A stretch of DNA of 50,389 nucleotides from a virus, in IMG/VR virus record IMGVR_UViG_3300023099_000003, positions 1-50,389 of that record; one strand, 5' to 3'. Positions within the stretch are counted from its first letter, which is position 1, and each line of letters starts with the position of its first letter. The notes under the pieces were generated by a model, which had not been told where the DNA came from, ran no database searches, and saw nothing but the letters and a program-made list of their open reading frames with translations. Both the position numbers and the translations under genes were made by a program. Below are positions 1-50,389 of this stretch, piece by piece.

Positions 1-87
1 CTTGCTCGAAGAAACTGCTGCCCTTGTACACCGTTACTTCTTCGGTCCACTCGCGATGCTCGCCGCTGTAGTCTTCCGACCTTTTCA
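1..87. repeat. Left copy of 87-bp terminal direct repeat
   Basis: These 87 bases are identical to the last 87 of the window (50303-50389). A leftward gene reads through the joint, so the two copies are the same locus seen twice: an assembly overlap of a circular or circularly permuted molecule, or a short true terminal redundancy. An odd length such as 87 is what a k-mer assembler leaves when it closes a circle, so a biological terminal repeat is the less likely reading. Confidence 0.97.
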
Positions 88-874
88 GCCTGAGAGGGTA
101 TGGCCCTAGTTGCTCTACTATCCGCTCAACCTCCCCAGCCTCAACCGGGCGCGGTTCGGGTTGGGTGCGAGGGCATGGTGTGCAGCGCGTCTTGTCGGTA
201 GGGTATCCTACGTGCGGGCAGTCCTCGATCAGCTTCTCATCCCTAATTTCATGATTAAGAGCGGCGGCGATCTTCTTGATCGTGTCCCTTTCCCATTCCG
301 AGACAGGATGGTCTGTGCTGAGCAGTTGTTCACGTAACGCTTTGAGGGCGAAAGGCAGGCGATTTTCTTCCACCCCCGGCGCGCGCTCCATTGCGGCGAG
401 GGCTGCGCGGGCGTCAGGAACCCGTTTGCGCCATCCACGATGCATCAAGGAAACGCGCTTCTCGCCGCTGATTGCATCGACATAGTCGCGGCGCTCATCA
501 ACGGGCCAATCTTCCCATTCGTGATGCTCGTATAGGGTATCCGGTGACAGCCCCCGCGCTTCACAAAGCGCCCGCGCCACCCGCTCCACCTCGCCACCGC
601 TGTTGATTGCGGGTTGGGTGCTTTCGGGGCGTAGTGCCTGCTCGATGATAGACAGTCGCACGTAACGCGCAGGATTGCCCAAGAGCAACAGCGGTGGCGG
701 AATGTCGGAGTCTGCATCCAGTTCGGGCTGGCGGTCCAGCGAGTAAGGGTTGCGACAGTTGTAATGCCCGACTTCATCATCCCATACCGTTACAACTTGG
801 CCGGGCATGAGCCGCTCGCAGCAGCCGATGCAAATCCCGATTTCTTCCAGCGTCACTTGATTGTCAGCGGTCAT
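1..874 (-). CDS. Junction-spanning hypothetical protein, N-terminal part
   Basis: Starts at ATG 874 and runs leftward off the window edge. It continues without a stop at 50302 (equivalent to position 0) and ends at 50025, giving a 383-aa protein once the circle is closed. Near the N-terminus (about residues 13-40) are Cys residues spaced like a small zinc-binding knuckle (C-x2-C-C, then a later H and C). A second Cys-rich patch lies near residue 230. The middle is charged and probably helical. The start overlaps the stop of the 864-1160 gene, as is usual in this operon. Function is unknown. It is the largest gene of the leftward operon, and its unbroken frame across the joint is the best evidence for circularity. 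Confidence 0.85.
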   Translation of the reverse strand, partial: MTADNQVTLEEIGICIGCCERLMPGQVVTVWDDEVGHYNCRNPYSLDRQPELDADSDIPPPLLLLGNPARYVRLSIIEQALRPESTQPAINSGGEVERVARALCEARGLSPDTLYEHHEWEDWPVDERRDYVDAISGEKRVSLMHRGWRKRVPDARAALAAMERAPGVEENRLPFALKALREQLLSTDHPVSEWERDTIKKIAAALNHEIRDEKLIEDCPHVGYPTDKTRCTPCPRTQPEPRPVEAGEVERIVEQLGPYPLRLKRSEDYSGEHREWTEEVTVYKGSSFFEQ

Positions 875-1160
875 GGTAGTGTTCTCCGTTGCGGAGGGCG
901 GTGGCGATGGAAGCGATTTTCTCCGCACGGTCATTCCCAATCACAGGGCTGGGACAAACCGGCAGGTTCATAGCGGCGGCATCTCGCCAGAACTTCGCCC
1001 TCTGGTCAGCCAGCTTTGCAGCCAATTCGGTCGCAGTCCGGGAGCCGTCCTCTCTTGCCTCTGCCACTAGCAGCAGCAGATGATCGAACTCATTGCGCGG
1101 CAATTTACCCATCCACCGCCTCGCCACCGCCAGCATTTCAGGCGTTGTTTCACTCCCCAT
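864..1160 (-). CDS. Hypothetical protein, 98 aa
   Basis: Leftward gene between two genes that it overlaps (11 nt at each end), which suggests translational coupling. The product is Ala/Arg-rich and predicted helical, with no membrane segment or Cys motif that I recognise. A heptad-like stretch in the middle (about residues 30-55) could form a short coiled coil. Function unknown. The call as a real gene rests on gap-free packing in the operon and sensible amino-acid composition. Confidence 0.75.
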   Translation of the reverse strand: MGSETTPEMLAVARRWMGKLPRNEFDHLLLLVAEAREDGSRTATELAAKLADQRAKFWRDAAAMNLPVCPSPVIGNDRAEKIASIATALRNGEHYHDR

Positions 1161-1632
1161 GGCGTTGAGCCTCCTGTTGGGTGGATGGCGGGGGGTGAGG
1201 CATCCAGTGGATGGGGTTCAGAACGTGATCTGCGAAATCCCCATTAAACCAAGCTAACCAAACAGCAGGCATCCAGTAGCCACTGCCGTATTCATCTACT
1301 GTTTCATGCCAGCCATCAGACCAGTGCGCGATTGCGATGCCTGCCCCAGACAGGAAGTCACCGCCCTCAGCGTGACAAGCATATGCTGTCAGTTTGTCTG
1401 ATTCTTCCGGGTCGCTGTAAGGGTCTGCGTCATGGTCAAACCAAACGAGGATTGGCCGATCCTTCGGCGCAGTCTCAATCGACTGCCACTCCCCTACACG
1501 CGCTTGCATGGCGCGGAGGGCTTGGGCTGCTTCGTCAATGGTTTCGACCGCCCAGCTTGCAAGACCGGCACCTTTTACCACTTCCAACCGCTCTATCAGC
1601 GTGTTTACGTCTGTGGGGGTAGGGTTAGTCAT
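1150..1632 (-). CDS. DUF551-like hypothetical protein, 160 aa
   Basis: The centre carries the pattern W-x-S-I-E-T-A-P-K-D-x-P-I-L-V-W (from about residue 49). I recognise this from short phage and prophage proteins usually labelled DUF551, whose role is unknown. The C-terminal part is rich in Trp, His and Pro (W-L-A-W-F, I-H-W-M-P-H-P), also typical of that group. The N-terminal 45 residues look helical. It overlaps the 1629-1904 gene upstream by 4 nt and the 864-1160 gene downstream by 11 nt. The family call comes from motif memory only; no function is implied. Confidence 0.8.
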   Translation of the reverse strand: MTNPTPTDVNTLIERLEVVKGAGLASWAVETIDEAAQALRAMQARVGEWQSIETAPKDRPILVWFDHDADPYSDPEESDKLTAYACHAEGGDFLSGAGIAIAHWSDGWHETVDEYGSGYWMPAVWLAWFNGDFADHVLNPIHWMPHPPPSTQQEAQRHGE

Positions 1633-1904
1633 TGGGGGTGTCCTGCCTGCTCAGCGCGGAGCCTGGCGCGGGCGCGTTGTGCGCGCTTCCCGGTGCCCTG
1701 AGCGGTTGTGACCATCTTGCGGTGCAAATAGGCTTGGCGCGCTTCGGTGGCGCCTTCCTTGCCAAGGTCGGTCCCGCGATGCTTGATCGCGCAGTCAGCG
1801 TGTTGGGTCCGCCATCCACCGGTGGGATTACGCTCAAAGTGGCCGTCGCCAGCTTCGACGCGATCGTTGCATCGGTAGCAAACGCCGGGGTATTTGTTAC
1901 GCAT
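1629..1904 (-). CDS. Small zinc-ribbon-like protein, 91 aa
   Basis: The chosen start (ATG 1904) overlaps the previous stop by 8 nt; a longer reading frame upstream only re-reads the preceding gene. Residues 8-11 form C-Y-R-C and a later H-x-D-C pair could complete a zinc site. The C-terminal third is strongly basic (repeated Arg/Lys/Ala), so nucleic-acid binding is possible. Function is otherwise unknown. Confidence 0.7.
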   Translation of the reverse strand: MRNKYPGVCYRCNDRVEAGDGHFERNPTGGWRTQHADCAIKHRGTDLGKEGATEARQAYLHRKMVTTAQGTGKRAQRARARLRAEQAGHPQ

Positions 1905-2100
1905 GACCTTTCCCCTCTCCCTTGCGTTCGTCTTTCCGTGGATCACACCAGCGGGAAACACGCCGGCGCAAACGCGCCCAAAGCCCATCGTCATATTCCA
2001 TCCCAAACACTACCCCATCGATCTGGTCACGGTTCAGGCCAGAGCGACCACGGGGCATAACCCATTGGCATGGCTGGCTGCTGTGATAACGGCGGCTCAT
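1897..2100 (-). CDS. Hypothetical basic protein, 67 aa
   Basis: Start ATG 2100 forms an ATGA overlap with the stop of the 2097-2240 gene. The product is Arg-rich, with a W-C-D motif and a highly charged tail, and no recognisable domain. An alternative upstream start at 2199 would overlap the previous membrane-peptide gene for 100 nt and is less likely. Confidence 0.6.
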   Translation of the reverse strand: MSRRYHSSQPCQWVMPRGRSGLNRDQIDGVVFGMEYDDGLWARLRRRVSRWCDPRKDERKGEGKGHA

Positions 2101-2240
2101 TTGACCTCTCCCGTCTCGACAGCGGCAAATCCGGCAGTCACAGGGTCCATCATGGCGACAACTGTAATGAACGCCAGCACGATTGCGATAATCGTCCATA
2201 CATTGTCAGCGGCGTGATCGTTGCTGAACTTACTCACCAT
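2097..2240 (-). CDS. Small single-pass membrane protein, 47 aa
   Basis: ATG 2240 lies inside the end of the previous gene (11-nt overlap) and the stop overlaps the next start as ATGA. Residues 15-31 are a continuous hydrophobic helix (W-T-I-I-A-I-V-L-A-F-I-T-V-V-A-M-M), preceded by a polar N-terminus. Single-pass peptides like this in early phage operons often act on the host membrane, but nothing here shows what it does. Confidence 0.6.
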   Translation of the reverse strand: MVSKFSNDHAADNVWTIIAIVLAFITVVAMMDPVTAGFAAVETGEVK

Positions 2241-2391
2241 CCCACTCCTTCATCAATTTGTCCCACTTGGCCTCGCCCATTTCCTTGCGGGCACTGGCGA
2301 CCTTACGTTCCAGGCTGTTATCCGGTGCCCATTCAGGATTCCATTCCTGCGATGGCGCGGTGCCTTTTAGTTTCTGGGCGTAGAGGTTCAT
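2230..2391 (-). CDS. Hypothetical protein, 53 aa
   Basis: The start at ATG 2391 is chosen because it makes a TGATG stop-start overlap with the preceding gene; a start 27 nt further upstream is open but would overlap more. The product is Lys/Glu/Trp-rich and probably helical. No family recognised. Confidence 0.65.
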   Translation of the reverse strand: MNLYAQKLKGTAPSQEWNPEWAPDNSLERKVASARKEMGEAKWDKLMKEWDGE

Positions 2392-2663
2392 CAAACCAAC
2401 TCCCCAAGTGCGGACCAAGCCGCTGCGATATATTCTTCGCGGTATTCCTCAAAATGCCGCACCAGCCAGCCATCTTCCCAAGCGGACAGCAAATAACCGC
2501 CAGCTACGGAAGGTGCTTTCGCCTGCTCCATGGCGCGGTAAAGATGTGTGTGGGCGGCGATTGAAAGGAAATAATCGCGCGCTTCAGGCTTCATGGCCTC
2601 AAACTCTACGCGCTCCCGATCTGAAAGCGTGAATGGCGAATTATAGAAACGTGGATCAATCAT
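2391..2663 (-). CDS. Hypothetical protein, 90 aa, first gene of leftward operon
   Basis: ATG 2663 is preferred over ATG 2675 because GGAG lies 6 nt before it, whereas 2675 sits only about 12 nt after the predicted -10 box and has no Shine-Dalgarno. The product is acidic and helical with many aromatic residues. A W-E-D-G-W segment and the surrounding Ala/Glu helices resemble small phage proteins of unknown role. As the promoter-proximal gene of the operon that runs through the junction to 48706, it is likely expressed early. Confidence 0.75.
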   Translation of the reverse strand: MIDPRFYNSPFTLSDRERVEFEAMKPEARDYFLSIAAHTHLYRAMEQAKAPSVAGGYLLSAWEDGWLVRHFEEYREEYIAAAWSALGELV

Positions 2664-2714
2664 GTCATTCTCCATCTGACCGCCCCATAATACCTAACCC
2701 CGATAGATGTGCAA
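2664..2714 (-). promoter_or_regulatory. Leftward promoter and GATGGAGAAT leader
   Basis: Read on the minus strand: TTGCAC at 2714-2709, a 16-nt spacer, then TATTAT at 2692-2687, close to a sigma70-type promoter. GATGGAGAAT and the start codon at 2663 follow. The leader matches the accessory-gene leaders at 18.6, 28.4, 31.0 and 34.5 kb. Confidence 0.6.
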
Positions 2715-2727
2715 TATCTTTTTTGCC

Positions 2728-2757
2728 TTGAATAGTAAAAAAGTTTGTGCCTATATG
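2728..2757 (+). promoter_or_regulatory. Rightward promoter for HTH gene
   Basis: TTGAAT (2728-2733), an 18-nt AT-rich spacer and TATATG (2752-2757), followed by GAGGAG just before ATG 2780. It is divergent from the leftward promoter about 15 bases away, so the 2664-2779 region is a natural operator area for the HTH protein. Confidence 0.5.
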
Positions 2758-2779
2758 GTGGCGCATTAGAGGAGTGAAA

Positions 2780-2986
2780 ATGCCGACACCTGAAGAAATC
2801 CGAAGCCGCGCGTTTGAAGCGCGCATTTCGATCAATCGCCTTCTGGCCGATGCCAATGTGGCCGCCCAAACTATCTGGCGATGGGAGAGGAAAGTCAAAA
2901 CCCCTCGTCAATCCACCATAGACAAGGTGATGGCCGCGCTGGTGGCCGCCGAAGCCAAGGAGTCAGAAAGATGCACTACGCGATAG
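2780..2986 (+). CDS. Cro/XRE-like helix-turn-helix protein, 68 aa
   Basis: ATG 2780 follows a GAGGAG Shine-Dalgarno. Residues 15-50 fit a helix-turn-helix of the Cro/XRE kind: I-N-R-L-L, a turn, A-A-Q-T-I-W-R-W-E-R as recognition helix, then T-I-D-K-V-M-A-A-L as the trailing helix. It is the first rightward gene opposite the left operon, so it may bind the shared 2664-2779 region and repress one or both promoters. It is shorter than a CI repressor and has no cleavage or dimer domain, so Cro-like is the better label. Confidence 0.75.
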   Translation: MPTPEEIRSRAFEARISINRLLADANVAAQTIWRWERKVKTPRQSTIDKVMAALVAAEAKESERCTTR

Positions 2987-3090
2987 GAGTTATTGGCTTT
3001 TGTATCTTTTGCTGCCTGGTGCTGGGATGGATCGCCTATCTAGCGCCCGAAGGCTATGAGGATGACGATGGATGGCATCCTGACGAGTAA
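2971..3090 (+). CDS. Small membrane protein, 39 aa
   Basis: ATG 2971 lies inside the end of the HTH gene (16-nt overlap). Residues 4-22 form a hydrophobic helix rich in Ile, Phe, Cys and Leu; the C-terminal third is acidic (E-D-D-D-G-W-H-P-D-E). Predicted single-pass protein with an acidic tail. Function unknown. Confidence 0.6.
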   Translation: MHYAIGVIGFCIFCCLVLGWIAYLAPEGYEDDDGWHPDE

Positions 3091-3113
3091 CCCCTAACTG
3101 ATGGAACTATAAC

Positions 3114-3761
3114 ATGGCTTCTCAGCCCTCATACTCTCGCCACCGTCGCATGGTGGCGGGCCAACAACCTGTCAGTAGTGACATATCCAATGATACCCCG
3201 CCAATCTATGCGCGCCGTCTAGCGGGGTATATTCGCGACCCAAGCACTATCCGTGTTCGGGTTCTGGAAAGATATGGGCATTGCCCGCCGCGTGAAGTGA
3301 TTGTGCGAATGCTGGACGATCAGGCGCGGGCCACTGGCAAGCCTTGGAATTTCCTGCAGAAGCGGGAACATGATCACTTGTTTTCCGGCGTCCATCGCAA
3401 GTTGCCGCCGACTGTGGTTGTGCCTGACCCAGACCCGGAACTAACTCCAATGGGGCGCGCCCATCGGACGGCCAAGGATATGATTGCCGAAGCTGCCGGC
3501 GCGTTTGGGTTGACCTATGCTGATATTGTCGCACCTGGCGGCAAGGCGCGGATCAAGCGCGTTCGGTTCATGCTGGCCCAGCTGATGGTGGATCGTGGCA
3601 ACAGTCGCTCGCAAGTGGCCCACTGGCTTGGCAGAACATGCCATTCGACTGTCTGCCATGCCATGAAGGTGTTCCCGCGCATGTTGCAGGATCACCCCGA
3701 CATAGCCCGCGCCTACGCGCACTTCCGTAAAGAATGGGGGATTGATGATGCTGCAGGATAA
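3114..3761 (+). CDS. DnaA domain IV-like DNA-binding protein, 215 aa
   Basis: The C-terminal half (about residues 118-205) resembles the DNA-binding domain IV of DnaA: a helix leading to an R-I-K-R-V-R-F-M-L-A-Q-L-M segment, then an S-Q-V-A-H-W-L-G-R helix and C-H-S-T-V-C-H-A. The last matches the R-D-H-S-T-V-x-H-A signature of DnaA. There is no AAA+ ATPase region, so it cannot be a full initiator. The N-terminal 90 residues carry another HTH-like segment and a basic patch. It could help initiate phage replication, perhaps at the iteron region at 18.1 kb, act as a transcription factor, or interfere with host DnaA boxes. The domain call is fairly strong; the role is inference. Confidence 0.7.
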   Translation: MASQPSYSRHRRMVAGQQPVSSDISNDTPPIYARRLAGYIRDPSTIRVRVLERYGHCPPREVIVRMLDDQARATGKPWNFLQKREHDHLFSGVHRKLPPTVVVPDPDPELTPMGRAHRTAKDMIAEAAGAFGLTYADIVAPGGKARIKRVRFMLAQLMVDRGNSRSQVAHWLGRTCHSTVCHAMKVFPRMLQDHPDIARAYAHFRKEWGIDDAAG

Positions 3762-3948
3762 CCCATTTGCCAAAGGCCTGACCAATAGGGAATTGAGAAT
3801 AGTTAAAGCCTATGGGAAGGGGCGCGCCGCTCAGGAAGTCCATGCCCTTCGCAGCGAAAATCCGCACCTGCCGTCAAACGAAGAATTTTATTGGGCATGG
3901 GACGCGGGCTGGTGCTGGGACGAGATTGCCTATACCGCCAGTGTCTAG
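3745..3948 (+). CDS. Hypothetical protein, 67 aa
   Basis: Two adjacent ATGs (3745, 3748) follow a G-run; the gene overlaps the end of the DnaA-like gene. The product is mixed, with a Trp-rich C-terminal part (F-Y-W-A-W-D-A-G-W-C-W-D-E-I) that resembles SANT/Myb-like or resolvase HTH ends. No firm family. It ends tail to tail with the leftward operon, overlapping the opposing stop by 4 nt and leaving no room for a terminator between. Confidence 0.6.
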   Translation: MMLQDNPFAKGLTNRELRIVKAYGKGRAAQEVHALRSENPHLPSNEEFYWAWDAGWCWDEIAYTASV

Positions 3949-4349
3949 AAGGGCGGCTGGGACTGCAGCCCCAGCCAATGCTCGAAGGCCAGTGCGAAAC
4001 CTGTAGCGCCATAAGCCACGCAGGCAAATCCGCCCACATCAGACACATTATTGAGATAAGAAATTTGCTCCGGCGATAGCCTGGCTGACCTTGATAGCGA
4101 TTTAAGTTCACAAGACATACTAGGGCAGCCGTCAATTTTTACATCGGCTGCCCCCTTCACGAATCCGCCTTGAACCTTGATTCGCCGCATAGCCTGAGCA
4201 GTTGCTGCTCGGTCCTCGTTGCGAATGTGCACGGCGACAGCCCAGTATTTAGGATATTCGCGGCGAAGCCAGTTAAAGGCGCTCGCCATTTCTACTTCTT
4301 CGCTTGCCTGCTTGCCTGGAAGCTGTTCGCCGAAAACGGAATAGGTCAT
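3945..4349 (-). CDS. VRR-NUC-type nuclease, 134 aa
   Basis: Residues 65-97 carry the signature of the small virus-type replication-repair nucleases: K-G-A-A-D-V (D69), C-E-L-K (E81, K83) and L-S-P-E-Q (Q95), the D...E-x-K pattern of PD-(D/E)xK enzymes. The length suits stand-alone phage VRR-NUC proteins, which cut branched or flap DNA. It overlaps the end of the helicase gene by 4 nt, so nuclease and helicase are coupled and probably act together on forked DNA. It is the last gene of the leftward replication operon. Confidence 0.8.
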   Translation of the reverse strand: MTYSVFGEQLPGKQASEEVEMASAFNWLRREYPKYWAVAVHIRNEDRAATAQAMRRIKVQGGFVKGAADVKIDGCPSMSCELKSLSRSARLSPEQISYLNNVSDVGGFACVAYGATGFALAFEHWLGLQSQPPF

Positions 4350-6184
4350 GCGTATTTCCTGAGTTTGGCGGTTTCAGCCATTACCTTGTCGGGCAAATCT
4401 TCATCATCGGCGGGCTTGCCAAATGCGATAATCCGATAGAATGAACTATCAGGATCGCGGGCGTAGCTCACAGTATCAGGCGTCCCGTGCCGTGTGGCCT
4501 CTGTGAATTTTGCCAACTCCGATGCCTGCCTTGTGTTTTTCGGGTCTTTCATGAACCAGCAGGAAAATTGCCGGTATGGAGTCACGAAATCAGCGCGGAT
4601 TGTTGCATTCCCTTTTTGAGAAACGCTCTCTCTCCAGTCGAGTGACAAAATACGGTCGGTCTGCGGAAATGTAGGATCTTTCTTTTGCGCGACGAACTGC
4701 GTTATTAGGGCGTCATTCGGATCTACCACCTGGCAACCACAGTGCGCGCACTCGCGGGCGGATATATCCAGTGCCTCGCCACACTGTGGGCAAGGCTTGG
4801 AGTTGTAGCGCATATTGCAGCGGACATACTCCCCGCGCGATCCAGAGCGTACCATTCCAAAGCATCGGCGGCCGTAGTGACTGGCAACAGGACCATGGTC
4901 TGACATTAGGACGTTTCCGAAAACGTCTAGGCAGTAACCCGCCTTGTCGCGCGGGTAGTCCGCATAATCTGGTTGCAATGTAAATTCGTTCACATAGCCG
5001 CAGTCGGGACATTCCGCCTCTATTGGCTCGCCTGGTCCCTTGTTGCTCTTGGCTCGCACAATAGGCTTGAACAAATCCCCATCGGGGCAATGCTTGTCCA
5101 GATTGCCAGCAAAGTCGAGAATGAGGCAATCAGTTTTCCCATCATCCAAGCGCAAGCCCCGCCCGATGCATTGCTGCAGCAACCCTGCAGACTCTGTCCT
5201 GCGCAACATCGCGATCACATCGACATGGGCGCAATCCCATCCGGTTGTGAGAACGGAGACGTTGACGATATATTTGATTTTGCGCTGCTCAAAACGCTTA
5301 AGGACTGATCCGCGATCCTCTGTGCCGCCATGCACCATGGCCGACAATTCAGGGGGCAGGCTTGCAAGAATTTCTTCGGCATGGCGGATAGTGGCGGCGA
5401 AAAAGACAACGCCCTTCCTGTCTTGCGCTTGGGCGACAACATCAGCGACGATCGCGCTGGTCTTTTTCCCGTGCCCGATGAAAGCCGCATCCACACTGGC
5501 GACATCGAATTGTCCGTTGGGGCGCATCACTAGCCCGCTGGTGTCATAGCCGCTGACATTGATTGCGCCAATTACTGGCGGCGTGAGATATCCTTGCTCG
5601 ATCAGATAGCGAGCGTCTATGCTGTAAACACATTTGGTAAAGAACGGATCGCGGCAAACGTCATCATCGTTTACGCGGTCATCGGGGCCGATACGGTATA
5701 TAAAGCCCCTGCCGAGTTTGAACGGCGTGGCCGAGAGGCCCACGACACGCAGGTTCGGATTGGCCTGCTTCATTTCCTCTAGGATCGCCAACACCGTTGG
5801 TGCGATCGTGTGAGCTTCGTCCAAAACCACGCCGCAATAATCACCGCGAGTGAAGCGGGAGATTGATCGGGATACGGTTCCAGGTGTGGCGAATACGATA
5901 TTATGCCGAGTGGATTTGACGCCCGCACTGGCTGAAAAGATTGAGCATGGATGACCGGTCGCGGTCATCTTGGAAGCGTTTTGCAGAGTCAATTCTTTTT
6001 GAGGGGCCAGGCACAGAACGCGTTTACCGCCTGATATATCATGTAGCCAATCGGCCAGCGCAGCCACCACATGACTTTTACCCGAGCCAGTGGGGGCTTC
6101 TATAAGGCAAGGCTCCACACTGGCTTTCAGCCAATCCTTTGCTGCATCAACCGCGTTTTGCTGGTAGTCACGAAGTTCAGACAT
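4346..6184 (-). CDS. SF2 DEAD/DEAH-box helicase, 612 aa
   Basis: Start ATG 6184 has GGGAG 7 nt upstream; ATG 6190 is too close to it. An early L-R-D-Y-Q-Q-N Q-motif, Walker A G-S-G-K-S (33-37), D-E-A-H (122-125), a following S-A-T and a later Q-x-x-G-R-G-x-R motif make this a superfamily 2 ATP-dependent helicase with both RecA-like lobes. The C-terminal third holds several C-x2-C pairs, likely one or two zinc ribbons for DNA contact. Phage helicases of this build assist replication or recombination. Gene order with the VRR-NUC nuclease supports a fork-processing pair. Confidence 0.92.
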   Translation of the reverse strand: MSELRDYQQNAVDAAKDWLKASVEPCLIEAPTGSGKSHVVAALADWLHDISGGKRVLCLAPQKELTLQNASKMTATGHPCSIFSASAGVKSTRHNIVFATPGTVSRSISRFTRGDYCGVVLDEAHTIAPTVLAILEEMKQANPNLRVVGLSATPFKLGRGFIYRIGPDDRVNDDDVCRDPFFTKCVYSIDARYLIEQGYLTPPVIGAINVSGYDTSGLVMRPNGQFDVASVDAAFIGHGKKTSAIVADVVAQAQDRKGVVFFAATIRHAEEILASLPPELSAMVHGGTEDRGSVLKRFEQRKIKYIVNVSVLTTGWDCAHVDVIAMLRRTESAGLLQQCIGRGLRLDDGKTDCLILDFAGNLDKHCPDGDLFKPIVRAKSNKGPGEPIEAECPDCGYVNEFTLQPDYADYPRDKAGYCLDVFGNVLMSDHGPVASHYGRRCFGMVRSGSRGEYVRCNMRYNSKPCPQCGEALDISARECAHCGCQVVDPNDALITQFVAQKKDPTFPQTDRILSLDWRESVSQKGNATIRADFVTPYRQFSCWFMKDPKNTRQASELAKFTEATRHGTPDTVSYARDPDSSFYRIIAFGKPADDEDLPDKVMAETAKLRKYA

Positions 6185-6197
6185 GACCATTCTCCCT

Positions 6198-6845
6198 TTA
6201 AATCAAGTAGATAATTTTATCGGATTTAGCCATGTTGTCCTCGGCCCAAAGAGGGCGAAGATTGGTAAAATGCAGAAGTGGGATTAATTCCTCTAATGAT
6301 TTTGCTGAGGCAAGTGGACGGATATGGTCAACATGCCATTCAGTTCTGTTGTCCCAGGCCATTCTCGGAAGGAATTGCCTTTCTATATGCTCATGAAGCT
6401 CCTTCCATGAGCAGCCAAGATACTCGGTTGACCTTTGAGATTTAAGAACCCCTGCGGACTTAAGGCCTTTGTTTATCCTAACCAAGATGTTGTGTCTGAG
6501 GCGGAACAGTGAATTTTCTGCCCTGCGCTTTTTATAATACGCGTTTTTTGCAGGCTTATTATCTTGGTAATGCTTATTGCTTCTTTTTATAATTCTCTGT
6601 CGGTTCGCTTTATAATACTTCTTTTGATTATATTTAATATTTTCTTTGTTTTGCTCTCGATATATCGCTGACCTAACAGAGCATGCCTCTTTATTTGCAG
6701 TATAATATAAGCTGCTATACTCCGCGCGGCATTTTTTGCAGGTATTCCTAAGTCCATCTTTGGATGATGATCGCTCGCCAAATTCAGAGCGCAACTTCGC
6801 AAGCCCGCATTTGTTGCAAGTTTTCGTATCAACGAAATCTGTCAC
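6198..6845 (-). CDS. Free-standing HNH homing endonuclease, 215 aa
   Basis: A GTG start at 6845 sits 6 nt after a strong GGAGG. The N-terminus has a zinc knuckle (C-N-K-C-G about residues 10-14, then C-K-K-C about 36-39). A basic, Tyr/Lys/Asn-rich middle follows. The C-terminal part has the HNH core: W-H-V-D-H-I-R-P-L-A, H-F-T-N-L-R-P-L-W and E-D-N-M-A-K-S-D-K. Base composition is clearly more AT-rich than the neighbours, with many AAA/ATA codons, the mark of a recent mobile arrival. It lies between the methyltransferase and helicase genes and probably homes into alleles lacking it. Confidence 0.9.
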   Translation of the reverse strand: MTDFVDTKTCNKCGLAKLRSEFGERSSSKDGLRNTCKKCRAEYSSLYYTANKEACSVRSAIYREQNKENIKYNQKKYYKANRQRIIKRSNKHYQDNKPAKNAYYKKRRAENSLFRLRHNILVRINKGLKSAGVLKSQRSTEYLGCSWKELHEHIERQFLPRMAWDNRTEWHVDHIRPLASAKSLEELIPLLHFTNLRPLWAEDNMAKSDKIIYLI

Positions 6846-7034
6846 AAAAACCTCCGCTAGAAGATCGCTAGAAAATACGTGCGGCAGGATCGCTAGCGGA
6901 CGATCGGTTCAGGAGCTACCCTAGCCGCACTTATGGACATTACTAACTTAAGGCGGACCCCGCAAGCTCCGACTGGCGCAGGAATGACAGAGCCTTTTCG
7001 GTGGCGTGGGTCTGATATGGCCGGAGTTGGAACG
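6846..7034 (-). other. 189-bp intergenic region with inverted repeats
   Basis: No convincing gene. GTGCGGC (6879-6885) and GCCGCAC (6924-6930) are inverted repeats enclosing smaller palindromic bits, and the motif GATCGCTAG occurs twice (from 6863 and 6888). It separates the methyltransferase from the AT-rich HNH gene and could form an RNA structure in the leader of the HNH message, or be a scar of the HNH insertion. Confidence 0.4.
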
Positions 7035-8942
7035 TCACAGCGAAAACAACCCATCCTCAGGAAGGTCGCCTGCCTTTTTGGTGGCGATGATCTTGCGCTT
7101 CATGGCGTTGCTGCGCGGCGCAAGTTTCATGCGCTCGCGAATGTCGTCTGCATATTCCACTTCGCGCTCAATCAGGATACAACGGAATCCCTCGCGCCAT
7201 GCCGCTTCGCCAGTGCTGCCACTGCCTGCGAATGGGTCCAACACGATGCCCCCCGGCGGCGTTATGAGGCGGCAAAGGTATTGCATCAGGTCCACCGGCT
7301 TGACGGTAGGATGCTTGGAGCCGATGCGGTCCAGGCTGTCGGCTTTGGCCGAGTAGAAGAAACGGGCGGCGGTGCCGCCGTTGTCGTCAACACCACGGAT
7401 TGTGTCCGTGCCTTCTTTTATGTTGCCGCCAATGTCTGCAAGGCCGCCATGCCTTCCGCTGTGCTGCTTCCCGCGATTACCAGCCTTGCTTGGCCCCGTA
7501 TCAGGAAACCCCACCACAACTTCATCGCTACCATCGTGGATTACGTTTGCGGGGAACCTTCCAATAGCGGTCGTTGGCCCGGCGTCCTCACGCCACCCCC
7601 CGCCCATCGCCACTCGCTCATTAATAGAGCCGGGAGGATTGATGCGAACCTCATCCCCAACTCGACACCCATCCACATTAATCGCACCCGTCCCATGCTC
7701 CAGAACATTGCCCGCCACAGTCCCTTTGAATGGCTTGCGCGCGAGCACCCATGGCTCTACGGCGGGTTTTAGAGCCGTTCCGTAACCCTCTGGCACCACC
7801 GGTTTGCTACACCTATTACAAACCGGCCAGCCTCCCCACGCTTGTGGTCCGCGTTTGTCGGCCACAACTCCAAGTTGTCCGGGTGATTGTTTGCCGGATT
7901 GTGGTCCTTGTGATGAACCACCTCTATCCGCGTCAGCAGGAATCCGCACACCCTCGCCATCACCAAACGGTGCTCCATGATGTATCCGTCCTTCCGGGAC
8001 ATCGGGATCGCCCAATCCGGCGCTCTCACATGCCGAACGCCCGTATAATTTCCTTGTGCCCGCTTGAGCGTCACCCCGCCCTTCCATGCTGGATTTTTTT
8101 CCATCCGCATGTCGGGTTTCTTTTTGCGAGATGCTGGCCCCTTGTGACCGTGCCTCGCCCACTCCGCTCCCCGTACAACTCCGTTGCATTGCTTCGAGCA
8201 CATCGGCTGCTTGCCCCGTGCCATGTGCCTCGCATTCCGCCAGAACGTTACTCCGCACACTGTGCATTGAGCCGACGCCATCCCCGGAAGTTGCGAAGGG
8301 TGCTTCTTGACGCCCGCCTTCTTTGCGGAAATCAGTTTGCCCGCACACGCCCGACTGCACGTCGTGTTGCGCGTCGCCTGATAGCGCGTCGTTGGCGTCC
8401 AGTCCGAGTCGCAAATCGCGCAGGTTTTTGTCTGAAACATAGTGACCTGATACAATGGTTTTATGGCATAGACAAGCGAGGCCGCTATCTTTTAACTTCT
8501 TGACGATGTTGTGGGATTTCGGGAATCCGCTCGCATACACCCACATGATGCAGTCTCTAATCTCAAACCCAGCATCCTCAATCGCCACAGCCAGCCGGTG
8601 ATAAGTCCGCGTCCCTGATGCGGCAATCACATGGCCCCCCGGCTTCAGCACACGCATGACTTCGGCCCAGAACGTTACCGCAAACGCTGTTTCGCCAGTG
8701 TCCCATTGCTTGCCCATAAAGCCGGCTGAGGCGCGGGAATAAACATCGCCGTCCTTTGTCGGTGCCGCGCCTTCCGCGCCAAACCGTTTGACGATAGAGA
8801 CAAGCGCATAAGGCGGATCGGTCACAACGGAATCCACACTGGCATCAGGCAGGCCCTTCAGCACGTCGCGGCTATCGCCGTTGAACAGCATGACTTTGCC
8901 ATCCAAATGCAGTTCGCCGCCAAAGTCAGAAAAATCAGTCAT
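7035..8942 (-). CDS. Beta-class DNA N4/N6 amino-methyltransferase, 635 aa
   Basis: Methylates the amino group of adenine or cytosine in DNA using AdoMet. Motif IV D-P-P-Y is at residues 42-45, followed by V-L-K-P-G-G-H. Motif I (L-D-P-F-A-G-S-G-S-T) is at about 568-577, and H-P-T-V-K-P-V-D-L-M lies before it. The order IV...I marks the beta class. The region between, where target recognition lies, is unusually long. Residues about 168-391 are a low-complexity, Gly/Ser/Asp-rich stretch that is simply the other-frame reading of the nested HNH gene (7769-8440); C-L-C-H before it and C-N-R-C after it could pair as a zinc site. The frame stays open throughout. It sits in an operon with a C5-methyltransferase, likely anti-restriction. 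Confidence 0.9.
   Translation of the reverse strand: MTDFSDFGGELHLDGKVMLFNGDSRDVLKGLPDASVDSVVTDPPYALVSIVKRFGAEGAAPTKDGDVYSRASAGFMGKQWDTGETAFAVTFWAEVMRVLKPGGHVIAASGTRTYHRLAVAIEDAGFEIRDCIMWVYASGFPKSHNIVKKLKDSGLACLCHKTIVSGHYVSDKNLRDLRLGLDANDALSGDAQHDVQSGVCGQTDFRKEGGRQEAPFATSGDGVGSMHSVRSNVLAECEAHGTGQAADVLEAMQRSCTGSGVGEARSQGASISQKETRHADGKKSSMEGRGDAQAGTRKLYGRSACESAGLGDPDVPEGRIHHGAPFGDGEGVRIPADADRGGSSQGPQSGKQSPGQLGVVADKRGPQAWGGWPVCNRCSKPVVPEGYGTALKPAVEPWVLARKPFKGTVAGNVLEHGTGAINVDGCRVGDEVRINPPGSINERVAMGGGWREDAGPTTAIGRFPANVIHDGSDEVVVGFPDTGPSKAGNRGKQHSGRHGGLADIGGNIKEGTDTIRGVDDNGGTAARFFYSAKADSLDRIGSKHPTVKPVDLMQYLCRLITPPGGIVLDPFAGSGSTGEAAWREGFRCILIEREVEYADDIRERMKLAPRSNAMKRKIIATKKAGDLPEDGLFSL
7769..8440 (-). 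CDS. HNH endonuclease nested in +1 frame of methyltransferase, 223 aa
   Basis: Lies wholly inside the amino-methyltransferase gene, same strand, shifted by one base. ATG 8440 is preferred over an upstream TTG at 8455; only a weak CAGG precedes it. Visible are two Cys pairs near the start (C-A-I-C ... C-S-R-A-C), another set (C-T-V-C ... C-S-K-Q-C), and the HNH core G-Y-I-M-E-H-R-L-V-M-A, V-V-H-H-K-D-H-N, H-P-D-N-L-E-L-W. This is the usual layout of phage HNH endonucleases, so chance is very unlikely. It ends at the conserved G-T-A-L-K-P-A segment of the methyltransferase. Whether both frames are translated is unknown. Confidence 0.8.
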   Translation of the reverse strand: MFQTKTCAICDSDWTPTTRYQATRNTTCSRACAGKLISAKKAGVKKHPSQLPGMASAQCTVCGVTFWRNARHMARGKQPMCSKQCNGVVRGAEWARHGHKGPASRKKKPDMRMEKNPAWKGGVTLKRAQGNYTGVRHVRAPDWAIPMSRKDGYIMEHRLVMARVCGFLLTRIEVVHHKDHNPANNHPDNLELWPTNADHKRGEAGRFVIGVANRWCQRVTERL

Positions 8943-8967
8943 AATCAGGGAGTCTCCATCTCACCGC

Positions 8968-9873
8968 TCACCGGCTTATTGCATTTGGGGGTGGCGGGGT
9001 CAAGGATTGGAGGATTGCTCGTCCAATAAGTTCGGGGATTTGGGGGATGACGGCGTTTCCACAGCATCCAACTCTGTCCACCCAATCGGGAATCCCATCA
9101 CGGCTTCCGCGAAAGAGGGGTGGAGGTATATCGGATCTTCCTCGCAAATCCTCAGCCCTTCGGACATTTTGGCACCACGAAAATGCGGAGATCCCCGAAA
9201 CCTTTTCTTCGATGACCCTTTTGGCTCCTGCTTTCCCGGTGTAGGCAGAAACAACCGCTTGACCGCTGCGGGGAATCCATTCCGCTCGTTGCTTATGTCG
9301 AAATTTCCCCTCTTCTGGCTGTCGTTCTTGCGCGGGGTAGGCAACAATCCATACACGCTCGCGACGATGGGGAGCGCCCATGGTTCCTGCCGGAATGTTT
9401 TCCCATTCCGCATCATACCCGCATTCGGCCAGGTCCCCAAGAACTCGGCCAAACCATCCCCCTGGCCGCTCAGCTGGTCCAGAAAGGAGATTTGCGACGT
9501 TCTCCACGATGATGAACTGTGGTCGTAGCTCGCCAGTAAGTCGGACGATTTCAGACCAAAGTCCGCTACGGGTTCCGCTTCCAAGGCCAGCCTGTTTTCC
9601 AGCTGTGCTAATGTCCTGGCACGGGAATCCCCCGGTGATGACATCGACCTGTCCAACGTCATCCCGAACAAGTTGTCTGCCTGTGAGGGTTCTGACGTCT
9701 CGATAGCAGGGCACGTCTGGCCAGTGTTTGGCGAGGACTTTACGGGGGAACTCTTCGATTTCACAGAAGGCGGCAGTTTCGAAGCCTGTGTATTCACCAT
9801 GTCCAGTCGCCCTTTCAAGGCCAAGGGAAAATCCTCCAATACCACTAAAAAGGTCCAATACACGGAGCTTCAC
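8968..9873 (-). CDS. C5-cytosine DNA methyltransferase, 301 aa
   Basis: The GTG start at 9873 makes a GTGA overlap with the exonuclease stop; a TTG at 9885 is possible but uncoupled. Motif I D-L-F-S-G-I-G-G-F-S-L-G-L-E (from residue 7), motif IV G-G-F-P-C-Q-D-I-S with catalytic Cys near residue 85, motif VI V-E-N-V-A, motif VIII R-R-E-R-V-W-I-V-A and motif X G-N-A-V-I-P-Q-I-P near the C-terminus are all present, so the enzyme looks complete. It transfers methyl from AdoMet to carbon 5 of cytosine. It probably masks phage DNA from host restriction. A long second reading frame overprints almost the whole gene (see 9000-9863). Confidence 0.95.
   Translation of the reverse strand: MKLRVLDLFSGIGGFSLGLERATGHGEYTGFETAAFCEIEEFPRKVLAKHWPDVPCYRDVRTLTGRQLVRDDVGQVDVITGGFPCQDISTAGKQAGLGSGTRSGLWSEIVRLTGELRPQFIIVENVANLLSGPAERPGGWFGRVLGDLAECGYDAEWENIPAGTMGAPHRRERVWIVAYPAQERQPEEGKFRHKQRAEWIPRSGQAVVSAYTGKAGAKRVIEEKVSGISAFSWCQNVRRAEDLRGRSDIPPPLFRGSRDGIPDWVDRVGCCGNAVIPQIPELIGRAILQSLTPPPPNAISR
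9000..9863 (-). CDS. Overprinted ORF in +1 frame of C5-methyltransferase, up to 287 aa
   Basis: Open for 287 codons on the same strand as the methyltransferase, one base out of phase. A GTG at 9863 opens it. An internal ATG at 9644 (214 aa) is a likelier start, because from there the protein has features I remember from stand-alone phage hypothetical proteins near dcm genes: an S-P-x-D-x-x-A-R-T stretch, L-L-A-S-Y-D then S-S-S-S-W-R-T-S-Q, W-P-N-A-G-M-M-R-N-G, L-L-P-T-P, and M-G-F-P-I-G-W-T-E-L near the end. The A-R-T stretch is the other frame of motif IV and the G-W-T end is the other frame of motif X. Function unknown. Translation is not proven. Confidence 0.5.
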   Translation of the reverse strand: MYWTFLVVLEDFPLALKGRLDMVNTQASKLPPSVKSKSSPVKSSPNTGQTCPAIETSEPSQADNLFGMTLDRSMSSPGDSRARTLAQLENRLALEAEPVADFGLKSSDLLASYDHSSSSWRTSQISFLDQLSGQGDGLAEFLGTWPNAGMMRNGKTFRQEPWALPIVASVYGLLPTPRKNDSQKRGNFDISNERNGFPAAVKRLFLPTPGKQEPKGSSKKRFRGSPHFRGAKMSEGLRICEEDPIYLHPSFAEAVMGFPIGWTELDAVETPSSPKSPNLLDEQSSNP

Positions 9874-10760
9874 CGCAACCCCCAACTCTCGGACGGTTTG
9901 CCCCTGTAGGGTTCCAGATCCACCTTAGGCGCATGATCAGCCACAACCTTGGCATAGGCCACGCTGCCCTGTCTTTGGGTAAGCGTTAATTTACGCCCAC
10001 CAAACTCCGCGTTACGCTCACCCGCCATCTTCACCATATCAGACAGAAGGTCGGCCTTGCGTTCCTTGATCCGCTCTTCCTGCTCCTTAAGGTCATCCCA
10101 CTCCTTGACCATCCGCGCGGCGGCGGGGGTATCGATTGCTATCCGCTTGGGGGCAAGGTAGTCCTCTGGGTCGGCTAGGGCGTCTTGGTATTCAGCCCAA
10201 AACTGCCTCAATTTAGGCAAGTTTTCATTCAGCCATTCATGGTCAATCGGCACCCGGTCGCAGGTCGTTTCCTTGGCAGACCACTGGTAAAACCATGCGT
10301 GTTCGACGCCAGCACACAGCATCTCGATCTGAAGCTGCGCATAGTATTGCGGCTGATCTTCGAGCTTCTTGATTGGCGGCTCTTTACCAGCCTTATCGCC
10401 ATATCGCTTGCGGCGCGAGTATGGGGCCTTGATTTCGCACACGCCGCCATCGCTGGTAAAGCCATCAGGCGATGCCCCCAGCCATGTATCATAGGGCAGG
10501 AATGGGGCTGGATTGACCGTCAGGCCGGTTTCCATCTGGAATTCGATTGTCGCCCCATCCTCGTTATTGCGGCCATATTCGATGGCGATATTATCTTCCA
10601 TCTCGCTTTCCGCGCCCAAGGCATCACGCACCATGCGGCGCAACACATCCGCACGTTTCTTGTTTGGGTCCAGGTTCAGGATTGCGCCGGCCACTGAGCC
10701 GGTCACGCGGCCAATCCGGGCTTTATACCATTCGGGGGAGCGTTGTTCAGGGTCAGACAT
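9870..10760 (-). CDS. YqaJ-like (lambda-type) exonuclease, 296 aa
   Basis: ATG 10760 has GGAG 6 nt upstream and overlaps the previous gene by 8 nt. R-S-P-E-W-Y-K-A-R-I-G-R-V-T-G-S (from residue 7), E-x-x-A-T-I-E-F..T-G, G-A-S-P-D-G (95-100) and C-E-I-K-A-P (E109, K111) follow the YqaJ/RecB-like nuclease pattern of lambda Exo relatives. These resect dsDNA 5' ends for single-strand annealing recombination. A charged helical tail (about 215-260) is extra. With the SSB-like and RecA-like genes upstream it forms a phage recombination set. Confidence 0.9.
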   Translation of the reverse strand: MSDPEQRSPEWYKARIGRVTGSVAGAILNLDPNKKRADVLRRMVRDALGAESEMEDNIAIEYGRNNEDGATIEFQMETGLTVNPAPFLPYDTWLGASPDGFTSDGGVCEIKAPYSRRKRYGDKAGKEPPIKKLEDQPQYYAQLQIEMLCAGVEHAWFYQWSAKETTCDRVPIDHEWLNENLPKLRQFWAEYQDALADPEDYLAPKRIAIDTPAAARMVKEWDDLKEQEERIKERKADLLSDMVKMAGERNAEFGGRKLTLTQRQGSVAYAKVVADHAPKVDLEPYRGKPSESWGLR

Positions 10761-10986
10761 CTGCTTCTCCATTCAGGGCTTTGCGGGCATCTTCATGCCA
10801 TGTGGTATAAAGCTCTGGCACATTGACTTGCGCCCTAATCAATAAGCCACGCAACCTATCCAATTCATCAGCCGCCTGATCCAGCGCCAATGCGGTCAAG
10901 CTGCTCGCCCGCAGGTCGCCATACCCAGATGCCCGCTCTCGGCAGACTTCGGGCAGGCGTTCGGGGTTGATTTTGGGGGTTGTCAT
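10753..10986 (-). CDS. Hypothetical protein, 77 aa
   Basis: Overlaps the exonuclease start by 8 nt and the upstream gene by 4 nt, so it is cotranslated. Rich in Leu, Ala and Arg; a helix from about residue 30 (L-T-A-L-A-L-D-Q-A-A-D-E-L-D-R-L) looks like a coiled coil. No family recognised; it may be an accessory factor of the exonuclease. Confidence 0.7.
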   Translation of the reverse strand: MTTPKINPERLPEVCRERASGYGDLRASSLTALALDQAADELDRLRGLLIRAQVNVPELYTTWHEDARKALNGEADV

Positions 10987-11183
10987 TTCCGCACCTCTAC
11001 GCGCGCCGTCTCAATGACATCCCGGTCAATATCCAACATCGCCATCATATTCGCGGCATCCTCAGCCGCGTCCATATCCCCGCAATAAATTGCGCGATAC
11101 AAACCCAACCGCAGTTCATGCTCTTGCCTAACATAGTGGGCCTTTTCAATGCGCGGAACCGCAGTCTTGAAATTACATTCCAT
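10983..11183 (-). CDS. Hypothetical protein, 66 aa
   Basis: Two ATGs lie behind AGGAG; the second (11183) has the better 7-nt spacing. The product is helical and acidic (G-D-M-D-A-A-E-D-A-A-N-M-M). It lies 11 nt behind the sliding-clamp stop, suggesting coexpression with replication genes. Function unknown. Confidence 0.7.
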   Translation of the reverse strand: MECNFKTAVPRIEKAHYVRQEHELRLGLYRAIYCGDMDAAEDAANMMAMLDIDRDVIETARVEVRK

Positions 11184-11193
11184 CATCTTTCTC

Positions 11194-12282
11194 CTAAACC
11201 CTAAGTGGCCAGATCAGGCCGGAAAAACTCATATTCAGATCACCCGAAATCGGACGAACAAGGAATGTGCCCATAGGCTCATCTTGCTCGATAGAGACGG
11301 TTTCGGATTCCGCAGCCTTCAACATGCCTTCAAGGTAGTCCGCATTCACGCCGCTCTCGAATCCGGCAGAACATTCCGCCACAACATCTTCCGAGCCTTC
11401 AAACCCGCTGGTGCCTTCGATGCGGACGGCAAGAACACCATCTTCGCGCTTGAGGCGCAATCGCCGCGTTTGTGCGTCAGATGCAATCCGCACCCGCCGC
11501 ACAGCGCCCAGAAGTTCTTCGGCTTCCACCGCCATAGGTTCGCTGGGGCTGGGGTAAATGCGGTTATAGTCAGGGAACTGGCCCTCGATCATCTTGCCTG
11601 TCACAGTCAGGTTGCCCGCCGTAAAGCGCAGCTTGCCCGCATCCCACTCTAGCGTCACATGGCCTTCGCCAGCGGCCCCGAGAAGCGTGTTGGCTAAGTC
11701 TGACGGCACGATAACGTTGGGCGCGCCCTTGGGCCATTTGGATGCCGTCAGGATGCTGGCCAAGGCATAACCATTGGTGGCGACATAGCGGGCTTTGCCG
11801 CCGTCATCATTCAGGAAGATGCCGCCAAGATAGGAGCGGGCTGGGTCACTGGATGTTGCCCACACAGTGCGGCGAATTATCTCAGCCAGATCCTCGCCCG
11901 ACATTTTCAGTGGCGGGGACAACTTATCCACCGGCATAACCGGGAAATCATCCACGGGCAGCGTGGGCGCAGACCAGCGCGAGCGCCCAGCCTTGATCGC
12001 GATCACACCCTTTTCACCGGGTGTAAGCGTCATGTCGCCCGTCGCGGCGCTGGCCATGGCCGCAAGGCGTTTAGCATCCACAGCGCACTGGAATGGGGCC
12101 GTGACAGTGCAGGGCAGCGTCTGGCGGTATTCTATGTCCAGGTTGGTGGTGGTGATTTCCAGCGCGTCGCCGGACGCCGCGAGGCGCACCATGGTCAGGA
12201 TGGGGATTGTGTTGCGGGCTTCTACAATGCTGGCGGCGGCCTTCAGGGCGGCGGCTAGGGTGGTGCTTGGGATTGTGATCAT
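11194..12282 (-). CDS. dnaN: DNA polymerase III sliding clamp (beta subunit)
   Basis: 362 aa, the usual length of a bacterial beta clamp (about 365-375). The N-terminal third has R-N-T-I-P-I-L and a T-T-N-L-D-I-E-Y segment. The middle has A-T-N-G-Y-A-L-A and G-K-M-I-E-G-Q-F-P-D-Y-N-R-I-Y-P, and the C-terminus ends G-L-I-W-P-L-R-V, a variant of the M-P-M-R-L end of cellular DnaN. All three domains are therefore present. It encircles DNA and tethers the replicative polymerase. No phage polymerase is visible here, so the clamp probably recruits the host polymerase to phage DNA. It overlaps the 12279-12509 gene by 4 nt. Confidence 0.93.
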   Translation of the reverse strand: MITIPSTTLAAALKAAASIVEARNTIPILTMVRLAASGDALEITTTNLDIEYRQTLPCTVTAPFQCAVDAKRLAAMASAATGDMTLTPGEKGVIAIKAGRSRWSAPTLPVDDFPVMPVDKLSPPLKMSGEDLAEIIRRTVWATSSDPARSYLGGIFLNDDGGKARYVATNGYALASILTASKWPKGAPNVIVPSDLANTLLGAAGEGHVTLEWDAGKLRFTAGNLTVTGKMIEGQFPDYNRIYPSPSEPMAVEAEELLGAVRRVRIASDAQTRRLRLKREDGVLAVRIEGTSGFEGSEDVVAECSAGFESGVNADYLEGMLKAAESETVSIEQDEPMGTFLVRPISGDLNMSFSGLIWPLRV

Positions 12283-12509
12283 GACTTGGGTTCCGTTAAG
12301 GCCTGTTCAATCGCTTCCTTGAGGGGCGCGGCTATCAGAGTGTCAACTCTGGCCCTATTGGCAGCCAAACTCTTTAGCATGGCGTGACACTGAGCGACCC
12401 CGGAGATAGTGGTCGCGCCGCCCGCATCATTCACCCGGTCAAGCCATTCATAGACGGTTGCGATAAACGCCCCTGCGTTAATCGAGCACTCAAGTAATCT
12501 ATCACTCAT
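12279..12509 (-). CDS. Hypothetical helical protein, 76 aa
   Basis: ATG 12509 has a strong GGAGG 5 nt upstream. Its leader is the T-run of a predicted terminator hairpin (12523-12557), so it may be attenuated. Ala/Leu-rich with heptad-like spacing; probably all-helical. It overlaps the clamp start by 4 nt. Function unknown. Confidence 0.7.
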   Translation of the reverse strand: MSDRLLECSINAGAFIATVYEWLDRVNDAGGATTISGVAQCHAMLKSLAANRARVDTLIAAPLKEAIEQALTEPKS

Positions 12510-12522
12510 AACAACCTCCATC

Positions 12523-12557
12523 AAAAAATTGGCAGGCATTCTCACCCATGGCCTGCC
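12523..12557 (-). terminator. Intrinsic terminator or attenuator inside the replication operon
   Basis: Minus-strand hairpin: GGCAGGC (12557-12551), a 13-nt loop, GCCTGCC (12537-12531), then AATTTTTT to 12523. It lies between the SSB-like gene and the clamp genes, immediately before the GGAGG of the next gene. It should reduce but need not abolish transcription of the clamp, exonuclease and methyltransferase genes. Confidence 0.6.
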
Positions 12558-12587
12558 GCATGGCTTCCAACCCTTGCGGGTGTGAGA

Positions 12588-13154
12588 TCAGAAGGGAATC
12601 GAATCCTCCAAATCATCATCGGCGGTCCGACTTGATGCCGCCGCTGGCTCAACCTTCGTCACATCAAGAGTGCCGTTTTTGGGTGCGACGTGCGAAACCC
12701 AATTTCGCCTATTCCCATCCTTATCCGGCGGGGTAAGCATCAGCTTGATCATGATGGCTTTGCTTGTAAGCCCCAGCGCAAGATCGTCGTCATCAGGCTC
12801 ACGTCCATTTTTTGCAAGTTTCCCGCCAGCAATGGCATCAATTGTTGCAAGCATTTTCAGATCAGAATCGCGCTTTTTATCTTGTTCGGCTTTGGTTTTC
12901 TTGTCGGGGTTCGGGTCTTTCACCCAGAGGTTGTGCCGAACCTTGCGGCGCGAATATTCGGACGGCTCTTCAATTGTATATTCTACTTCAACATACCGCT
13001 CGTCGCTGTCACGCTTGGTCGCCCACCGTGCGTTAGAGATGAATGCAAGGCAGTTGGTTTTCTCCGGGATGGGGTCAAAATTGCCCCCCGACGAATACTC
13101 CTTCTCGACGCCTTTGGTGACGCTTTCACCATCGCTAGTATTCCAGAAACTCAT
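12588..13154 (-). CDS. SSB-like single-stranded-DNA-binding protein, 188 aa
   Basis: The N-terminal two-thirds look like a beta-rich OB-fold region of the DUF669 type found in phage recombination operons. The C-terminal end is D-D-D-L-E-D-S-I-P-F, very close to the acidic D-D-D-I-P-F tip by which bacterial SSB recruits partner proteins. This tail and its place between a RecA-like ATPase and an exonuclease make a role in coating ssDNA during replication and annealing likely. It overlaps the ATPase gene by 4 nt. Not a canonical SSB by sequence, so the fold is inferred. Confidence 0.75.
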   Translation of the reverse strand: MSFWNTSDGESVTKGVEKEYSSGGNFDPIPEKTNCLAFISNARWATKRDSDERYVEVEYTIEEPSEYSRRKVRHNLWVKDPNPDKKTKAEQDKKRDSDLKMLATIDAIAGGKLAKNGREPDDDDLALGLTSKAIMIKLMLTPPDKDGNRRNWVSHVAPKNGTLDVTKVEPAAASSRTADDDLEDSIPF

Positions 13155-13975
13155 TGGGATTCTCCTTCAAAATCGCTTGGGTCTACTTCTTCTTTCTTCG
13201 CGGCCTTCCCTGCCTTTTTCACCGCAGGCCACAGATATGGGGCCAATGGATTGGTGCCTTCCTCAAATTCCAGAGGTTCGCGGATGCCCAGCCCGTTCTT
13301 GGCCACAGAAGCCGCCGTGGCGTGGCAGACAAATTCGCGGTCGCCGTTTGAGATGACCATCTTGCGCTCATCCTCATCACCGCGCAGCGCAGCATGGAGG
13401 CGAACGTAACCCACCAGATCCACATCATCGATAAAATGGGTCAGGCTCTTTTTCGACAGCCGGAGCGAATAGCGCATGTAATCGTCGCGATCCGGCAGGC
13501 GCATGGTTTCCAGGTCGGCATGGGCAATAAAGATCACCGTCATGCCTTTCTTGGCGTTCAAGATGCCTGCAGCCTTGCGGACGCGCCCATGCATAGCCGC
13601 TAGTGCGTCATAGCCGGCACCGTAGCCGCCCAATGCGGTTGACAAAGTCTTGGCCCGACCATCGCGCTTTAGGATGTCCTCCGAAAAGATGCTATCCAGC
13701 TTGGTGGTGCTGTCGATCACCAGAGTTTCAAAGTCGTGATCCTCATTCAACAGGGACAGCAGTTGATTGAATACGTCATCAGCTTCGCGGATGGGCGGGA
13801 ATGCGTTGGGTGTTTCCACAAGGCTGGAAATCCGGTCCACGCCGTCCTCTGCGCGGATAAAGATAGGCTTGGGGAAGCTGGCCGCCAGACTGGTCTTGCC
13901 GGTGCCGCCCTCGCCCACAATCGTAATCAGCGGCGAACGCTTTTCCGGCTTGGTGATTGATTCAAGGATGCTCAT
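13151..13975 (-). CDS. RecA-like AAA ATPase (Sak4/AAA_24-type), 274 aa
   Basis: ATG 13975 follows GTGGAG with 8-nt spacing; 14 extra residues upstream are unlikely. Walker A G-E-G-G-T-G-K-T (21-28) and Walker B T-L-V-I-D-S-T (85-90) with further RecA-core strands (V-I-F-I-A-H-A-D) match the phage P-loop ATPases that accompany SSB and exonuclease genes, often called Sak4-like annealases. The Lys/Glu-rich tail is disordered. It likely promotes annealing or strand exchange together with the SSB-like protein. Annealase assignment rests on context; the ATPase fold is clear. Confidence 0.85.
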   Translation of the reverse strand: MSILESITKPEKRSPLITIVGEGGTGKTSLAASFPKPIFIRAEDGVDRISSLVETPNAFPPIREADDVFNQLLSLLNEDHDFETLVIDSTTKLDSIFSEDILKRDGRAKTLSTALGGYGAGYDALAAMHGRVRKAAGILNAKKGMTVIFIAHADLETMRLPDRDDYMRYSLRLSKKSLTHFIDDVDLVGYVRLHAALRGDEDERKMVISNGDREFVCHATAASVAKNGLGIREPLEFEEGTNPLAPYLWPAVKKAGKAAKKEEVDPSDFEGESQ

Positions 13976-14125
13976 ATTGGTTTCTCCACAAAAAACACGA
14001 CATTGCCCACCATTCACAGCCCTTCGATGATGCCCGCTGCCCGGAAGCCGTTTGATACTTCTGCTGGTGGACCGTTAAACCCGCTGTCGTTGTCGGGTTT
14101 TGAGGAAAGTCCGGGCGGGGTGTTC
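13976..14125 (-). other. 150-bp intergenic region
   Basis: No supported gene. A minus-strand hairpin (AAACCCG, 10-nt loop, CGGGTTT, about 14087-14110) follows the 14126 stop but has no separate U-tract, so a weak terminator is possible. The last bases hold the GTGGAG ribosome site of the ATPase gene. Confidence 0.4.
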
Positions 14126-15115
14126 TTATTTGTTGTAATTAAGCGCCAACTCCACAGCAGCCCGGTTTTCGTCATTCACGACGCCGGGATTGGCGGCGAT
14201 GAATTGGGCGAGGGGTGTGGCGGGGGTGGTGATGCCCATTTCAGCTAAGCAGGCGATAAAGTCGTCACCGTCAAACATCTCATCCCACAGATCCCGCGCC
14301 TCCTCCTCAGTCATCCGCTTCACCACAACCGTGCTTTCATCCATGTCCGCCAAAGCGTCCAGAATGCGCAGGTGACGAGGGTTGTCTGTGCCGATCACCG
14401 CGCCACCAAACTCTTGATAGAAGTCTGCGGCCATGTCTTCGGGGGTGGTGGGTTCGGGGGTGGCGGTGAGGATTGACCACTCTGACCCGCCGCCAAAGCT
14501 GGGGAGAGAGGCAAGGAAATCTTCGTTTGTGATAGCCCGCTTGCGATAGCCGATGATGTCGCTCGGACATGGGTCATCGTGATTCCAGCAAGGGGAATCT
14601 TTGAAAATTGAGCCTGCGTCGCCATCAGCAAACAAAACCTCACCCCCATCCCAATCATCAGGCGCACTCTCGCCGCCGCCCCAAGGGGTAAAGCCAGCGG
14701 CTAGAGCGTTGTAGGCTGGGTGGTCGCGGGGGAGGCGGATGGCTGATGTGCTTTCCCACCAAATCTGCCGGACATGAAGTTCTTGCGGGCCAGTGCCGTA
14801 GCTATCCATCGACAGCTTGATCACAGTAAGCTCATCATCCCCCAACCACTCAGGCCGGACGCCGTTCACTTCGATGGGGCCGCCCCATTTGTCGGGGGCT
14901 GCATAATGCGGGTGGTCGGCGGGGAGCTTGATGTGGGTGAAGAAGTGGCCCCCGCCAACGAAGAATAACCAGCTCTGTCCTCGCGACTGGTGCCTTGACC
15001 AGGCGTCAGGCGCGTGACCCCAACAAACAATAATATCCTGATCATCCGCAAGCCAGTCCGGCTTATTGGGGTAGTCCACCGCAATCGGTTCACCCCATAC
15101 AATCTCAGTCTCCAT
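14126..15115 (-). CDS. Hypothetical acidic protein with internal repeat, 329 aa
   Basis: ATG 15115 has AGGAG about 7 nt upstream; a GTG one codon earlier is possible. The N-terminal half holds two related units of about 60-70 residues. Each has P-D-W-L or P-E-W-L, a D-D segment, an aromatic core and an L-P-A-D-H-P-x-Y or L-P-R-D-H-P-A-Y ending. The rest is acidic and Trp-rich, with L-W-D-E-M-F-D-G-D-D. The overall charge is strongly negative, which could mimic DNA, but this is a guess. First gene of the leftward replication operon, so probably early. No family recognised. Confidence 0.8.
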   Translation of the reverse strand: METEIVWGEPIAVDYPNKPDWLADDQDIIVCWGHAPDAWSRHQSRGQSWLFFVGGGHFFTHIKLPADHPHYAAPDKWGGPIEVNGVRPEWLGDDELTVIKLSMDSYGTGPQELHVRQIWWESTSAIRLPRDHPAYNALAAGFTPWGGGESAPDDWDGGEVLFADGDAGSIFKDSPCWNHDDPCPSDIIGYRKRAITNEDFLASLPSFGGGSEWSILTATPEPTTPEDMAADFYQEFGGAVIGTDNPRHLRILDALADMDESTVVVKRMTEEEARDLWDEMFDGDDFIACLAEMGITTPATPLAQFIAANPGVVNDENRAAVELALNYNK

Positions 15116-15181
15116 CACTCACTCCTGTTCGCCATTGGCGGTGGCCGACAGCGACGGCCTCTCTGCGCTGTGAATGCCTAC

Positions 15182-15207
15182 TTGCCACGCCTTTATCCCC
15201 GTGGCAA
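15182..15207. promoter_or_regulatory. Perfect inverted repeat, candidate operator/promoter
   Basis: TTGCCACG (15182-15189) and CGTGGCAA (15200-15207) are exact inverted repeats 10 bases apart, in the divergent gap between the 15115 leftward and 15243 rightward genes. Rightward, TTGCCA then 17 nt then CAATAG has promoter spacing, and the leftward reading is equivalent. The dyad would let one dimer control both directions; the HTH protein encoded just downstream is the obvious candidate. Confidence 0.55.
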
Positions 15208-15242
15208 TAGTGAAATCGTCACCGCACAGAGGTATTTCATAA

Positions 15243-15422
15243 ATGACTGATTTGCATTGGATTAGGCAGGCCCTTGCCGACCGGAGGCCGGGAATCGTCG
15301 CCCAAAAAACCGGCCTACATATTAACACGATCATCCGCATTCGCGATGCCGACGATCAAAACCCAAAGCTTAAAACGCTGGAAAAGCTGGCATCCTACCT
15401 GATTGGAGATGGAGAGAAATGA
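15243..15422 (+). CDS. Small XRE/Cro-like HTH protein, 59 aa
   Basis: ATG 15243 lies about 6 nt after AGAGG. I-V-A-Q-K-T-G-L-H-I-N-T-I-I-R-I-R-D forms a classic helix-turn-helix (about residues 18-36) followed by P-K-L-K-T-L-E-K-L-A-S-Y-L, the usual last helix of XRE domains. It lacks any extra domain, so it is Cro-like rather than a CI repressor. The dyad at 15182-15207 lies 35 nt upstream. Its stop overlaps the next start as ATGA. Confidence 0.8.
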   Translation: MTDLHWIRQALADRRPGIVAQKTGLHINTIIRIRDADDQNPKLKTLEKLASYLIGDGEK

Positions 15423-15622
15423 CCATGCTGAACGCTATGACACGGGCCATTATGGAACAGACCGGAGAGAACAAGATAGTTTGCGAAAAGGCCGCGCGAG
15501 CTGGAATTTTAGCCATTCAGCCAAGTTCTGAAATGCTGGAAATTTTAAACGGTGGGGGCCTTCCGTCTTATGTTTGGCAGGACCTTGTGGCCGTCATCCT
15601 AAGCGAGAGGGATGCGGCATAA
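15419..15622 (+). CDS. Hypothetical protein, 67 aa
   Basis: Coupled on both sides: ATGA with the HTH gene and TAATG with the primase gene. Predicted helices, with a central A-G-I-L-A-I-Q-P-S-S-E-M-L-E segment. Its place between a regulator and the primase suggests an accessory replication role, but no domain is recognised. Confidence 0.7.
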   Translation: MTMLNAMTRAIMEQTGENKIVCEKAARAGILAIQPSSEMLEILNGGGLPSYVWQDLVAVILSERDAA

Positions 15623-18075
15623 TGGAAAAAATGAATAAAACTGAGTGGCAGCAACTCAAGGACGATCACCCGATCGCCACTGTGGTGGGGAATGCGATCA
15701 AGCTAAAAAAGGTCGGGCAAGAGTTCACCGCCTGCTGCCCATTCCATGCTGAAAAAAATGCCAGCTTTACCGTCGTGCCCGCCAAACAATTCGCGCACTG
15801 CTTTGGGTGTGGCTGGCATGGAAATGTCGCCCAATTCGTTGCGGCTTTCAACAATATCCCCATGTGGGAGGCCATCGATTTTCTGACTGGCGGGAAAAAA
15901 TCCAAACAGTCGGACGAGGATATCGCCAAGCGCGAACGCATCATGCAAGAACGCGAGGAAGAAGAAAGGCAATATCGCGAAAAGGCGATCCGGCGCGCCC
16001 GCACGATCTGGGATAATGGAGACCGGATAGACCCATTCCATCCCTACCTTGTCCGCAAGGATGTAAGCGCCAGCTACCTGCAGCAGAACAGTGATGGGCT
16101 TATTCTGGTGCCTGTGTTCGGCCCTGATGGTGAAATCCAGTCGATCCAGACAATTGACGACGCAGGAAAAAAGAAGAACCTGCCTGGCGCACCCATGGCT
16201 TATGGCCGCATGAATGTCGGAATATTCGCGGGCCGGAAAATCCTGTGTGAGGGATATGCGACTGCCGCCAGCATCAATGATGCCACAGCCGATATGACAG
16301 TGGTGACATTTGGCGTCGAGAATATGGAGAAAGTCGCGCGGGAAATGGCTGAGGCCGGGGAATATATCATCCTTGCCCCAGACACCGGAACAATTGACCG
16401 CATGGTCAAGCTGGGCCGCGAGTTGGATTGCCCTGTCGTTTCCCCCGCCACAGATTTGGTGTTTCCCGATACGGGAGAGATAGGTAAGGACTTTAACGAT
16501 CAGGCCCAAATTCGCGGCAATGATGATGTTGCCAAAGCATTCAAGGTTGCCATCAAAGCCTTTGCTCAGGAAAAAACACGCCGCGATGAACTGCGCCGTG
16601 AGGATACGGGTCCGGTAGATCTTTGGGCCAAGCCTGAGCCGCCAGACTTCCCTCTGGGTATTTTCCCCGACAAGATCGAGCGCATGGCTGTAGCGCGTGG
16701 CGAGCAAATCGGGTGCGACCCAGCCGGTATTGCCATTGCCGGGATTGTCGCTTGTGGCGCGGCTATATCTGACACGATTACGCTCAAAATGAATCGTAAT
16801 GAGCCGTGGTGGGAGCGGGCTTGCATGTGGGGTCTGTTGATCGGGGTTCCGTCAACAAACAAGTCCGCCATGCTCAAGGTTGCGACAGGCAAGATCAAGG
16901 AAATCGATAAAGGCATGATGCTGGCTAATAACCGCGCCATGCTCGATTGGCAGGATGCCGGCGGCACAAAAAGTGGCGATCCATCACCCCCGCACCCGCG
17001 CTTGCGTATTGAAGATACGACAATGGAAGCCGCGCAAGAAGTCTGCCGCTATAGCCCTGATGGAATCCTGTCCATCCAGGATGAAATGGAGGGCTTCTTT
17101 GGGGGTATCGAAAAATACGCCGGGGGCAAGGGCGGTGGCCGTGATCGGTCATTCTGGATTGGCGCATACAATGGTGGGTCCTACACGGTAAACCGCATTG
17201 GACGCGGCGGTCCAGGCGGGTTCATTATCGACAACCTATCCATGTCTATGATCGGGGGGATCCAGCCAGATCCGGTGAAGCGCATTATGTCAGGCCTGTC
17301 CGATAACGGGTTGATGCAGCGCTTTATGCCCATTGTCCTGAAGGATGGATATTTTGGTGAGGATAAGCCAATCCCCCCCGTAGCAGAGGAATATGATGGC
17401 CTGATCGAACAGCTTCATTCCCTGAGGATCAAGCGCGAGGGCGGGTTCTTTTTAAGAGACTATCTCGAATTTGATGATGAGGCGCAGGAGATCCAGTATC
17501 GCACATCGCGCTTCCATTTCGAGCGCATGAAGGCCCTCGAAAGCGTCAACCCGATGCTCTCGACCCACATGGGCAAGTTCAATGGTTTCTTTGGCCGTCT
17601 GTGCATCATCTGGCACTGCATTGAACACGCCGGGGAAGAATTGCCGCAAAAGATTTCAGTTGAAACGGCGTCCAAGGTTGAGGCGTTCCTGCATGATTTC
17701 CTGATGGCCCATTCAACAGCTTTCTATGTCGGTATGCTCGGGATGACACCAGACCATGACCGCCTGACTGCCGTTGCTGGCTATATCGTGGCTCACAAGC
17801 TGGAAACCGTCACCATGCGCACCATTGGTCAGAATGTGCGCGCCATGAAGAAGATTGACCGCCAGGAAGCCGCTGCCGTGTTCGAGCAGCTTGAGGCTCT
17901 TGGGTGGCTTGAGCAGGACCACAAGCGCAAGGATGCACCATCATGGAAGGTGGACCCGCAAGTCCATATCAAGTTTGAAATGAAGGGCCTGAAGGAGGCT
18001 GAGCAGCGCGCCGAGGTTCGCAAGATTATCGCTGAGACGGTTGAGGATCGACGCGCGGCAAGGAGGGGTGAATGA
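15622..18075 (+). CDS. Primase with Toprim and DUF3987-type helicase region, 817 aa
   Basis: ATG 15622 overlaps the previous stop as TAATG. N-terminal CHC2-type zinc finger: C39, H42, C60, C63 (C-P-F-H ... C-F-G-C). A Toprim-like segment (I-L-C-E-G-Y-A-T-A, about residues 205-215) marks the RNA-primer-synthesis core. From about residue 330 the protein resembles DUF3987 ATPases; the expected P-loop (about 405-413) reads G-V-P-S-T-N-K-S, with Asn where Gly is usual. The C-terminus may be a winged helix. It probably primes and unwinds at the phage origin. The iteron region lies directly behind the gene. Confidence 0.88.
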   Translation: MEKMNKTEWQQLKDDHPIATVVGNAIKLKKVGQEFTACCPFHAEKNASFTVVPAKQFAHCFGCGWHGNVAQFVAAFNNIPMWEAIDFLTGGKKSKQSDEDIAKRERIMQEREEEERQYREKAIRRARTIWDNGDRIDPFHPYLVRKDVSASYLQQNSDGLILVPVFGPDGEIQSIQTIDDAGKKKNLPGAPMAYGRMNVGIFAGRKILCEGYATAASINDATADMTVVTFGVENMEKVAREMAEAGEYIILAPDTGTIDRMVKLGRELDCPVVSPATDLVFPDTGEIGKDFNDQAQIRGNDDVAKAFKVAIKAFAQEKTRRDELRREDTGPVDLWAKPEPPDFPLGIFPDKIERMAVARGEQIGCDPAGIAIAGIVACGAAISDTITLKMNRNEPWWERACMWGLLIGVPSTNKSAMLKVATGKIKEIDKGMMLANNRAMLDWQDAGGTKSGDPSPPHPRLRIEDTTMEAAQEVCRYSPDGILSIQDEMEGFFGGIEKYAGGKGGGRDRSFWIGAYNGGSYTVNRIGRGGPGGFIIDNLSMSMIGGIQPDPVKRIMSGLSDNGLMQRFMPIVLKDGYFGEDKPIPPVAEEYDGLIEQLHSLRIKREGGFFLRDYLEFDDEAQEIQYRTSRFHFERMKALESVNPMLSTHMGKFNGFFGRLCIIWHCIEHAGEELPQKISVETASKVEAFLHDFLMAHSTAFYVGMLGMTPDHDRLTAVAGYIVAHKLETVTMRTIGQNVRAMKKIDRQEAAAVFEQLEALGWLEQDHKRKDAPSWKVDPQVHIKFEMKGLKEAEQRAEVRKIIAETVEDRRAARRGE

Positions 18076-18080
18076 AAACT

Positions 18081-18223
18081 GTCTACGGTTGTCTACGGTT
18101 AAAATGGCAAAAACAGGCCCAGACCGTAGACGACCGTAGCTTGTGTGTAATAGATATTTTTAAAACCTTTTTTCTACCGAAAGCGCACGTCGCGCGCGCG
18201 CATAAGCACCACTTGTCTACGGT
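18081..18223. repeat. Iteron-like GTCTACGGT repeats, candidate replication origin
   Basis: GTCTACGGT occurs as two adjacent direct copies (18081 and 18091, 10-bp pitch), inverted at 18123-18131, as a truncated inverted copy at 18133-18140, and again directly at 18215-18223. The outer copies have arms that match further: AAAACAG...AGACCGTAGAC against GTCTACGGTCTGTTTT. An AT-rich block (18155-18180) and a CG-rich run lie between. Repeats, an AT-rich stretch and position behind the primase gene suggest a replication origin; an operator array is the alternative. The whole non-coding gap is 18076-18241. Confidence 0.6.
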
Positions 18224-18241
18224 CTGTTTTAGGAGAATTTT

Positions 18242-18415
18242 ATGAGAAAATGCTCGACCTGCCAGTTTTGGGATCGCTACGTGATGAATGACGGGGTTTG
18301 CAGATTTAATCCTCCTATCATGTTGAAGGATGAAAAGTTCGGCGTATGGCCAGCAGTGGAGGGCGATGATTGGTGCGGGAAGTTCGAGCCTAAAGGCATC
18401 GCAATCCAGAAATGA
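18242..18415 (+). CDS. Small Cys-rich zinc-binding protein, 57 aa
   Basis: ATG 18242 follows AGGAG with 7-nt spacing. C-S-T-C-Q-F-W near the start, G-V-C-R-F-N-P-P in the middle and D-D-W-C-G-K-F-E-P near the end make a four-Cys zinc-binding pattern. I know this pattern from many small phage proteins that lack a defined role. Stop overlaps the next start (ATGA). It lies directly downstream of the iterons, so it may be regulated by them. Confidence 0.8.
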   Translation: MRKCSTCQFWDRYVMNDGVCRFNPPIMLKDEKFGVWPAVEGDDWCGKFEPKGIAIQK

Positions 18416-18603
18416 CCTACACCGGACCCTTACCCCCAACCTTCACCCCCACCCAATGGCGGCGACCCGATACGGGCGAGATGAAACTGCAAGTCGTCTA
18501 TCGCTCAGGCTGGGTGGACCGTGAGCCATGCACCGCTGGCCAACGCAGATGGACTGATACCGGGTCGGAGTGGGATATTGTAGGGGTGAAGAAATGGGGT
18601 TGA
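18412..18603 (+). CDS. Hypothetical protein, 63 aa
   Basis: ATGA-coupled to the Cys-rich gene. Beta-rich and aromatic (Q-V-V-Y-R-S-G-W-V, R-R-W-T-D-T-G-S-E-W-D-I-V-G-V). No family recognised. The stop lies 2 nt into the promoter-like TTGACG of the next accessory cassette. Confidence 0.7.
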   Translation: MTYTGPLPPTFTPTQWRRPDTGEMKLQVVYRSGWVDREPCTAGQRRWTDTGSEWDIVGVKKWG

Positions 18604-18657
18604 CGGGGTAAAAGGGTTAGTGCATATAAGGGGCATTGAAGAGATGGAGAATTTGAA
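18600..18657 (+). promoter_or_regulatory. Accessory-gene leader, copy A
   Basis: TTGACG (18600-18605), 17-nt spacer containing GGGTTAGTG, then CATATA, then GATGGAGAAT and the start codon at 18658. Shares GGGTTAGTGCAT with copy B (28.4 kb, other strand) and GATGGAGAAT with all copies. Confidence 0.6.
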
Positions 18658-18846
18658 ATGAGCTTTGAACTTCAGCAGACCGTAGAAACAATCACCGCTC
18701 GTTACGACGCCGCACGGATGCTCGACAGCAACCCGGAATATGTTGCCCGTAGGGATGCTCGCCTTGCCGCAGACACCGCAGACTATTACCGCGAACGCCG
18801 CCTCAAGAATATCCGGCGATACTTGCGTGAAAGGGCCGCACGGTGA
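18658..18846 (+). CDS. Hypothetical basic helical protein, 62 aa
   Basis: Start is set by GGAG 8 nt upstream in the shared leader. Composition is Arg/Ala/Tyr-rich and fully helical; the C-terminal third is very basic (R-E-R-R-L-K-N-I-R-R-Y). GTGA overlap with the next gene. Likely an accessory (moron) gene with its own promoter. Function unknown. Confidence 0.7.
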   Translation: MSFELQQTVETITARYDAARMLDSNPEYVARRDARLAADTADYYRERRLKNIRRYLRERAAR

Positions 18847-19019
18847 AGGTCCACGCCGCAACCTACTGGGGGACGCGTGGCCTCACGTTTTGTGGCATCA
18901 GGGTTACTGGCCGTGTCGGTGACACTGAACGCGCAACCGGCCCCAAGCACAATCCGGTGCGGACGAGCCGCAAGCCATCAGAAATAACCTGTGGTTCTTG
19001 CAACCGAGTTCGATACTAA
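18843..19019 (+). CDS. Small zinc-knuckle-like protein, 58 aa
   Basis: GTG start overlaps the previous stop (GTGA). C-terminal C-G-S-C with an earlier Cys at residue 17 could bind zinc; the middle is basic (K-H-N-P-V-R-T-S-R-K). Too short to place in a family. Second gene of the accessory pair controlled by leader A. Confidence 0.6.
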   Translation: MKVHAATYWGTRGLTFCGIRVTGRVGDTERATGPKHNPVRTSRKPSEITCGSCNRVRY

Positions 19020-19024
19020 CCCAC

Positions 19025-19053
19025 TTGACACCCCCGCCTCATAAAGCCATACC
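19025..19053 (+). promoter_or_regulatory. Possible promoter before the packaging genes
   Basis: TTGACA (19025-19030), 17-nt spacer, CATACC (19048-19053). The -35 is perfect, the -10 weak. It stands at the start of the late region, before the exported protein and terminase genes. Confidence 0.35.
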
Positions 19054-19127
19054 CCAAACCGCAAGGGTCGAGGTGCTCCATCCCTCCCCTTGCAACCAAC
19101 CCAGCATGGAGATAGATGGGGATTGTT

Positions 19128-19562
19128 ATGTATAGGTTCCTTTTTCCCCTACTGGCTCTAGCCACCCCTGCCACGGCTCAAGTCACCCACAAGGTGAATG
19201 AGTTCACGGGCAAGCAATCCTTCGAGATCAATCGTGGCCCAACTGAACCGGCATGGTCGGTTGATTGCGACCCCGAGTGCCAGCCCCCGGTATTCATCAC
19301 CGCCGTCAAGGCAAGCAGCCGCACGGGGTATAATACCGCTACCATTCGCGGTGGGCAGGAATTGCTGTTTGTGGACGGCGGCAAGGTTGTGGGTGCATGT
19401 GATCGCTATGGGTGCCATGTGACCCAGATTGTTGCGTTGGTGGTCCCTGCGTTCCCCCAAGGCGGTGAAGTCATGCTGACAGGCTCTGCGCCTGATTTGG
19501 TGGTGCAGATGGACCAGAAGGATTATGACGAGCTGATGGAGGCTGTTGGTCGTGGCGGGTAA
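19128..19562 (+). CDS. Exported protein with signal peptide, 144 aa
   Basis: ATG 19128 (GGGGA upstream) or ATG 19116 (GGAG upstream, spacing 4). Residues 1-18 form a short Sec signal (Tyr-Arg, then F-L-F-P-L-L-A-L-A-T-P), ending in A-T-A before Gln, a good signal-peptidase site with no lipobox. The mature part is beta-rich, with four Cys (D-C-D-P-E-C and C-D-R-Y-G-C) that could form two disulphides in the periplasm. It overlaps the terminase small-subunit start. A periplasmic protein is unusual here; superinfection exclusion is one possibility, without direct evidence. Confidence 0.75.
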   Translation: MYRFLFPLLALATPATAQVTHKVNEFTGKQSFEINRGPTEPAWSVDCDPECQPPVFITAVKASSRTGYNTATIRGGQELLFVDGGKVVGACDRYGCHVTQIVALVVPAFPQGGEVMLTGSAPDLVVQMDQKDYDELMEAVGRGG

Positions 19563-19950
19563 GGTTGCTCAATCCAAGCTAGACAACCCGGCTATCATCA
19601 AAGAGCTTTGCACTCGCCTTGCATCGGGCGAGGCCATGCACGTTATCTGCCAAGATAAGCATATGCCATCGTCCAGCATGGTCTATGCGCGTATGGGTGA
19701 GGATGAAGACTTTCGGACAATTATCGCGGGCGCGCGCGAAGCTCAGCAAGAGTTTGAAGCGGACAATATCATCCGCATGGCAGACGAGGCCACCGAGGAA
19801 GATTGGCAGGTAGTGAAGCTCCGTATTTGGGCGCGTCAATGGCGCGCGTCGAAGTTGGCTCCCAAACGCTACGGCGATAAACTGGATCTATCCAGCAGTG
19901 ATGGCTCCATGACCCCAGCGCGAGAGCCTAGCTATAAGCTGGTGGACTGA
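19552..19950 (+). CDS. Terminase small subunit, 132 aa
   Basis: GTG 19552 has GGAGG 9 nt upstream; TTG 19546 is too close. The N-terminal half is a helix-turn-helix (I-I-K-E-L-C-T-R-L-A-S-G-E-A-M-H-V-I, then S-S-M-V-Y-A-R-M), the DNA-recognition part of small terminases. The middle Glu/Ala helix serves oligomerisation, and R-I-W-A-R-Q-W-R-A-S-K-L-A-P-K-R-Y-G-D-K is typical of the C-terminal region in the DUF-type small terminases of PBSX-like phages. It recognises the packaging site and hands DNA to the large subunit, with which it overlaps by one base. Confidence 0.85.
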   Translation: MAGKVAQSKLDNPAIIKELCTRLASGEAMHVICQDKHMPSSSMVYARMGEDEDFRTIIAGAREAQQEFEADNIIRMADEATEEDWQVVKLRIWARQWRASKLAPKRYGDKLDLSSSDGSMTPAREPSYKLVD

Positions 19951-21398
19951 TGGCCAGCCTGCCGGTTGATGACGCGCCGGTTTTCGACTGCCCCATCCCC
20001 GGTATATTTCGGCCATTCCTGCAGGCCGCACGATTCAAGTGCGCCTATGGTGGCCGGGGTAGTTCCAAGACGCGGACCGTCATCACCCTTCTGGTCAACA
20101 ACGTGCTACACGCTGGGTGGCGCGTGGTGTGCTTCCGCGAACTGATGGAGGCGATTGCCGAGAGCAGTTACCAGGAAATTGTCGAAGAAATCGATCGCCG
20201 CAATCTGGGCGCGTTCTTCAACATCAAGCAAACCGAAATCACTTGCCCCTCGTCTGGCGGCGTGTTCAAGTTTTCAGGCCTCCGCGCCAGTTCCAAGCGG
20301 CTGCAAAATCAAAAGCTCAAGGGCTTCTCCAATTTCGATGCGGCATTCATTGATGAGGGTGAAAGCATCACCAAGGATAGCTGGAATGCGCTGGTGCCGA
20401 CCATGCGCAAGTCCGGCTCCGAGATTTACGTCTGCTTCAACCCCGCCAGCCCCTTGGATTTCATCTATCAGGCATTTGTCACTGAGCCGATTTACCCGGC
20501 TGAATTGCATGGCAAGCCCTACTGCATCACACTGAAGGTCAACTACACGGACAACCCGTTCTTCCCGCAAGAGCTGGAGGATGATGCCGAGTTGATGCGG
20601 GTGGTGGACCCTGAGCTTTACCGCCATGTCTATCTGGGCGAGCCTGTCGCGGATAATGCGCTGGCGATCATCAAGCCGACATGGGTTGAGGCGGCTGTGG
20701 ACGCCCACCTATATATTCCCAACTTCCCCACTGGCGGCGGGCGGATTGGCGGCATGGACGTATCTGGAGGCGTTGAGGGTGATGTGATCGCGCCCAAGTC
20801 GAACGACCCCAATGCTCTCGCATGGCGCTATGGCTGCGTGTTGTCTGGCCTGGATGAATGGCACGATGAAAACCCCAACAAGGCCGCTGCCTATGCCTAT
20901 CCCATTGTCCAGCGCGAGAAGCTGGACACGTTGCATATAGACGATATTGGGGTAGGCGCGTCAGTGCCGGGTGAGTTCAAGCGTTTGGCTGGCAATGACA
21001 AGAGTTGCGCCTTTGTCGGTTGGACGGCTTCTGAAAAGCCCGTGAATGACGACAAGGAATATCAGCCTGGCAAGACCCATGGCGATATGTTTGCCAACCT
21101 CAAGGCCCAAGGCTGGGGGATGCTGGGCGACCGATTCCGCAACACATGGCAAGCCCGCAACGGTCTGCCCTATGATGCCGATCAGTTGATTTCCATCCCG
21201 TCCGGTCTGCCTATGCGGGCCAAGCTGCAGGCCGAACTGTCGCAACCTCGCCGTGAAAGCGTCAATGGGCGCATGAAGGTGGAGGGCAAGAAGTCACTCA
21301 AGGCGCGCGGCGTTCCATCGCACAACCTTGCCGACGCGGTGGTCATGGCGTATGCGACAGAAAAGCGCACAGGTTATAACTGGGATGCATTCAAATGA
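19950..21398 (+). CDS. Terminase large subunit, 482 aa
   Basis: Packaging motor ATPase and nuclease. Walker A G-G-R-G-S-S-K-T (34-41), Walker B A-F-I-D-E-G-E (132-138, catalytic Glu 136) and coupling motif C-F-N-P (about 168) form the ATPase. The C-terminal nuclease has acidic residues in G-G-M-D-V-S-G-G (about residue 270), H-I-D-D-I-G-V-G (about 330) and N-L-A-D-A-V-V-M-A (about 460). The G-G-R-G-S-S-K-T form is typical of the Terminase_3/PBSX group. It overlaps the portal start as ATGA. Confidence 0.95.
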   Translation: MASLPVDDAPVFDCPIPGIFRPFLQAARFKCAYGGRGSSKTRTVITLLVNNVLHAGWRVVCFRELMEAIAESSYQEIVEEIDRRNLGAFFNIKQTEITCPSSGGVFKFSGLRASSKRLQNQKLKGFSNFDAAFIDEGESITKDSWNALVPTMRKSGSEIYVCFNPASPLDFIYQAFVTEPIYPAELHGKPYCITLKVNYTDNPFFPQELEDDAELMRVVDPELYRHVYLGEPVADNALAIIKPTWVEAAVDAHLYIPNFPTGGGRIGGMDVSGGVEGDVIAPKSNDPNALAWRYGCVLSGLDEWHDENPNKAAAYAYPIVQREKLDTLHIDDIGVGASVPGEFKRLAGNDKSCAFVGWTASEKPVNDDKEYQPGKTHGDMFANLKAQGWGMLGDRFRNTWQARNGLPYDADQLISIPSGLPMRAKLQAELSQPRRESVNGRMKVEGKKSLKARGVPSHNLADAVVMAYATEKRTGYNWDAFK

Positions 21399-22732
21399 CT
21401 GAAGCCACAATCGTCAATGATGCCGCGCTGATGGACAGCCTGCGCAATGTCGTGGCCAACCTTGGCACTGCCAGAGACAAGGCCTCGTCAAGCCAATATG
21501 TCTTTACCGAGCAGACCGATGATGATTTAATCCATGCCTATCGCGGTGCATGGCTTCCGCGCGCCATTGTGGATATTCCCGCAGAGGATGCCACACGCAA
21601 GTGGCGGCAGTGGAAGGCTGAGGCTGAGCAGATCACCAAGATCGAGGCGCTGGAAAAGAAGTTGGGTGTTAACCGCAAGGTTGAAGCCGCCCTGAAAATG
21701 TCTCGCCTGCTGGGCGGCTCCGCACTGTATATTTCGACCAATGAAACCAACCCTGAGCAGCCGCTGAAGCCTGAGCGTATTCGTGAGCTGCGCGGGTTGA
21801 CCCTTCTGACCAAGATGGATCTGACGCCTGACGAGATGGTCAAGGACATTGAAAGCGAATATTACGGCAAGGCTGAATATTACAAACTGGCCCGCCGCGA
21901 TGGAACTGCAGAGCAGAAAATCCATGCGTCTCGCCTTGTGCTGTTTGAGGGCAACCCCGTGCCTGACCAGATGCGCCTTGAGCGGGGCTGGGGTGATAGC
22001 GCCCTACAGCCGGTGATGGATGCTGTCCTGTCGCACGATAGTTCGGTTGCCAATATCGTATCGCTGATCTTCGAGGCGAAGATTGACGTTATGCGGTTTG
22101 AGGGCTTTGCTGAAAAGCTGTCCGATGGATGCGGCACCACTATCATGACGAACCGCCTTATCTTGCAAGCGGCCATGAAGGGCATCAACGGTGCGCTGAT
22201 CATGGATAAGCAGGACGAGTATGATTCCAAGACTGCCTCATTTGGTGGGCTGGATGCATTGCTTGAGCGGTTCGGCTATTTGGTGGCCGGCGCTGCGGAA
22301 ATCCCGGCCACTCGGCTGTTTGGTCGTTCTGCTGCCGGCCTGTCTGGTTCTGGCGATGGCGATGAGCGGGTTTATTATGACCGTATCGGTCACGAGCAGT
22401 CTAATCGTATCGAGCCGGCCATGACGGTGCTGGATGAATGTCTGATTCAGTCGGCCCTTGGTTCGCGTCCGCCTGAGATATGGTATGAGTGGAAGCCCCT
22501 GCGGCAGGTTTCCGAAAAGGAGCGCGCCGAGATATTCAAGACGACTGCCGATGCCGCGCGGACGCTGGCCGGCGCAACGGCAGGCGAGATTATCCCGCTG
22601 GATGTGCTGTCCGATTGCGTTACCAATGAATTGATCGAGCAGGGCGTTCTGCCAGGGCTTGAGGCGGCGACCAAGGAATATGGCTCGCTTAGTGAGCAGG
22701 ATATTGTGCCGGGCGAGGGTGAGGATGCTTAA
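21395..22732 (+). CDS. Portal protein, DUF1073 type, 445 aa
   Basis: Forms the dodecameric ring through which DNA enters the head. Recognised by the run from Y-R-G-A-W-L-P-R-A-I-V-D-I-P-A-E-D-A-T-R (about 48-67), S-R-L-L-G-G-S-A-L-Y-I (about 102-112), the G-W-G-D-S segment and the A-T-R-L-F-G-R-S-A-A-G-L-S-G-S-G-D loop (about 305-322), which are conserved in DUF1073 portals. Length is normal for the family. Follows the terminase directly, as expected. Confidence 0.92.
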   Translation: MTEATIVNDAALMDSLRNVVANLGTARDKASSSQYVFTEQTDDDLIHAYRGAWLPRAIVDIPAEDATRKWRQWKAEAEQITKIEALEKKLGVNRKVEAALKMSRLLGGSALYISTNETNPEQPLKPERIRELRGLTLLTKMDLTPDEMVKDIESEYYGKAEYYKLARRDGTAEQKIHASRLVLFEGNPVPDQMRLERGWGDSALQPVMDAVLSHDSSVANIVSLIFEAKIDVMRFEGFAEKLSDGCGTTIMTNRLILQAAMKGINGALIMDKQDEYDSKTASFGGLDALLERFGYLVAGAAEIPATRLFGRSAAGLSGSGDGDERVYYDRIGHEQSNRIEPAMTVLDECLIQSALGSRPPEIWYEWKPLRQVSEKERAEIFKTTADAARTLAGATAGEIIPLDVLSDCVTNELIEQGVLPGLEAATKEYGSLSEQDIVPGEGEDA

Positions 22733-22771
22733 CCCTTGCGAAACAAACCCTGACGCTGTAAAGGCCAGCCT

Positions 22772-23893
22772 ATGACAATGTTGCGCTTCACCGATGCTGT
22801 AACGCTAGATGGCTCCGTCAATGTAACGGATCGCGGTCTGGTCGCTCTTGCAAAGGCCGCGCGCACCGGCATTCAGGAATATCTGGGGTCCGAAGTCGGG
22901 CGTCCCGATATTCCGATTGTTCGTGTCTGGCGTCCTGCTGATGAAGTGTTTGCCGATGCCGCTCTGGCGTCATTCAGCCATGCTCCGATCACGATGGACC
23001 ACCCCAGCGAACTGGTGACGCCGGATAATTGGGATAACTATGCGGTTGGCGAAGTTTCCACCGCAGCCGAGATTGACCGCCAGTGGGTTTCGCTTCCGCT
23101 GATCGTCAAATCGGCCAATGCCATTGATGCAATCAAGGGCGGAAAAAACCAGTTATCAGCGGGCTATTCCTGCCGGATTGACTGGACTGCAGGGACTACC
23201 GAAGATGGGGAAACATACGATGCCGTCCAGCGCGGCATTGTGATCAATCACGTTGCCATTGTGGATGCCGCCCGCGCAGGGCCGGACGCCCGCATTGGCG
23301 ATGACAAGAAAGTCTGGGGTGTTTCCCCCATTCACTCGGGCGGTCCGCCCGCCATCCAGACGGACAAAGGAGTTGCCATGTCCACTGTTACTGTTGTGCT
23401 GGGCGATAAGGCTGTGCAGGTTGCTGCCACCGATGCGCCCGCTGTTGAAGCCTTCAAGGCTGAGGCGGTTTCCAATCTGGCGGCGCTTGCTGCCACCCAT
23501 GATGCTGCCTTGGCCGCCAAGGACGCCGATCTTGCCAAGAAGGACGCCGAAATCGACGCCCTCCAGGCCAAGGTTCTGGACGAAAGCGCCCTTGACGCTG
23601 CTGTAGCGGCTCGCGGCGATCTTATCGCCAAGGCCAAGGCTATCGCGCCTGATGTCAAGACTGACGGTCTTTCGGACGCTGGCATTCGCAAGGCTGTTGT
23701 GCTTGCGATTGTGGGTGATGCGGCAAAGGATAAGGCTGACGCCTATATCGATGCCCGTTTCGACATTCTGGCTGAGGATGCGGACAAGGTTGATCCCGTT
23801 CGCTTCCAGATTGCCACCACCGGAGTCTCGGATTCCGACAACAAAGCTCATGCCGGCTATCTTGGCCGCATGACTGGCCGCAAGGAGGCTTGA
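22772..23893 (+). CDS. DUF2213 prohead protease fused to scaffold, 373 aa
   Basis: Residues 1-175 are the DUF2213 domain. F-S-H-A-P-I-T-M-D-H-P (about 69-79, probable catalytic His) and L-S-A-G-Y-S-C (about 127-133, probable catalytic Ser) fit a self-cleaving head maturation protease. Residues 203-373 are a long Ala/Asp/Lys helix (A-A-L-A-A-K-D-A-D-L-A-K-K-D-A-E-I), typical of a capsid scaffold coiled coil. So protease and scaffold are fused, as in many siphophages. A second start inside the gene (23378) would give scaffold alone. Family by motif; catalytic residues inferred. Confidence 0.85.
   Translation: MTMLRFTDAVTLDGSVNVTDRGLVALAKAARTGIQEYLGSEVGRPDIPIVRVWRPADEVFADAALASFSHAPITMDHPSELVTPDNWDNYAVGEVSTAAEIDRQWVSLPLIVKSANAIDAIKGGKNQLSAGYSCRIDWTAGTTEDGETYDAVQRGIVINHVAIVDAARAGPDARIGDDKKVWGVSPIHSGGPPAIQTDKGVAMSTVTVVLGDKAVQVAATDAPAVEAFKAEAVSNLAALAATHDAALAAKDADLAKKDAEIDALQAKVLDESALDAAVAARGDLIAKAKAIAPDVKTDGLSDAGIRKAVVLAIVGDAAKDKADAYIDARFDILAEDADKVDPVRFQIATTGVSDSDNKAHAGYLGRMTGRKEA
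23378..23893 (+). CDS. Internal in-frame start: free scaffold protein, 171 aa
   Basis: AAAGGAG at 23366-23372 stands 5 nt before ATG 23378, in frame with the protease gene (codon 203). The site is far stronger than expected inside a gene. It would yield the C-terminal coiled-coil scaffold without the protease, as in the lambda C/Nu3 arrangement. The start falls exactly at the junction between the Pro/Gly linker and the scaffold, which supports function. Confidence 0.65.
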   Translation: MSTVTVVLGDKAVQVAATDAPAVEAFKAEAVSNLAALAATHDAALAAKDADLAKKDAEIDALQAKVLDESALDAAVAARGDLIAKAKAIAPDVKTDGLSDAGIRKAVVLAIVGDAAKDKADAYIDARFDILAEDADKVDPVRFQIATTGVSDSDNKAHAGYLGRMTGRKEA

Positions 23894-23896
23894 ACT

Positions 23897-24400
23897 ATGG
23901 CACTTCTCCCCGCTCCCAAGACCAAGCCTGCCAAGGGTTCGCCCGGTCAGTTCCAGAATATGGAAGAATGGAACGCCTTTACCGCGTTCGCTTCCGGCAC
24001 CAGCACCAAGGCCATCGGCTTCGGCGTTCCCGTATCGCTCAACGGCGTTGCGGCTGACGGCACGGCCAATGTCAAGACGCTTGCGACTACCGAGCGCCTT
24101 GCCGGCATCACGCAGGAAAACATCTCCACGCGCGGCACCACTCAGCTTCTTTATGCTGATGGCGAAACGCTTGGCGTTGTAACCATGGGCGTGATCTTCG
24201 GCGCACCTGCAGGTGCAGCCCTGACTGCTGGCGGCGTTGTCTGGTGGAACCCCGCTGACAACACCTTCCGTGCAGCCACGGGCACCGGCTTTATGCTGCT
24301 TCCCGGCTGCCGCTATGACCAGTCGGTTGCAAGCGGTGAGCCTGCGATCATCCGTATCAATGTTGCGCCTGACAGCGCAGCTATCACCGCTGCCACGTAA
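23897..24400 (+). CDS. DUF2190-like head decoration protein, 167 aa
   Basis: Gly/Ala/Thr-rich, beta-stranded, with G-V-P-V-S-L, A-G-I-T-Q-E-N and G-V-V-T-M-G-V-I repeats in the style of DUF2190 proteins, which lie between the protease and capsid genes and are thought to cement or decorate the head surface. An extended, Pro/Lys-rich N-terminus (K-T-K-P-A-K-G-S-P-G-Q) may reach across capsomers. Position directly before the capsid gene supports this. Confidence 0.75.
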   Translation: MALLPAPKTKPAKGSPGQFQNMEEWNAFTAFASGTSTKAIGFGVPVSLNGVAADGTANVKTLATTERLAGITQENISTRGTTQLLYADGETLGVVTMGVIFGAPAGAALTAGGVVWWNPADNTFRAATGTGFMLLPGCRYDQSVASGEPAIIRINVAPDSAAITAAT

Positions 24401-24413
24401 GGGGGCCTGACCA

Positions 24414-25409
24414 ATGAATATGATGATCTCAGACGCGCAGGGCCTTAATTTCCTTCGCCAGCAGACGCATGTCCTTTCGAACCGTGCGTTCGAACAGGAA
24501 TACGACCTTGTAAACTGGGCCGAACTGGTCCCGGTCAATACCGACTATCCCGAATGGGCCAGCGGTGTTGACTTCCAGGTTGGCGACATGACGGGCGCCG
24601 CTCAGTGGCAGTCCGGCTATGCCAAGGATGTTCCGCTTGCAGATGTAAAGCTGCTTTCCGTATCCTCGCAGTTTGCGATGTATGCGGTGGGCTATCGCTA
24701 CAATGTCGAAGAAGTGGGTAAGGCGCTGTTCGCCGGCTATCCGCTGACCGCCCGCAAGGCTATTTCGGCCCGTCAGGCTGCTGACATCTTCTGCGCTGAA
24801 ACTGCGCTTTATGGTGCCGGTCATCCCGGTTGGTCGGGTCTGCTTAACCTGACTGGTGTAACGCCTACCGTTTCCCCGAATACGGGCACGGGTTCGGCGC
24901 GTAACTGGGTTGATGCTAATGGTGTTGGCCTCAAGGAGCCGGAACAGATTGTTGCAGAACTGGATCTGCTGCTTGTTGGCCCGTCACTGACGACCGGCAT
25001 TCTGGCAAGCCTGATCGGCAACACGCTGCTTCTGCCGCCTGCTGCATACCGCTATCTGGCGACTACGCCTTATGGTGTGACTTCACCCAATGCCACGATC
25101 CTGTCGTGGTATATGGCGAACAACATCTACACCACGCGCACTGGCCAACCTCTGACCATTCGGGATATGCCAATCCTCGCCAGCGCTGCCACGGCCACAT
25201 CGCCAAACGTAGCGGGCCAGGGTCGCGCAGTTGGCTATCGCAATTCTTCGGATGCGATGGAATTGCCGATGCCTATGGTGTTCAACTTCCGTCCTGTTTA
25301 TCAGGATGGTCCGTTGCAATATGCGGTCCCCGGAATTGGCCGCGTTGGCCAGCTGATCCAGATCCGCGACACTGTGCGCTATCTGGATGGCGTTACGCCC
25401 GCGCCGTAA
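24414..25409 (+). CDS. Major capsid protein, DUF2184 type (HK97 fold), 331 aa
   Basis: Size and place are right for the main head protein. The N-terminal R-Q-x-T-H-V-L-S-N-R-A-F-E-Q-E-Y, the D-M-T-G-A-A-Q-W motif, Y-R-Y-N-V-E-E-V-G-K-A and the R-Q-A-A-D-I-F-C-A-E-T-A-L-Y-G segment match the DUF2184/encapsulin-like capsid set that normally accompanies DUF1073 portals and DUF2213 proteases. There is no separate delta domain, consistent with a distinct scaffold. About 37 bases of noncoding DNA follow. Confidence 0.88.
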   Translation: MNMMISDAQGLNFLRQQTHVLSNRAFEQEYDLVNWAELVPVNTDYPEWASGVDFQVGDMTGAAQWQSGYAKDVPLADVKLLSVSSQFAMYAVGYRYNVEEVGKALFAGYPLTARKAISARQAADIFCAETALYGAGHPGWSGLLNLTGVTPTVSPNTGTGSARNWVDANGVGLKEPEQIVAELDLLLVGPSLTTGILASLIGNTLLLPPAAYRYLATTPYGVTSPNATILSWYMANNIYTTRTGQPLTIRDMPILASAATATSPNVAGQGRAVGYRNSSDAMELPMPMVFNFRPVYQDGPLQYAVPGIGRVGQLIQIRDTVRYLDGVTPAP

Positions 25410-25460
25410 TGAAAATGGGGGTCTGGGTAACTGGACCCCCACATTTTGAAAGAGCCGGAC

Positions 25461-25907
25461 ATGGTTGCTGTAGCTGGTCGCAATCGGGTAAACCGCCCGT
25501 TCTTCTTTTCAGACGTAGATGGTGAGCGCGTTGAGTTTCCTTCTTTCGGGACGGGGCAGGGTGACCTTGTAGGCAATGACCTGCGCATGTTCCGCATGTA
25601 TGTTTCTGCCAAGCAGATCGACACTGCCACACCAGAAGCGCCCAACGCCTTTGTGGCAGGCAACTGGTCTGTGGCCGCCACTGAAACAGGCATCACAGTC
25701 ACCATCACCGCACTGCCGGACGATAACGGCATTGACATGACCGGAATTGCCATTCGGGTTGATGGCGAGGATGTGACGATTGTTGATCCTGAAACCGGGG
25801 CCTATCCGATTGAACTGGATGCTGGCGAATACACTATTGACATTGCGGCAATCTCTGCCGCTGGCCAGTCGGCATGGTCTGATGAAAAGGCGGTGGAGGT
25901 AGAATGA
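25461..25907 (+). CDS. Structural protein with Ig/FN3-like C-terminus, 148 aa
   Basis: ATG 25461 is chosen over an ATG five codons upstream because a weak AGAG lies at good distance. N-terminal 60 residues: mixed (R-N-R-V-N-R-P-F-F-F). Residues about 75-148 have alternating strands and end in W-S-D-E-K-A-V-E-V, the last-strand pattern of fibronectin-III or Ig-like virion domains that decorate heads. Position behind the capsid gene suggests a head or neck ornament, but the call is tentative. Confidence 0.7.
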   Translation: MVAVAGRNRVNRPFFFSDVDGERVEFPSFGTGQGDLVGNDLRMFRMYVSAKQIDTATPEAPNAFVAGNWSVAATETGITVTITALPDDNGIDMTGIAIRVDGEDVTIVDPETGAYPIELDAGEYTIDIAAISAAGQSAWSDEKAVEVE

Positions 25908-26038
25908 AGATCATCAACACCAGCAAGGTCGAGCAGACCTTCCAAGGAATAACCCTGAAGCCCGGCGAATCCACCGATGGGGCTACGGTGGAAAAACCTA
26001 AGCGCGGTCGTCCGCGTAAGGACAGCAAGGATAAGTAA
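25904..26038 (+). CDS. Small protein with AT-hook-like tail, 44 aa
   Basis: ATGA and TAATG overlaps on both sides. The first 30 residues look like a beta hairpin (Q-G-I-T-L-K-P-G-E-S). The tail K-P-K-R-G-R-P-R-K-D-S-K is a near-perfect AT-hook core (R-G-R-P), which binds the minor groove of AT-rich DNA. A basic tail of this kind could contact packaged DNA inside the head or the portal. Confidence 0.65.
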   Translation: MKIINTSKVEQTFQGITLKPGESTDGATVEKPKRGRPRKDSKDK

Positions 26039-26283
26039 TGCCAAATGAGCCGCTCGGCATCACGTTTATTGTCCCTGACGGCCAGGAGGCAACAGGGGTT
26101 TACGAGGCAGATGGCGGGGCCGAAGTGTTCGAGACTGACAGCCCTTATCTGTTGAGCGACGGCGTGACATTGCAGCCACCCTTGCCTGTCAAGGTTGTGA
26201 CCGGCCCGACTTTCACAGATAGCATGGGCAATGCGCAGACGGCCTTGGCCGTATCAGGCCTACCCGAAGATGAGGTCGAATAA
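26038..26283 (+). CDS. Hypothetical head-region protein, 81 aa
   Basis: Overlaps both neighbours by one base, so it is tightly coupled. Pro/Thr/Val-rich and beta-stranded, with acidic ends; no recognised domain. Location between capsid and adaptor genes suggests a small structural or assembly role. Confidence 0.65.
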   Translation: MPNEPLGITFIVPDGQEATGVYEADGGAEVFETDSPYLLSDGVTLQPPLPVKVVTGPTFTDSMGNAQTALAVSGLPEDEVE

Positions 26284-26777
26284 TGGCAGGCTATGGCACT
26301 GATCAGGGTTTTACCGACTGGCTTGCGGCTAATGGCCTTAGCCTGCCCGTTGGTGCGCCTGCGGTTGCCATCCTGCGCGAAGTGGGTAGCAACTATGTGG
26401 ATGGAGCCTATGAGCCTGGACTAAGCTGCAGCAAGCGCACGGGCGGCTTTGCGCAGGATCGGGCTTGGCCGCGTGTTGGCCATACAGTGCAATGCGAGGT
26501 GGTGCCTTCCAGCTTGATCCCGCAGGCATGGATACTGGCGTCCTATCGGGCCGCATATCTGCAGGCTGTTTCCGGTTGGGCGCAGGGTGGCACAGATCCG
26601 ACGCGCGTCACCAAGCGGGAAAAGGTCGATGTGCTTGAGGTTGAGTATTTCGCATCAGGTGACGGGGCTGCTGCTGGCAATGCCGCTGCTGGCTTCCCCG
26701 TCGATCCCCTGATTGATGGATGGGTTTCTATCTGGCTTTGCTCGAAGGCGCGGTCGATTGGGTTCTTGGTGGTTTGA
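26283..26777 (+). CDS. Head-tail adaptor, DnaT-like fold (gp6-type), 164 aa
   Basis: Follows the pattern of phage proteins often mislabelled DnaT-like ssDNA-binding: N-Y-V-D-G..., a W-P-R-V-G-H motif near residue 60, then I-P-Q-A-W-I-L-A-S-Y-R-A-A-Y-L-Q-A (80-95), and a K-V-D-V-L-E-V-E-Y segment. These are head-completion (gp6/gp15-like) adaptors that sit under the portal. The position, after the capsid and before stopper and tail genes, fits. It is the last gene before a strong terminator. Confidence 0.75.
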   Translation: MAGYGTDQGFTDWLAANGLSLPVGAPAVAILREVGSNYVDGAYEPGLSCSKRTGGFAQDRAWPRVGHTVQCEVVPSSLIPQAWILASYRAAYLQAVSGWAQGGTDPTRVTKREKVDVLEVEYFASGDGAAAGNAAAGFPVDPLIDGWVSIWLCSKARSIGFLVV

Positions 26778-26792
26778 TATCGTCACGGGAAA

Positions 26793-26818
26793 GGGCTGGC
26801 TTAGGCCGGCCCTTTTTT
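26793..26818 (+). terminator. Strong intrinsic terminator after the head genes
   Basis: GGGCTGGC, TTAG loop, GCCGGCCC (26793-26812; one G-U pair), followed by six T (26813-26818). It would stop late transcription in the middle of the morphogenesis region, so downstream tail genes need a new promoter or antitermination. Confidence 0.85.
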
Positions 26819-26969
26819 ATGTGTGGCAGTGAATGCCCATGCCGAACCCTTGAACAAACCCTTCGGCAAAATCCTTGTTGGGGAATACGCCGTAATCGCA
26901 TGTCTCGCCGTCAGGCCATGTTACGATAACCCAGAAAACCCCATCGCGCTTCTTGATCTCAAAGCCCAT
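26817..26969 (-). CDS. Small hypothetical protein, 50 aa
   Basis: Three ATG codons in a row (26975, 26972, 26969) behind AAGGAG; the third has the best spacing (7 nt). The product is beta-rich and aromatic (G-V-F-W-V-I-V-T-W-P-D-G-E-T), ending C-H-T. Last gene of the leftward cassette; its stop runs into the T-tract of the opposing terminator. Confidence 0.65.
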   Translation of the reverse strand: MGFEIKKRDGVFWVIVTWPDGETCDYGVFPNKDFAEGFVQGFGMGIHCHT

Positions 26970-26984
26970 CATCATTCTCCTTGA

Positions 26985-27146
26985 TTAAGCCGTGAATCGC
27001 TTCCAACGGCCATTGATGCGCTTCTCAATCTGCACCGGTCCGTCACGCGAATAGACCAAGGCGTAATGCCTGATCTCACTCAGAGACGTTGGCCCATCTG
27101 TCCAAGCAACAGGAATGCCTCCCTGTAAAAGGCGGTAGCGCTCCAT
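26985..27146 (-). CDS. Hypothetical basic protein, 53 aa
   Basis: ATG 27146 makes a TGATG overlap with the upstream stop; the longer reading frame upstream re-reads the previous gene. Arg/Tyr-rich with predicted strands (Y-A-L-V-Y-S-R-D-G-P-V-Q-I). Function unknown. Confidence 0.65.
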   Translation of the reverse strand: MERYRLLQGGIPVAWTDGPTSLSEIRHYALVYSRDGPVQIEKRINGRWKRFTA

Positions 27147-27385
27147 CACCCTTCCTCCAATGCCTTGTCGATCATGGCCTGAAACGTGCCCTTGGACCAC
27201 GGCCAGTCACCGCCCGCAGAACCAGCCTCAATCATCCCCTCACTCGGCTCCCTGATCGCCAGAAGTACGGCGCGGACTGCGTTCATGTAGTCCTCTTTCC
27301 ATTCGATTTCGCCGCCAAGGCTTTCATCAAAGTCCCCGCCTAAGGCTTTGGCCAAGTCCCTCGCAGCACGTTCTAGCGGTGTCAT
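27146..27385 (-). CDS. Hypothetical protein, 79 aa, paralogue of 27762-28025
   Basis: Start ATG 27385 overlaps the previous stop as ATGA. Shares with the 27762-28025 product the opening M-T-P-x-E-x-A-A-R, a central V-R-x-V-L-x-A-x-R, M-I/L-x-A-G, and W-x-A-M-I-D. Such short helical proteins recur in phages of alphaproteobacteria without known role. Part of the reversed accessory cassette. Confidence 0.75.
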   Translation of the reverse strand: MTPLERAARDLAKALGGDFDESLGGEIEWKEDYMNAVRAVLLAIREPSEGMIEAGSAGGDWPWSKGTFQAMIDKALEEG

Positions 27386-27765
27386 TGGCCACGCTCCCGT
27401 TCGGCCATCATAGCGTCTGCTATGTCGTAGGCCTCGGATGCCACGCAAACGCTGTCGAGAGGGCCGCCCCATTTCGGGCGCGGTATCCAGGTCAAAGCTG
27501 CCATGGCAAATTCATCGCGCAGGGTTTTGGGTTGTTCTGTGGGGGCGGCGCGATTGCGGACTTCCACTTTACCCCCCGGATAGCGAGTGCCATCAAACCG
27601 AAAACAGTCTGTGTTGATAGCGTCCTCCTCTTCCCCTTCCTCGACGGTCCAGTAATCGCCATCATCATCCGGGTTAGTGCAGTCGCCATAATCTAGGCCA
27701 TGCTTGGCCAACACCACAGGCGTCCCATCCATAAACTCGATTGGCTTGGTCCAATCAATAGTCAT
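27382..27765 (-). CDS. Hypothetical protein, 127 aa
   Basis: Coupled by ATGA overlaps. It begins I-D-W-T-K-P-I-E-F-M-D-G-T-P-V, a beta-hairpin opening seen in many short phage proteins of unknown function. It then has a very acidic stretch (E-E-G-E-E-E-D) and an aromatic W-T-V-E region, and ends in a charged helix. Cassette gene without recognised domain. Confidence 0.7.
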   Translation of the reverse strand: MTIDWTKPIEFMDGTPVVLAKHGLDYGDCTNPDDDGDYWTVEEGEEEDAINTDCFRFDGTRYPGGKVEVRNRAAPTEQPKTLRDEFAMAALTWIPRPKWGGPLDSVCVASEAYDIADAMMAERERGQ

Positions 27766-28025
27766 TGCGTATCTCCCATCGCGGCATCAATCATGGCTTG
27801 CCAGATTTCCTCTGGCCCGCCGCTATCAAAATCAAAGCGGGCCGCTTGATCCCCAGCATCCAGCATCTTCACGCTAACAGGCCTAACCGCCTCCAGCACC
27901 AAGCGCACCCGCCCAACGTAGCGCGGCCATGTGCGGTCAACATATGCCGCCAGTTGCTCGGCGTTGCACTTGCCCGCCCAATAGTCTTGCGACAGGGCGC
28001 GGGCTGCGGATTCGATGGGGGTCAT
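27762..28025 (-). CDS. Hypothetical protein, 87 aa, paralogue of 27146-27385
   Basis: Same overall plan as the 79-aa protein two genes downstream: M-T-P-I-E-S-A-A-R start, V-R-L-V-L-E-A-V-R core, M-L-D-A-G, I-W-Q-A-M-I-D end. The two copies flank the 127-aa gene, so a tandem duplication with divergence is likely. ATGA coupled to the membrane protein gene upstream. Confidence 0.75.
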   Translation of the reverse strand: MTPIESAARALSQDYWAGKCNAEQLAAYVDRTWPRYVGRVRLVLEAVRPVSVKMLDAGDQAARFDFDSGGPEEIWQAMIDAAMGDTQ

Positions 28026-28381
28026 GCGCCGTCTCCAATACGGTTATACTGGTCGCACACAGTTAAATGCGTAGTCGTGGGAATGGTAATCTTGCCGGTA
28101 GATACGGCTCCCCTTCTGGTTTCAGTGTGCGATTCTGAACAGGCCCATTCGGCCTTTTTGAGTGTTTCCAAGTTGGGACTAGCAGCGGCATCCATAGCCA
28201 TCCAAGGCAAAAAGGCCATGAAGCACCCTAGCGGCCAGATAAGAAGAAGTAGGGCTGCCGACATTCCATATTCTCGATCATATTTTTCGAGACCGAATGA
28301 GAAATGCCAAGCGCCCCAGAGCGGCAACCCGAAACATCCAAGTGACCAAAGGCCAGCCAGCCCATATCCGAAATATTCCAT
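28022..28381 (-). CDS. Two-pass membrane protein, 119 aa
   Basis: ATG 28381 has GGAG 7 nt upstream in the shared leader. Residues 5-28 (G-L-A-G-L-W-S-L-G-C-F-G-L-P-L-W-G-A-W) and about 41-65 (A-A-L-L-L-L-I-W-P-L-G-C-F-M-A-F-L-P-W-M) are two hydrophobic helices; the rest is polar and probably cytoplasmic. As the first gene of an independently promoted cassette it may modify the host envelope or exclude other phages. No family recognised. Confidence 0.75.
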   Translation of the reverse strand: MEYFGYGLAGLWSLGCFGLPLWGAWHFSFGLEKYDREYGMSAALLLLIWPLGCFMAFLPWMAMDAAASPNLETLKKAEWACSESHTETRRGAVSTGKITIPTTTHLTVCDQYNRIGDGA

Positions 28382-28433
28382 CTCAATTCTCCATCTCTCC
28401 AGCACCAATGCACTAACCCATTAGCAACGTCAA
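28382..28433 (-). promoter_or_regulatory. Accessory-gene leader, copy B (leftward)
   Basis: Minus strand: TTGACG (28433-28428), GGGTTAGTGCAT, then GATGGAGAATTGAG and ATG 28381. Almost the same arrangement as copy A at 18.6 kb although on the opposite strand. Confidence 0.6.
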
Positions 28434-28438
28434 CCCCC

Positions 28439-28467
28439 TTTCAATATCGCCCCCAACAAGCTATGTA
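28439..28467 (+). promoter_or_regulatory. Possible rightward promoter after the cassette
   Basis: TTTCAA (28439-28444), 17-nt spacer, TATGTA (28462-28467). It is back to back with leader B and precedes AAAGGAG of the 28489 gene. It could restart late transcription after the 26.8-kb terminator. Confidence 0.4.
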
Positions 28468-28488
28468 TCCCCCAAAGGAGATGACCCT

Positions 28489-28659
28489 ATGCGTATCAAG
28501 ATCACTGCACCGATTGTCGATGGCCTCAAGGTTGGCAGCATTCTGGATGTTGGCGAGAATATCCCGCGCGATTGGGCTGGCGGGTATGTTGTGCTGGACG
28601 AACTTGACCATGACGGTGATGGCAAGAAGGGTGGCGTCCGCAAGCCCGAGAAGGATTAA
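28489..28659 (+). CDS. Small hypothetical protein, 56 aa
   Basis: Strong AAAGGAG before ATG 28489. The N-terminal half is beta-stranded (L-K-V-G-S-I-L-D-V); the tail is acidic then basic (D-H-D-G-D-G-K-K-G-G-V-R-K-P). Gene ends 3 nt before the fused tail-tube gene, which is probably coexpressed. Role unknown; may be a structural helper. Confidence 0.75.
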   Translation: MRIKITAPIVDGLKVGSILDVGENIPRDWAGGYVVLDELDHDGDGKKGGVRKPEKD

Positions 28660-28662
28660 CCC

Positions 28663-30588
28663 ATGAACCCCATCGGCGGATCAAAGCTGTATATTGGCCT
28701 GCGGGTTGCTGGGAAGTCTGAAGTCACGGAGGTGGATTTCATCGGCCAGGATTGGCTTGAGATTGGCGGGCTGGTCACGCTTGGTTCGCTGGGTGATAGT
28801 CAAGAGGTTGTGTCGCAGGCGGTCCTGTCGGGGCGTCTTGCCCAAACCAAAGGCACCGTTTCCGGGCAGGTGATGGAGAATACGTTCCTGCCTATTGCGG
28901 GTGACCCAGGCCAGCAGCGATTCTTGGCCGCCATGGAATCGTGCAGCCCTTATGCATTCAAAGTGGAGTGGAATGAGGGATGCGAAGATGACCCCATGGT
29001 GGATCTGTTCTATGGGCTGGCGATGCCAGGTTCACGCGCTGGCGGGGACGCAAATACTGCGCAGCTTCGCAGCTGGGCTATCGCGGTGGATAGTAATGTG
29101 GTGGAGGCCCCGTTCATCTGGGATTCTATGCCTTACTTGCTATTTCTCGGGGACGTTAAAGGAACAGCTCTCGACTACAGCGTTGCCGATTCCCGTTTCC
29201 AGGATGTTTTTGCCGCGACCCCGGCACTCGCGCTAGATGATCCTGTTGCCAGATGGAACGATCAAGGACCGAACGGGATGTTCGCGTTTGTAACTGTCTC
29301 GTCTGAAAGACCTCTAGTTAAGACTAATGGACTGCTTTTTAACGGAAGCAACAATAGCCTGAGTGCGTTTAAAAGAGATGCCCTGGCGGCATCTAATGCT
29401 GTGACCATGCCTGACTTATCAGACAGCGCGCCGGGGAAGGGTTTCACATGCACCGGGCTGACGCTTGACACATCGACCAACACCCTTTGGGCGGCAAATT
29501 ACGGCAGGGCAACACCCTCAGGTGGGACGTTCAGGCCAAGTATAGTAAATATCACAAAAGACGGCGCATTTATCAGTGAGGTCGATATGACCTCGACAAT
29601 TCCTAGCATGACGCAAATCCAAGGAATTGCTTACGACGCTTCAGACGACACATTCTGGCTGTGCTCTATTGTCGAGAATCTCGTCCGCCACGTTGGACGG
29701 GATGGAACAAGCATAGGCTCGTTCTCATCAACAGGACCTAGCGGGATTGCCATTGATCCGACTAATAACCAGATTATTGTCTGCGATGAACACGGGGTAT
29801 TCACAGTATACAGCAAGGCTGGCGTACTGTCGTTTACGTCACTTTCAATAAGATCATCAACTGACCAGCTGTTTTACGACAGCGTTAACGAAATTCTATA
29901 TTATACGTCAGACGTTGACCCGGACCACATAGGGGTGATCCACTACCCAACGTGGCAACCTATTATGCGTTTTGAAGTCACACCGTCTGTCGGTGCAATA
30001 GAAGGGCTTGTTCTGGACGGGTCCAAAATGTATGTCTGTAACGATGCTTATTATCATTCGGTCCAGCCTGGCTTGAATAAAATGATCACATTCGATGTTC
30101 CCGCAGTTCCGGCATTTAATGAAGATCCCAAAATTACAATGTTCGGGAGAGTGAAGCTTAATGGCACGCCATCCGCCACCCGTGCGATTGCCAGCATTGG
30201 GGGTGCGTCATCATATGCCGGGGTCGGTCTTTTCAGCATCAGCAGCTCTACTACCTCGCTGAGACTCTTTGTAAATTCCTCCAGAGGGACAGCCAAAAGA
30301 GACCAGATAGACTTTACCGGATTGCCAGATCTTACGACAATCAGGGCATTCGTCGTTGAAGTTGATTTTAACACTGAAATAGCTAGGCTTTGGATCGATG
30401 GCGTCCAGTTTGGGGGTGATCAGTCACTTGTCAATGCCTCAGGCGGAGTGGCTACTGGATGGTTTGGTGTCGCTCGGCAATACACGGGTGCATCACCCTT
30501 AGCCATAAGTGTTGAGAAAGCCGGTTTCGCAGCAACTATCTACAACCAGACGATGCGCGCTAAACTTGATGATTGGCTTTCAACCTAA
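28663..30588 (+). CDS. Second tail-tube protein fused to lectin/propeller module, 641 aa
   Basis: Residues 1-148 are a tail-tube domain related to the 35674-36393 product: shared G-S-L-G-D-x-Q-E-V-V-S-Q, M-E-N-T-F-L-P-I, P-Y-A-F-K-x-E-W, G-L-A-M-P-G and A-V-D-S-N-x-V-E. Where the other protein stops, this one continues with a new module. Residues about 185-240 (W-N-D-Q-G-P-N-G, L-L-F-N-G-S-N-N-S-L) begin a lectin/LamG-like sandwich. About 260-485 read as repeated propeller blades (G-I-A-Y-D, G-I-A-I-D-P-T-N-N-Q-I, L-F-Y-D-S). About 489-641 resume the sandwich. The added part has more AT-rich codons, suggesting acquisition. Probably a tube subunit displaying a binding domain outside the tail. 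Confidence 0.85.
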   Translation: MNPIGGSKLYIGLRVAGKSEVTEVDFIGQDWLEIGGLVTLGSLGDSQEVVSQAVLSGRLAQTKGTVSGQVMENTFLPIAGDPGQQRFLAAMESCSPYAFKVEWNEGCEDDPMVDLFYGLAMPGSRAGGDANTAQLRSWAIAVDSNVVEAPFIWDSMPYLLFLGDVKGTALDYSVADSRFQDVFAATPALALDDPVARWNDQGPNGMFAFVTVSSERPLVKTNGLLFNGSNNSLSAFKRDALAASNAVTMPDLSDSAPGKGFTCTGLTLDTSTNTLWAANYGRATPSGGTFRPSIVNITKDGAFISEVDMTSTIPSMTQIQGIAYDASDDTFWLCSIVENLVRHVGRDGTSIGSFSSTGPSGIAIDPTNNQIIVCDEHGVFTVYSKAGVLSFTSLSIRSSTDQLFYDSVNEILYYTSDVDPDHIGVIHYPTWQPIMRFEVTPSVGAIEGLVLDGSKMYVCNDAYYHSVQPGLNKMITFDVPAVPAFNEDPKITMFGRVKLNGTPSATRAIASIGGASSYAGVGLFSISSSTTSLRLFVNSSRGTAKRDQIDFTGLPDLTTIRAFVVEVDFNTEIARLWIDGVQFGGDQSLVNASGGVATGWFGVARQYTGASPLAISVEKAGFAATIYNQTMRAKLDDWLST

Positions 30589-30974
30589 TGGACATCTTCA
30601 CCCGAATGGCCGGCGTCTCCACCCGCCTGCTGCGCCCCGCTTCGGAGGGTGGCTTTGGCTCGGGCACAATATCCCTGGTGCGCCTGACCAGTGTGCCGGG
30701 TGTTGAGGTTTACGATCCACCTACCACCACGCGCGTCGTGACCCCGCTGCGAGCCAATGCGTTCGGCGTGTCGGCGCAGCTGGTGGGTGTGGAGTATAGT
30801 CCCGGCAATGCCATTGTGGCGTCTGACAAGCGTGTGATTAGCGCTCCGATTGCTGGGGGTTATGAACCGGAGGATATTATGGAGATCGATGGCAAGCCGG
30901 TTACTGTGCTGCGGGTGAAGAATATTGTGGGGGCGGGTGTTGTCTCGGCGGTGGAGTTCATCGTGCGGGGTTGA
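30588..30974 (+). CDS. Neck/head-closure (stopper)-like protein, 128 aa
   Basis: ATG 30588 overlaps the previous stop (TAATG). After a short helix (M-D-I-F-T-R-M-A-G) the protein is beta-barrel-like, with I-S-L-V-R-L-T, R-A-N-A-F-G-V-S-A-Q-L-V-G-V and D-K-R-V-I-S-A-P, the pattern of small head-closure proteins that seal the head before tail attachment. Position between adaptor and tail-completion genes fits. Family is by shape, not by a diagnostic motif. Confidence 0.65.
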   Translation: MDIFTRMAGVSTRLLRPASEGGFGSGTISLVRLTSVPGVEVYDPPTTTRVVTPLRANAFGVSAQLVGVEYSPGNAIVASDKRVISAPIAGGYEPEDIMEIDGKPVTVLRVKNIVGAGVVSAVEFIVRG

Positions 30975-31024
30975 CGGGGTGCGCGGGATGCAATAGGTGG
31001 GTTGCAGATTGATGGAGAATTGAG
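30971..31024 (+). promoter_or_regulatory. Accessory-gene leader, copy C
   Basis: TTGACG (30971-30976) overlaps the previous stop; then TGCAATAG, GGGTTGCA and GATGGAGAATTGAG before ATG 31025. Shares TGCAATAG and GGGTTGCA with copy D at 34.47 kb. Confidence 0.6.
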
Positions 31025-31237
31025 ATGACCCTAGAAGATGTGAATGAAGGGCCGATCCTCGACTTAGAGGATTCCGTTCTTGCCCATGTGGGCTTTGATT
31101 ATGCAAAGCACGGGCACCCGGATGAGTTTCATAATTGGCAGGAGGCGACAGCCCACCTCTTAGACCATATGAGCAACAGCGATTTTCTGAGGTATATTAG
31201 CATAGGCCTCGCCTCCTTTATGGAGCGCCAGCCATGA
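31025..31237 (+). CDS. Hypothetical accessory protein, 70 aa
   Basis: Start fixed by GGAG 7 nt upstream. Acidic, helical, His-rich in the middle (H-P-D-E-F-H-N-W-Q-E-A-T-A-H-L-L-D-H). First of three coupled cassette genes between stopper and minor head genes. Function unknown. Confidence 0.7.
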   Translation: MTLEDVNEGPILDLEDSVLAHVGFDYAKHGHPDEFHNWQEATAHLLDHMSNSDFLRYISIGLASFMERQP

Positions 31238-31590
31238 CCAACAAAATCAACCTCTCCGAACTGCTGGCCGACCGTGAAGCGGGGACGGGTGGGGAGTGGG
31301 CTGTGGGCCGTTTCTTTAATGGGCGTGAAGTAGTCTCCGGCCATGCCTGCGTTGCATTCGCCCGGAAAGATTTTAAGAAAACGGAAGTTGCCCAAGTCAA
31401 CGCCCGCCGCATAGCCCGCCTACCCGCATTGGAGGCGGCTTATATTGAGGCTGTGGGGTTGTTGGATGAATTGTATGGCGCAGCAGAAGATTGCATCTGC
31501 ACGGATGATGGACGCCTAACGGATGATGCTTGGGCGCGCTACCATAAGGCCCGCATGAATGTTGGGCAGTTTCTAGGAGATGGGGAATGA
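31234..31590 (+). CDS. Hypothetical accessory protein, 118 aa
   Basis: ATGA-coupled to both neighbours. N-terminal half has R-E-A-G-T-G-G-E-W-A-V-G-R-F and a R-R-I-A-R-L-P-A-L-E-A-A-Y core, the arrangement of a common small phage protein of unknown role (the R-R-I-A-R-L-P-x-L-E stretch recurs widely). C-terminal C-I-C is isolated. Probably a moron gene. Confidence 0.75.
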   Translation: MTNKINLSELLADREAGTGGEWAVGRFFNGREVVSGHACVAFARKDFKKTEVAQVNARRIARLPALEAAYIEAVGLLDELYGAAEDCICTDDGRLTDDAWARYHKARMNVGQFLGDGE

Positions 31591-31751
31591 AGGATGATCT
31601 ATATGAGAATCTTCTAAGTCAGCCCATCAATGCTGACACCTATAAATTCTGGGAAGCTGTATCTGATCACTTGGCAGGCTATATAAATTGGGAGCCACTA
31701 GCCTTTGCTATAAGAGCCGGATTGGAAACGCTGCCGCTTAAGGAAGAATAG
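31587..31751 (+). CDS. Hypothetical accessory protein, 54 aa
   Basis: ATGA overlap with the previous stop. Helical, AT-rich codon use compared with the neighbours (Y-E-N-L-L-S-Q-P-I-N-A-D-T-Y-K-F-W). Closes the cassette 7 nt before the minor head gene. Function unknown. Confidence 0.65.
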   Translation: MKDDLYENLLSQPINADTYKFWEAVSDHLAGYINWEPLAFAIRAGLETLPLKEE

Positions 31752-31758
31752 CCCCACC

Positions 31759-32769
31759 ATGCCAACCCTAGACCAACTCCTAGCCCAACTCTCCCCAGCC
31801 CTGCGCGCGGCGTTCCTGCAGGCCATGGAAGAGTTGCGCGCAGGCGTGGACGTGAAGGCGCTAACCGACGCTCTGCGCCGTAACGATATTGAAGCGGCCA
31901 TTGCCGCCCTGAATATAGAACCGGCTGCATTCAGCGCCTATTATACCGCCTCGCTTAACCTATATGCCACAGCCGCTGTCCTCCAAAGCCCGCCAGGAAC
32001 ACGGTTCGACATGACCAACCCACACGCCGAGGCGTGGATACGCGAACTGGCGGCCACAAGGATCACCGGCTATACGGAAGAGCAAGTTACCGCCGCACGG
32101 GAAACTATCCTGCGCGGCTATCAGCAAGGCAATGGCCCGCAACAGATTGCCGTTGAGATTGCCGGTCGCGTTGATCGCGTGACCGGACGCCGAAAGGGCG
32201 GGATTATTGGCCTGTCCGCACCGCAATCGGAATATGTTGGCAGCGTGAGGGAATTGCTGGGCGGCGACCTGCGCGCACTGTTTGTCAAGGATAGGGTAAC
32301 GGGCGAATACAAGCCGCGCTATACCCGGATGGATGGGCGTGACTTGCGGACTATTCGGGCGCGCATCCGGTCAGGGAAGCCGCTGACCAAGGCTGAGCAG
32401 GAAAAGATTGCTGGTCGCTATGCCGACCGCCTCCTAGCAAGGCGCGCCGATGACGTTGCCCGCACCGAAACGGCCACCAGTGTTATGGGTGCGCGGGCCG
32501 AATCCTACAGGCAGGCGCTGGATAAGGCCGGGTTGCCGCCAGAGGCGTTGCGGAAGCGGTGGAGGCACCTCGGTGCTAAAGGTGAAGATGCGCGGGTGCA
32601 GCATATTGTGATGAACAACAAGACGGTGCAGGGTCTGGATAGCCCGTTTGTGCTGCCCGATGGGACGCTGATGCAATATGCCCATGATCCTGCTGGCGGG
32701 GCTGCGCAGGTGGTGAATTGTAAGTGCGATACGGTGTTTGAGATAGATTTTGGATGGGGAGTTGAGTGA
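31759..32769 (+). CDS. Minor head protein, Mu gpF/SPP1 gp7-like, 336 aa
   Basis: The C-terminal half carries the Mu-F-like signature: R-T-E-T-A-T-S-V-M-G-A-R-A-E-S-Y (about 234-249), K-R-W-R-H-L-G-A-K-G-E-D-A-R-V-Q-H (about 269-285), a Q-Y-A-H-D-P-A-G-G-A-A-Q-V-V-N-C-K-C-D end. These proteins sit at the portal vertex, often with a few copies per head, and may help DNA delivery. Usually they follow the portal gene; here the gene lies among neck genes. Length is normal. Confidence 0.85.
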   Translation: MPTLDQLLAQLSPALRAAFLQAMEELRAGVDVKALTDALRRNDIEAAIAALNIEPAAFSAYYTASLNLYATAAVLQSPPGTRFDMTNPHAEAWIRELAATRITGYTEEQVTAARETILRGYQQGNGPQQIAVEIAGRVDRVTGRRKGGIIGLSAPQSEYVGSVRELLGGDLRALFVKDRVTGEYKPRYTRMDGRDLRTIRARIRSGKPLTKAEQEKIAGRYADRLLARRADDVARTETATSVMGARAESYRQALDKAGLPPEALRKRWRHLGAKGEDARVQHIVMNNKTVQGLDSPFVLPDGTLMQYAHDPAGGAAQVVNCKCDTVFEIDFGWGVE

Positions 32770-33020
32770 TGAAGATTTGGCTGATTTCATATAAATGGCC
32801 CGGAAAATATACGCCTTATGACGTATTTGAATCTGCTGTAGTGGCAGCTGAAACAAGCGAAGTGGCGTCAAAAATTCATCCATCTGGATATGATGAATGG
32901 AACCATTCATATAAATCATGGGCACCGTCACCTGATGACATTGATGTTGAGTATATTGGTGAAGCCGCCGCTGACATGGATGCTGGGCGGATTATCTGCG
33001 CCAGCTTTAACGCGGGATGA
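32769..33020 (+). CDS. Hypothetical protein, 83 aa
   Basis: ATG 32769 forms TGATG with the previous stop. Aromatic (Y-K-W-P-G-K-Y, S-Y-K-S-W-A-P-S) with a more AT-rich codon use than the neck genes around it. Possibly an inserted accessory gene. No family. Confidence 0.65.
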   Translation: MKIWLISYKWPGKYTPYDVFESAVVAAETSEVASKIHPSGYDEWNHSYKSWAPSPDDIDVEYIGEAAADMDAGRIICASFNAG

Positions 33021-33166
33021 CCTGCCTCAATTGCACCGAACGCCGCGATAAATTGCGCGCTGCCTTTGTTGAGGCTAAGATAGCCGAGGCCGTCAAGCAG
33101 GCGGCTTTGGGCTTAGGTGAGATGGTGGGTCTTAAGAAGGAGAAGGGTGATGGCGAACAAGCATAA
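33017..33166 (+). CDS. Small Cys-pair protein, 49 aa
   Basis: ATGA-coupled. Starts M-T-C-L-N-C-T-E-R-R-D-K-L, a C-x2-C with basic helix, followed by an Ala-rich amphipathic helix. I recognise the C-x2-C-E-R-R-x-K-L opening from small phage proteins of unknown role. Confidence 0.65.
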   Translation: MTCLNCTERRDKLRAAFVEAKIAEAVKQAALGLGEMVGLKKEKGDGEQA

Positions 33167-33281
33167 AAAGGAAATGGACGGGATAGAAATATTCTGCGCG
33201 ATGTTTTTAGGTGCCATCTTTTTGATGGGCGCTGGCCACGCGGTGTATCTTGCCGCCTCCTTTATCACCCCCACCCAATGA
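33150..33281 (+). CDS. Small single-pass membrane protein, 43 aa
   Basis: AAGGAG 7 nt before ATG 33150, overlapping the end of the previous gene by 17 nt. Basic N-terminus, then one hydrophobic helix (I-F-C-A-M-F-L-G-A-I-F-L-M-G-A-G). Stop overlaps the next start (ATGA). Role unknown. Confidence 0.65.
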   Translation: MANKHKKEMDGIEIFCAMFLGAIFLMGAGHAVYLAASFITPTQ

Positions 33282-33727
33282 CCTGGAAAAACACCAACCC
33301 CTCCGATTGGGTGCGTGAAACCAAGGAACGCATTCAGGCGGTCCATCGGGGATCTGTGCAGGCCTTGGCCGCCGAGATGACGCAAACCATTCCCAATGGC
33401 GGGCGGGTGCCGGTCAAGACTGGCAATCTGGCGCGTTCGCTTTTGGCGTCCACATCGGGTATGCCGACAACGGGGCCTGGGCCTTTTACTGGCGGCGATG
33501 TTGGGCCTGTGCTGCTGACGCTGGATCCGGGAGATACGATTTGGCTTGGCTATCAGGCTAGATACGCCCGGAGGCAAAACTGGGGCTTCGTGGGCGAGGA
33601 TAGTTTGGGCCGGGTATATAATCAGAGCGGCTTCGGCTTCGTGGAGGCGGCTGTAGCCAATTGGTCGCAGATTGTGGACCGTGTGACGGTTGAGATGGCC
33701 TCCACGCCTAGTTCTGGGGGTAGGTAA
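33278..33727 (+). CDS. Tail-completion/neck protein, HK97 gp10-like, 149 aa
   Basis: Contains V-P-V-K-T-G-N-L-A-R-S-L (about 44-55), the conserved V-x-T-G-x-L-R-x-S motif of HK97 gp10-like neck proteins, then a beta sheet and Y-A-R-R-Q-N-W-G-F-V (Y-x-x-x-x-E/x-G in relatives). These bridge head and tail. It overlaps the HNH gene by one base. Confidence 0.85.
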   Translation: MTWKNTNPSDWVRETKERIQAVHRGSVQALAAEMTQTIPNGGRVPVKTGNLARSLLASTSGMPTTGPGPFTGGDVGPVLLTLDPGDTIWLGYQARYARRQNWGFVGEDSLGRVYNQSGFGFVEAAVANWSQIVDRVTVEMASTPSSGGR

Positions 33728-34026
33728 TGGGGCGGGTATCTGAAAATATTCGCGCGACTGTCTATAAGCGAGATAATTATAAGTGCCGCTATTGCGGTTG
33801 TGTGGTGCAACGTGCCGACCCGCATGCGGAAGATGCCGCGACAGTGGACCACGTAAAGCCACTTGCGAAAGGTGGCTTGTCTGTCGCGGGCAATCTTAAA
33901 ACTGCGTGTCGCGCTTGCAACATGGCTAAAGCCAGTATGAGCCTTTCCGAATATAAGGCTGCGGGAATGCCGCGTCATCACGTCAGGCTTTCTCCTGCTG
34001 CCTGCCTAAAGAGAGGTTGGAGATAA
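33727..34026 (+). CDS. HNH endonuclease, 99 aa
   Basis: TAATG overlap with the neck gene. R-D-N-Y-K-C-R-Y-C-G (zinc Cys pair), then V-D-H-V-K-P-L-A-K-G-G, N-L-K-T-A-C-R-A-C-N-M-A-K: a compact HNH with the second Cys pair, like McrA-type homing nucleases. It sits between neck genes rather than next to terminase, so homing or DNA cutting in cis is more likely than packaging. Confidence 0.9.
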   Translation: MGRVSENIRATVYKRDNYKCRYCGCVVQRADPHAEDAATVDHVKPLAKGGLSVAGNLKTACRACNMAKASMSLSEYKAAGMPRHHVRLSPAACLKRGWR

Positions 34027-34027
34027 T

Positions 34028-34471
34028 ATGCCCTCATCCATAGACACCAAAATCTGGCTCGCCCTAAAGGCCAAGATAGCCACGATCGCCACAACCCCGA
34101 CGTTGCCGGTCTATGACCCCAACGCGGCTATTCCCGCACCAGTCGCAGGCGGCAATCCAGCGCCATTCCTTATCATCAGTGATGCCCGCAATGATAATCA
34201 GCGTCTCTCGATTGGCGGCACTGTATCGCGGCGCTCTGGCACGTTGATGCTAGGCGTCCAATGGCCTATTGCCTTGGCCGTCACCCATACCCAGCTTGTC
34301 CAACTGGCGGGATCAATTGCCGACCAGTTCCCCGCCGATACGCATATGTTCCATAGCGGCGTATGCCTGCGCGTCACGCGCGATGCAGGCGCGGACCAGC
34401 CCTATCGTGATGGCGTTTATCATGTGGCCATGATCAGGGTGCCTTGGGAAGTTTTGTATAACAGGGCTTGA
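34028..34471 (+). CDS. Tail terminator protein (DUF4128-like), 147 aa
   Basis: N-terminal I-W-L-A-L-K-A-K-I helix, then P-A-P-F-L-I-I-S, G-T-L-M-L-G-V-Q-W-P-I, A-D-Q-F-P-A-D-T and a C-terminal strand Y-H-V-A-M-I-R-V-P-W. This alpha/beta pattern and its place just before the tail-tube gene match tail terminators that cap the tube. Assignment by pattern and synteny. Confidence 0.78.
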   Translation: MPSSIDTKIWLALKAKIATIATTPTLPVYDPNAAIPAPVAGGNPAPFLIISDARNDNQRLSIGGTVSRRSGTLMLGVQWPIALAVTHTQLVQLAGSIADQFPADTHMFHSGVCLRVTRDAGADQPYRDGVYHVAMIRVPWEVLYNRA

Positions 34472-34522
34472 CGGGTTGGGTGTATTGCAATAGTAGGGTT
34501 GCATTGTTGATGGAGAATGAAT
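34468..34522 (+). promoter_or_regulatory. Accessory-gene leader, copy D
   Basis: TTGACG (34468-34473) overlaps the tail-terminator stop; then TGCAATAG, GGGTTGCA, GATGGAGAATGAAT before GTG 34523. Closely parallels copy C. Confidence 0.6.
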
Positions 34523-34834
34523 GTGAGCAAGCCTGAGAACCCGAGTGCGTTTGATCGCGCATGGCTGAACGACCTGCAGCAGCGCATCAACAGCCTCCGC
34601 ACATCTGGCGAGGATTACCTTATCCTGTCCGTTGGCGTTCGTGGCCCGAACTTTGACTGCGAGGAAGGCAATGCCGTCGCGACAGTCCGTATTGGCAATG
34701 ACACTGCCACCAGTGAGGCGCTGTATCTAGATGACGCCATCCGCCTAGCGCGGGGCAAAATCCAGCGCGAACGTGCGGCCCGTGAAGCCAAGCGCGCCAA
34801 GGATCAGTCCACCCAAAAGGCAGACCCGGCATGA
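34523..34834 (+). CDS. Hypothetical accessory protein, 103 aa
   Basis: GTG 34523 is preferred to ATG 34517, because GGAG stands 7 nt before it as in the other leaders. Central beta strands (Y-L-I-L-S-V-G-V-R-G, A-T-V-R-I-G-N-D), then a long Arg/Lys/Ala helix at the C-terminus. Coupled to the next gene by ATGA. Unknown. Confidence 0.7.
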   Translation: MSKPENPSAFDRAWLNDLQQRINSLRTSGEDYLILSVGVRGPNFDCEEGNAVATVRIGNDTATSEALYLDDAIRLARGKIQRERAAREAKRAKDQSTQKADPA

Positions 34835-35205
34835 GCGGGGGAACGCCTTGGACGAGCGGACCGGTGCGCATCGAACCACAGGGAGACGGCGCGCGAGGCT
34901 ACTGGCTGCATGACGACGATGGTGAATACGTTGCTATGGTCTGCCGGCGCGAAAACAAAAGCGAGGAACTGGGAAACGCCAACCTCTACGCTGGCGCGCA
35001 TGAAATGGCCGGCTCTTTGATCAGCCTCAGTGGCCATCTTAAGCTGATGCAATCCGCTATGGCGGAACATCTAAAGCCTGATGGTTCATTGCGTGACCCA
35101 GCGGATTTCATTCAGCGCATAATCTACTTGCTGGATGGGCCGGAGCAACGTGCGGCCCAAGAGCCTGCCCGCACCCTCCTAACCAAGATCGGGGCCGCCC
35201 AATGA
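34831..35205 (+). CDS. Hypothetical accessory protein, 124 aa
   Basis: ATGA-coupled on both sides. The first half is beta-rich (R-G-Y-W-L-H-D-D-D-G-E-Y-V-A-M-V-C), the second helical (H-E-M-A-G-S-L-I-S-L-S-G-H-L-K-L-M). No family recognised; part of the same cassette as its neighbours. Confidence 0.7.
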   Translation: MSGGTPWTSGPVRIEPQGDGARGYWLHDDDGEYVAMVCRRENKSEELGNANLYAGAHEMAGSLISLSGHLKLMQSAMAEHLKPDGSLRDPADFIQRIIYLLDGPEQRAAQEPARTLLTKIGAAQ

Positions 35206-35582
35206 GCTGGCTTCTGGAACTGCTATCCCAATGGTGGGCATCACTTTTCCCAGAGCCATCATTTGCAGTTAATCCTCGTTATCTGCGCCCCATTCAATAT
35301 TGGACAGATGAAGATGAATTGAATGAAGAGCGCCTTTATCTTTCTGGGCGAACCGCCTTCTGGTTGTTTCCCGAAAGGTGGGCAAATGGCCCAACCATGA
35401 AGTTTGATGACGGGTCATGGACGCCTAAAGATAGGTTCGCGCATGGGATTGATATTGAAGTCCCCGTGCAATGGCTGGGATGGAGCGGGCCAAGCGCGCC
35501 AGATAAGGTATCAAAAGATACGGCGCTTGCCATTATAGCGGCTTGTGAGGCGCAAGGTTCTAATAGGGTTAGGATGCCCTAA
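35202..35582 (+). CDS. Hypothetical accessory protein, 126 aa
   Basis: Trp-rich start (S-W-L-L-E-L-L-S-Q-W-W-A-S-L-F-P-E-P) that may bind a membrane surface, then a mixed domain with several Trp. Last cassette gene; about 90 nt without a gene follow before the tail-tube start. Unknown. Confidence 0.7.
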   Translation: MSWLLELLSQWWASLFPEPSFAVNPRYLRPIQYWTDEDELNEERLYLSGRTAFWLFPERWANGPTMKFDDGSWTPKDRFAHGIDIEVPVQWLGWSGPSAPDKVSKDTALAIIAACEAQGSNRVRMP

Positions 35583-35673
35583 CCCCAACCCAACCCATCT
35601 TGCCTAACCCCTTGCCATGCTGTAAACCACCCTCCAGTTTAACCGCCCATGAGGGCGCACTAGGAGTGTTCAC

Positions 35674-36393
35674 ATGGCGCAGCTGTATGCCGTTGCTGGC
35701 TCAAAGTTCTATATCGGGACCAAAATGGCCCCACAGACTGCTGACGTTACTCTTGCCACCTTTACTGGCCAGACATGGACTGAAGTAAAGGGCTGGACCA
35801 GCGCCGGCTCGCTTGGCGACACACAGGAAGTTGTTTCGCAGCCGGTTATCAGCGAAAAGCGCGTTCGTCAGGCCAAGGGCACTCGCTCGGGCGGCACGAT
35901 GGAAAACACGTTCCTGCCCATTATCAATGATCCAGGCCAGATTGCGTTCAAGGCCGCTACCGAAGGCTGCAAGCCTTACGCATTCAAGATCGAATGGGGT
36001 GCAGGCTGTGCTGAAAGCGCAGTCGTAACCATGACCATCGCCACGCCGGGTGTTATCACTTGGGCTGGCGGCCACGGGCTTACTGTGGATTCTCCTGTTT
36101 CCTTTGCCACCACTGGCGCACTCCCTACCGGCATCACCGCAGGCACGACTTATTATGTTGTTGCGGCGGGTCTGACTGCTACGGACTTTTCTGTTTCCGC
36201 CACTCCGGGCGGCTCGGCCATCACCACCAGCGGCACTCAGTCGGGTGTCCACACCGCTACTGGCCTTCCTGCTGGTCAGACGGATCTGTTCATCGGCCTT
36301 GCCATGCCGGGCGCGAAGTCGGGCGGCGATGCCAACACACCTCAGCTGCGCACCTATGCCGTGGCGGTCGATAGCAATATTGTAGAGGTTTGA
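35674..36393 (+). CDS. Major tail-tube protein with inserted Ig-like domain, 239 aa
   Basis: ATG 35674 after AGGAG. Residues 1-117 and 206-239 form the tube domain, with the same signature segments as the fused protein at 28.7 kb. Between them (about 118-205) lies a Thr/Gly/Ala-rich beta domain (L-P-T-G-I-T-A-G-T-T-Y-Y-V, G-L-T-A-T-D-F-S-V-S-A-T) of the sort often found in phage fibres and tubes, which would project from the tail. The place upstream of chaperones and tape measure is that of the main tube gene. Confidence 0.88.
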   Translation: MAQLYAVAGSKFYIGTKMAPQTADVTLATFTGQTWTEVKGWTSAGSLGDTQEVVSQPVISEKRVRQAKGTRSGGTMENTFLPIINDPGQIAFKAATEGCKPYAFKIEWGAGCAESAVVTMTIATPGVITWAGGHGLTVDSPVSFATTGALPTGITAGTTYYVVAAGLTATDFSVSATPGGSAITTSGTQSGVHTATGLPAGQTDLFIGLAMPGAKSGGDANTPQLRTYAVAVDSNIVEV

Positions 36394-36395
36394 TT

Positions 36396-36488
36396 ATGGT
36401 CGGCGAACAAGTTCCTGGCGGCATCGAAGGGTGGGGAGGCAATATCCTTCCCACCAAGGATGATATCGACGGCGGCACTGCATTCTGA
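36396..36488 (+). CDS. Possible micro-protein, 30 aa
   Basis: Starts 3 nt after the tail-tube stop; no clear Shine-Dalgarno, so it would rely on reinitiation. Gly/Asp/Glu-rich (G-G-I-E-G-W-G-G-N-I-L). It may be real because the spacing is neat, but could equally be chance. Confidence 0.35.
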   Translation: MVGEQVPGGIEGWGGNILPTKDDIDGGTAF

Positions 36489-36588
36489 GACTGGGGGCAG
36501 GTGTTTCGGGTCCACCTGCCCCCACCCCTAAGGCCCGAAGAAATCCCGGATGTGGTCGAGACGCGGATGGGATGGAGAATCGATTACC

Positions 36589-37002
36589 ATGGATATTGCC
36601 AACCTCAAGAAAAAGGTCGATCTGACCGAGGGTGAGTGGATTGATGAAATCCCCGATAATCCCGGCCTGCGGCTTCGCGTTCGCAGCACCAACTACAAGC
36701 CTTTCCGCGTAGCCACCGCGGGCCTTGCTCGCCGGTCTGGTAAAACCCTGAATACTGATGAGGGTCTTGTCGGTTTTTCCGTTTCGGCGGGTAAGCCTCT
36801 GGCTGAGCATATCCTGCTGGACTGGGATGGTGTGACCAGCGGCGGCAAGGCTGTGAAATACGAACCCGATACGGCCATGGCCATTCTTACGGCGGATGAT
36901 GACTTCGGCATTGGTGCTGAATACCGCCGCGCTGTGGAATGGGCTGGCAACAAGGTTGCTGAAAACCTTGCATCCCGCACCAGGGAAGCGGCGGGAAACT
37001 AG
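36589..37002 (+). CDS. Tail assembly chaperone, gpG-like, 137 aa
   Basis: ATG 36589 after GGAG with long spacing. Mixed fold with K-K-K-V-D-L-T-E-G-E-W start and an I-P-D-N-P-G-L-R-L-R-V segment, typical of short tail chaperones. It ends in G-G-A-A-A-C-T-A-G, where GGGAAAC is a slippery heptamer just before the stop. The -1 product reads on into the next gene. Location between tube and tape measure is diagnostic. Confidence 0.8.
   Translation: MDIANLKKKVDLTEGEWIDEIPDNPGLRLRVRSTNYKPFRVATAGLARRSGKTLNTDEGLVGFSVSAGKPLAEHILLDWDGVTSGGKAVKYEPDTAMAILTADDDFGIGAEYRRAVEWAGNKVAENLASRTREAAGN
36993..36999 (+). promoter_or_regulatory. -1 frameshift slippery site GGGAAAC
   Basis: Codons GGA and AAC precede TAG (37000-37002); together with the G before them they read G GGA AAC, so both tRNAs can re-pair one base back. 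The -1 frame continues as CTA GTC GAG ATG into the 37008 gene and ends at 37367, giving a 259-aa G-GT-type fusion. Confidence 0.75.
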
Positions 37003-37007
37003 TCGAG

Positions 37008-37367
37008 ATGCTTTTGTGGGCCATGCGTTCTGCATCGGCCCACAAGGCAGCAAAAGACGCGGGACAGGTTATAGTCGAACTTGAACCGCCCGAGTTATTG
37101 CCAGGGTTAGGTGGATGGTATGAAGATTTTCTTGAACTATCCACCAACCGCCAAATGGGCATGGGCTTGGGCGAAATTCCTTCGCTTGCTATCGACGCGC
37201 ATGTTGCCGGTTGGTCGTATGATGACGCCGACTGTTTCCGCGCCTGCATCCGCAAAATGGATGCTGCCTATCTGGCTGAGGTCAATCGCAAGGATGACGC
37301 AGATCCAGAAATCGCCAAAAGTAGCAACCCCGCTCGCGATGCCTTCCGTGGCACATTCAGGGGGTAG
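37008..37367 (+). CDS. Second chaperone part (gpT-like), read by -1 frameshift
   Basis: Opens in the -1 frame relative to the 36589 gene, starting a few codons beyond its stop; read through the slippery site it adds 122 residues. Helical, with a G-W-Y-E-D-F-L-E-L stretch and a basic end. In lambda-like phages this T part contacts the tape measure and tube. A separate ATG exists but has no Shine-Dalgarno, so frameshift is the likelier route. Confidence 0.78.
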   Translation: MLLWAMRSASAHKAAKDAGQVIVELEPPELLPGLGGWYEDFLELSTNRQMGMGLGEIPSLAIDAHVAGWSYDDADCFRACIRKMDAAYLAEVNRKDDADPEIAKSSNPARDAFRGTFRG

Positions 37368-37373
37368 CTTCTG

Positions 37374-40300
37374 ATGGCAGATATTGCTGCACTTGGCCTG
37401 CGGGTTGATTCTGACGGGATTGTCAAAGGCACTGCCGATCTAGATAAGTTTGCATCATCCGCAGACAAGGCGGGGTCTGCTGCCGACCGTATGGGCCGTG
37501 AGGCACAGCGTGGGGCATCTGGCACCCGCGATCTGGGCAACGCGGCCAATACGGCGGATTCCGGCATATCCAAGTTGGCCCGCGATGCCGCGCAAGCGCA
37601 GGCCGCGATCGACCGTTACGCAGGCTCGACCAATCGGGCAACTTCCGAAGCCCTTGCCAGTGCGTCAGCCATTGATGCCGCTGGTTCTGCCGCCGCTGCA
37701 TCCGCCTCACAGGTCACGCGCCTTGCGGAAGGTTATGACATTCTGACGGGCAAGGTTAATTCCAATTTCCTTGCCATTGGGCGCAACTTGCAAAGCGTGG
37801 GAGCGGTCCCGCGTGAGTTCCAAAAAGTCAGCGGCGCTATCAAACTGACCGCCCGTGATGGTTTGAACTTCTCTCGCCAGTTTGCCGATATTGGTGTGAC
37901 AGCCGCGATGGGCATGAACCCATTGATGATTGCCATCCAGCAAGGCCCGCAGTTATTCGACATTCTGCAAGAGCGGGCAATCGCTACAGGCGCGACTATC
38001 GGCGCGGTGGCCAAGGCTGCTGGCGCACAGATATGGGCTGCACTTGCTCCCATCTTGCCTATCGTGCTGGCCATTGCGGCGGCTGTCGCTGCTGTCGCGG
38101 CTGCATTCGCCTTGGGTGCCCGCAATATCCGTCAGGCCAACGGCGATATAATCTCTGGCCTTGGGCTGACTGAAAAGCAGCTTGAGCGCGTCAAGAAGTC
38201 CGGCGTTGAAACCGGCGTGACAATTGGCGACACGTTCTTCGCATTCTTTGATGTTGTGGGGGACCGTCTCACCAGCGCGTTTGAAGGCCCGCTCAAGTGG
38301 CTGGCTGATGCATGGAACTGGACGCTCGACACGGTTACGACCGTAGCCCTGACAGCAATCAAACTGATCGCAGGCACATGGACTGGCCTCATCCAAGGCA
38401 TGATCGCCTCATGGCGCATTTTGCCGGGGGCGATTGGCGACACGTTCATGCAAATCGTGAATGGCACCGTCGCGGGTATTGAGTTCCTTATCAACAAGGC
38501 GGTGATGGGCATCAATTCGGTGCTGGACTTCGCCAACAGCATCCCCGGCGTCGATCTGGGGAATCTGGGCGATGTATCGCTGGGGCGTTTTGCCAATCAG
38601 TTTGAAGGTCAAGGCAAGGCCTTGGGCGATGCCTTCACCAAGGGCTTTGACGATGGGATGCAAAGCGCGTCAGGGGCAATTGACCGCTTCCTGTCCGATG
38701 TTTCCAATCGCGCAGCCCAACGTCGCCGCGAAGCCATCCTTGCTGCTGCCGGTGATCCAGGCGCGGCGCGGGAGAAAAGCGGCGGCAAAACCGAAGCCGA
38801 GAAGTTTGCCGATCTGGTGGGCGATGTCACCCGCGAAATCGCACTGATTGAAACCAAGACGCGGGCAGTCGGGCTTAGCGCCGATGCAGCCCTGCGCATG
38901 GAAAACCAGCAGAAGCTGCTGAACGATGCCCAGGCCAAGGGCATCACACTGACCGACGCGCAGACGCGCGTATTGATGGGATTGGCCGACGAACTGACGG
39001 CGGCCCAGATTGCGCTCAAGAACGCCGAAGGATTCAAGGCCATCAATGATGGGTTGGACAAGCAAATTCGCGCCCTGTCGCAGGCCAACACGAATGTCGG
39101 GCTGTATGGTGAGGAACTGTATTCCTTGGTCGCCCTGCAAAACCTGATGAATGAGGCTCTGGATAAAGAGCTTACCCTTACGCAGGACCAGAAACAGGCA
39201 TTGGCTGACAAGGCCAAGGAAATTGGCAAGATCCAGGCTGCTGGTGACACTTCCAAATTCATGGAAGATATGCGCGTCCAGTCGGAAGCCTCCATGAAGG
39301 CAATGGCTGCCGAACGCGCAGAGATGGGTCTCTCTGGCGCAGCGCTTGCCGCTTATCGGTTTGAGCAGGAATTGCTGGCCAAGGCTGAGCGCGACCATAT
39401 CATTCTGACGCCCGACATGGTTTCCGCCATAAAGGAGCGCGCCAAGGCCTACGGCGAGGAACGTGCGCAAATAGACAATGCCGCTGCCGCCCTTTCGGCC
39501 CTGAACGGGGTGATGGGTAGCGGTTCGTTCGGGCAAATCTTGGGCATCCTCACCAGTGGTAATCCTGTGGCATCCCTCTTGGGTTCTGGCGGCATCGGCA
39601 CCATGATTGGCCTTCTCACCAAGGACGGCCAGCAAGCCTATACCCAGCAGCGCAAGGCCATTGAGGCAGGACTGGTTTCGGTGTTTGGCGAGAAGGCTTC
39701 CGGGCTGGCCAAGACCTTGGGCGGGTTGATCCAAGGAGCGGCCACCGGCTCCATGGCGGCTGATACCATATTGGGGGGCAACCGGGGAACGGCCAGCAAT
39801 ATCGGCGCGGCAATCGGCGGTGCAGCAGGACAGGCAATCGGCAATCTGATTGGCGGGCCAATCGGCGGCATGATTGGGTCTGCCATCCTTGGCACCCTTG
39901 GTGGGTTCCTTGGCTCTATCTTCGGCGGTACCCCCAAGGGCGCAGTCACGGTCAACGGCAATCGCATCACTGGCACCACTGGAAAGGGCGACCAGTTGAA
40001 GGCGGCAACGCAGGCGGGCGATGCCATTATCGGCTCGCTAGCCAGCATTGCCAAGGCGCTTGGCGGAACGGTTGGCACAGTGCGCGGTGTAACCATCGGG
40101 ATGCGCAAGGACGACTATATTGTTGACCCTACCGGACAAGGCCGCGTTAAGGGTTCTGGCGTAATGAACTTTGGCAAGGATGCCGAAGCCGCTGCATTGG
40201 CTGCGACGAAGCTGCTGATTGAGCGTGGTGTTATTCAGGGCATTCGTGCATCCACGCAAAACATCCTGAAAGCTGGTGGTGATCTCGAAACCCAGCTTAA

Positions 40301-41621
40301 CAAGGCCATAGCTTTCGAAGCTGTATTCAAGGAATTGGAGGCAGCCTCCAGTCCATTCGCTGCATCCCTCAAGGAAATGCAGGCAGGCTTCACCGAGCTG
40401 ACGGCCATCTTTGTGGAGGCGAAGGCTTCGGCTGAGGAATACGCACAGCTGCAAGAATTTATCGCCCTGCGTCAAAAGCAGTTGGTCGATCAGGCCATGG
40501 CGAATTACCGCAGCACGTTCTATTCGGACGCGGAAAATACCGCCTATGCCCGCCAGACCATATCCAGCACCCTAACCCCGCTGGGCTATGGCAATATCGC
40601 CACGGTCGCGCAGTATCGCGCGCTGGTAGAGGCAACGGATGCCTTGGCAAACCCTGAACTGTTCGGGGCGCTGATGGATTTGTCTGATGAGTTCGGCACT
40701 TTGCAGCAGGCGGCTGACAACGCCAAGCAGGCATCGGAAGCGGCTGCGGCTGCGCAAGAGGCCCTGAACGCACAGCGCGGCCAGATGGAAGTGCAATTAC
40801 TGCGCCTGCAGGGCAAGGAACTGGAGGCCACGGCCAAGGCTCGCCAACAGGAACTGGCAGCAATGGACCCATCGCTGCGCGCCTTGCAGCAGCAGATCAA
40901 TCTGTGGACTGACATTGCCGCTGCGCAGGATGTTTTGCGCACATCATACGAACGCGAAAAGGGCGCGCTGGAAGAAGCCGCTGAAGCCCTGCGCGGTCTG
41001 GGCGATACCTTGCGCGACTTCCGCAAGAGCCTGGATGCGGATGAAATCGGTTCCAACCCTGCAGCCATTGCCGCACGGTTCCGTGAAGTCAGCCGCATGG
41101 CATCCATGGGCGACCAAACGGCCATGGGCAACCTGCCGCAATCGGCCCGTGACTATCTGGATTCGGTTAGGTCTAATGCCCGTAGCGAGCAGGAATATCT
41201 GCGCGCATTGGCGGAGGTTCGCCGCGCAACGGATAGCGCCATCGGGGCGGCTGACGCGGGCGTTACTGAAGCAGAGCGCCAGTTAGAGCAGTTGAAGCTG
41301 CAGGTCGGCGCGCTGATTAACATCAACGACAATGTGGTTACGGTGGCGCAGGCGATTGACCGCCTCACCGCCCTGTGGAATCCCGCCGCGCCTGGAACGC
41401 CCACGCCCGTCAATTCCGACACGCGGGACCGCCAGGATGAGCGTGATGAGCGGATGAGGGAAACATTTGACCGCTTGAGCGACTTCTTCCGCATCGGTTT
41501 GGACAGGCTTGGGGCCAAGCAGGACCAGACCAATCGCCTATGGGGCCAGATTGCTGCCGGCGTTGTGCCAATTACCGTTCGCACCGATCCGATTGAACCG
41601 CTAGAAGTGGTCACGCCATGA
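37374..41621 (+). CDS. Tape measure protein, 1415 aa
   Basis: Largest gene; sets tail length and is expelled during infection. The N-terminal 500 residues are Ala/Ser/Lys-rich helices with a hydrophobic block (about 200-260: A-L-A-P-I-L-P-I-V-L-A-I-A-A-A-V-A-A-V-A-A-A). A glycine-zipper membrane segment lies near 800-850 (G-G-A-A-G-Q-A-I-G-N-L-I-G-G-P-I-G-G). The C-terminal third is long coiled coil. No cell-wall hydrolase motif is visible. At about 0.15 nm per residue the tail would be near 200 nm. Directly follows the chaperones. Confidence 0.93.
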   Translation: MADIAALGLRVDSDGIVKGTADLDKFASSADKAGSAADRMGREAQRGASGTRDLGNAANTADSGISKLARDAAQAQAAIDRYAGSTNRATSEALASASAIDAAGSAAAASASQVTRLAEGYDILTGKVNSNFLAIGRNLQSVGAVPREFQKVSGAIKLTARDGLNFSRQFADIGVTAAMGMNPLMIAIQQGPQLFDILQERAIATGATIGAVAKAAGAQIWAALAPILPIVLAIAAAVAAVAAAFALGARNIRQANGDIISGLGLTEKQLERVKKSGVETGVTIGDTFFAFFDVVGDRLTSAFEGPLKWLADAWNWTLDTVTTVALTAIKLIAGTWTGLIQGMIASWRILPGAIGDTFMQIVNGTVAGIEFLINKAVMGINSVLDFANSIPGVDLGNLGDVSLGRFANQFEGQGKALGDAFTKGFDDGMQSASGAIDRFLSDVSNRAAQRRREAILAAAGDPGAAREKSGGKTEAEKFADLVGDVTREIALIETKTRAVGLSADAALRMENQQKLLNDAQAKGITLTDAQTRVLMGLADELTAAQIALKNAEGFKAINDGLDKQIRALSQANTNVGLYGEELYSLVALQNLMNEALDKELTLTQDQKQALADKAKEIGKIQAAGDTSKFMEDMRVQSEASMKAMAAERAEMGLSGAALAAYRFEQELLAKAERDHIILTPDMVSAIKERAKAYGEERAQIDNAAAALSALNGVMGSGSFGQILGILTSGNPVASLLGSGGIGTMIGLLTKDGQQAYTQQRKAIEAGLVSVFGEKASGLAKTLGGLIQGAATGSMAADTILGGNRGTASNIGAAIGGAAGQAIGNLIGGPIGGMIGSAILGTLGGFLGSIFGGTPKGAVTVNGNRITGTTGKGDQLKAATQAGDAIIGSLASIAKALGGTVGTVRGVTIGMRKDDYIVDPTGQGRVKGSGVMNFGKDAEAAALAATKLLIERGVIQGIRASTQNILKAGGDLETQLNKAIAFEAVFKELEAASSPFAASLKEMQAGFTELTAIFVEAKASAEEYAQLQEFIALRQKQLVDQAMANYRSTFYSDAENTAYARQTISSTLTPLGYGNIATVAQYRALVEATDALANPELFGALMDLSDEFGTLQQAADNAKQASEAAAAAQEALNAQRGQMEVQLLRLQGKELEATAKARQQELAAMDPSLRALQQQINLWTDIAAAQDVLRTSYEREKGALEEAAEALRGLGDTLRDFRKSLDADEIGSNPAAIAARFREVSRMASMGDQTAMGNLPQSARDYLDSVRSNARSEQEYLRALAEVRRATDSAIGAADAGVTEAERQLEQLKLQVGALININDNVVTVAQAIDRLTALWNPAAPGTPTPVNSDTRDRQDERDERMRETFDRLSDFFRIGLDRLGAKQDQTNRLWGQIAAGVVPITVRTDPIEPLEVVTP

Positions 41622-42511
41622 AGATGATTGAAAACATTCCGGTGACGGATGCTGTGTTTGGCAGTTCCAACGCTACTGAAAGTGCACCGGAATGGGCTGT
41701 GGGCACCTCCTACGCGCTGGATGACATTGTGCAGGTTGCAGCCGCCAAACGGCGGTATCAAAGCCTTGTCGGCTCTAACACGGGCAATGACCCCACGGTT
41801 GCGGGCAGCACATTCTGGCTGGATATTGGCCCGACCAATCCTTGGGCTATGTTTGATGAATACTCAGACACCCAGACCGTTCGCGCGGAAAACATCACTG
41901 TCGTATTAAACCCGCCATCACGGGTTTCATCCATCGCACTGTTCAATCTGGACGCGGCAACGGTCACGGTGACAATGACGGACCCTGTAGAGGGTATTGT
42001 CTACCAAGAAACGTTCACCCTTACTTCGGCTGAGAATGTGGCCGACTATTGGGATTATTTCTTTGCGCCTATCCTGCGCAAAACGGATTTGTTTGTTGAC
42101 GACCTACCGCCATATGCTGGCGCTTCGATCACTGTTTCAGTGGATCACCCAGATGCCGATGCCAAAGTTGGTAAAATGGTAATAGGCACTATGCGGGACA
42201 TGGGCGCCACCATCCTTGGGGCTGAGTTTGGTCGCATATCAGGAACACGGTTTATTGAGGATGACTTCAACAACCTTACTCCGGTTCGCCGCGCATCGCG
42301 CCGCCGCATGAGCTTGACAGTGATCGTGCCTAAAGAGGACGTGGACGAAGTTGGCCGCATTCTGGACGAACGCGACGGCATCCCGACAACCTTTGTCGGG
42401 GCTGACCAATACACCCAGACCCTGATTGATGGCATTTTCAGGGAATGGCGTGTAGTTATCGAGCAGAATGTGCAATCCATGCTGAGCATTGACATAGAGG
42501 GGCTGCGCTAA
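41618..42511 (+). CDS. Distal tail protein with carbohydrate-binding-like N-terminus, 297 aa
   Basis: ATGA overlap with the tape measure. Residues about 23-60 (W-A-V-G-T-S-Y-A-L-D-D-I-V, R-R-Y-Q-S-L, D-I-G-P-T-N-P-W) resemble a CBM5/12-like carbohydrate-binding module. A beta-sandwich (about 85-180) and a C-terminal domain (I-D-G-I-F-R-E-W-R-V-V-I-E) follow. Phages with this order use it as a tail-tip or baseplate hub. Assignment is by position and partial pattern. Confidence 0.7.
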   Translation: MKMIENIPVTDAVFGSSNATESAPEWAVGTSYALDDIVQVAAAKRRYQSLVGSNTGNDPTVAGSTFWLDIGPTNPWAMFDEYSDTQTVRAENITVVLNPPSRVSSIALFNLDAATVTVTMTDPVEGIVYQETFTLTSAENVADYWDYFFAPILRKTDLFVDDLPPYAGASITVSVDHPDADAKVGKMVIGTMRDMGATILGAEFGRISGTRFIEDDFNNLTPVRRASRRRMSLTVIVPKEDVDEVGRILDERDGIPTTFVGADQYTQTLIDGIFREWRVVIEQNVQSMLSIDIEGLR

Positions 42512-42514
42512 GCC

Positions 42515-43747
42515 ATGGTCGATCTGATTACCCCGCTTCCCGATCCGCCATCACGGTCCACACAGGACCGGCAAGAGTTTGTTGTCGCCACTGACAACTG
42601 GCTGCTGGCCATCCAGACCTGGACGCCGCAGGTTAATGCGCTGGCGTTGCAGATAGAAGGCCTGACGGTTGATGCGCAGACGGCTGCCGCGACAGCGACT
42701 GATGCTGCCAACAGGCTGGATAATGCCGCCGCGTTTCAGGTTTCCTTCGCAATGGAAAGTTGGGCAGGCCTAGCCGCCATTGTCGGTGAATACGCGGGAC
42801 AAAGCGCCGCTGTATTTGACGATGCTGGAACGCATACCGATCCCGTTGTCGGCGGCACTGTCCAGAATACGGGCCGCTATCGCTGGTCAACATCTCCTGC
42901 TGGCTGGAAGTGGCTCGATAGTGGCGCGGGGACAACCGTAGCATGGGGCGACATTACCGGAATCCCCAGCACCTTCACGCCGTCTGCCCATACCCATGTC
43001 ATCTCCGATGTAACCGGGCTGCAGGCCGCGCTGGATAGCAAGGCGGTTGCTGGCGCTATCGGGTCGTCAGGCATAACCATGTCCACCGCGCGCCTATTGG
43101 GCCGCTGGACGGCATCCACGGGGGCTGTGCAGGAGATCACTGTAGGTTCTGGTCTTGATTTGTCGGCGTCGGGCGTCCTGACCGCTACGGGCGGCGGTGG
43201 CGGCTCCATGGTTTATCCGGCTTCGGGTATTGCGGTATCCACTGGATCGGCTTGGGGAAGTTCTTTGGCGGTTCCTGGCGGCTCATTGGTTGGCACAACT
43301 GCAAGCCAGACCTTGACCAACAAAACACTTACCAACCCCGCGATCAACGGGGGGACGCTGAATAGCGTATCATTGGCAAGCGGAACACTGTCGCCATCTG
43401 TGACTGTAACAAATTTGGGAACGATGAACCCGAATAGCCCTGGTTTCAGAGGTCTTCCCAGAACGGTGGCCGCTTCCCGGACGTTGGTTATCGAAGATAC
43501 CGGGGGGATGCTTCACCTTAGCGGAAATCTGTCTATCCAGGCCAATGCGACCTACGGTTTCCCGATAGGGTCAACCATTGTCATATCCAACAGCACCTCG
43601 TCATCCATCACCGTCAGCATCACCAGCGACACCCTCCGCCTTGCGGGGACGACCAGCACCGGAACGCGCACCATTGGGCCTTATGGGTTGGCCACGTTGG
43701 TTAAAACCAATACGACCGAGTGGAAGATATCGGGGACCGTAACATGA
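42515..43747 (+). CDS. Tail fibre protein, 410 aa
   Basis: The N-terminus (M-V-D-L-I-T-P-L-P-D-P-P-S-R) and following helical linker are shared with the 44073 fibre and probably attach it to the tail. A beta-rich shaft follows with T-H-V-I-S-D-V-T-G-L-Q and L-T-N-K-T-L-T-N repeats typical of trimeric fibres, then a Thr/Ser/Gly-rich tip. Likely recognises the host surface. The stop overlaps the next start (ATGA). Confidence 0.82.
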   Translation: MVDLITPLPDPPSRSTQDRQEFVVATDNWLLAIQTWTPQVNALALQIEGLTVDAQTAAATATDAANRLDNAAAFQVSFAMESWAGLAAIVGEYAGQSAAVFDDAGTHTDPVVGGTVQNTGRYRWSTSPAGWKWLDSGAGTTVAWGDITGIPSTFTPSAHTHVISDVTGLQAALDSKAVAGAIGSSGITMSTARLLGRWTASTGAVQEITVGSGLDLSASGVLTATGGGGGSMVYPASGIAVSTGSAWGSSLAVPGGSLVGTTASQTLTNKTLTNPAINGGTLNSVSLASGTLSPSVTVTNLGTMNPNSPGFRGLPRTVAASRTLVIEDTGGMLHLSGNLSIQANATYGFPIGSTIVISNSTSSSITVSITSDTLRLAGTTSTGTRTIGPYGLATLVKTNTTEWKISGTVT

Positions 43748-44070
43748 CCGGGATTATGTGCGCCATGGCGGGGATCGGCCCCAGCGGAGGTTCCTCATCC
43801 CGCGAACCCGCCAGCGGAGACTATTACGATGCCAACAACAGGGTTACTTATACGACCGTATTGGGGGTAAGTCCGCCATTCTCGTCCTACACTCAGGTCG
43901 TTTTCAGATGGGGCGGGGTGAATGTAGTAGACAGCGGGGCCGTTCCATATCCTGCCGTCTCCCCAAATCAAGCAACAAGTGGTGCCTACACCTATTATAT
44001 GGGTGCGCAGCGAACCAACAGCGGAAGTGATCCAAATTTCGCCACATACGGCATTTACAGGGAAGGATAG
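43744..44070 (+). CDS. Small fibre-associated protein, 108 aa
   Basis: Start ATG 43744 makes ATGA with the fibre stop. Gly/Ser/Tyr-rich (Y-D-A-N-N-R-V-T-Y, Y-T-Y-Y-M-G-A-Q), beta-stranded. Between two fibre genes it may be a tip domain or assembly factor. No family. Confidence 0.7.
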   Translation: MTGIMCAMAGIGPSGGSSSREPASGDYYDANNRVTYTTVLGVSPPFSSYTQVVFRWGGVNVVDSGAVPYPAVSPNQATSGAYTYYMGAQRTNSGSDPNFATYGIYREG

Positions 44071-44072
44071 TA

Positions 44073-44990
44073 ATGGTTGATCCAATCGCACCTCTCCCGA
44101 CACCGCCAAATCGCGGCATGGGGAATCGTGAAGAGTTCGTGCAAGTCACGGATGACTTTCTTGCGGCGCTTCCCGGATTTGTTGATGATGTCAACGCCTT
44201 CGCGGCGGAAGAAAACGCGCGCATACTGCAATCCTTTACGGGGTCTTTCACACAGACCTTGACCATCGGGTTAGGCGCTTTGGCGTTTATCGGGCCGCAG
44301 GACATGGCCTTGATCCCTGGCCACACAGTGCTGATTACTGCTGACGGTGCTGCGCAAAACAGCATGACTGCACTGGTTTCAGCCTATGACCCAGACACGG
44401 GTTCAATGTCGGTGGATGTTGGTTCTGTGGCGGGATCTGGCACATTTGATGATTGGTCTGTGGGCCTGGCTGCAACCGCCAACCTGGCCGGCTATGCCAC
44501 ACTCACAGGTGTGGAGACGCTGACCAACAAAACGCTTACCGCTCCCGTCATGGCGACGATCTCCAACACTGGCACGATTACCCTGCCCACGGCCACTGAT
44601 ACGCTGGTGGGTCGCGCCACAACCGACACACTGACGAACAAGACTCTCACCGCCCCCGTGCTGGCCAATCCCGTCATGCAGGGTGCTACTACAGCGGATC
44701 AATTCACGATCACAGATGGCGGATCGGTGTCCATTGATCCCGCCGATGGCGAAGTGCAGGCTTGGACTTTGGGGGCCAGTCGCACCCCCGGCCTGTCTTT
44801 GATTACTGCGGGTAAGTCCGTCTTGCTGCTGGTGGATGATGGGAGCGCCTACACGATTACCTTGTCTGGCGTTACATGGATGAACAATGACGGGGTTGCG
44901 CCCGACCTGAAAACCACCGGATACACACCTATATTGCTGGCGCACTTGGGCGGCTCCTTGCGAGCATGGCTGTGCGGGGATCAGGGATGA
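44073..44990 (+). CDS. Second tail fibre protein, 305 aa
   Basis: N-terminus M-V-D-P-I-A-P-L-P-T-P-P-N-R mirrors the first fibre. The following helix (R-E-E-F-V-Q-V-T-D-D-F-L) is also shared, so both probably use the same docking site. Shaft contains L-T-N-K-T-L-T-A twice; the C-terminal domain is a compact beta fold different from the first. A duplicated base with exchanged tip is likely. Confidence 0.82.
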   Translation: MVDPIAPLPTPPNRGMGNREEFVQVTDDFLAALPGFVDDVNAFAAEENARILQSFTGSFTQTLTIGLGALAFIGPQDMALIPGHTVLITADGAAQNSMTALVSAYDPDTGSMSVDVGSVAGSGTFDDWSVGLAATANLAGYATLTGVETLTNKTLTAPVMATISNTGTITLPTATDTLVGRATTDTLTNKTLTAPVLANPVMQGATTADQFTITDGGSVSIDPADGEVQAWTLGASRTPGLSLITAGKSVLLLVDDGSAYTITLSGVTWMNNDGVAPDLKTTGYTPILLAHLGGSLRAWLCGDQG

Positions 44991-45625
44991 TCTTGCGGCA
45001 AGCCTTGATGATGGCGGGGGGTAGCCCTGACCCTGAATATGTGGGCGTCACCACTGCACAGCAATATTCATCCACTACATCGCTTGGCATTTCTATACCT
45101 GCTGCGGCCAAGGCAAAGGATTTGCTTTGCCTGATTGTCTGCACAAATGGGGCGATTGCGGACACCCCGGCAGGGTGGGTGAGAGAATGGTTTTCGGGCA
45201 GCACCTCCCCACGCATTACATTCTTCACTCGCACAATGCAGTCTGGCGACACAGCGGTAACTCTGACGGCAACTTCCTCGCGGTGGGCCATCCAGATGAT
45301 GGCATTCCGCCATGCTGCCTATGAAGGGGATTCCGGGGCTGTCACGCGAACGGGGGCTGGAACGCTTACTGCTGCCAGTTTCTCGCTGGCGAGCAGGGGT
45401 TTCATTATGTCTATTTTTGCCATTCAAGGTTCGGGAACGCTTTCGGCAACAGTGCCATCCGGGATGACGTTGGGGGCGAATATCGCTACTTCCACAGCCG
45501 CTCTTTTGCTTTCCACATCTTATGTGCTGCTGCCCACGGCAGGGGCGTCGGGCACAAAAACATCTACGCTTTCGATGAGTTCAGGTGATGGTATAGGCCT
45601 ACTCTATGGGATAAAACGAGCATGA
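44987..45625 (+). CDS. Probable tail fibre tip or receptor protein, 212 aa
   Basis: ATG 44987 overlaps the previous stop (ATGA). Thr/Ser/Ala-rich beta strands (Q-Y-S-S-T-T-S-L-G-I-S-I-P, V-T-L-T-A-T-S-S-R-W-A-I), ending L-L-Y-G-I-K-R-A. The composition fits a knob domain; the role is inferred from place among fibre genes. Confidence 0.65.
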   Translation: MILRQALMMAGGSPDPEYVGVTTAQQYSSTTSLGISIPAAAKAKDLLCLIVCTNGAIADTPAGWVREWFSGSTSPRITFFTRTMQSGDTAVTLTATSSRWAIQMMAFRHAAYEGDSGAVTRTGAGTLTAASFSLASRGFIMSIFAIQGSGTLSATVPSGMTLGANIATSTAALLLSTSYVLLPTAGASGTKTSTLSMSSGDGIGLLYGIKRA

Positions 45626-46332
45626 TCTACGCCCTGACAGACCCCAATGGGGAAGTGCTGAAATATCCCTACACTGGCGATCCTGATGCTGAGGGGGTTG
45701 TCGAAGTGGTGGACGTAGCACCACCCACTCTGACCGATGGCCAGACCTTGGACGAGATGGCCCCCGTCAATGACAATGGCGTCTATGTGCGCAATTGGGT
45801 CGTGCATGACTGGCTGGTGATCGAGCCAGGGGAATTGTATGCCAAGGTTGTGGATGGCACCGTGGCTGCGTATCCCTACACCCTTGCAGACCTGAAGCGC
45901 GACTGGCCTGAGACTTCATTCCCGCCAGCCCCAAGGCAGATGGATGATGAATGGGGTGTAGTGGCGGTGGATCGCGTGGATGCGCCGGAGGCGGGGGAAG
46001 GTGAAGTAGCTGAGGAATCCACACCCATTGGTCCGCCGTGGGCACAAGTGTGGACCGTGCGCACCAAGACTTCGGAGGAACTGGCTGTTCCAGTGCCCGT
46101 TGTTGTTACCATGAGGCAGGCGCGCTTGGCGTTGCTTGGGGCTGGGAAATTGGCGGATGCGGAGGACGCGCTGGATGCTTTGCCCTCACCGCAAAAGGAA
46201 GCCGCTCGTATCGAATGGGAATATGCCACTGAGGTTCGGCGCGATTGGCCATTCGTCGGCATGGTGGCAACGGCGTTGGGGCTGTCTTCAGAACAGGTGG
46301 ATGCCTTGTTTATTGCGGCGGCTGAGCTTTAA
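45622..46332 (+). CDS. Fibre-associated or assembly protein, 236 aa
   Basis: ATGA overlap with the previous gene. It opens I-Y-A-L-T-D-P-N-G-E-V-L-K-Y-P-Y, as do many proteins at the tail tip. The C-terminal 75 residues (M-R-Q-A-R-L-A-L-L-G-A-G-K-L-A, W-E-Y-A-T-E-V-R-R-D-W-P-F-V) form a conserved helical domain that I recall from fibre-associated proteins and fibre C-termini. Last of the fibre cluster. Confidence 0.7.
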   Translation: MIYALTDPNGEVLKYPYTGDPDAEGVVEVVDVAPPTLTDGQTLDEMAPVNDNGVYVRNWVVHDWLVIEPGELYAKVVDGTVAAYPYTLADLKRDWPETSFPPAPRQMDDEWGVVAVDRVDAPEAGEGEVAEESTPIGPPWAQVWTVRTKTSEELAVPVPVVVTMRQARLALLGAGKLADAEDALDALPSPQKEAARIEWEYATEVRRDWPFVGMVATALGLSSEQVDALFIAAAEL

Positions 46333-46367
46333 GGGTAGGGTGCGCTTGCTTCAGTAGGAGACTAACT

Positions 46368-46439
46368 ATGCGAGCTGTAACCCCAACGCCGACCCCTAGC
46401 CCAACCCCTACCCCCGGCACCGGAAAACCGAAGCCGTGA
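46368..46439 (+). CDS. Pro/Thr-repeat micro-protein, 23 aa
   Basis: GTAGGAG precedes ATG 46368 by about 7 nt; the stop overlaps the next GTG start. The peptide is mostly Pro-Thr dipeptides (V-T-P-T-P-T-P-S-P-T-P-T-P-G-T-G-K-P-K-P), an extended polyproline-like chain. The strong ribosome site and clean coupling suggest it is translated, perhaps mainly to load ribosomes on the next gene. Confidence 0.55.
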   Translation: MRAVTPTPTPSPTPTPGTGKPKP

Positions 46440-46852
46440 TTGACGCCATGCTCCTGGCGGCGTTTTTGTGCGGATGCGTATCTGTCCTTATGGGCAATCG
46501 CACCGCCATACCGTTGCTTGCGAGCATGGCATTTTCGGTTGCGCTGATATACGCGGGCGTTCCATTCAACTTCTTCTTCTGGTGGATGATTGATCTGGCG
46601 GTAATTTTCACAATCATCTGCATGGGAATGCAGAAGCGCGAAATCGACATGTGCGACTTTGCCGTGATAGGCTTATTTGCACCAGCATGGATTGCCTACC
46701 AGATGGGCGGAGAAATCCGCTTTTGGGGATCGATTATAGTGGTCGTCATGCAATTCGCTATCGTGTTTCCGTATCGTCAGTTGATGAAGCTGGCCAAAGG
46801 TTGGCTTCTCGCATTCCGCAATGATGACTTCAACATGATGGTGGCGGCGTGA
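46436..46852 (+). CDS. Multi-pass membrane protein, 138 aa
   Basis: Starts at GTG 46436 (overlap GTGA) or ATG 46448. At least three hydrophobic helices (about 4-19, 25-44, 50-65) with more at 78-110, short polar loops, and a charged end. Its place before the lysis genes suggests a holin or antiholin role, but the many helices are unusual for a holin. Confidence 0.7.
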   Translation: MIDAMLLAAFLCGCVSVLMGNRTAIPLLASMAFSVALIYAGVPFNFFFWWMIDLAVIFTIICMGMQKREIDMCDFAVIGLFAPAWIAYQMGGEIRFWGSIIVVVMQFAIVFPYRQLMKLAKGWLLAFRNDDFNMMVAA

Positions 46853-47193
46853 CAGACAGCATGGGAGACGCAGTCCAGACCAGACTTGTTGCGGAACAGG
46901 TTGCGAAGGCGACCATCAAGCAATTCACTATGGACCATCCTGAGCTGGTAAAGATGGAAGTTCCACCTCCGCTCAAATGGGCCGCCACGATTATCGCCGC
47001 CTTGTTCACCATGGGTGCTGGCGGGCTGTGTTTCTGGCTAATCACCACCGTCAATGAAGTGCAGCTTACATTGGCCCGTGTGGATGAAAGGCTGCAAAAC
47101 CAGACCAGTGCCCAAGGGTCAAGGTTTGACGAGCTGGACCGTCGCGTAAGCACCATTGAAGTTAGCATTTCTGATAAGAGGAATGACAAGTGA
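46849..47193 (+). CDS. Holin-like protein with coiled coil, 114 aa
   Basis: GTG start overlaps the previous stop (GTGA). One transmembrane helix (about 43-68: W-A-A-T-I-I-A-A-L-F-T-M-G-A-G-G-L-C-F-W-L), then a coiled coil (L-A-R-V-D-E-R-L, F-D-E-L-D-R-R-V). Resembles the XhlA-like class that works with endolysin. Stop overlaps the lysozyme start. Confidence 0.7.
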   Translation: MTDSMGDAVQTRLVAEQVAKATIKQFTMDHPELVKMEVPPPLKWAATIIAALFTMGAGGLCFWLITTVNEVQLTLARVDERLQNQTSAQGSRFDELDRRVSTIEVSISDKRNDK

Positions 47194-47786
47194 GCGATCC
47201 ACGCAAACCCGTATTTGACGCTATCCGAAACGAGCAGCCGATACTGCCCGCACATGTTGCTATTGTTGATAAGGCGCTGGACGACATTGACTTCCCGAGA
47301 GCGGGAGGAACTGGAGTGTGGATCGCTCTTGCCGTTCCGCTGATGCACGAATTTGAAGGATATGCCGACAAGCAGCCGGACGGCTCAGTTAAGGCATATC
47401 CCGACCCAGCCACTGGGGGCAAGCCTTGGACGATAGGCTGGGGCAGCACGACAGACGAACAGGGCAATCCTATTGTTCCTGGCACTATTTGGTCGCGTGA
47501 CCGCGCAGAACGTCGCTTTGAAATGGATCTGGCGGCATTCTCCAGTAAGGTTCGTGCCTTGTTGACCGCGCCCACTAGCGATTCCCAATTTGCGGCGATG
47601 GTTTCTCTGGCCTACAATATTGGCATGGGTAATTTCCAAAGCAGCACACTTCTGCGCAAACACAATGCGGGCGACTATGCTGGCGCTAAGGCCCAATTCG
47701 CAGTTTGGAATAAGGCCAACAAGAAAGTGATGGCAGGACTAACTCGCCGCCGCGCTGCCGAAGCCTCTCTGTACGGTGCAGGATAA
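47190..47786 (+). CDS. Phage lysozyme (GH24 endolysin), 198 aa
   Basis: GTG start overlapping the previous stop. The catalytic triad pattern of T4-type lysozyme is visible: E56 in H-E-F-E-G, D72 in A-Y-P-D-P and T81 in W-T-I-G-W-G. S-L-A-Y-N-I-G and L-T-R-R-R-A-A-E later on also match the family. It cleaves peptidoglycan between MurNAc and GlcNAc. An extra N-terminal 45 residues without signal sequence mean that it needs the holin. Confidence 0.93.
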   Translation: MSDPRKPVFDAIRNEQPILPAHVAIVDKALDDIDFPRAGGTGVWIALAVPLMHEFEGYADKQPDGSVKAYPDPATGGKPWTIGWGSTTDEQGNPIVPGTIWSRDRAERRFEMDLAAFSSKVRALLTAPTSDSQFAAMVSLAYNIGMGNFQSSTLLRKHNAGDYAGAKAQFAVWNKANKKVMAGLTRRRAAEASLYGAG

Positions 47787-48154
47787 TGGCTTGGCCCACC
47801 ATCAAGATCGTGGTGACGAAACCGAACGACGCGCGCGGGTGGATCGGGCTGGGCTGCTATTCGCTTGTGCTGGTGATCTTCGCCATGATCTTGGCCGAAC
47901 CTGATTTGCTCGACAATGATGCATTCCTTATCTTGGCCACTGCGGTAGTCATCACGGGATGGGTGCAAGGTCCTGTGGGCTGGGCATATCAGGCCACCAA
48001 GGGTGGCGGGGAAGCCGCTGAGTCTACCGCGCGCATCGCCGAAGAAGCGGCTTCTGCCAATGTCCAGATTGCAAAAAAAGGACCGCAGCAAGTCGAAGTC
48101 GCAAACGACGCTGAAAACCCAATCCCGACAACAACCGGAGGGAAAACGAAATGA
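47786..48154 (+). CDS. Membrane protein, lysis cluster (possible holin), 122 aa
   Basis: One-base overlap with the lysozyme. Two hydrophobic helices (about 22-40 and 45-62: L-G-C-Y-S-L-V-L-V-I-F-A-M-I-L-A, A-F-L-I-L-A-T-A-V-V-I) and a polar, Ala/Glu/Lys-rich tail. Fits a class II holin; the other candidate is the 46849 gene. Confidence 0.65.
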   Translation: MAWPTIKIVVTKPNDARGWIGLGCYSLVLVIFAMILAEPDLLDNDAFLILATAVVITGWVQGPVGWAYQATKGGGEAAESTARIAEEAASANVQIAKKGPQQVEVANDAENPIPTTTGGKTK

Positions 48155-48435
48155 CATGGCTAACCGCAAAAGCCGCATTCGGACTTGCCCGCTATTGGTG
48201 GATCTTGATCGTCCTTGCTGCCGTGACAGGCCTATGGTTTGCCTACACGGCAACGCTGGACAGGATGACTGAACAGGCCACTGAGGTGGGCACCGTCAAG
48301 CAGCAGAACGCCAACCTCACCGAAACAATCCGCAACGTGGAGAAAGCCAATGTCGCAGCTGAAACTATGCGCCGTGACCCTGCTGTTAGCCGGGCTGAGT
48401 GCCTGCGCAACGCCAGAAATCCCGAAGATTGCTGA
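48151..48435 (+). CDS. Inner-membrane spanin (Rz-like), 94 aa
   Basis: One N-terminal membrane helix (about 15-33: W-W-I-L-I-V-L-A-A-V-T-G-L-W-F-A), then a periplasmic coiled coil (T-V-K-Q-Q-N-A-N-L-T-E-T-I). With the overlapping Rz1-like gene it links inner and outer membranes for the last lysis step. Confidence 0.85.
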   Translation: MTWLTAKAAFGLARYWWILIVLAAVTGLWFAYTATLDRMTEQATEVGTVKQQNANLTETIRNVEKANVAAETMRRDPAVSRAECLRNARNPEDC

Positions 48436-48598
48436 CAGCGCCTGCACCGCCTTCAACCGCATCCGATACTCTGTGCCGCCACTACAGCCCGATGGGACTA
48501 GAACGGTCGCGGTCGATACGGGCAACCGTTACGACACGGTGGAAACGGTAAGCGATGTTGCAGAGCATAATGCACGGTTTGAGGCGGTTTGTGGTTGA
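48350..48598 (+). CDS. Outer-membrane spanin lipoprotein (Rz1-like), 82 aa
   Basis: Starts inside the Rz gene in another frame and runs on beyond it. Signal peptide with lipobox L-S-A-C (residues 16-19), so it is lipid-modified and outer-membrane bound. Longer than lambda Rz1. Together with Rz it disrupts the outer membrane. Confidence 0.85.
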   Translation: MSQLKLCAVTLLLAGLSACATPEIPKIADSACTAFNRIRYSVPPLQPDGTRTVAVDTGNRYDTVETVSDVAEHNARFEAVCG

Positions 48599-48675
48599 CC
48601 GCCACCTCAGGAAATGCGAATTTTAACCTGCAACGGTTGGTTCGCACACGTCCTGGCGTGGTGATCCTTCATTAG

Positions 48676-48702
48676 GGGCCGGGGTAATTCTCGGCCCTTT
48701 TT
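48676..48702 (+). terminator. Intrinsic terminator at the end of the late operon
   Basis: GGGCCGGG and CTCGGCCC form an 8-bp stem (one G-U pair), followed by TTTTT (48698-48702). It ends the rightward late transcripts just before the leftward genes. Confidence 0.85.
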
Positions 48703-48705
48703 GCA

Positions 48706-48807
48706 TCAATCCTTAAATGCCGCGCACATCCACGCGAAAAACAGCCACCAAGACCAATCGCCAACAATGGCGGCGACGATCACAAGAAGTAGGCCTAGAC
48801 AGCCCAT
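48706..48807 (-). CDS. Small membrane protein, 33 aa
   Basis: TAATG overlap with the upstream gene. Almost wholly hydrophobic (L-G-L-L-L-V-I-V-A-A-I-V-G, W-S-W-W-L-F-F-A-W). Last gene of the leftward operon. Confidence 0.6.
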   Translation of the reverse strand: MGCLGLLLVIVAAIVGDWSWWLFFAWMCAAFKD

Positions 48808-49070
48808 TATCCCTCTCCCTGGTTCTGATCCACTGACTGGATGGGTGGGGGTGATCGTGGCTTGAGAACGCAGGCACCAACCCAAAGCGGGCCAAAGCAT
48901 ACAGCCATCCCCCGAGAGCCGCCGGTGATGAACTCAACGCCGAAATACCATGCCGTTGGCGCGAACGCGGCTGCTAGTCCAATAGTGGTAGTGCCAAGCC
49001 TGCGACCGAAAAACCTATACCATTTGGCCGGCGTGATCGTATCGAACGGCTCCCAATCTGAAATAATCAT
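48807..49070 (-). CDS. Two-pass membrane protein, 87 aa
   Basis: 4-nt overlap with the upstream gene. Hydrophobic segments at about 26-43 (T-T-T-I-G-L-A-A-A-F-A-P-T-A-W-Y) and 51-66 (G-M-A-V-C-F-G-P-L-W-V-G-A-C-V-L), Pro/Gln-rich tail. Unknown. Confidence 0.7.
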   Translation of the reverse strand: MIISDWEPFDTITPAKWYRFFGRRLGTTTIGLAAAFAPTAWYFGVEFITGGSRGMAVCFGPLWVGACVLKPRSPPPIQSVDQNQGEG

Positions 49071-49600
49071 TCCCCACCGCCTTGCCTATGGGGCTGTAGC
49101 GCGCGGATGGTGTTATAGGCGATGGCGGCAATAGCGCCGGGCGACTTGTCACCATCATCCAGGGCATAGTCGCAGATCGCTGCATGGGCTTTATTTGCCG
49201 CCTCTTCCAGCGCCTGTGCGCGGGCTTGTTGGGCGTGACGGGCGAAGGCTTGGACGAATGAAGTCCCATCCATCTTGCCTTGACGAATTTTCTCCATCTG
49301 AAGGTCTGTGAACATAAAATGCAGCGCGCCCAGGTCAGCCGCCTGATCCCTATCCCTCTGAGTAACCCCCAACGCGCCATTTGCAATTTGCTCGGCGGGC
49401 TGCTGGGTGAGGGCGGCTTCCTGGAACGCGCCGATAGCACATGGCTCGCAACGCCAAGCTCGTTTGCCTACGCCGTGGACAGTTTCTTTGCAGTCGTTGC
49501 ACCCGATGAGATAATGGCCCGACCAATAGCCGAACTTCCGTAGTTGCTCAGTGGTCGGCATTTCGTGCTCGATTGCCGCCAGTTCCGTGTTGCTATCCAT
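49067..49600 (-). CDS. Hypothetical protein with Cys knuckle, 177 aa
   Basis: C-N-D-C and C-E-P-C within the first 60 residues form a likely zinc site. The C-terminal half is Ala/Gln/Arg-rich helix (A-R-H-A-Q-Q-A-R-A-Q-A-L-E-E-A-A). 8-nt overlap with the upstream gene. No recognised family. Confidence 0.75.
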   Translation of the reverse strand: MDSNTELAAIEHEMPTTEQLRKFGYWSGHYLIGCNDCKETVHGVGKRAWRCEPCAIGAFQEAALTQQPAEQIANGALGVTQRDRDQAADLGALHFMFTDLQMEKIRQGKMDGTSFVQAFARHAQQARAQALEEAANKAHAAICDYALDDGDKSPGAIAAIAYNTIRALQPHRQGGGE

Positions 49601-49823
49601 GATCGGGTTCCTGTGTTTGGGTGCGGGTGTAGGCGGTCAAGGCAGCGGAAAGTGCTGCGCACATGACCTCTCTGGCGGTCTTCTTTTGCGGTTCGTGCCA
49701 CAGGTTCCAGCCCACGTGCTGGACCTGACACGCCCTCTCAACCATGACCTGGGTTATGGTAATCTCGAACGTGCCAGCCACGATCCGCTCGACCTCACCT
49801 TGGGCTTCCCGGTTAGTCGGCAT
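49593..49823 (-). CDS. Hypothetical protein, 76 aa
   Basis: Starts at ATG 49823, inside the previous gene (11-nt overlap). Helical with W-N-L-W-H-E in the middle. Same helical plan and Ala-rich C-terminal part as other small proteins in this operon. Unknown. Confidence 0.7.
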   Translation of the reverse strand: MPTNREAQGEVERIVAGTFEITITQVMVERACQVQHVGWNLWHEPQKKTAREVMCAALSAALTAYTRTQTQEPDHG

Positions 49824-50028
49824 GGGGGGTGGCCTTTAGCCAGCGCGCCTTGCCCTTTTCGGTCAAGCGGACCATGTTTCGCGCAGCCCCGCCTTGGGGG
49901 CGCACAAGTTCTGCCTCTTCGTCAGCCACCATTCGGTTGAGGTGAGCTTTGGCCAATTGGAATGACCGGACCCACATCGTTTTATCACGCAGCTTTCCTG
50001 CAATTATAGGTCGGAAGTCAGCCATCAT
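49813..50028 (-). CDS. Small winged-helix-like protein, 71 aa
   Basis: ATGA overlap with the junction gene. Contains L-N-R-M-V-A-D-E-E-A-E-L-V-R, then M-V-R-L-T-E-K-G-K-A-R-W, the end of a typical MarR/PadR-like wing (L-T-x-K-G). Possibly a small DNA-binding regulator. No effector domain. Confidence 0.65.
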   Translation of the reverse strand: MMADFRPIIAGKLRDKTMWVRSFQLAKAHLNRMVADEEAELVRPQGGAARNMVRLTEKGKARWLKATPHAD

Positions 50029-50389
50029 TCCCCCTCCCGGCCCTGATCGGTGGAGAGGGCGGCGCGGAGTTCTTCAACTGCTTGGCCTGTATAGTAAGCG
50101 CCGCTATCGACAGGAGAATGACCACAATTGATGGGGTTACTGTGCTTTTCCATGTCGTCACCGCAGCAACAAACACCAGACGTGATCTCGCACTGCGCAA
50201 GGCAGCTTAAAACGGCGCTGGCCTTTGCCCTCAGCCCCTCAATCTCCGCCCGTGCTGCCGAAAGGGATTGCTGGCGGTGGGTGGCGAGGACATCCTTAAC
50301 GACTTGCTCGAAGAAACTGCTGCCCTTGTACACCGTTACTTCTTCGGTCCACTCGCGATGCTCGCCGCTGTAGTCTTCCGACCTTTTCA
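50025..50389 (-). CDS. Junction-spanning hypothetical protein, C-terminal part
   Basis: Continuation of the 1-874 gene; the shared 87 bases (50303-50389) repeat codons already seen at 1-87. Residues after the joint include a helical V-L-A-T-H-R-Q-Q-S-L-S-A-A-R-A-E-I-E-G-L stretch, a Cys-rich loop (C-C-C-G-D-D) and an acidic C-terminus. A GTG at 50333 could start a shorter product, but the frame is open far upstream, so a single 383-aa protein is preferred. Confidence 0.85.
   Translation of the reverse strand, partial: KRSEDYSGEHREWTEEVTVYKGSSFFEQVVKDVLATHRQQSLSAARAEIEGLRAKASAVLSCLAQCEITSGVCCCGDDMEKHSNPINCGHSPVDSGAYYTGQAVEELRAALSTDQGREGE
50303..50389. repeat. Right copy of 87-bp terminal direct repeat
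   Basis: Exact duplicate of 1-87. Removing one copy gives a 50,302-bp circle in which every gene at the joint is intact. Confidence 0.97.

Follow-up and report, generated by a model that had tools for sequence, protein, structure and literature searches.

A phage cytosine-C5 DNA methyltransferase probably encoded as two subunits in overlapping frames of one DNA stretch

M.EcoHK31I (YGGCCR) is a cytosine-C5 DNA methyltransferase made of two polypeptides, and its small gene lies inside the large gene in another reading frame. M.HhaI and other single-chain C5-methyltransferases have all motifs in one chain. According to PMC3404938, the large subunit of M.EcoHK31I comprises motifs I-VIII and X and the small subunit only motif IX, the predicted target-recognition domain is placed in the large subunit, and M.AquI is given as a C5-methyltransferase split into two polypeptides. 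The locus described here differs from M.EcoHK31I in being a phage locus, and on comparative sequence grounds it very probably specifies both subunits of a cytosine-C5 DNA methyltransferase in a single stretch of DNA. A full-text search of the open-licence literature returned no report, among the titles and abstracts listed, of nested C5-methyltransferase genes in phages; blastn of E. coli genomes for a relative gave no match, and an Rfam search yielded no lead.

The DNA analyzed (the window) spans 50,389 nucleotides, positions 1 to 50,389 of the IMG/VR virus record IMGVR_UViG_3300023099_000003, and also contains terminase, portal, and tape-measure genes. At positions 8968-9885 (minus strand) it encodes a dcm-like C5-cytosine methyltransferase of 305 amino acids, referred to as alpha, that matched phrog_363 (E 6.1e-79) and PF00145 (E 3.2e-40), the latter over residues 8-200 only. 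Motifs I, IV (PCQ), VI (ENV), VIII, and X are present in this order, as in C5-methyltransferases; motif IX, sought between the target-recognition domain and motif X of the same chain, is missing from alpha and is found in the +1 frame. As described in an earlier sequence-only reading, this second frame is open over 287 codons (GTG, 9000-9863, minus strand) across the dcm-like gene. It matched phrog_1008 (E 6.5e-17), whose annotation 'DNA methyltransferase' is silent on a second-frame subunit, and 53 phage records by tblastn, so that the annotated phage relatives mentioned in that reading do exist; a Pfam search with the product of the window gave no match. A translated-looking and conserved frame, of a family seen in annotated phages, supports the view that it encodes a real protein, the putative beta chain. 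When the synonymous codons of the host gene were shuffled 10,000 times, the +1 frame reached 287 codons or more in 0.32% of the trials, and 214 codons or more, the length of the version from ATG 9644 whose start codon is indeed present, in 5.5%. The window alone is only suggestive, and it is the comparative data that decide.

The last conserved block of beta is LHPSFAEAVMGFPIGWT (9075-9125, minus strand), which represents motif IX. The sequence-only reading had seen shadows of methyltransferase motifs in the second frame. For ART this was right, as it lies opposite PCQDIS of motif IV, and the tail VETPSSPKSPNLL likewise lies opposite motif X (GNAVIPQIPELIG, 9022-9060, minus strand) of the alpha frame. 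MGFPIGWT, however, is no shadow of motif X; it faces the alpha residues DGIPDWVDR further upstream and is itself motif IX. Among 230 unique loci, with one locus per identical alpha, 212 have motif IX in the +1 frame; of these, motif X lies in the alpha ORF in 196 and in the ORF that carries IX in 3, and its position was not determined in 13. Motif IX belongs to the alpha frame in 5 loci, 4 of which also have X, and to another frame in 2; in 11 loci no motif IX was found. The corresponding block lies just upstream of motif X, within the methyltransferase frame, in four single-chain relatives, namely L196 from a Candidatus Megaera plasmid and three viral contigs (L284-L286). In the profile of these relatives it aligns with M.HhaI residues 269-316 (motif IX-X); the score of 9.4 bits is weak alone, but the piece is collinear with a strong match and counts for that reason. 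The single chains possibly represent a fusion or the ancestral state. L196 (1447-2469) is a single chain, yet part of its second frame matches the beta profile.

Three actinobacterial relatives (L003, L008, and L197) have an alpha that ends after motif VIII and a second frame that carries both IX and X; in L008 and L197 the C-terminus of beta matches the C-terminal portion of phrog_116, which is a family of full methyltransferases. These loci, located at 2302-3304, 2173-3520, and 1252-2863, respectively, derive from actinobacterial phages and a plasmid and have an M.AquI-like layout. Two further loci are noted for their frames. A Paenibacillus polymyxa plasmid (L198, 1405-2937) has a methyltransferase gene whose second frame contains a motif-IX-like sequence twice, along with several PTP repeats, and in a Kordiimonas MAG (L191, about 4230-4540) the two frames swap places midway, which may reflect an indel, decay of the gene, or a fault in the assembly.

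The conservation of the open second frame was determined in relatives fetched either by the second frame or by the host frame, giving 143 unique rows once identical cores had been merged and 7 loci, in which the alpha ORF lacks an aligned motif X, had been left out. From motif IV to X, the second frame was open in 83 of the 97 loci of the second-frame sample versus 2.7 expected from synonymous shuffles, and in 36 of the 46 host-frame loci not contained in the other sample versus 1.3 expected, whereas over the same core the +2 frame was open in 0/143. Stops appearing freely among relatives had been named as the refuting result and were not found: in 66 of the 71 host-frame loci having both motifs (71 used out of 80 alpha-first loci), no second-frame stop occurred from motif IV until 12 codons before motif X. 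Over motifs IV-VIII the second frame was open in 135/142 (142 of the 143 rows kept; 11.1 expected). Conversely, frame 0 under the second-frame domain between VIII and IX was open in 141/141 versus 22.6 expected from the reverse shuffle, a count (141 of the 143 rows) that is partly selected by the choice of loci through the omission of those 7. A valid negative control came from ordinary bacterial C5-methyltransferases, E. coli dcm among them (21 of 31 kept, 10 having no PCQ match); their second frame was open over IV-VIII in 2/21, one of which belongs to the same family, and contained a mean of 3.4 stops versus 3.6 after shuffling.

Codon-position divergence revealed which frame is selected where. 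Position 1 of the frame-0 codon is the wobble position of the +1 frame. In 91 pairs, which like the loci are related by descent, divergence at frame-0 positions 1/2/3 was.108/.069/.376 before motif IV,.136/.069/.230 from IV to VIII,.346/.191/.171 from VIII to IX, and.167/.112/.408 at motif X. Among 67 disjoint pairs, position 3 exceeded position 1 in 67/67 before motif IV; from VIII to IX position 1 exceeded position 3 in 57 of 62 informative pairs, with the reverse in 5 (the remaining 5 were tied or too short); at motif X position 3 again exceeded position 1 in 61, with the reverse in 2. Frame-0 third positions from IV to VIII were less divergent than those upstream in 58/66 disjoint pairs. 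The window behaves alike: versus its 10 nearest relatives (11 were named, one of them outside the set), frame-0 positions 1/2/3 between VIII and IX differ by.361/.155/.119, the wobble of beta. The selected frame therefore switches along the gene, from frame 0 before motif IV to both frames in IV-VIII, the second frame in VIII-IX, and back to frame 0 at motif X. Downstream of motif VIII it is the second frame that rules, with frame 0 as a passenger, since the wobble there falls on frame-0 position 1. In the window, the dual-coding stretch, where alpha motifs IV-VIII lie over the N-terminal half of beta and both frames constrain the sequence as seen from third-position divergence and second-frame openness, extends over 9334-9625 (minus strand). 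The predicted target-recognition stretch of beta (LLPTP...KGSSKKRFRGSPHFRGAKMSEGLR) follows at 9126-9333 (minus strand), where frame 0 encodes an unconserved alpha linker.

The proposal that an orphan family had been born by overprinting a methyltransferase is thus not supported; only the N-terminal half of the second frame (IV-VIII) looks overprinted. The C-terminal half appears to be a displaced piece of the methyltransferase, because the second frame is selected there and carries motif IX, which in the rare single-chain relatives is in frame 0.

AlphaFold2 modeling of alpha gave a confident catalytic domain matching M.HhaI (Foldseek E 3.1e-12), and both the predicted fold and the motif order are those of single-chain C5-methyltransferases, with the difference that the latter have all motifs in one chain. 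The linker comprising alpha residues 187-245, where the second frame is selected, had a pLDDT of only about 30. The model of beta alone was weak (pLDDT 64), and Foldseek found nothing for it below E 1e-3. In a set of beta sequences composed of 121 of 127 references plus the window, 122/122 members matched phrog_1008 and 1/122 had a marginal match in Pfam; the profile built from this set matched no chain in the PDB.

The start of beta is recurrent in many relatives. An ATG 26 codons before the PCQ shadow was present in 60/143 loci and preceded by a Shine-Dalgarno (SD)-like stretch in 48 of the 60, much more often than the other listed ATG positions. The SD stretch at -26 is encoded by the Pro-Glu-Val (PEV) codons of alpha, the Glu codon being GAG in 61/63 compared with 40% GAG over all Glu codons of these genes. 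In the window, this common -26 start with SD is absent. There, a purine-rich stretch at normal spacing (AAAGGG, 9 nt upstream; candidate SD at 9810-9815, minus strand) precedes just one ATG of the frame, ATG 9800, which is preferred for this reason; ATG 9662 and ATG 9644, which would give shorter versions, have no SD-like stretch upstream. Beta of the window thus most likely starts at ATG 9800 and would comprise 266 amino acids (9000-9800, minus strand).

A second class was found in Gram-positive phage methyltransferases (L203-L283, an E. faecalis plasmid and viral contigs), which had been fetched as a canonical negative control and were treated separately after a nested frame of their own had been detected. 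They contain a nested +1 gene ending in SLSDILEENVPEKYFLS with its own start and SD, and 60 of the 81 loci were kept as unique. The +1 frame was open over IV-VIII in 59/60 versus 0.34 expected. The nested ATG was at -24 in 39 loci and at -25 in 13, with an SD in 39/39 and 13/13, respectively, and a beta-type wobble spans approximately the first 24 codons after motif VIII. Motif IX was mostly in frame 0 in this set, and motifs I to X were in one ORF in 59/64. The nested copy of L203 matched phrog_16143 (E 4e-47) and, in a separate search, 135 phage records. As the nested frame stands beside a complete alpha in these phages, a nested protein need not exist in order to carry motif IX. Taken as a whole, phage C5-methyltransferases probably carry a nested partner widely, with its start and ribosome-binding site written in alpha codons about 25 before motif IV. 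In the class of the window, the DNA-recognizing half would be encoded in the other frame, recognition and catalysis being overlapping genes, and the Gram-positive class would keep a full alpha plus the nested gene.

The locus is best explained by a two-subunit enzyme. Alpha (frame 0) would provide the AdoMet-binding and catalytic domain with motifs I, IV including the PCQ cysteine, VI, and VIII, followed by the unconserved linker and the closing motif X. Beta, read in the +1 frame from a start within the alpha gene, would contribute the target-recognition stretch, and with it presumably the specificity, as well as motif IX, which in the window occurs in beta only. Both chains are predicted to be expressed and to form a joint enzyme with the layout of M.HhaI, neither being active alone. 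A second frame that was a mere shadow of a strongly conserved gene and gave no protein is scarcely tenable and largely refuted. Conserved motifs do shape such a shadow, the beta profile even matches the second frame of the canonical methyltransferase L203 (E 2e-14), and shuffling the window by itself leaves the core open in about 5% of trials; yet stops are avoided, the wobble after motif VIII is of the beta type, codon choice in alpha favors the SD, and unrelated C5-methyltransferases show just the expected number of stops. A chance shadow was rejected by the synonymous shuffles, the unrelated controls, and the wobble pattern.

A single long chain produced by programmed ribosomal frameshifting at two sites, into the +1 frame after motif VIII and into frame 0 once more ahead of X, would fit the switch of the selected frame from 0 to +1 to 0 and the existence of single-chain relatives. 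It is nevertheless very unlikely, as such a chain has no need of three features that are all kept: the second frame ahead of the shift, open over IV-VIII in 135/142 versus 11.1 expected; the internal start with its SD; and frame 0 beneath the target-recognition stretch, open in 141/141 versus 22.6 expected. Programmed frameshifting was disfavored on these three observations. Equally improbable is a beta that acts as a separate regulator or anti-defence protein merely sitting over the methyltransferase. The nested frame of the Gram-positive relatives despite a complete alpha speaks for it, as do the missing Pfam match of the window's beta and the marginal one in 1/122 relatives, but in the window motif IX is in beta and missing from alpha, and in the three actinobacterial relatives, whose alpha ends after VIII, the second frame carries IX as well as X.

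The two-subunit enzyme proposed for the window resembles M.EcoHK31I in that motifs I-VIII and X are in the large chain and IX is in the small one. It differs from it in the target-recognition domain, predicted in the published account to be in the large subunit, whereas here the conserved VIII-IX stretch is in beta and the alpha linker is unconserved with low pLDDT. With M.AquI it shares the distribution of a C5-methyltransferase over two polypeptides; the small subunit of M.AquI, however, has motifs IX and X, whereas motif X is in alpha here, and the M.AquI layout is that of L003, L008, and L197. By all comparative signs, the second frame would encode a conserved, overlapping subunit of a two-chain C5-methyltransferase, a variant of a known arrangement that is spread more widely than the single known laboratory case suggests.

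The neighboring gene shows another out-of-frame arrangement. An HNH endonuclease (7769-8455, minus strand; PF13392, phrog_20891) is located out of frame inside an N6/N4 methyltransferase gene (7035-8942, minus strand), which reads through the HNH stretch without stops. Caulobacter phage DMCA matches this methyltransferase in two pieces covering 56% of the query. A search for uninterrupted copies of it in the fetched loci gave no lead. The arrangement resembles 'ShiLan', described as a hidden homing HNH element of phage methylases (PMC11855218).

Frame sharing of this kind, a long same-strand overlap that is conserved over many phages and in which selection acts on each frame by turns, is rare and testable. 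Many of the phage records analyzed here have only alpha annotated; such methyltransferases could therefore be cloned without a subunit and look dead. The comparison also suggests that the published placement of target recognition in the large subunit of M.EcoHK31I merits re-examination. Phage methyltransferases usually protect against host restriction, and for this reason the enzyme most likely methylates phage DNA against the restriction systems of the host. Phage DNA modification of this kind bears on host range and counter-defence.

Follow-up and report, generated by a model that had tools for sequence, protein, structure and literature searches.

A tail-tube paralogue fused to a propeller-bearing module as a possible separately encoded display subunit of a phage tail shaft

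In a virus record of 50,389 bases, the whole of which constitutes the window analysed here, we uncovered an open reading frame whose product is a chimeric paralogue of the phage's own tail-tube protein: a tube domain of the lambda type is followed, in the same frame, by a module of ~490 residues built around a five-bladed β-propeller. The chimera itself is real and well supported. We lean towards the interpretation that it is a tube subunit, present at low copy, which would hold out a binding module along the tail shaft. A broader proposal has about an even chance of being right, namely that this is a separate, display-only tube-subunit gene, which arose when the tube gene was duplicated and the duplicate dropped its decoration insert and acquired at its end a foreign receptor-binding module of the propeller-in-sandwich kind, such that the tube would be a mosaic of two gene products and adhesion along the shaft could be gained or lost as a cassette. 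The constituent parts of this gene and of its counterpart are:

28663..30588, plus strand: accessory tail-tube protein gene, 641 aa (open reading frame; homology to the 35674 product)
28663..29106, plus strand: tail-tube domain, residues 1-148 (homology, PHROGs, AlphaFold; decoration insert absent)
29107..29376, plus strand: N-terminal flank of the module, residues 149-238, a possible first half of a β-sandwich (z 8.2 match; low-confidence model)
29377..30102, plus strand: five-bladed β-propeller, residues ~239-480 (Pfam NHL, blade repeats, model, fold search)
30118..30585, plus strand: C-terminal flank, residues 486-641, a probable β-sandwich, putatively LamG-like (L100 match; low-confidence model)
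35674..36393, plus strand: main tail-tube gene, 239 aa (homology)
36013..36282, plus strand: decoration domain inserted at residues ~114-203 of the main tube protein (no counterpart in the accessory one)

The tube domain is recognizable by several routes. Residues 4-148 align with the 35674 product in two blocks (53% identity over 122 residues and 74% over 35 residues; BLASTP E 6e-38), which are separated because the main protein carries an inserted domain of ~90 residues that is absent from the accessory protein; overall, the shared core is 58% identical. An earlier note on this DNA had claimed such a block-wise match for the first 148 residues, with the extension beginning precisely where the main protein stops, and both claims are borne out: the main protein ends in ...VDSNIVEV, and the module starts straight after ...VDSNVVE (residue 148). 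Independently of the match to the phage's own tube protein, PHROGs assigned residues 16-174 to the major tail protein family phrog_158 (1.9e-9). The test of the N-terminal fold, by which the same note had invited its own refutation, came out in its favor: AlphaFold (AF2), applied to residues 1-159 with 22 relatives, returned a confident tube fold (pLDDT 87.4), with the YDC107 and lambda tubes as the top PDB matches in Foldseek (E 8e-8 to 8e-7, TM 0.65) and lambda-type (gpV-type), 80alpha, SaPI1, NF5 and monocin tubes making up the leading ones. The structures of the tube domain and the module were predicted apart rather than as one full-length model. Further, of 30 columns with a conservation of 90% or more among 75 other tube proteins, the tube domain retains 26, the four exceptions being mild. 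The usual position of a tube gene is between the tail terminator and the tail chaperones. This place is occupied by 35674, and the accessory gene is a separate gene that starts 7.0 kb upstream of it; hence, we refer to its product as a paralogue of the tube protein rather than as the major tail protein.

The identification of the propeller is similarly secure. At least four blades had been claimed from the sequence; there are five, as indicated by a Pfam NHL match (5.7e-5), five blade repeats starting at residues 260, 318, 358, 398 and 444, and a model that is confident over residues ~239-480 (pLDDT mostly 74-94). Fold comparison with VIA-align recovered 2iwa, 3mbr and 3qqz (glutaminyl cyclases/YjiK; Z 24.1), NHL domains (Z 17-19) and the receptor-binding propellers of phages phi11 and 80alpha (Z 16.6). 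The phi11 propeller has the glutaminyl cyclase of Z. mobilis as its own best fold match, and the sugar site proposed for it, from modelling, is a polar cavity in the middle of the propeller (PMC4901313). Residues Q320, D401, E447, D461 and H465 are conserved across the distant relatives of the module and fall in equivalent blade positions or nearby; they may line a phi11-like central cavity. The module relatives were recovered by degenerate DNA motifs for two of the blade motifs, and related propellers were found in late-gene regions of rhizobial phages and one cyanophage. Peptide-pattern scans of IMG/VR for relatives of the whole protein or of the module alone returned none, nor did a propeller-pair alignment search. 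Stand-alone propellers (28-32% identical) are encoded on the minus strand of two other viral-labelled contigs (L099:2707-3666 and L103:5639-6547).

The flanks of the propeller are less clear-cut. The earlier note had described a lectin or LamG-like sandwich split by the propeller; the propeller part of this description stands, and the lectin part is no more than plausible, given that Pfam searches of both flanks and a Laminin_G_3 scan across the whole window were empty. A tblastn search of the joined flanks against phages likewise gave no firm LamG support, an hhalign comparison to LamG around the motif RLWIDG yielded E 0.007 with a probability of 5%, and the flank model is of low confidence (pLDDT mostly 20-60). 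Thus, a lectin or LamG identity of the flanks is hypothetical. On the other hand, the C-terminal flank (486-641) matches the same flank of the propeller protein L100 (z 18.5), and residues ~176-218 of the N-terminal flank resemble the N-terminal part of the cyanophage propeller protein P0002 (z 8.2). As both flanks match those of other propeller proteins, it is plausible, from sequence comparison, that the propeller-interrupted sandwich recurs as a unit apart from the tube domain. The L100 protein (L100:10073-11716, minus strand) displays a twin-arginine-like leader followed by the same propeller and C-terminal flank, with no tube domain.

Phylogenetic and compositional evidence bears on how the chimera was assembled. 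In a 77-row tree, the accessory tube domain is nested, at support 100, among 22 tube proteins, all of which carry the decoration insert. The simplest reading of this grouping is that a tube gene was duplicated and that one copy lost the insert and acquired the C-terminal module; hence, the accessory tube domain is most likely a diverged duplicate of a tube protein that lost the insert. By path length, the row closest to it is the phage's own tube protein; the tree does not settle the branching at that point, and the accessory branch is long (0.62 vs 0.20), which leaves horizontal arrival of the duplicate as a candidate. The decoration insert is present in some branches of the tree and absent from others, even among close relatives, and thus behaves as if it were a mobile domain; we also observed this ~90-aa domain in unrelated Microbacterium, Leptospira and Bradyrhizobium phages, where it is part of tail fibre, baseplate or minor tail proteins. 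The GC3 of the tube domain is 0.642 against 0.495 in the module (z 3.1), the latter being below that of 32 of the 33 genes of the phage that were checked. The lower G+C of the module suits a foreign origin. The drop was discarded as a precise guide to where the fusion lies, since the likelihood curve for a break stays flat over residues 150-293.

The genomic context is that of a typical siphophage, with terminase, portal, major capsid, Ad1, Hc1, MuF-type head morphogenesis and Neck1 genes, followed further on by the tail terminator, the main tube protein (35674), two tail chaperones and the tape measure. The accessory gene lies in an insertion at the head-tail junction, with the following elements:

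26283..26777, plus strand: head-tail adaptor Ad1 (phrog_477), left border of the insertion (PHROGs)
26787..26818, plus strand: hairpin of an intrinsic terminator immediately behind Ad1 (-23.8 kcal/mol, z -4.8)
26817..28408, minus strand: small-gene cassette in the structural region, e.g., 27382-27765, 27762-28025 and 28022-28408 (GC-skew reversal)
28489..28659, plus strand: 56-aa open reading frame (MRIKITAPIVDGLKVG...) directly upstream of the accessory gene
30588..30974, plus strand: head-closure gene Hc1 (phrog_161; PHROGs), whose start overlaps the accessory stop

The gap between Ad1 and Hc1 is 3,796 bases here (a 3.8-kb insertion comprising the terminator, the minus-strand cassette, the 56-aa frame and the accessory gene), whereas in each of the 20 relatives that could be compared they lie next to each other or almost so (gap -225 to +254). 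These 20 are the loci where both genes were recognized, and they include a few cases of one sequence present in two collections. The cassette consists of ~5 small genes inside the plus-strand structural operon, right after the strong terminator; one of them (27382-27765) weakly matches a transcriptional regulator family as well as phage proteins without an assigned function. With this terminator and cassette upstream, the accessory gene and the head-tail genes downstream probably have their own promoter near 28410-28488, as inferred from this layout; a consensus promoter scan found none above chance. The accessory frame itself runs for 641 codons without interruption, is preceded by a good ribosome-binding site (AGAAGGA) and ends in a stop codon that overlaps the start of Hc1 (TAATG, 30586-30590), which places the gene in the structural operon.

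Several neighboring features were seen in passing. On a related contig, a 722-aa Ala/Ser/Gly-rich repetitive open reading frame (L007:3814-5982) lies just upstream of Ad1, and hence accessory virion genes may have settled at the head-tail junction more than once. A 153-aa frame adjoining the major capsid gene (25446-25907) has a weak match to cadherin/FN3-like sandwiches and is possibly, judging from that match, a head decoration protein. The tail-tip protein encoded at 41618-42511 (phrog_6278) has relatives in Vibrio phages, phiHSIC and the Caulobacter phage DMCA, and no lambda J-like large hub protein follows it, unlike in the related contigs L006 and L007, which share the tube protein; so the tube and tip modules differ in ancestry.

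The arrangement is rare in the sequences surveyed. We collected tube-protein loci from 80 IMG/VR entries, two phage records and six genome loci, the intact proteins being 149-273 aa long and single copy within the fetched stretch. No other tube protein among ~85 relatives has a large extension, and no extended tube protein was found in ~1,180 sampled alphaproteobacterial genomes; as the tube loci include many partial ones and the genomes were sparsely sampled, "rare" is a safer word than "unique". A 683-aa open frame matching the tube profile (G854) proved to be noise, a mere open stretch preceding a tube gene of the ordinary kind. The literature covered, to which subscription papers are mostly external, yielded no separately encoded extended tube protein: a match for "two major tail proteins" concerned two neighboring copies of one protein in JBD30, and one for "two tail tube proteins" the unrelated tubular A/B proteins of a pelagiphage. 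Thus, the unusualness asserted in the earlier note can be retained for a separate gene so built (none in the ~85 tube proteins and ~1,180 genomes); an extended tube protein that displays a large carbohydrate-binding module is already known from the lactococcal 936 phages (PMC6669499).

How might such a protein act? We propose that the accessory subunit would co-assemble at low copy with the main protein in the hexameric rings around the tape measure. In lambda gpV, the external Ig domain sits at the C-terminus of its tube domain; the module of the accessory protein occupies the same site and so would project outward from the tube, arraying propeller and sandwich domains along the shaft. Their ligands would be glycans of the host surface or some other component of the envelope; each contact would be weak, but many would act together, and binding by the shaft would help the virion find and hold its host. 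This display reading is favored by the homology of the first domain to the phage's own tube protein and phrog_158 together with its gpV-type fold, by the conserved tube positions and the open frame, by the likeness of the propeller to those of the phi11 and 80alpha receptor-binding proteins, by the late-gene propellers of the rhizobial phages and the cyanophage, by the overlap with Hc1 that puts the gene in the structural operon, and by the precedents of 936 TpeX and SPP1 gp17.1*. Against it stand the placement of the gene between head-tail connector genes rather than beside the main tube gene, and the want of a second natural example that would show the arrangement to be selected; the modest identity of the tube domain to its partner (58%) and the long branch further mean that co-assembly is not assured.

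That same placement, with the overlap of the Hc1 start, could instead be taken to mean that the accessory protein makes up a single special ring with six large modules on it, either head-proximal (neck- or collar-like) or tip-proximal, in a role comparable to the neck passage structure of lactococcal phages; 936 phages do have carbohydrate-binding modules at the neck too (PMC6669499). We regard this as unlikely though deserving of attention: gene position is weak evidence of virion position, the tube domain shows no obvious additional interface, and by sequence it belongs with tube proteins and not with terminator or distal-tail proteins. Improbable, too, is the idea that the protein stays outside the virion, with the insertion being a passenger (moron) cassette and the fusion recent and non-functional, or else soluble as a decoy adhesin or a competitor of tube assembly. 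The absence of the whole 3.8-kb stretch from the 20 relatives, its inclusion of small minus-strand genes and a strong terminator, the lower GC3 of the C-terminal part and the failure to find a second example would all accord with such a passenger, whereas the 641 open codons, the ribosome-binding site, the Hc1 overlap and the conserved tube positions speak against it. An assembly artefact joining two unrelated sequences might be suspected, the window being a database viral contig of which no second copy was found; it is very improbable, as the reading frame passes straight from the last residue of the tube domain into the module, whose stop in turn overlaps the start of the native Hc1 gene, and a random misjoin would need two such clean in-frame junctions. 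Finally, that the accessory protein replaces the main one in some virions or conditions to give two tail types is scarcely credible, even though the tube domain is complete and the gene, lying beyond the terminator, is probably transcribed separately, for we estimate that six ~55-kDa modules per ring at a ~4-nm rise would crowd, and no invertible repeat or recombinase was noticed, short of a systematic search, beside either gene.

Tail-tube decorations are widespread and their role is debated. If the display-subunit interpretation is correct, the amount of shaft decoration would be set by expression rather than by frameshifting and would be transferable as a cassette; the accessory gene, being presumably non-essential, would offer a clean test case for whether adhesion by the shaft matters, and its product might provide a natural scaffold by which phage tails could be made to carry large domains.

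A close parallel is the TpeX protein of the lactococcal 936 phages, a tube protein of ~470-530 aa that likewise has a tube domain followed by a large module, in that case a carbohydrate-binding extension displayed on the tail, and a GFP-TpeX fusion binds host cells specifically (PMC6669499). Unlike the accessory protein, TpeX is produced from the main tube gene by a programmed frameshift, so that its tube part is identical to the main protein, and its module is BppA-like rather than a propeller. Similarly, gp17.1* of SPP1 combines a tube domain with an extra C-terminal domain and is a minor subunit mixed into the tube (gp17.1 to gp17.1* being 3:1; PMC8718954); it too is a frameshift product, and its extension is a single FN3 domain that is dispensable in the laboratory. 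Lambda gpV, T5 pb6 and JBD30 gp44 share the lambda-type tube fold and bear external decoration domains, the inserted one of JBD30 being placed as in the main tube protein of this phage (PMC11445458); these decorations are small (Ig-like or decoration domains) and are carried on the sole tube protein. The siphophage-tail receptor-binding protein of phi11 and 80alpha offers the same five-bladed, glutaminyl-cyclase-type propeller (PMC4901313), there as a trimer at the baseplate without a tube domain. YjiK, the plant-type glutaminyl cyclases and the NHL proteins resemble the propeller in fold (Z 17-24), but they are cellular proteins with sequence identity of just 9-14%, and this likeness is silent on enzyme activity. 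Thus, tube-borne adhesins are already known, and what is new, as far as we found, is a separate gene of this size and make-up.
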